Source of the DNA: Gemmatimonadaceae bacterium
Lineage (GTDB): Bacteria; Gemmatimonadota; Gemmatimonadetes; Gemmatimonadales; Gemmatimonadaceae
Reading direction: 5' to 3'
DNA length: 18,455 nucleotides
NCBI GenBank assembly: GCA_025357975.1
Contig: JANYKY010000368.1
Span: 1-18,455, forward strand
Shown: positions 1-18,455 of the stretch, piece after piece
Layout of the letters: each line of letters begins with the position of its first letter
Position numbering within the stretch: the first letter of the stretch is position 1
The notes under the pieces: model-generated
What the model saw: only the letters and a program-made list of their open reading frames with translations
Told to the model about the DNA's origin: nothing
The model's database searches: none
Position numbers and translations under genes: made by a program

Positions 1-74
1 AAAGCAAATACAGAGGTGAGTATGGCGACGGCAAGAAAAAACCTGGCGCAAAAAACCCCAGCGGTCTTATGTGA
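1..74 (+). CDS. C-terminal end of an unidentified gene (cut by the window edge)
   Basis: The frame beginning at base 3 is open from the window edge to a TGA at 72-74 and encodes a basic, glycine- and lysine-rich tail ending KKKPGAKNPSGLM. Its stop overlaps the GTG at 71 that is the likely start of the next gene (GTGA arrangement), which is typical of translationally coupled genes. Only about 23 residues are visible, so no family can be assigned. The frame could be open by chance over so short a length. The overlap and non-random composition are the only support. Confidence 0.35.
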   Translation, partial: SKYRGEYGDGKKKPGAKNPSGLM

Positions 75-519
75 AGCCGGCAATTCCCCAACAGCATCAG
101 AATTCACCGGGGTTGGAGAGTGAAATGCGTCCGCGCCCGAAGTTCGAGGCGCCTCTTTATCGTCCGGCGGGCAAGCTCATGGATAAGGTCGCGCTAGTGA
201 CCGGAGGAGATTCCGGGATTGGGAGAGCGGTGACGAGCAGCGAGTTCTGTCAGGCTGCCGTTGCCGAAACTGTGAAGCAGCTTGGGGGGCTGGACATTCT
301 CGTCAACAACGCGGCGTATCAGAAGAATCAGGTATCGATCGATGATGTCTCGGAAGATCAGTGGGACACGACTTTCAAGACGAACATCTCGGATATTTCT
401 TTATGGCGAAGGCGGCGCTCGAAGTCATGAAGGAGGACAGCTGCATCATTAATACCGGTCGATTACCGGGCAGCGGCGAGGTAATCGCGCTTCTTGGCGG
501 AGGTGTAACGGCCTGGTAG
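71..519 (+). pseudogene. Decayed short-chain dehydrogenase/reductase (SDR) with internal deletions and a frameshift
   Basis: The N-terminus reads like the long-N-terminal SDR family (YhdG/YghA-like): PGLESEMRPRPKFE, then the Rossmann motif KVALVTGGDSGIGRAV (about residues 39-54). Next comes TSSEFCQAAV, followed by LGGLDILVNNAAYQ (NNAA motif). In intact family members roughly 45-50 residues, including the rest of the cofactor fold, lie between GIGRAV and the EFC block, so a block is missing in frame. Near base 395 the frame changes; the next frame gives YFFMAKAALEVMKEDSCIINT, the normal continuation. Right after IINT the sequence jumps to GEVIALLGGGVTAW and a TAG at 517-519, which resembles the normal SDR C-terminus. 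The segment with the catalytic Ser-Tyr-Lys is therefore also gone. The start is a GTG at 71, overlapping the upstream stop. No activity is expected. Family assignment is firm; the exact deletion sizes are estimates from memory of the family. Confidence 0.85.
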
Positions 520-588
520 CGGTCTTGTATCGTGTTTGCAGGCAAGGAGTTACCCCAGTAGAACCAAGCCGACGATCGAGAGTTTTGC

Positions 589-616
589 TTGACAAACAGC
601 TGGTATCGGTTAACTT
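589..616 (+). promoter_or_regulatory. Candidate sigma-70-type promoter
   Basis: A perfect TTGACA at 589-594 is followed after 16 bases by TAACTT at 611-616, a moderate -10 match. It points toward the hairpin at 629-653 and tRNA-Ala at 728. A hairpin between promoter and tRNA makes its target uncertain. A second, weaker pair (TTGATG at 680-685 and TACAGC at 704-709) sits closer to the tRNA and could be the real tRNA promoter. Confidence 0.35.
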
Positions 617-628
617 GAATCAAGTCTG

Positions 629-653
629 AGCCCCGCCAGCTTTTTGCGGGGCT
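629..653 (+). terminator. Terminator-like GC-rich hairpin
   Basis: GCCCCGC at 630-636 pairs perfectly with GCGGGGC at 646-652, extended by an A-T pair, around a nine-base loop ending in five T. The downstream bases (TTCGATGTTT) are only mildly T-rich, so termination strength is uncertain. On the opposite strand the loop gives an A-run rather than a T-tail. It may once have ended the SDR transcription unit. Confidence 0.5.
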
Positions 654-727
654 TCGATGTTTGGGCCCGGTGCGACGGGTTGATGCCTCTTCCACGAGGC
701 GAGTACAGCTTGTCGCGGACAATGCGC

Positions 728-800
728 GGGGCTGTAGCTCAGTTGGGAGAGCGCTGCAATCGCACTGCAGAGGCCAGGGGTTCGATTCCCCTCAGCTCCA
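728..800 (+). tRNA. tRNA-Ala (anticodon CGC)
   Basis: A complete 73-base cloverleaf. Acceptor GGGGCTG (728-734) pairs with CAGCTCC (793-799), including the G3:U70 wobble that is the alanine identity element. The D stem is GCTC/GAGC. The anticodon stem CTGCA/TGCAG encloses loop ATCGCAC with T33 and anticodon CGC, reading GCG codons. The T arm AGGGG-TTCGATT-CCCCT is canonical. The discriminator is A; the 3' CCA is not encoded. A strong terminator follows at 939-976. Confidence 0.95.
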
Positions 801-938
801 TGATTTCGATTCGCGACTCGTTGCGGATGCAGGTGTAGAAGGTCTTTAGAGTAGCTGCCCGCCGCCGTTCGGTAGGACGTAGAGTTCCAATGACGGCGCG
901 CGTGGCACGAATAACGACCCCCGAGGGTCCAGGCAGCC

Positions 939-976
939 GGCCGCAGAATCCATTGGATCCTGCGGCCTTTTGTTTT
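939..976 (+). terminator. Rho-independent terminator downstream of tRNA-Ala
   Basis: GGCCGCAG at 939-946 pairs with CTGCGGCC at 960-967, with an inner ATCC/GGAT pairing, followed directly by TTTTGTTTT (968-976). The T-tract is on the plus strand, so it ends transcription coming from tRNA-Ala. It lies just beyond the 3' end of the minus-strand lipoprotein gene and may also insulate the two convergent units. Confidence 0.8.
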
Positions 977-988
977 CGAGACGTCTCC

Positions 989-2335
989 CTATTGCAATAG
1001 CGATCTCGTGTCGAGCCGCATTGCGTTGAACGTGTCGGCGCTGAAGCGATTCTCTTCAGCTTCAGCCTTTCCCACAAAGTCGCCCATCGCCGTGCCGCTT
1101 AGTCGGTTCAGAAATCGAAGGATCGTACTTTCCTGGACAGTCGCTGATGTTCGCCGCCCGATGATCGTTTGCTTGCCGGGTGAGTCGAGAAGTGCGAGTC
1201 GGAAGACCCCACCCGGACTTTCGAACGGTCTGCGAAGCGGTGTGCGAATGAAGAAGCCGACGGTCGGTGGAAGCTGCCACTCCGGCTCATGCGTGAAACG
1301 AACAAGCCATCCTCGCTCGTGCTCGCTATCGAGAAGCGTGACCTCGCTCAGCATCTTTGAATATCCAACGTGAAAGAGCATGATCTTCGTCGTGAAGTCA
1401 GACTGGAGCAGCAGGTCCCGCGGAATCTCCCGCGGCGGTCCGCTCAACGGTGCGAAGTGGCCATCGCGTGTTCGCAGCTTGAGCGTCATGAAGTTCTTCT
1501 CGCCCGACATCTCGATCCATCGTCCTCCGCGCTTGTCTGTAACGACTGCGCGATAGCGAGATTCGGTCGAGTATTTGGCGAGATATTCCGCGAAGGCCGG
1601 CATCGCGGATCGCAGCCTGTCGGGATCGAGCCTGATTCCGAGCGTAATGGTCGTGGCCGAATCGGCATCGCGGACGAGCTTCAGGGAATCGAGCGAGAAC
1701 AGGCGCCCGAGTGCAGCGGTAGTCCGCGGAAAGCCTGCGCGGTAGTCTTCGCGGACCGCGGCCGGCGTACGATGCTCCGCCGATTTCATGAGTGCAGCGA
1801 CGACGTTCTTCATGTCGTTGGCAGTAATCGCTCCGGCCGCGATGTCGACATTGGTGAACCACTCATACTCGTCGTCGTTCAGTCGCTTGAGCACCATCAG
1901 GTGGCGAGAGTCCCCAGCGATATGGGGTATTGCCGCATCGGGCTTCGCGGCGAAGAGGTAACGGTTGTTGGCGAATGACCCTTCGACCGTGACTGTACGC
2001 GTGTTGTCGGTTCCGGTCGCCGTCCAGACAGCCGTGTCGTTGAAGATCGCGGAGGGAGTCAGGGCGTTTTTCCCGAGCTTGCCACGCGCCACCGTGAATT
2101 TCGGGTTGCGCTGAACGTTTGTGAATCGTTCGGCGATGCCACCGAAAAGGCCCTCCGCGTTCGCTCGCGCGGCAGGGACTGTGGGGCCGAAGGCGGGTCC
2201 GACGTCGCGACAGCCGGCGAGTGTCGCCATGACAATCGCCATAAGAAGCGCCATGGCGTGGCCAGCTCGAAATCCGATCGGGTGCCGAAACTTTGGCGCG
2301 GGTTTGCCACTACAATACGATACGTCAGGCTGCAT
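989..2335 (-). CDS. Uncharacterised lipoprotein, 448 aa
   Basis: The N-terminus has a basic stretch (KFRHPIGFRAGHA) followed by a hydrophobic segment and a lipobox-like LAGC ending near residue 42. This predicts a lipid-anchored periplasmic or outer-membrane protein. The rest is soluble, with alternating beta-like segments such as NTRTVTVEGSF and NRYLFAAKPDA and no further membrane segment. I do not recognise a domain or catalytic motif. The ATG at 2335 was used, but it gives a long signal peptide and has no clear ribosome site. An internal ATG at 2254 (MALLMAIVMATLAGC) would give a short lipoprotein signal and is a credible alternative. The gene is divergent from the hydrolase at 2436 across a 100-base gap, so the two may share a regulatory region. 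Its 3' end abuts the terminator that follows tRNA-Ala. Codon use resembles the neighbours. Being a real gene is well supported by length and lipobox; function is unknown. Confidence 0.8.
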   Translation of the reverse strand: MQPDVSYCSGKPAPKFRHPIGFRAGHAMALLMAIVMATLAGCRDVGPAFGPTVPAARANAEGLFGGIAERFTNVQRNPKFTVARGKLGKNALTPSAIFNDTAVWTATGTDNTRTVTVEGSFANNRYLFAAKPDAAIPHIAGDSRHLMVLKRLNDDEYEWFTNVDIAAGAITANDMKNVVAALMKSAEHRTPAAVREDYRAGFPRTTAALGRLFSLDSLKLVRDADSATTITLGIRLDPDRLRSAMPAFAEYLAKYSTESRYRAVVTDKRGGRWIEMSGEKNFMTLKLRTRDGHFAPLSGPPREIPRDLLLQSDFTTKIMLFHVGYSKMLSEVTLLDSEHERGWLVRFTHEPEWQLPPTVGFFIRTPLRRPFESPGGVFRLALLDSPGKQTIIGRRTSATVQESTILRFLNRLSGTAMGDFVGKAEAEENRFSADTFNAMRLDTRSLLQ

Positions 2336-2435
2336 GGCCGTTCATTAATGGTTGGTTGAGTGGGTCAAAGTTCTCCCTGCGGCCGCTTTGTTGGAAGCCG
2401 TCGGGAGGATTTACGTCGAATGAGGTGGAAATGGT

Positions 2436-3248
2436 TTGTCAAAGAGGATAGTTCTCGCCCTAGCGGTTGTCCTGGCAGCCCTTGCCATAACGGGGAGCAT
2501 TGTATGGCCCCGTCCGATAGCCCGTCCCGACTATGTCCCGCGGCTTTCAGCCCTTCGCTCGGCAGATTTTTTCGTTTATCCGCCGAGGGTCGCAGCCAGA
2601 AGAGGGACAATAATTTTTTTCGGCAACGACATAGGCTTCTGGCAGCCGCATCAGCAGCTTGCGGATTTCCTGGCTACCGAAGGCTACGCAGTTGTGGGCT
2701 TCGATCTGCGGTCGCTTCTCAAGTCCATGCCTGATGTTCCCGAGGCCACGCGCGACTCTGTGATCGGTGTCGAAATCTCGAAGGCCATGTCCGAGTCTCT
2801 CACCGAATTTCATGGCGAGAAGCTGCCGCTGTTCCTGATGGGTCACTCACTCGGCGCGGAGGTCGCGATGTGGACCGTAGCGCATGTTCGTGCGCCGACG
2901 GTAACCGGTGTGATCGCGATGGCACCTGGAGGCCGCGGGCATCTGCAGATAACCGCCGCGGATTTTCTCAGCTCGGCGCTGCCTTCGGGACCTGAAAGCT
3001 TTGCGATGGCGGATTTGGTAAGGTCACTGCCGCCGGGATTGAGGATCGCATTGGTGCGAGGCGCGCATGATGGCTATCGGGGTGCGGACCCGGGTATCGT
3101 TGCGGCCGGAAAGGGGCAAGTGAGAGAGTTTTCAATTCCGTTCGCCGGACATTCGCTCAAGAAGATCCTGATTGCGCGTTACGTAGTCAGGAATGCGCTG
3201 GAATGGGTCGGGGAGCAGGGAACCGGCGTCGGGCCGGGGAGCAATTGA
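2436..3248 (+). CDS. Alpha/beta hydrolase, possibly VirJ-like, membrane-anchored or exported
   Basis: The protein has 270 residues. A basic start followed by a hydrophobic run (about residues 5-24) indicates a signal peptide or N-terminal anchor. The hydrolase core follows: IIFFGNDIGFWQPHQQLADFL (about 59-79) occupies the oxyanion-loop position, where VirJ/AcvB proteins have a glycine-rich GDGGW motif. GYAVVGFDLRSLL is the following strand, and LMGHSLGAE (about 134-142) is the nucleophile elbow with Ser138. Asp212 or Asp218 (GAHDGYRGADPG) and His239 (FAGHS) could complete a triad. The resemblance to VirJ is at motif level only; a generic serine hydrolase or lysophospholipase is equally possible, and the substrate is unknown. 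The start is a TTG at 2436 with GAGGTGG about 8 bases upstream. No in-frame ATG would preserve the signal. A hairpin after the stop (3279-3302) may terminate the unit before tRNA-Gln. Confidence 0.82.
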   Translation: MSKRIVLALAVVLAALAITGSIVWPRPIARPDYVPRLSALRSADFFVYPPRVAARRGTIIFFGNDIGFWQPHQQLADFLATEGYAVVGFDLRSLLKSMPDVPEATRDSVIGVEISKAMSESLTEFHGEKLPLFLMGHSLGAEVAMWTVAHVRAPTVTGVIAMAPGGRGHLQITAADFLSSALPSGPESFAMADLVRSLPPGLRIALVRGAHDGYRGADPGIVAAGKGQVREFSIPFAGHSLKKILIARYVVRNALEWVGEQGTGVGPGSN

Positions 3249-3278
3249 ACTGCGGCCTTTGACTGACTACTTTGGAAG

Positions 3279-3302
3279 ACCGCCTCGGGCTTCCGGAGCG
3301 GT
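3279..3302 (+). terminator. Possible terminator between the hydrolase and tRNA-Gln
   Basis: ACCGC at 3279-3283 pairs with GCGGT at 3298-3302, and CGG/CCG pairs inside around a GCTT loop, with one mismatch. It is followed by TTATT. The T-run is short, and the hairpin ends only six bases before the tRNA, so it could also act as a processing or promoter-proximal structure. Confidence 0.42.
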
Positions 3303-3308
3303 TTATTC

Positions 3309-3381
3309 TGCCCCTTGGTGTAACTGGCAACACGCCTGATTCTGGATCAGGAGAGTCCAGGTTCGAAACCTGGAGGGGCAA
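3309..3381 (+). tRNA. tRNA-Gln (anticodon CTG)
   Basis: A complete cloverleaf of 73 bases. Acceptor TGCCCCT (3309-3315) pairs with AGGGGCA (3374-3380); the U1:A72 end pair is typical of bacterial glutamine tRNAs. The D stem is GTGT/ACAC. The anticodon stem CCTGA/TCAGG encloses TTCTGGA with T33 and anticodon CTG, reading CAG codons. The T arm is CCAGG-TTCGAAA-CCTGG. The discriminator is A and CCA is not encoded. A recombinase remnant lies just downstream, suggesting that this tRNA served as an integration site. Confidence 0.95.
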
Positions 3382-3393
3382 CTGTTTAAACTC

Positions 3394-3430
3394 AAAGCCC
3401 TGTCGCTATTTACGCGATAGGGCTTTCTGC
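3394..3430 (+). terminator. Terminator of tRNA-Gln
   Basis: AAAGCCCT at 3394-3401 pairs perfectly with AGGGCTTT at 3419-3426. The stem continues with GTCGC/GCGAT (one G-U pair), giving about 13 pairs around a seven-base loop. The A-rich 5' foot and the CTTTCTG 3' side suggest a terminator that could work in either direction. That would separate the tRNA from the recombinase remnant. Confidence 0.72.
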
Positions 3431-3444
3431 TTCGTGAAATCTCC

Positions 3445-3466
3445 TTACCCGTTTCTTTACCCGTTT
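3445..3466. repeat. Two direct copies of a 10-mer between tRNA-Gln and the recombinase remnant
   Basis: TTACCCGTTT occurs at 3445-3454 and again at 3457-3466, a 12-base period. Short direct repeats next to the integrase end of an integrated element can be arm-type recombinase sites, but two copies may be chance. A relation to the recombinase is inferred from position only. Confidence 0.45.
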
Positions 3467-3475
3467 GGCGGGAAA

Positions 3476-3660
3476 TCACCTTGAAACGGCCTTCTCGCTG
3501 ATCTTCTTCGGCGACTCCATTACCGCGAGCATCGTGTCCGAATCAGCCTGGGTGTAGCACTTGAGCAGGGTTCCTATGTCTCTCCACCCACCCACTGCTG
3601 CAACGTCGGCAACAGGTAGGGGTTTTCGAGAGCAGGCCCAGCCGCGCCCGCACGCATGCC
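3476..3660 (-). pseudogene. C-terminal remnant of a tyrosine recombinase (phage-type integrase)
   Basis: The last ~60 residues read WHACGRGWACSRKPLPVADV then AAVGGWRDIGTLLKCYTQAD and a tail rich in K and S. This matches the end of phage-type tyrosine recombinases: the H-x-x-R box, the hydrophobic turn with VGGW, and the catalytic tyrosine within LLxxYTQ. The arginine expected in the HxxR box is replaced by glycine here (HACG). Upstream of about 3660 the frame carries no recognisable catalytic-domain sequence, so at least 200 residues, including the first catalytic arginine, are missing. The stop is only about 95 bases from tRNA-Gln, and the gene points toward it. That is the classical position of an integrase in a tRNA-integrated island. 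No complete protein can be made. Confidence 0.75.
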
Positions 3661-4066
3661 ACAGGCCACAGAGATATGGTGAAAAACCGAAAGTCGAGAT
3701 TGTCGGAAGATCTTCAGCCAGGCGCACCCATGGCAAACTCTGGTCAGGTGCCTTGCCTTTGTGGCGAATGCGGGCGGGTGTTCCAAGGTTAGCCAATTGA
3801 TTTCGGCACATTATACGATTCGAGATCAAACGGGGTTATCCGGTATCGAATCGACTCCGCGCGCCGGCGCTCGAACTGGATCTCTATCGGTCGAAGAGTC
3901 GTTTGAGGAAGGAGGCGGGCAACTCCTGTCGGGTTCTTGGATTCTGAAATCCGTCAGCGTTGCGACGGCTGGTTTCCTGCTCGACCGGTGACTCCGGTGA
4001 GTCACAGATGCGATCGAGGTTACCCAAGTTCCTTCGACCGTTTGTTTGAGCATAGATTTCGGGGGG
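3661..4066. other. Non-coding stretch, probably eroded island DNA
   Basis: About 400 bases contain short overlapping open frames on both strands, none resembling a protein family. They probably include the decayed upstream part of the recombinase gene and the promoter region of the phospholipase D gene. I looked for a second copy of the tRNA-Gln 3' end (GGTTCGAAACCTGGAGGGGC) that would mark the far attachment site and saw none here. Confidence 0.5.
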
Positions 4067-5374
4067 ATGACGGCACACTACTTCTCTGCCATGATGACCG
4101 TCGTATCGGTCATTCTATCGCTCCTCGTTCCAGCGATAGCGTGGTTCGTCTACATGACGCTGGCAATCAACGCGGATGCAAACCGGCAGGATCTGGTGAA
4201 TGCCGCACCCCCTATAGCTGACGACCCATCCGCTTTCTTGCGGGCATTGCATGGAGCCACTGGCGAACCGCCGAGCCACGGCAATCAGGTGGACGTGCTT
4301 CTGAACGGCGAGGAGATCTTTCCGGCGATGATCGATGCGATCCGGGCAAGCCGCGAGACTGTGCACTTCTCAACGTACGTGTGGTGGAAGGGTGACGACA
4401 TTCCGGATCGGTTCGCACAGCTTTTCTGTGAGACTGCACAACGAGGGGTGAAGGTCCGCATTGTGATCGACAGCGAAGGCTCTGAAAGTATGTCGACCGA
4501 GCTCTTGCAACGAATGGAAGCCGCCGGTTGCCAAGTGGTTTTTTTTCGCCGCGTTCGATGGAACACCTGGATGCGCTACAATCACCGGACACACCGTCGG
4601 CTCCTGATCGTCGACGGCGAGGTGGGGTTTACCGGAGGGGTTGGAATCGCAGACGAGTGGTCGGGACGCGCGGACAACGCGCAGCACTGGCGGGACACGC
4701 ATACGCGAGTGAGAGGTCCAGCCGTGTCCAGCCTGCAGGCCGCCTTTGCGGACAACTGGAACCAGACTACAATGGAACTCCTGTTGAATGCGCGGGACTA
4801 CCCGCCTCTTGAGCACGCTGGGGGGATGGAAGCGTGCATTATTGTCAGCACGCCCGCCTTTGGATCGTCAGCCGCACAGCGGACGATGGCGGCGTTGATC
4901 AGCGGTTCTACACGATCCTTGCAAATCACCAACGCTTATTTCGTTCCGACTCCGGCCTTCATCGAAAATCTCTGTGCCGCAAGTCGGCGGGGAGTGGACG
5001 TCAAAATCATTGTACCCGGCCCCTATCATGACATGCCCCTAGTTCGACGCGCGAGCTGGCACGTTTGGCCAAAGCTTCTCTCTGCGGGTGTTAGGATCTA
5101 TGAGTACCAGCCGACGATGATTCACTGCAAGACTCTCGTCACGGATAGCGAAGTAGGTCTTGTCGGCTCTATCAACTTCGACCCGCGTTCTTTTGCCCTT
5201 AATCTGGAGTGTGGGGTGGTGGTAGCCGACGCCGGAGTCGCGACAGGTATGGAACGCACCTTTGCAGCGGACCTCACTTTGTGCAAGCAGATTGATCTGC
5301 CGGCAGTGAACGCAAGGGGGATTCTCACGAGAGCTGGAGATGCAGTCTGTTATTGGGTTCGCGCCCAGCTTTGA
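4067..5374 (+). CDS. Phospholipase D superfamily protein, cardiolipin-synthase-like
   Basis: 435 residues from the ATG at 4067. One N-terminal membrane segment (about residues 10-33, VVSVILSLLVPAIAWFVY) anchors a cytoplasmic two-domain PLD fold. The first domain has HFSTYVWW, then NHRTHRRLLIVDGEVGFTGG, whose first HKD motif is H176-x-R178-x4-D183, with arginine in place of the usual lysine. The second has MIHCKTLVTDSEVGLVGSIN with a canonical H353-x-K355-x4-D360 and the following SxNFDPRS. Family members typically join two phosphatidylglycerols, or PG and PE, into cardiolipin in the inner membrane through a covalent phospho-histidine. The length fits this family (about 400-500). The Lys-to-Arg change could lower activity. 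Start choice: the ATG at 4067 follows a G-run that is rather close; a TTG at 4046 and an ATG at 4091 are alternatives. It is convergent with a PAP2 phosphatase, another phospholipid-headgroup enzyme. Confidence 0.9.
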   Translation: MTAHYFSAMMTVVSVILSLLVPAIAWFVYMTLAINADANRQDLVNAAPPIADDPSAFLRALHGATGEPPSHGNQVDVLLNGEEIFPAMIDAIRASRETVHFSTYVWWKGDDIPDRFAQLFCETAQRGVKVRIVIDSEGSESMSTELLQRMEAAGCQVVFFRRVRWNTWMRYNHRTHRRLLIVDGEVGFTGGVGIADEWSGRADNAQHWRDTHTRVRGPAVSSLQAAFADNWNQTTMELLLNARDYPPLEHAGGMEACIIVSTPAFGSSAAQRTMAALISGSTRSLQITNAYFVPTPAFIENLCAASRRGVDVKIIVPGPYHDMPLVRRASWHVWPKLLSAGVRIYEYQPTMIHCKTLVTDSEVGLVGSINFDPRSFALNLECGVVVADAGVATGMERTFAADLTLCKQIDLPAVNARGILTRAGDAVCYWVRAQL

Positions 5375-5465
5375 ATTGAACGGAGGGAGCCAGATAGCTA
5401 TGGAGAGCCCAGAGGTCAAGCCCTCAGCGCCGCAGATGTTGTCCCATTCGCGCTGGGGCGCCCCA

Positions 5466-6143
5466 TCACCATTTGTTTGTGCCTAATTGGAGTCGCCGCG
5501 TCTTTCGGCGCACTCGCTCGTAAACGAACGCGCTAAATGCCGCGACGAGAGCCCCAACGCTCCATCCGCCCAGCACATCGGTCGTCCAGTGGACGTCAAG
5601 ATAGACCCGGCTAGTTCCGACGAGCAGCGTTCCGGCACCCGCGAGCGCTGCTGCAATTCGAGCCGGAACCATCCCCTCACGCGCCAGGACATAGGCCGTT
5701 GTGCCGAAGACTGCGGCCGAGGCGGCCGAGTGCCCGCTGGGAAATGCATACGTTAGTTGGTGAAGTCTGGCGCCCCCTGCAGGCCGCTTGCGCCGGTAGA
5801 TCTGCTTCACGGCAAAAAAGATTGCTGATGAAACTGCCGGCGAGAGAACGACCGCACCGGCTATCGCCAACCCGCGTTGACGCCAAAGCCACGCAGCGAG
5901 GGCACCGGTGCACGGTATAATCACAGCGGGTGCCGCTGCTGTAGTTATGAGCAAGAACATCTTTCGCGCCTCGGGATTTTGGTGCGCGAGAACCCACTTC
6001 CTGATCGGCTCGTCGAAAGGACCGGACTCGTGATTGAAAACATCCTCGCCGACTTTAGCGCACGCGGCCAGGGCCGCGGCCGATACCCCAATCAATAGAG
6101 CCGTATTTGATTCCAGGCCGCGCGGTCGCCGACGTGGCTTCAT
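5466..6143 (-). CDS. PAP2-family membrane phosphatase
   Basis: 225 residues from the ATG at 6143 (MKPRRRPRGLES). The open frame extends to 6302, but the extra N-terminus is low in hydrophobic residues and not family-like. All three PAP2 motifs are present: KQIYRRKRP (K-x6-RP), FPSGHSAAS (PSGH) and SRVYLDVHWTTD (SR-x5-H-x3-D). Several hydrophobic helices surround them (LLIGVSAAALAACA, AAAPAVIIPCTGALAAWLW, IAGAVVLSPAVSSAIFFAV, VPARIAAALAGAGTLLVGT, GGWSVGALVAAFSAF). This fits an inner-membrane lipid phosphatase with its active site facing the periplasm, acting on phosphatidic acid, PGP or undecaprenyl diphosphate; the substrate cannot be read from sequence. No strong ribosome site precedes the chosen start. 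It is convergent with the cardiolipin-synthase-like gene across a 91-base gap. Confidence 0.9.
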   Translation of the reverse strand: MKPRRRPRGLESNTALLIGVSAAALAACAKVGEDVFNHESGPFDEPIRKWVLAHQNPEARKMFLLITTAAAPAVIIPCTGALAAWLWRQRGLAIAGAVVLSPAVSSAIFFAVKQIYRRKRPAGGARLHQLTYAFPSGHSAASAAVFGTTAYVLAREGMVPARIAAALAGAGTLLVGTSRVYLDVHWTTDVLGGWSVGALVAAFSAFVYERVRRKTRRLQLGTNKW

Positions 6144-6776
6144 CACGGAAGACACAGTCGTCGTCGTTGCGAGGCGAACATCGAGCGCTGGAGGTGACAC
6201 TCCGCAAACGGTGCGCACGTGAATACCATCACGACAGCGCTGCCTGGGGACTGGTTGTAGAAGACGATAGCTTGACCATCGGAATCCTGGTGATACCAGC
6301 ATTAGCGATGTTCGTCATCGCGGGCTCACCATTCGCATTTAACGCGCCGACAGCATGCGAAGGACGGTCGGAACTAATTGGGTTCAGGACGCGCAGGGAC
6401 ATCATAACCACCGTGGTTGATCCACGGCAAAGAATCCCGGATCGATGAGCCAAATCACGCACGGTTCGTGTTTCCATCAGTGACACCCGACCTGAGGAAC
6501 CACGCCATGCAGCCCTCCGCAATGACGAGCCCGCTTCTGGGAACTGTTCCTTCCAGGTCCCGGTCGAAGGGGAACGAGAGACCCCGTCAAATCAATCGAC
6601 TGGGTTCTTTTCCTTGAGCAGCCCCGCCAAACCGGCTCAGCAGGCTTTCTCATTTGCACTGCATTTCGGATATTCAATCGGGGCAGACGAGTCGATGAGC
6701 TCCAACGGCTGCTTTTCGTGTAGTTGTTTGTGAAAGGGCTTTCCACCTCAGGCGCGCTGGCGCCCCCAGGAGCTCA
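6144..6776. other. Long stretch without a recognised gene upstream of the kinase
   Basis: About 630 bases between a minus-strand phosphatase and a plus-strand kinase, where promoters for both must lie. Open frames up to about 113 codons occur on both strands. One on the minus strand (about 6229-6410, MSLRVLNPISSDRP...) has a weak GGTGG before its ATG, but I recognise no family. I saw no convincing -35/-10 pair. The only clear signal is the ribosome site AGGAG at 6768-6772 for the kinase. Confidence 0.45.
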
Positions 6777-9674
6777 ATGCAGGAACGCAGCATAAACGCA
6801 GCGCAAATCGAAAAAATCAAGTCAGTTTTCGAGCAAGCGTGCGTTCTCGGAGAACCGGAGCGCCACACGTATTTGCGCGAAGTCTCTGCTGGCGATTCGG
6901 CCCTCGAGGCCGAGCTGCATTCCCTGCTCACCGCGCATGATGCTTCGGGAGATTTTTTCGAGAAGTTGTCGCAGGATCTGATTGGTCCCGCATTGTCTGC
7001 GCTCGAGCTCAGCGAACGGGACGCGGTCACAGATGCCGACGGCAAGATCCTGCACTACGAGATTCTCGAAAGAATTGGTGTCGGCGGAATGGGGGTTGTG
7101 TATAAGGCTCGTGATACGCGGCTCGCCCGAATCGTCGCGCTAAAGTTTCTTCCGCGACGAGATGAATCAAATCCGGCGGCTCAGGCTCGCCTGCTGGCCG
7201 AAGCACGTGCAGCATCGGCGCTCGACCACCCGAATATCGGAGTGGTCTACGACATCGCCGAGGCACCCAATGGCCGACAGTTCATGGCTATGGCGTGGTA
7301 CGATGGACAGACCCTGCGCGAGAAATCACGGCGCGGTCCAATGCCAGTCGACGAGACAATCGCAGTCGGCATCCAACTGGCGAGCGCCCTTGCCGCGGCG
7401 CACGGCGCAGGAATCATACACCGCGATGTAAAGCCGGCAAACGTCATCATCACGCAATCAGGCACGGCGAAGCTTCTCGATTTCGGAATTGCGAAACTGA
7501 TGGGAGCGCATGAGCGTGAGATGCTTCTCACGGCCGGCACAGTCGCCTACATGAGTCCTGAGCAAACTCGGCACGAACCGCTTGACGCACGCTCCGACAT
7601 CTGGAGCGTGGGTGTTTTGCTATACGAGATTCTCGCCGTGCAACGACCGTTTCAGGGGGAGACTGACGAAGAGATAATAGCTGCGATCAGGACTGACGAG
7701 CCTGCGCCACTTCATGTTCTCCGGCCGGACGTTCCGCGTGCATTGGCTGATGTCATCCACTGTTGTCTCAAGAAGGAGGCCCGCGACCGTTACAGCTCTG
7801 CAAGTGAATTGCTCGCCGCATTGAGAGAATCCGAAAAGAATCTGGTCTCTTCGTCGCCCCGTAACGCAGCTGCTGGACCACTGCCTCGCTTCTTTTCAGG
7901 ACTGACGCTCTCAATGACAGCCGGTGCGTTGCTCGTTGCTGGCCTCATTTTGTGGAGCTATTCGCGTTATCGGGAGATCAATGGTCGCCCCGCAAGCCCG
8001 GCTCAGGCGCGCCCCGTCTCGATCGCCGTGATGTCTTTCAACGGGTTACAACCTTTAGACAGCCAATCCTATCTGGGCCGCGTGCTCGCGGAAGAGCTGC
8101 GCAACAAGCTTTCACGCTACAGAAATATCGCGGTGTCGGGCTACCTGTCCTCGTCTTCTTACACAGATCTCGAAACTGCCCTGCCCCGTTTGAAAGGCGA
8201 GCTGGGAGCACAGTACGCGATAGCCGGTAAAATAGAAAAGTCACCGGCAAATCAACTTCATCTTGAAATCGTTGACGCCACGACCCGGCGCGAATTGTGG
8301 TCTGGACGCTATCCGCTGGCGTCAGCGCAGCTGGCGATCCTCGTGCCTAACGCAACAAAACAGATTCTTTCCACGCTGAACATCACAACCTCTGCTGCGG
8401 AGGCTGCGCGAACCACCATGGCGGAAACGTCCAATCCCATTGCTTACCAGCTTTATCTCCGGGGAAGAGACGTCGAGCTGGCCGCCATGCCGAAAAACGT
8501 CCTCGATCAGCCGCCACAGGAATCTGTACGTCGCGCACAGGCATTTTACGCTCAGGCACGAGCACTCGATCCTTCGTTCGCTCTCAATCGCGCAAAGCTT
8601 GGCATGAGTCATATGAAGAGCGCGGCGGTGTATGACAATACGCGGGCGAGACTCGAGCAGGCGCGACTTGAGGCGGAAACGGCGCTGCGTCTCGATTCCG
8701 GGCTCGTCGACGCGCACGAGACGCTCGCCGAATACCTGAGCCAGACTGGAAACACGCCTGCTGCCATTGTGGATCTCGAACATGCACTTCAAAAGGTGCC
8801 CCACAATGTGAATCTCATAGTGGCACTCGGCTTCACGTATCGGCTTGGGGGTCGTTCCGAGGATGCAATCGAGCAGTTCCATCTCGCACAGAAACTTGAC
8901 CCTCGCAATCCATTTCCTTTCTGGTATGCCGCGTGGACCTATGGCAGCATGCGCCGGCAAGATCTGGGTTCCCTTGAATTCAGCCGGCTGATAGCCATTT
9001 CCCCTGAGGATTACGAAATGCGCATCATCAAGGGACAATCGTATCTGAGATGGAAAGGAACGGCGGACACTTTGTTGGCTCAGACTGCCGCGATTCCCCC
9101 GACGTGGGACCAGCGCGGAATGGCGACCTTTGGCAGGTACACCGCGCTGATGGTGCAGCGTCGATATCGCGATGGATTGCAAATGCTGGATCGTTCGCGA
9201 TCCGACCTTAGTACCGATGGCTTTGTCTACAGCCCGAATGCGCTAATGCGCGGGGATATGTTGCGGGGCCTCGGGCAACGCAACCCGGCTCGAGCAGAAT
9301 ACTCGAAGGCGGTCGCGCAACTGCGAGACAGCCTCGCGGCGCATCCGAATCAGCCGGAGATCCACGCGGCGCTTGGACTCGCCTACGCAGATCTCGGCAA
9401 CCGCCAGCGGGCTATCAAGGAATCTGAAAAAGCCATGAGTCTGGCTCCTCTTGCGACGACCGGGCCACTGGCTACCGCCGTCATGGGAATCGCCGTGCAG
9501 GCTTTCGGACTGGTTGGAGAGGGGGACCGCGCCTTCCAGATGATCGAGTTGATGCTTTCCATGCCCTCAGGACGCGAAATAAGCGTTCCGTTTCTCAAGG
9601 TCTGGCCGGGCTTCGATCCGTTACGCAACGATCCCCGCTTCAATCAGATGCTGGAACGATTCACCATCAAGTGA
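6777..9674 (+). CDS. Transmembrane Ser/Thr protein kinase with TolB-like domain and TPR repeats
   Basis: 965 residues; ATG with AGGAG 4 bases upstream. Residues 10-70 form the helical leader common to these kinases (IEKIKSVFEQAC...). The kinase domain spans about 94-350. It has the glycine loop GVGGMGVVY, Lys123 in ALKFL, a C-helix Glu in RLLAEA, HRDVKPAN with Asp217, DFG with Asp235, MSPEQ in place of APE, and DARSDIWSVGVLLYEIL. All catalytic residues are present, so it should be active. A membrane helix lies at about 374-393. The outer part starts with a TolB/FlgO-like alpha-beta domain (PVSIAVMSF to LSTLNI, about 413-535) and then TPR helices to the end, for example VDAHETLAEYLSQTGNTPAA and AALGLAYADLGNRQRAIKES. 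The architecture implies a sensor or scaffold outside the membrane and phosphorylation in the cytoplasm; targets are unknown. Such kinases commonly neighbour ECF sigma genes of the kind found 44 bases downstream, here broken. Confidence 0.95.
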   Translation: MQERSINAAQIEKIKSVFEQACVLGEPERHTYLREVSAGDSALEAELHSLLTAHDASGDFFEKLSQDLIGPALSALELSERDAVTDADGKILHYEILERIGVGGMGVVYKARDTRLARIVALKFLPRRDESNPAAQARLLAEARAASALDHPNIGVVYDIAEAPNGRQFMAMAWYDGQTLREKSRRGPMPVDETIAVGIQLASALAAAHGAGIIHRDVKPANVIITQSGTAKLLDFGIAKLMGAHEREMLLTAGTVAYMSPEQTRHEPLDARSDIWSVGVLLYEILAVQRPFQGETDEEIIAAIRTDEPAPLHVLRPDVPRALADVIHCCLKKEARDRYSSASELLAALRESEKNLVSSSPRNAAAGPLPRFFSGLTLSMTAGALLVAGLILWSYSRYREINGRPASPAQARPVSIAVMSFNGLQPLDSQSYLGRVLAEELRNKLSRYRNIAVSGYLSSSSYTDLETALPRLKGELGAQYAIAGKIEKSPANQLHLEIVDATTRRELWSGRYPLASAQLAILVPNATKQILSTLNITTSAAEAARTTMAETSNPIAYQLYLRGRDVELAAMPKNVLDQPPQESVRRAQAFYAQARALDPSFALNRAKLGMSHMKSAAVYDNTRARLEQARLEAETALRLDSGLVDAHETLAEYLSQTGNTPAAIVDLEHALQKVPHNVNLIVALGFTYRLGGRSEDAIEQFHLAQKLDPRNPFPFWYAAWTYGSMRRQDLGSLEFSRLIAISPEDYEMRIIKGQSYLRWKGTADTLLAQTAAIPPTWDQRGMATFGRYTALMVQRRYRDGLQMLDRSRSDLSTDGFVYSPNALMRGDMLRGLGQRNPARAEYSKAVAQLRDSLAAHPNQPEIHAALGLAYADLGNRQRAIKESEKAMSLAPLATTGPLATAVMGIAVQAFGLVGEGDRAFQMIELMLSMPSGREISVPFLKVWPGFDPLRNDPRFNQMLERFTIK

Positions 9675-9718
9675 TTGTAGGTGCAGATCCGGGCGACTAA
9701 CGCCGCCTGTTCCCAACC

Positions 9719-10148
9719 GTGAGCAACGACCGCATCTTTTTGCGGGATGAAGCAGCGTTCAATCGGTGGACCAACGCGAGCGGACGAGCGTTCGTGAGCG
9801 ACGATGAACCAGCAGGAACTGTGACGAGCCTCTTTGCAGACCTCGAGCGAGGCGATCGTCGCGCACTGGAACAAATCTTTCCCATTGTATACGAGGAGCT
9901 CCGCTTGCTTGCCCGCCGCCAGCGCAGGAACTGGAATGGCGATACGACAATGGGCACCACGGCCCTCGTCCACGAGGCCTATCTCAAGCTTGTGGACGCC
10001 GATGCGGCCAGCGTCGTGGAGTGTCGTTTTTTTTGGCGGATTGTCTATCGAGGAGACGGCCGAAGCCCTCTCCATATCGCCGGCCACAGTAAAGCGCGAT
10101 TGGAACCTCGCGAGGGCGTGGCTTTTCCGAGAGATGAAGCCAGCCTGA
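9719..10148 (+). pseudogene. Broken ECF sigma factor (internal deletion plus frameshift in a T-run)
   Basis: The start reads [31 protein letters not shown] and then [19 protein letters not shown], the sigma-2 N-terminal part of the ECF subfamily often paired with Ser/Thr kinases. It jumps directly, in frame, to VVECRFF, which belongs to sigma-4. In intact members about 80 residues (HFFAVAARAMR, DHARRR and the linker) lie between; they contain the -10 recognition surface. In the T8 run at about 10027-10034 the frame then breaks. With seven T the frame would continue [39 protein letters not shown], a complete sigma-4.2 end, to the TGA at 10146-10148. The T-run shift could be a sequencing error; the missing block could not. 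The GTG at 9719 was taken as start; another GTG lies at 9794. It cannot make a working sigma factor. Confidence 0.9.
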
Positions 10149-10219
10149 CATTTTTATCTCAGCGATGTCCAGGTCGGTTCCGTCGTTTGGTCCATGGCAG
10201 CACCGACGGCGCCGATGAC

Positions 10220-10242
10220 CGGCCAGTTTGCTATATTGGCCG
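10220..10242. repeat. Inverted repeat upstream of the TonB-dependent receptor
   Basis: CGGCCA at 10220-10225 and TGGCCG at 10237-10242 are perfect inverted arms around an AT-rich 11-base spacer containing TATATT. It is about 75 bases before the receptor start, a suitable place for an operator or a -10 region. No good -35 was found at the right distance, so a regulatory role is inferred from position only. Confidence 0.4.
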
Positions 10243-10314
10243 AATGTCTGGCGACAGACCATGGCCCCGGTGGGTGAAATCCATTAGGGAATTGCAGCGG
10301 TCGCGGGCGACTGC

Positions 10315-12765
10315 TTGATACGTGCACCGTTGCTGCTGCTGGCGACAGTTCTTTTTACGGTCGCCCCAGGCATACGTGCGCAGGACACCGTGGCCGTAGC
10401 ACTAACGCCGAGCGTTACCCTCGGAACGCGCGTTGGTGATCGCACGTCTACCAAATCAGCCGTGCCCGTCGATGTCTTGACGTCAAAGGCAATCGAGGCA
10501 TCGGGACTTGTCGAGACGTGGCAAATTCTGCAGCGGTTGATACCTACTTCGAACAGTGCGCACATACCACGAGGCGACGATGGCACCAGACCCGTAACGC
10601 TTCGCGGCCTGTCACCGGGCCATGTGCTCATACTCGTCAACGGCAAACGCCTCCACAATCCTGCCGTGATCCTTGGCGGGGCCGTGTTCAACGGCAATGC
10701 CGCCAACGATGTCGGATCGATTCCGACGATCGCAATTGAACGAATAGAAATCCTTCGTGATGGTGCCGCAGCGCAGTACGGGTCGGATGCAATTGCGGGC
10801 GTGATCAACATCATATTGAAGCGAAGCAGAGGCATTGAAGCACGATCGTCGTTCGGACAGGTCCATTCGTCCGAGGGCGGGCGACGTTTTCACGACGGAG
10901 GTGTTGTCGACGCGGGAATCGTGTACGGGATTCGGTTCAAGGAAGGCGGCTATGCAACTCTGAGTTCTGAAGTCAGTCACCGGGGGGCGACCAATCGCGC
11001 ATATCCTGATCAAAGGGTGCAATACTTCTCAGGCGACCCACGTAACTCGAACCCACCGGTTGTGCGAAATGCAGAAGGTGACGGCGAATCTCGCGGAGCG
11101 GGTATTTCATTGAACGCGGCCGCCCCGATCGGAGGGGAAGCCGAGGCGTATTTAGTTGCAAATCTGACGCAACGACACGCGCAGTCGTATGCGTTGTTCC
11201 ACCTGCCGCTCGAAGCGACGAACACGGTTCGCGCGATTCATCCGGACGGTTTTCACCCGCGAGGTGATTTCGGCATCAGTGATTTTTCCGCGTCCGCAGG
11301 CATGCGCGGTGTGGTTCGTCAGTGGCATTGGGATGTTAGCTCGACAGTTGGCGGCAATCGGTTCAGTTACGACGTTCACAACAGCAACAATGCGTCGATG
11401 GGTGTCAACAGCCCAACCGACTTCTACATCGGCGAGCAGCGTGCAAATGAGTGGACCAGCAATCTCGACGTTGTCCGCTCCTTGACAATGGGGAATCGTC
11501 TGCCAGTCAAGATTGCCGCGGGCGCAGAGTTTCGAGTTGACACTTATGCAATTGGAGCGGGAGACTCTGCATCGTATGCGAACGGCGGTCAACCCATTCT
11601 CGATGGTCCGGCAAAAGGTCAGCCGGCAGCAATCGGTTCTCAGGGAATAATCGGCTTCCAGCCGACCGATGAAGTCTCCGCAAGTCGAAGTAACATAGCC
11701 GCATACGTCGATCTGGAGAGCGTGCTCGTTCCTCGCCTCCTTGTCGATGCAGCAGGACGAGCCGAACGCTACAGCGACTTCGGTAATACAATTGACGGAA
11801 AAATTGCGGCGCGATTTGAGCTCATTCGGGGCGTCGCGCTGCGCGCGTCCGAGGGCACGGGATTTCGCGCCCCGTCTCTGAACCAATCCTATTTCGCCAC
11901 GACACGAAACGCGTTCATCGTGAATAACGGTGTGGCGGGTGTTTACAAAATCCGCACGCTTCCGGTAAATACAGAAGCAGCAAAACTGCTGGGTGCACGG
12001 CCTCTTGATCCGGAGCAATCGCTTAACGTTTCCGCGGGTATCATCTTTGATGTGCCATGCTTTCCGACAGTGACAATCGACTACTACGCGATTGGGATAG
12101 ATGGTCGCATTGTCCCTACAACCGAGTTCCGGGATTCATCGGTTACTCGGCTCCTTGGAGAGCACGGCTCGCCCGGAGTTGCCGGGGCGCAATACTACGC
12201 AAATGCCGCAAATACTCGAACGAAAGGCTTGGATGTCGTCGCCCGCTACGGATTCGTCGTGGGTCGTGAAGGCGTTCTTCACATGGTTGGCGGGTACAAT
12301 CGGACGCGAACGCGTGTCACCGACGTGAGGAGCACACCGCCTGAGCTTGAGAGGTTCCAGGCAACGCTTTTTGGGCGAACACAGAGGGGGGAGATCGAGA
12401 GTACGCAGCCGGATCGAACGGTCACGTTTACCACAGACTATTCGCTCAGACGCTTCACCGTTGACGTTCATAACCAACGTTTTGGAAGGACCCACCTCCT
12501 TGATGCGCTCGACCCGACGAAAGATCAAACGGTGGAACCAACCTGGATAACCGATCTCGGGCTCTCCCACGCAATGGGGCGTCACCTCACCGTGTCCGCG
12601 TCCGTTGCAAACCTGTTCGACGCTTATCCCTCGGAATGGATCGACTTCAAGAATGGAGTAAAGGCGACCGGTCTCTCCGTCGCCGCCAACTTTCGTTACG
12701 CGGTTGCGATCTCGCCGTTCGGCGCGAACGGACGGACCATCGGTCTGCACTTCGCCTACAGATAA
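10315..12765 (+). CDS. TonB-dependent outer-membrane receptor
   Basis: 816 residues. A signal peptide (MIRAPLLLLATVLFTVAPGIRA, cut before QD near residue 23) leads to the plug domain at about 45-170. The plug has VDVLTSKAIEASG, VTLRGLSPGHVLILVNGKRL and IERIEILRDGAAAQYGSDAI followed by AGVINIILKR, all hallmark plug motifs. The rest is rich in alternating beta-strand sequence, with FRAPSLNQSYF and a late SVANLFDAYP block near the end, as in TonB-dependent barrels. It should import a scarce ligand such as a siderophore, vitamin, metal or oligomer using TonB energy; the ligand is not evident. The start is a TTG, the first possible start after an in-frame TAG at 10285; no strong ribosome site is visible. 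It ends in FAYR rather than with the usual terminal aromatic. No TonB/ExbBD or periplasmic partner is in the window. Confidence 0.92.
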   Translation: MIRAPLLLLATVLFTVAPGIRAQDTVAVALTPSVTLGTRVGDRTSTKSAVPVDVLTSKAIEASGLVETWQILQRLIPTSNSAHIPRGDDGTRPVTLRGLSPGHVLILVNGKRLHNPAVILGGAVFNGNAANDVGSIPTIAIERIEILRDGAAAQYGSDAIAGVINIILKRSRGIEARSSFGQVHSSEGGRRFHDGGVVDAGIVYGIRFKEGGYATLSSEVSHRGATNRAYPDQRVQYFSGDPRNSNPPVVRNAEGDGESRGAGISLNAAAPIGGEAEAYLVANLTQRHAQSYALFHLPLEATNTVRAIHPDGFHPRGDFGISDFSASAGMRGVVRQWHWDVSSTVGGNRFSYDVHNSNNASMGVNSPTDFYIGEQRANEWTSNLDVVRSLTMGNRLPVKIAAGAEFRVDTYAIGAGDSASYANGGQPILDGPAKGQPAAIGSQGIIGFQPTDEVSASRSNIAAYVDLESVLVPRLLVDAAGRAERYSDFGNTIDGKIAARFELIRGVALRASEGTGFRAPSLNQSYFATTRNAFIVNNGVAGVYKIRTLPVNTEAAKLLGARPLDPEQSLNVSAGIIFDVPCFPTVTIDYYAIGIDGRIVPTTEFRDSSVTRLLGEHGSPGVAGAQYYANAANTRTKGLDVVARYGFVVGREGVLHMVGGYNRTRTRVTDVRSTPPELERFQATLFGRTQRGEIESTQPDRTVTFTTDYSLRRFTVDVHNQRFGRTHLLDALDPTKDQTVEPTWITDLGLSHAMGRHLTVSASVANLFDAYPSEWIDFKNGVKATGLSVAANFRYAVAISPFGANGRTIGLHFAYR

Positions 12766-12816
12766 TCACACCTTGTGCGAAGGGCCGGCTTGGATCGTTA
12801 GTGCAAAGGCTGGTAA

Positions 12817-12922
12817 GACAGCATGGCCTGAGCCGATTTGGTTGAATTCCGTGTATCCGTAGTTACAAGGGAATTCACCCGAATGCTGGAGATGAGTATG
12901 CGACTCCGAAATATTATGTGCT
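12817..12922 (+). repeat. Direct repeat, copy 1: leader and first codons of the HAF lipoprotein gene
   Basis: From GACAGCATGGCCTGAGCC onward this segment matches 14313-14419 almost base for base. By eye there are about five substitutions and one inserted T until the first codons of the lipoprotein gene, after which similarity fades. The repeat thus covers the 5' leader, ribosome site and start codon. The second copy follows a truncated IS3 gene. It could be a duplicated gene 5' end or a multi-copy leader. Confidence 0.9.
12843..12877. repeat. Inverted repeat in the leader of the HAF lipoprotein gene
   Basis: TGAATTCC (12843-12850) and GGAATTCA (12870-12877) are perfect inverted arms. The inner TGTA/TACA can extend the stem with a mismatch and a bulge. 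It lies about 20 bases upstream of the start at 12898, so it could be an operator or an mRNA hairpin. In copy 2 the equivalent arms are retained except for one inserted T. Confidence 0.6.
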
Positions 12923-13980
12923 CGTTCGTTCTGGTCGCCAACGTTGTACTGCTCACCGCCTGCTCGACGGATCCGGTAACCTTCGTAGCCGGAGCAAGCC
13001 CCCCTCCCCCACCTACAAAGCCAGCACCAGTTACGTCAGATACCGTTGTTACCAGACGTGGCTTCGTTTGGTCTTCCGAGACGGGATTGGAGGTAATTCC
13101 GGTTCCAAAGGGCGCTACGAGCATGGACGTCACCGCCATGAATAACGGCGGGCAGGTTGTGGGCTACGTGACGCTCGGAGCATTGAGTGAAAATTACCGC
13201 GCGTTCACATGGTTGCCGTCTGGAGGATACACCGCACTCGGGAGTCTCGTCGGTCCAGACGGTATTTCCATGGCACTGTCGATAACTGATGCAGGTGACG
13301 TGACTGGCCTGAGCGAGGGTCCGCACATCGGCTACGAGTGGGGCATTCAGCTTGGCGACGCATTCATCTGGAACGCACAGTCCGGCATAAAGGCAATCCC
13401 CATGGGGTACGATTACGCCAGCGGCACACCCGGCGTGGCACTTTCTCCCGAATTCAGGCCGATCGATGCCGGCGGGAAACTGATGCTGCCTGCGGGGGCA
13501 AATTGCGTCCAGGTTGTTCGTACAAATGCGCGGGGGCAAGCCATCGGCTACGCCGGAACTTATCAATCAACCCAGCGCTTAGGTAACACTAATGATGACT
13601 GCCACTACACGAATGCACTGCTGTGGGCGGCCGACGGTGGATTTGTCACAATCGATGAGTGCGGCCCGCGATCGGGGTGTCGCACAACATTGGTCGCCTT
13701 GAACAACCGCGGTGAACTGCTTGGCAATAGTAACGCCGACGGGGGATTTAAGTGGACAGCATCCGGTGGAATGGTCCGAATTCCAATGGCAGCCGCCTCG
13801 GTGAATGTCATCAACGATAACGGCGACGCGGCTGGGTGTGTCGGGACCGTTACACTATGCACGCCTTTTGTTTGGCTGGCGTCGGGAGAGATAAAAGTTC
13901 TCCAGATGCCCGTTGGAGCAAGGAAGGGATTCCCTGTTTCCCTCAACAATAAAGGCGTCATGGCCGGCAGCTTCGAATGA
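12898..13980 (+). CDS. HAF-repeat lipoprotein, probably shortened at its C-terminus
   Basis: 360 residues from the ATG at 12898, which has GGAG six bases upstream; the open frame extends further up into the repeated leader, but without a ribosome site. MRLRNIMCSFVLVANVVLLTACS is a lipoprotein signal with lipobox LTAC. A proline-rich linker (SPPPPPTKPAP) follows. The body consists of about five to six repeats of the HAF type: RGFVWSSETGLEVIPV, then AMNNGGQVVGYV; RAFTWLPSGGYTALG, then SITDAGDVTG; DAFIWNAQSGIKAIPM; NALLWAADGGFVTID, then ALNNRGELLG; FVWLASGEIKVLQM, then SLNNKGVMAG. Such repeats probably form a beta-propeller-like surface domain. The biochemical role of the family is not known. 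The protein stops at VMAGSFE, where a repeat would normally continue, about 45 bases before the IS3 remnant. The C-terminus may therefore be lost. Confidence 0.85.
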   Translation: MRLRNIMCSFVLVANVVLLTACSTDPVTFVAGASPPPPPTKPAPVTSDTVVTRRGFVWSSETGLEVIPVPKGATSMDVTAMNNGGQVVGYVTLGALSENYRAFTWLPSGGYTALGSLVGPDGISMALSITDAGDVTGLSEGPHIGYEWGIQLGDAFIWNAQSGIKAIPMGYDYASGTPGVALSPEFRPIDAGGKLMLPAGANCVQVVRTNARGQAIGYAGTYQSTQRLGNTNDDCHYTNALLWAADGGFVTIDECGPRSGCRTTLVALNNRGELLGNSNADGGFKWTASGGMVRIPMAAASVNVINDNGDAAGCVGTVTLCTPFVWLASGEIKVLQMPVGARKGFPVSLNNKGVMAGSFE

Positions 13981-14023
13981 TGCTGACGCCGACCGGGGTT
14001 CAGGTTTCTGAATGAGAGCAACT

Positions 14024-14312
14024 GGAGTTGACCCGGTTTCGTGGACACTTCACTCTTTGAGAGAGGAGGTGCGCCATGGGAAAAGTAAGACCACCGTACC
14101 CGGAAGAGTTCAAGCGTCAGATGGTGGAGCAGGTTCGAGCTGGAAAGAAACCAGAAGAATTGTCGAGAGGGTTCGAGCCAACAGCACAGTCGATACTTGG
14201 GTGAAGCAGTACGAGCGTGACACCGGCGAGAGGTATGACGGTGGTTAGACCTCGACAGAGGGCGACGAGATTAGACGTCTTCGTCGTGAAGTCCGGCAGC
14301 TGAAGATGGAAC
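14024..14312 (+). mobile_element. Left-end remnant of an IS3-family insertion sequence
   Basis: TGGAGTTGACCCGGTTTCGT at 14024 begins a segment that resembles the terminal sequence and leader of IS3-family elements. A strong GAGAGGAGGT ribosome site then precedes the orfA start at 14076. The element stops abruptly at 14312, where the second copy of the HAF leader repeat begins. orfB and the right end are missing. The left boundary is an estimate; no target duplication could be identified. Confidence 0.65.
14076..14312 (+). pseudogene. Truncated IS3-family transposase OrfA
   Basis: The ATG at 14076 follows GAGGAGGT. Its frame encodes MGKVRPPYPEEFKRQMVEQV, then RAGKKPEELSR and EPTAQSI, the helix-turn-helix start of IS3 OrfA. 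After ATA at 14193-14195 bases are missing, and the frame shifts to WVKQYERDTGERYDGG. A TAG at 14246-14248 replaces the expected leucine codon. The same frame then continues TSTEGDEIRRLRREVRQLKMER, the leucine-zipper part. The sequence breaks off just before the usual end (DILSKAAAWFA). Frameshift, nonsense codon and truncation together make it inactive. Confidence 0.88.
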
Positions 14313-14419
14313 GACAGCATAGCCTGAGCCGATTCGGTGGAATTCCGTGTATCCGTAGTTACAAGGGAATTTCACCCGAATCCTGGAAATGAGTATGCGA
14401 CTCCGAAATTTCATTTGCG
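14313..14419 (+). repeat. Direct repeat, copy 2, abutting the IS3 remnant
   Basis: Near-copy of 12817-12922 with the same orientation and spacing of elements. It has the inverted-repeat arms, the ribosome site (CTGGAA here instead of CTGGAG) and the start ATGCGACTCCGAAAT. It starts exactly where the transposase sequence ends, so one end of the repeat coincides with a rearrangement point. Confidence 0.9.
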
Positions 14420-14534
14420 CCTGTGCCCTGATCGGCGACGCTGTAATGCGCGGAATCGTGTTTATTCGCGCGGACAGTGGGTGGTGGGGATCGCACTTGC
14501 CCTTCTGGTTGTGTTCTTCATGACGAAACGCTGA
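14395..14534 (+). pseudogene. Remnant of a second lipoprotein-type gene start fused to a short membrane tail
   Basis: The ATG at 14395 inside repeat copy 2 starts MRLRNFICACALIGDAVMRG, parallel to MRLRNIMCSFVLVANVVLLT of the HAF gene, but no lipobox follows and the frame stops at 14523 after 42 residues. In the next frame, ending TGA at 14532-14534, the sequence gives RGQWVVGIALALLVVFFMTKR, a plausible C-terminal membrane helix. I read this as the two ends of one or two genes joined by deletion and frameshift. A functional 42-residue peptide cannot be excluded. Confidence 0.45.
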
Positions 14535-14604
14535 GACAAGCGGGGATTCCTAGAGAGGTAGTCGCAACGGTGCCGCCGAAGCGACCTTCAATTAGCTGAG
14601 AAGG

Positions 14605-15417
14605 CTAACTCGGAGGTCGAGTGCGCCCCCTCCGGCCACCGCGTCCGCCGCCTAGCATGACGAATGACGCCTTCAATGTGCCGTCAGGTTGGCGCATCGC
14701 GGTGACCGATACGTTCGAACCGGCAGTGAGCGGCGTTTTACTCGGCGCGATCGCGGTAACCGAGACGTCGGCTGGAACCGTTATCGTCTGCGTGCCACCT
14801 TGATACTTCACCGTCAGAGTCCCACCAGGCTTTCCACTGACGGCGCCGTTAGTCATGCGCGGCGACCTCGAGCTGTCTGCAGGCGCTGACCCGCTCACGG
14901 TTCCGTTGGTCATCGTGCTCGGATTTCCGCCGCCACCCCCGCCTCGATTCCCGCCGCGTTGCATGAGGTAACTGCCTTCGCCGGTGCCGCGCAGCTTGTC
15001 CGGAAAAATGTGAACCTCCGTTGCGCGCTGTGAACCGTCGGGCTGCTTTACCGAGGTCACTCCAACGAATGAGTTCTCGTTGACCTGCGCGAGCTTGGCA
15101 GGAACGCGCGCGTAAACATCGAGCGGGCCGGCAATCGCCACATGCACGTTGCCGCTGTCAGACGACAAGTCGAGTGCAGTGTCCGATATCGCGACGAGAT
15201 TTCCGCGAAGACGTACCACGTTCGATGTGGGAGCGTCGCCGGAGGAGGTAGGTGCGGACGCCGCCGTTGTCGCCGAATCCGAACGAGCAGCCGATGATGA
15301 TGTGTCGGCTTTCGAGCAACCGGCAATCGCAACTGCAAAAGACAGGATCGCGGCTGCAGATACTCTCGCGATGGTGGGCATTCCGGAGAACGTCGAATAA
15401 ATCGCTGTTTTATTCAT
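14605..15417 (-). CDS. DUF5666-like lipoprotein with glycine-rich insert
   Basis: 270 residues from the ATG at 15417, which has AGGTG five bases upstream; the longer open frame (to 15507) adds a non-hydrophobic leader. A signal with lipobox (AAAILSFAVAIAGC) gives a lipid-anchored protein. After a Ser/Thr/Ala-rich linker, VVRLRGNLVAISDTALDLSS begins a small beta-barrel of the DUF5666 type, with FVGVTSVKQPDGSQRATEVH and IFPDKLRGTGEG, a well-conserved block of that family. A glycine-rich stretch (GGNRGGGGGG) separates it from a second barrel (LTVKYQGGTQTITVPADVSV ... SVTAMRQPDGTLKA). The MTNGxVSG motif before the second barrel occurs twice in tandem. The C-terminus is again Gly/Arg-rich (GGGRGGRRGRTRPPS). 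Members sit in the envelope; their role is unknown, and ligand or metal binding is only suggested. Confidence 0.85.
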   Translation of the reverse strand: MNKTAIYSTFSGMPTIARVSAAAILSFAVAIAGCSKADTSSSAARSDSATTAASAPTSSGDAPTSNVVRLRGNLVAISDTALDLSSDSGNVHVAIAGPLDVYARVPAKLAQVNENSFVGVTSVKQPDGSQRATEVHIFPDKLRGTGEGSYLMQRGGNRGGGGGGNPSTMTNGTVSGSAPADSSRSPRMTNGAVSGKPGGTLTVKYQGGTQTITVPADVSVTAIAPSKTPLTAGSNVSVTAMRQPDGTLKASFVMLGGGRGGRRGRTRPPS

Positions 15418-15737
15418 GTTGCACCTGGGCTTTGGGATTCGCGTCTCACCAACTCGAGGGCACAAGTCCAGGATGCATAGGCCGGACCGGATGCTCAGAG
15501 CATTCAACCACGGTCGACATGCGCTTTTGCCGCGGATGGGGCGGATTTGAAGCGGACAACGGCCCGGATGCAGCGATGATCGGCGGGGTGCGTTGTTGTC
15601 ATAACAATTAATGGTCGGTAGAGGCGAATCTCCGCTCTCACCACTCTACGATCAATCAGCGCAATTCCGTGCATTCTATCGGCGTAAATCCGCGGCAAAC
15701 GCCTCGTAGGCCCGATGGAGCTGGCGTCGCTTTCTCT
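15418..15737. other. Intergenic stretch between lipoprotein and PAP2 genes
   Basis: About 320 bases lie between the start of the minus-strand lipoprotein gene and the stop of the minus-strand PAP2 gene, so this is the likely promoter region of the lipoprotein. A small inverted repeat, TTGTT/AACAA, lies near 15593-15607. No open frame with family similarity and no clear promoter pair was seen. Confidence 0.45.
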
Positions 15738-16589
15738 CTACCGCGCATCCCACGGAATCGAAAACCCCGCCAGCTGCCCACCGTTGCCGTTCGGCGCCAC
15801 CATCGCATGGAGGAAGATACGATCTACCCGATTGGCTGGATGATTGTGTGAATACCGCACGACCTTGAGGCCACTGAATGTCCCGACGCCCGCGCCAAGC
15901 AGCACATCGCTCGCCCAGTGCTTGTTGTGATACATGCGCGCCAGGCCAACCATCGCTGCGCTTCCGTACATGACGCCGCCGACGAGATAAGTAGAGTTCG
16001 GATACAGCCTATGCATCTCACTCGTCACCGATGCGGCCGCTGCAAAGGCGGCGGTAGTATGCCCGGACGGAAATGATTGACGGTCGCCATTCCCAAAACC
16101 TTTTCCAAACTTGAAATCCCTGGGATCCGTCGAGTTGGTAACGAAAGGACGAGAGCGCCCCAGCACGTCCTTCAACAGCATCGTCACGCCAGAGCCAAGC
16201 ACAATCGCTTCGGTAGTGTGAAGCCCAACGTCCTCGAGCTGGCGATGGCTTGAAAAGCGTCCGATGAGATACGCCGCGGTTCCCATTACGATCGATCCCG
16301 GATCTGCAATAACCTCAAACCCTGTTGTCGTGTGACCAATGAACTGATTTTCGCCGGCCGACGGACTGCGAAGGCGGTTCGCTACCCACTTGTCAGCCGG
16401 GAACATCGCAACCGTGAGCCCCGCGAAGCCAAGTGCGAGCAATCCATCGTCGTGAGTGAAAAGCGGCTTGCCGGCCTTTTTCAGACTGTCCGGATTGCTG
16501 GCACTCTGGGCACTCAGCTGCGCTACGCCCAACGTGCAGACTGCTGCAAAGGTGTACAGCGCGCGGGAAACGAGATTCATGTTGAGCAT
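15738..16589 (-). CDS. PAP2-family phosphatase with signal peptide
   Basis: 283 residues from the ATG at 16589. The start MLNMNLVSRALYTFAAVCTLGVAQLSAQSA looks like a cleavable signal peptide (AxA-type cut near residue 27), and an ATG at 16580 is also possible. The PAP2 signature follows: LLKDVLGRSRPF (K-x6-RP), FPSGHTTAAF (PSGH) and ARMYHNKHWASD (R-x5-H-x3-D). Membrane segments are fewer and weaker than in the other PAP2 protein here, so this is probably a periplasmic or outer-membrane-associated acid phosphatase or lipid phosphatase. The substrate is not determinable. The start codon lies one base after the stop of the DUF347 gene (TGAAATG), so the two are almost certainly translated from one transcript. 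Similar PAP2 proteins are often annotated as lipid A or undecaprenyl-diphosphate phosphatases, but nothing in this sequence decides that. Confidence 0.9.
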   Translation of the reverse strand: MLNMNLVSRALYTFAAVCTLGVAQLSAQSASNPDSLKKAGKPLFTHDDGLLALGFAGLTVAMFPADKWVANRLRSPSAGENQFIGHTTTGFEVIADPGSIVMGTAAYLIGRFSSHRQLEDVGLHTTEAIVLGSGVTMLLKDVLGRSRPFVTNSTDPRDFKFGKGFGNGDRQSFPSGHTTAAFAAAASVTSEMHRLYPNSTYLVGGVMYGSAAMVGLARMYHNKHWASDVLLGAGVGTFSGLKVVRYSHNHPANRVDRIFLHAMVAPNGNGGQLAGFSIPWDAR

Positions 16590-16590
16590 T

Positions 16591-17376
16591 TCAGGCGGCA
16601 CTCACCGCTTGTTGAGGGTTTTTGCTCTCTTCCCGCGTCAGATGTATGACGAGGATGACAATAATTACGAGAAAGACTGCACTGACAGGAATCGTGCCGA
16701 GCGCAAGGCCGCCATTTGCCTTGTCCTGGGTGAGGAGGTCACCAACCGATGCACCCAGTGGCCGCGTGAGGATGTACGCAAGCCAGAACGTGAGCACTCC
16801 ATTCGCACCCATGCGATATGCCGCGAAGATTATTGCGATCGCAGCAGCGAACATCAACGCAGACAACGGATAGCCAAGCCCAAGGCGTTCGGACAACAAA
16901 TCACCGGCCGATGTTCCAAGTGAAAATGTGAACAGAATCGCGGCCCAATAGAAAAGCTCTCGACGCACGGTGTAGATGGTATGCACAGAAAGCGTCTTCT
17001 CAACGGCGTACCAGGCGATGAAAACAATCGCCAGCGCGATCCCGAAAATGATCGATGTCGTAATGAGACTAACGCCCATGTTATCCACGAGATTGTCGGA
17101 AATCAGCGTGCCCACTACGCTGATGAAGACAACCACGATCCAATACACTACCGGCACATATTTCTTTGTACGGAACTGAACAAAGAGAGCAAGCACGAGC
17201 AGGGCAGCCATCACCCACGACGTCACGACAAGGCCGAGGCCGAGAGTGTCAGACAGCAGGTCTGCAGCGGTCTCCCCGACGGTCGTCGCCATGATCTTGA
17301 TTATCCAGAAGACCAGTGTCACTTCCGGAACCTTGTTGAACATCGAGCGCGCGCTCAAATCGCTGCTGGCTCCCAC
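16591..17376 (-). CDS. DUF347 (COG4705) four-repeat membrane protein
   Basis: 261 residues. The start is a GTG at 17376 with CAGGA six bases upstream; an ATG at 17343 (MFNKVPEVT) is an alternative. The protein is almost entirely membrane helices arranged as four related repeats. Each begins with an aromatic-Trp pair (FW24, YW79, YW144, FW198) and contains a Gly-x4-Asp box: GETAAD (34-39), GTLISD (89-94), GTSAGD (154-159), GASVGD (208-213). This is the four-repeat pattern described for DUF347. The charge pattern of one Asp per repeat in the membrane suggests a channel or transporter for a cation, but that is inference. The gene lies 78 bases downstream of an ECF42-type sigma gene in the same direction and is translationally coupled to the PAP2 gene. 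The function of the family is not known to me. Confidence 0.9.
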   Translation of the reverse strand: MGASSDLSARSMFNKVPEVTLVFWIIKIMATTVGETAADLLSDTLGLGLVVTSWVMAALLVLALFVQFRTKKYVPVVYWIVVVFISVVGTLISDNLVDNMGVSLITTSIIFGIALAIVFIAWYAVEKTLSVHTIYTVRRELFYWAAILFTFSLGTSAGDLLSERLGLGYPLSALMFAAAIAIIFAAYRMGANGVLTFWLAYILTRPLGASVGDLLTQDKANGGLALGTIPVSAVFLVIIVILVIHLTREESKNPQQAVSAA

Positions 17377-17454
17377 GTGTTTTCCTGATGAAATGATATG
17401 GGAACCAATGCAGGAAGCGGTCCGGCGGTCCGGCTGTTATCAACCCGAAAGGAA

Positions 17455-18455
17455 TCAGGAAACAGCCGCTGAACCGAGCGAGTCAGCTTTCTTTTTCAGC
17501 AGCTGTCGCTCTCGAGAATTGCGCGTGAGTGAGCCGGCCAGCTCGAGCTCGACACGCGCTTCATCAAATCGTCCGAGCTTTGCCAGCAGATCACCGCGCA
17601 CGCTCGGCAGAAGATGATATTCCCGCAAAGAGCCGTCTGCGACAAGCCTGTCGACCAGTGCGAGACCCGCCGCAGGCCCGAACGCCATCGCATGCGCAAC
17701 AGCGCGATTCAATTCGACAACCGGGGAGGGGGTCACCCGAGCAAGGGTGTCATACAGCGCCGCAATACGATTCCAGTCAGTCTCGTCACCACTCCGCGCG
17801 CTTGCGTGACACGCTGCAATTGATGCTTGCAATACATATGGCCCCGTATGATCCAGCTGAGCGGCCCGCTCGAGCGCTGAGAAACCGTGCTGAATCAGAA
17901 TTCGGTCCCACCTCGAGCGATCCTGATCGAGAAGCAGCACTGGAGCGCCAGAAAAGTCAACGCGCGCGCGTAGTCGCGATGCCTGAATTTCCATCAATGC
18001 GACAAGGCCATGCGCCTCCGCTTCACCTGGAGTGAGTGCCGCGAGGATGCGGCCCAGCCGCATTGCTTCTTCGCAGAGTGAAGGACGCAGCAAGTCATCG
18101 CCAGCAGTAGCCGAGTAGCCCTCATTGAAAATGAGATAGATGACCTGAAGCACTGAAGACAGCCGCGCAATGAACTCTTCTCCGCGGAACGCACGAGCTA
18201 TCTCATCGGTAGTCAGCCCGCCGAGCAAGCGCAGAGTGAGTGCGACGCGCGCCTCTTTCGGCAACACCGGATGACACGACATGAAGATCAGGCGAAGTAC
18301 ATCGTCTCCGATATAGTCGTCGATCGCTGCGTCGAGCTCGGCAACGGCTGAGTCCTGACGCACATCCTGTTCGTATCCGATTTCCGCGTGCTTGCGCACC
18401 TGCAGTTTGTCTCTGCGAACATTGTCGATCGCGCGTCGCTTTGCGACTGCCATTA
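17455..18455 (-). CDS. ECF42-type RNA polymerase sigma factor, 5' end outside window, apparent loss of sigma-4.2 helix
   Basis: The visible part starts with (L)MAVAKRRAIDNVRRDK, the end of sigma-2, and runs off the right edge; the ATG at 18453 is internal. FMSCHPVLPKEARVALTLRL and LGGLTTDEIARAF (residues 57-89) is sigma-4 up to the first helix. In ECF42 proteins about 28 residues follow (PTMAQRLVRAKR and the VP linker), forming the DNA-recognition helix. Here ARAF is joined in frame to RGEEFIARLSSVLQVIYLIF (residues 90-109), at about 18186/18187. The rest is the normal ECF42 C-terminal TPR-like domain (NEGYSATAGDDLLRPSLCEE, GLVALMEIQASRLRAR, ALYDTLARVTPSPVVELNRA). A family member without the recognition helix should not read -35 elements. 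The frame is otherwise intact. ECF42 genes often sit with a DGPF-domain (YCII-related) gene, which would lie outside the window. Confidence 0.9.
   Translation of the reverse strand, partial: MAVAKRRAIDNVRRDKLQVRKHAEIGYEQDVRQDSAVAELDAAIDDYIGDDVLRLIFMSCHPVLPKEARVALTLRLLGGLTTDEIARAFRGEEFIARLSSVLQVIYLIFNEGYSATAGDDLLRPSLCEEAMRLGRILAALTPGEAEAHGLVALMEIQASRLRARVDFSGAPVLLLDQDRSRWDRILIQHGFSALERAAQLDHTGPYVLQASIAACHASARSGDETDWNRIAALYDTLARVTPSPVVELNRAVAHAMAFGPAAGLALVDRLVADGSLREYHLLPSVRGDLLAKLGRFDEARVELELAGSLTRNSRERQLLKKKADSLGSAAVS

Follow-up and report, generated by a model that had tools for sequence, protein, structure and literature searches.

An ECF42-type sigma factor gene at a contig end

The window, i.e. 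the whole stretch of DNA that was analysed (18,455 nucleotides), is the complete contig C475, one of the 527 that make up a draft genome (bin G000) of 90.9% completeness. At its end it carries the 3′ part of an ECF42-type sigma factor gene on the minus strand, with an open reading frame that spans from the contig end to the stop codon. The following features were located in this part of the window:

17455..18455, minus strand: ECF42-type sigma factor gene, 3′ part (ORF 17455..18453, 332 aa; the 5′ end is cut by the contig end)
18406..18455, minus strand: 50 bp shared with the end of C246, another contig of this bin (49/50 identical)
18190..18288, minus strand: what is left of sigma region 4 (Pfam Sigma70_r4_2 model positions 3–35 of 54; alignment to SigK/SigH)
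18186..18187, minus strand: deletion junction, 84 bp or 28 codons absent between an F codon (18189–18187) and an R codon (18186–18184)
17860..18165, minus strand: DUF6596 domain (Pfam, residues 97–198, model positions 1–102 of 102, 126 bits)
17458..17859, minus strand: remaining TPR-like C-terminal part (helical; pLDDT mostly >90 in the model)

The predicted protein is collinear with ECF sigma homologs along its whole readable length; the best homolog, P0001 (RNA polymerase sigma-70 factor, ECF subfamily), shows 75% identity in BLASTP and 80% in our alignment. Region 2, region 4 and DUF6596 form the layout of most homologs among the matches listed, and those of the listed matches that carry an organism name come from Gemmatimonadota, several of them from Gemmatimonadaceae; judged from these names, the draft genome probably belongs to the Gemmatimonadaceae. 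The ECF42 label is based on this domain layout, on an earlier sequence-only reading and on the description of ECF42 in a review (PMC8999054), where members such as Sven_0747 of S. venezuelae and ECF-10 of P. putida possess region 2, region 4 and a TPR-rich extension of ~200 residues. Shared layout and collinearity throughout bear out the ECF42-like identity proposed by that reading, and the full-length DUF6596 match agrees with its claim of a complete C-terminal domain. TPR models of Pfam match the window protein below cut-off only. Compared with the described ECF42 factors, the gene keeps region 2 (apparently on contig C246) and the DUF6596/TPR-like extension but is 28 residues short, so that a complete region 4 with the recognition helix of the helix-turn-helix (HTH) is not present. 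The Sigma70_r4_2 match stays below the Pfam cut-off (24.6 versus 25.7 bits), whereas the intact copy in the same-genus genome G011 is matched at model positions 4–54 of 54.

The single mismatch in the overlap between C246 and the window lies at position 18430 and is synonymous (GCG/GCA). Residues 4–79 of the homolog P0004 match C246:9911–10138 at 88%, and residues 64–152 match the window at 81%. This homology suggests that C246 holds the 5′ part of the gene at its end, where region 2 (core binding, −10 contacts) is matched, and the two contigs would then adjoin. As the contig end truncates the gene and the missing 5′ part is apparently found on C246, translation probably does not begin at the ATG at 18453. 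Because of the overlap mismatch, two haplotypes, or an error, meet <250 bp from the deletion, which is itself located ~270 bp from the contig end.

Downstream of the sigma gene we found a gene for a DUF347 protein with four matched repeats (16591–17376, minus strand). The ORF directly upstream, on C246 (9618–9893), contains a complete OmdA domain; it adjoins a patatin-like gene and, compared with longer relatives, may be shortened at its 5′ end. YCII/DGPF genes adjoining the sigma gene are a hallmark of the ECF42 family, and in G011 two YCII genes and a glyoxalase-like gene precede the intact copy. Here the flanks are OmdA upstream and DUF347 downstream, as far as the scanned part of the C246 ORFs is concerned. 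A literature search for ECF42 together with DGPF returned no paper. Elsewhere on C246 (7773–8612), an ORF on the minus strand with a weak, sub-cut-off TrkA_C match overlaps a plus-strand ORF that is histidine-kinase-like (HATPase), and by eye both seem to lack their N-terminal portions.

The missing segment and its expected effect

At the junction, the translated frame reads GGLTTDEIARAF followed immediately by RGEEFIARLSSVLQ, with EIARAF directly joined to RGEEF. Homologs carry at this point a segment that is mostly of the type L-V-P-E-P-T-I-A-Q-R-I-V-R-A-K-R-T-L...F-E-V-P. The 28 lost residues comprise the turn and the recognition helix of region 4.2 as well as the linker to the C-terminal domain; the first helix of the HTH is retained. 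In alignments with SigK and SigH the lost piece corresponds to the turn and second HTH helix of solved ECF factors, and in SigW this second helix (alpha9) is inserted into the major groove of the −35 element (PMC6713349). As the sequence-only reading had noted, the recognition helix is cleanly missing and the frame is kept; this is confirmed, and the junction lies inside the span which that reading had singled out (18150–18230).

In the AlphaFold model of the window protein the C-terminal helices are kept, mostly with high confidence. A helix at residues 82–88 is followed by one at 92–114, and helix 159–172 of the model of intact P0004 has no counterpart. Region 4 is of low confidence in both models, so that only the missing counterpart is considered here. 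The TPR-rich extension of ECF42 factors is reported to be essential; protein contacts are its predicted mode of action, with its proximal part contacting sigma-4 (PMC8999054). With recognition helix and linker removed, the product would be unable to read a −35 element and the extension would pack less well against sigma-4. Laboratory sigma constructs without region 4 would share this lack of −35 recognition, and de novo, promoter-independent initiation by a sigma-4-less holoenzyme is ineffective (PMC7948647). Unlike the constructs described there, the window protein loses no more than the linker and the second half of the HTH, and it continues into a TPR-like domain.

Using the DNA of relatives as a stand-in for the lost bases, we could see only 1–2 nt of microhomology at the junction by eye, so that an origin by simple slippage is not visible. 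Slippage between direct repeats was considered and rejected: an imperfect repeat (TTC-NNN-GTN-CCN) flanks the segment in relatives, but by eye the junction does not line up with this repeat.

Distribution of the short form and conservation of the remainder

Two homology searches were carried out, each of which scored ~8000 proteins and of which the best 120 were used. The 28-residue segment is present in all 120 homologs listed by the first search and, with 104 further ones from the second, in 224/224 listed homologs. The same spacing was read by script in 222 of these, and the remaining two (P0139 and P0208), which the script had misread, were checked by eye. Genomes of the same order gave a corresponding picture, as the segment was found in 25/25 script-readable loci out of 29 fetched; a spacing of 32 at two loci (L013 and L029) results solely from the pattern hitting a later motif. 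In the second of the two homology searches, which was confined to residues 68–112 around the junction (8000 proteins scored), the best match reached 64 bits and 59% identity over 45 residues, i.e. it ran through the gap; an ungapped short form would be expected to have topped this search.

We also scanned the DNA of 84,980 species genomes with a degenerate pattern for T-x-E-I-A-R/S-A-F-R/S-G at the junction. This yielded 9 matches, none of which (0/9) was in an ECF42-like frame by eye; the pattern does recover the site in the window, and the collection may omit the window's own or a near genome. Within the bin, P0004 found 8 places, with ECF42-like matches only on the window contig and C246. 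A plasmid search gave 250 records, all below 60% identity. In the titles and abstract openings of the literature searched, no ECF factor that naturally lacks the recognition helix was described.

The deletion is private among the relatives searched. Every listed homolog carries the segment, and no short form was seen among the 224 homologs, the 25 same-order loci or the genome scan. That reading had further held that related genomes containing the missing bases would count against a genuine deletion. All relatives checked do contain them, but they are not of the same species (the closest protein is ~80% identical), so that the deletion is private and an artefact is not thereby shown.

In order to judge the state of the remaining protein, we defined conserved positions as alignment columns with an agreement of at least 97% among the other non-redundant sequences. 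At 3/157 such positions the window protein differs, which places it tenth, with ties, among 68 non-redundant sequences (median 1 deviation, maximum 6). An old, decaying gene is not supported by these few changes. As the rest is undecayed, the loss is recent, or it is absent in the cell, or the short protein is still under selection.

The last case would correspond to a working ECF42 variant without −35 contact, in which a DNA-binding partner recruits the protein via the TPR-like domain or in which the protein serves as a decoy that regulates other sigma factors, or as an anti-sigma-like competitor for core polymerase. Such a variant would fit the kept frame, the respected module boundaries, the intact C-terminal domain and the conserved remainder, and it would draw on the protein contacts through which the extension, reported to be essential, is predicted to act (PMC8999054). 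However, a second example is absent from the listed homologs and from the genome scan, the partner predicted there for the extension, sigma-4, is partly removed, and a recent loss predicts a conserved remainder equally well. We regard a working variant as very improbable. Of the three options raised by the sequence-only reading it is the one that found no support, another short form not having been found, while a recent deletion and an artefact are both left standing.

Deletion allele or assembly fault

A second ECF sigma gene is located in the window at 9719–10145 on the plus strand (PF07638), adjoining a protein kinase ORF (6777–9674). PF07638 is matched there at model positions 3–79 of 185 and then, in the next frame, at 151–184 of 185; ~70 model positions are missing and a frameshift coincides with a run of eight T (10027–10034). 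Its paralog on contig C227 of the same genome is full length. This second gene is a pseudogene or an assembly fault, and together with the odd ORFs on C246 it raised the suspicion of a general deletion fault in the bin.

We therefore compared 42 contigs of the bin (9 of which read as N) in both directions with 1.18 Mb of G011, using simply called ORFs. Away from contig edges, 5/35 G011 proteins were covered to less than 80% in the bin, and 6/36 bin proteins were covered to less than 80% in G011. Regarding internal gaps of at least 10 aa, 2/48 G011 proteins lacked a segment in the bin, one being the ECF42 gene described here, and the reverse search added one further gene with 13 aa missing from the bin; conversely, 2/36 bin proteins had segments (4 in total) missing in G011. 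In this small sample there is no clear excess over G011, and the suspected general fault was not borne out. Among 20 ORFs compared with NCBIfam models, full-length matches were obtained for PheT, RNase Y, UvrC and GpsA; 4 of the 20 had no family, and the ORFs were chosen by length, which favours intact genes.

A local fault could still have produced the short form if strain variants were joined or trimmed, or a chimeric read was followed, near the contig end, in which case the gene of the organism would be intact. The contig ends inside the gene, haplotypes may collide in the mismatched 50-bp overlap with C246, the draft is split into many contigs, and the neighbouring ECF gene shows a deletion and a frameshift at its T run. 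It also agrees with an artefact that the short form occurs in no other protein or genome searched. Moreover, as 9/42 inspected bin contigs read as N, a short contig with the missing bases could have escaped view. On the other hand, the window contig is free of Ns, no long repeat of a kind that could lead an assembler to leave out 84 bp is apparent by eye in the DNA of relatives, and truncated or internally deleted genes are in no clear excess in the small comparison with G011. We consider an assembly or binning artefact a serious possibility, falling a little below even chances.

Even chances are what we give to an ordinary ECF42-type gene with a private, probably recent, in-frame 84-bp deletion that amounts to a loss-of-function allele. 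A recent deletion in the sigma gene of one strain would have left region 2, with its contacts to core RNA polymerase and the −10 element, and the TPR-like C-terminal extension, while the linker and, in region 4.2, the turn and recognition helix would be lost and the −35 element would go unread. The product would have no activity or, at most, compete idly for core polymerase. From several lines of evidence we infer that cells carry the deletion, that it arose recently and that it abolishes function: the segment is present in all listed homologs and all readable same-order loci, with no short form among the scan matches; the rest of the protein shows no long decay; and internal losses of at least 10 aa are few in the bin. 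In addition, the lost part aligns with the helix in the −35 groove (PMC6713349), and holoenzyme without sigma-4 is ineffective in de novo, promoter-independent initiation (PMC7948647). Loss of an ECF factor is plausible in this genome, as the second ECF gene in the window is also broken.

Three observations speak against the deletion allele. The deletion is close to a contig end at which one base disagrees with the adjoining contig; the reading frame survives and the break falls between structural modules, as would be expected of a random null allele in about a third of cases or fewer; and the scant microhomology offers no simple slippage origin. The private deletion allele and the assembly fault are close rivals.

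The locus calls for caution, as a striking domain loss was seen once, beside the end of a draft contig and not far from another damaged sigma gene. If the short form were real and active, a single-chain ECF factor would work without −35 contact, which would help to explain the role of the extension in the ECF42 family.
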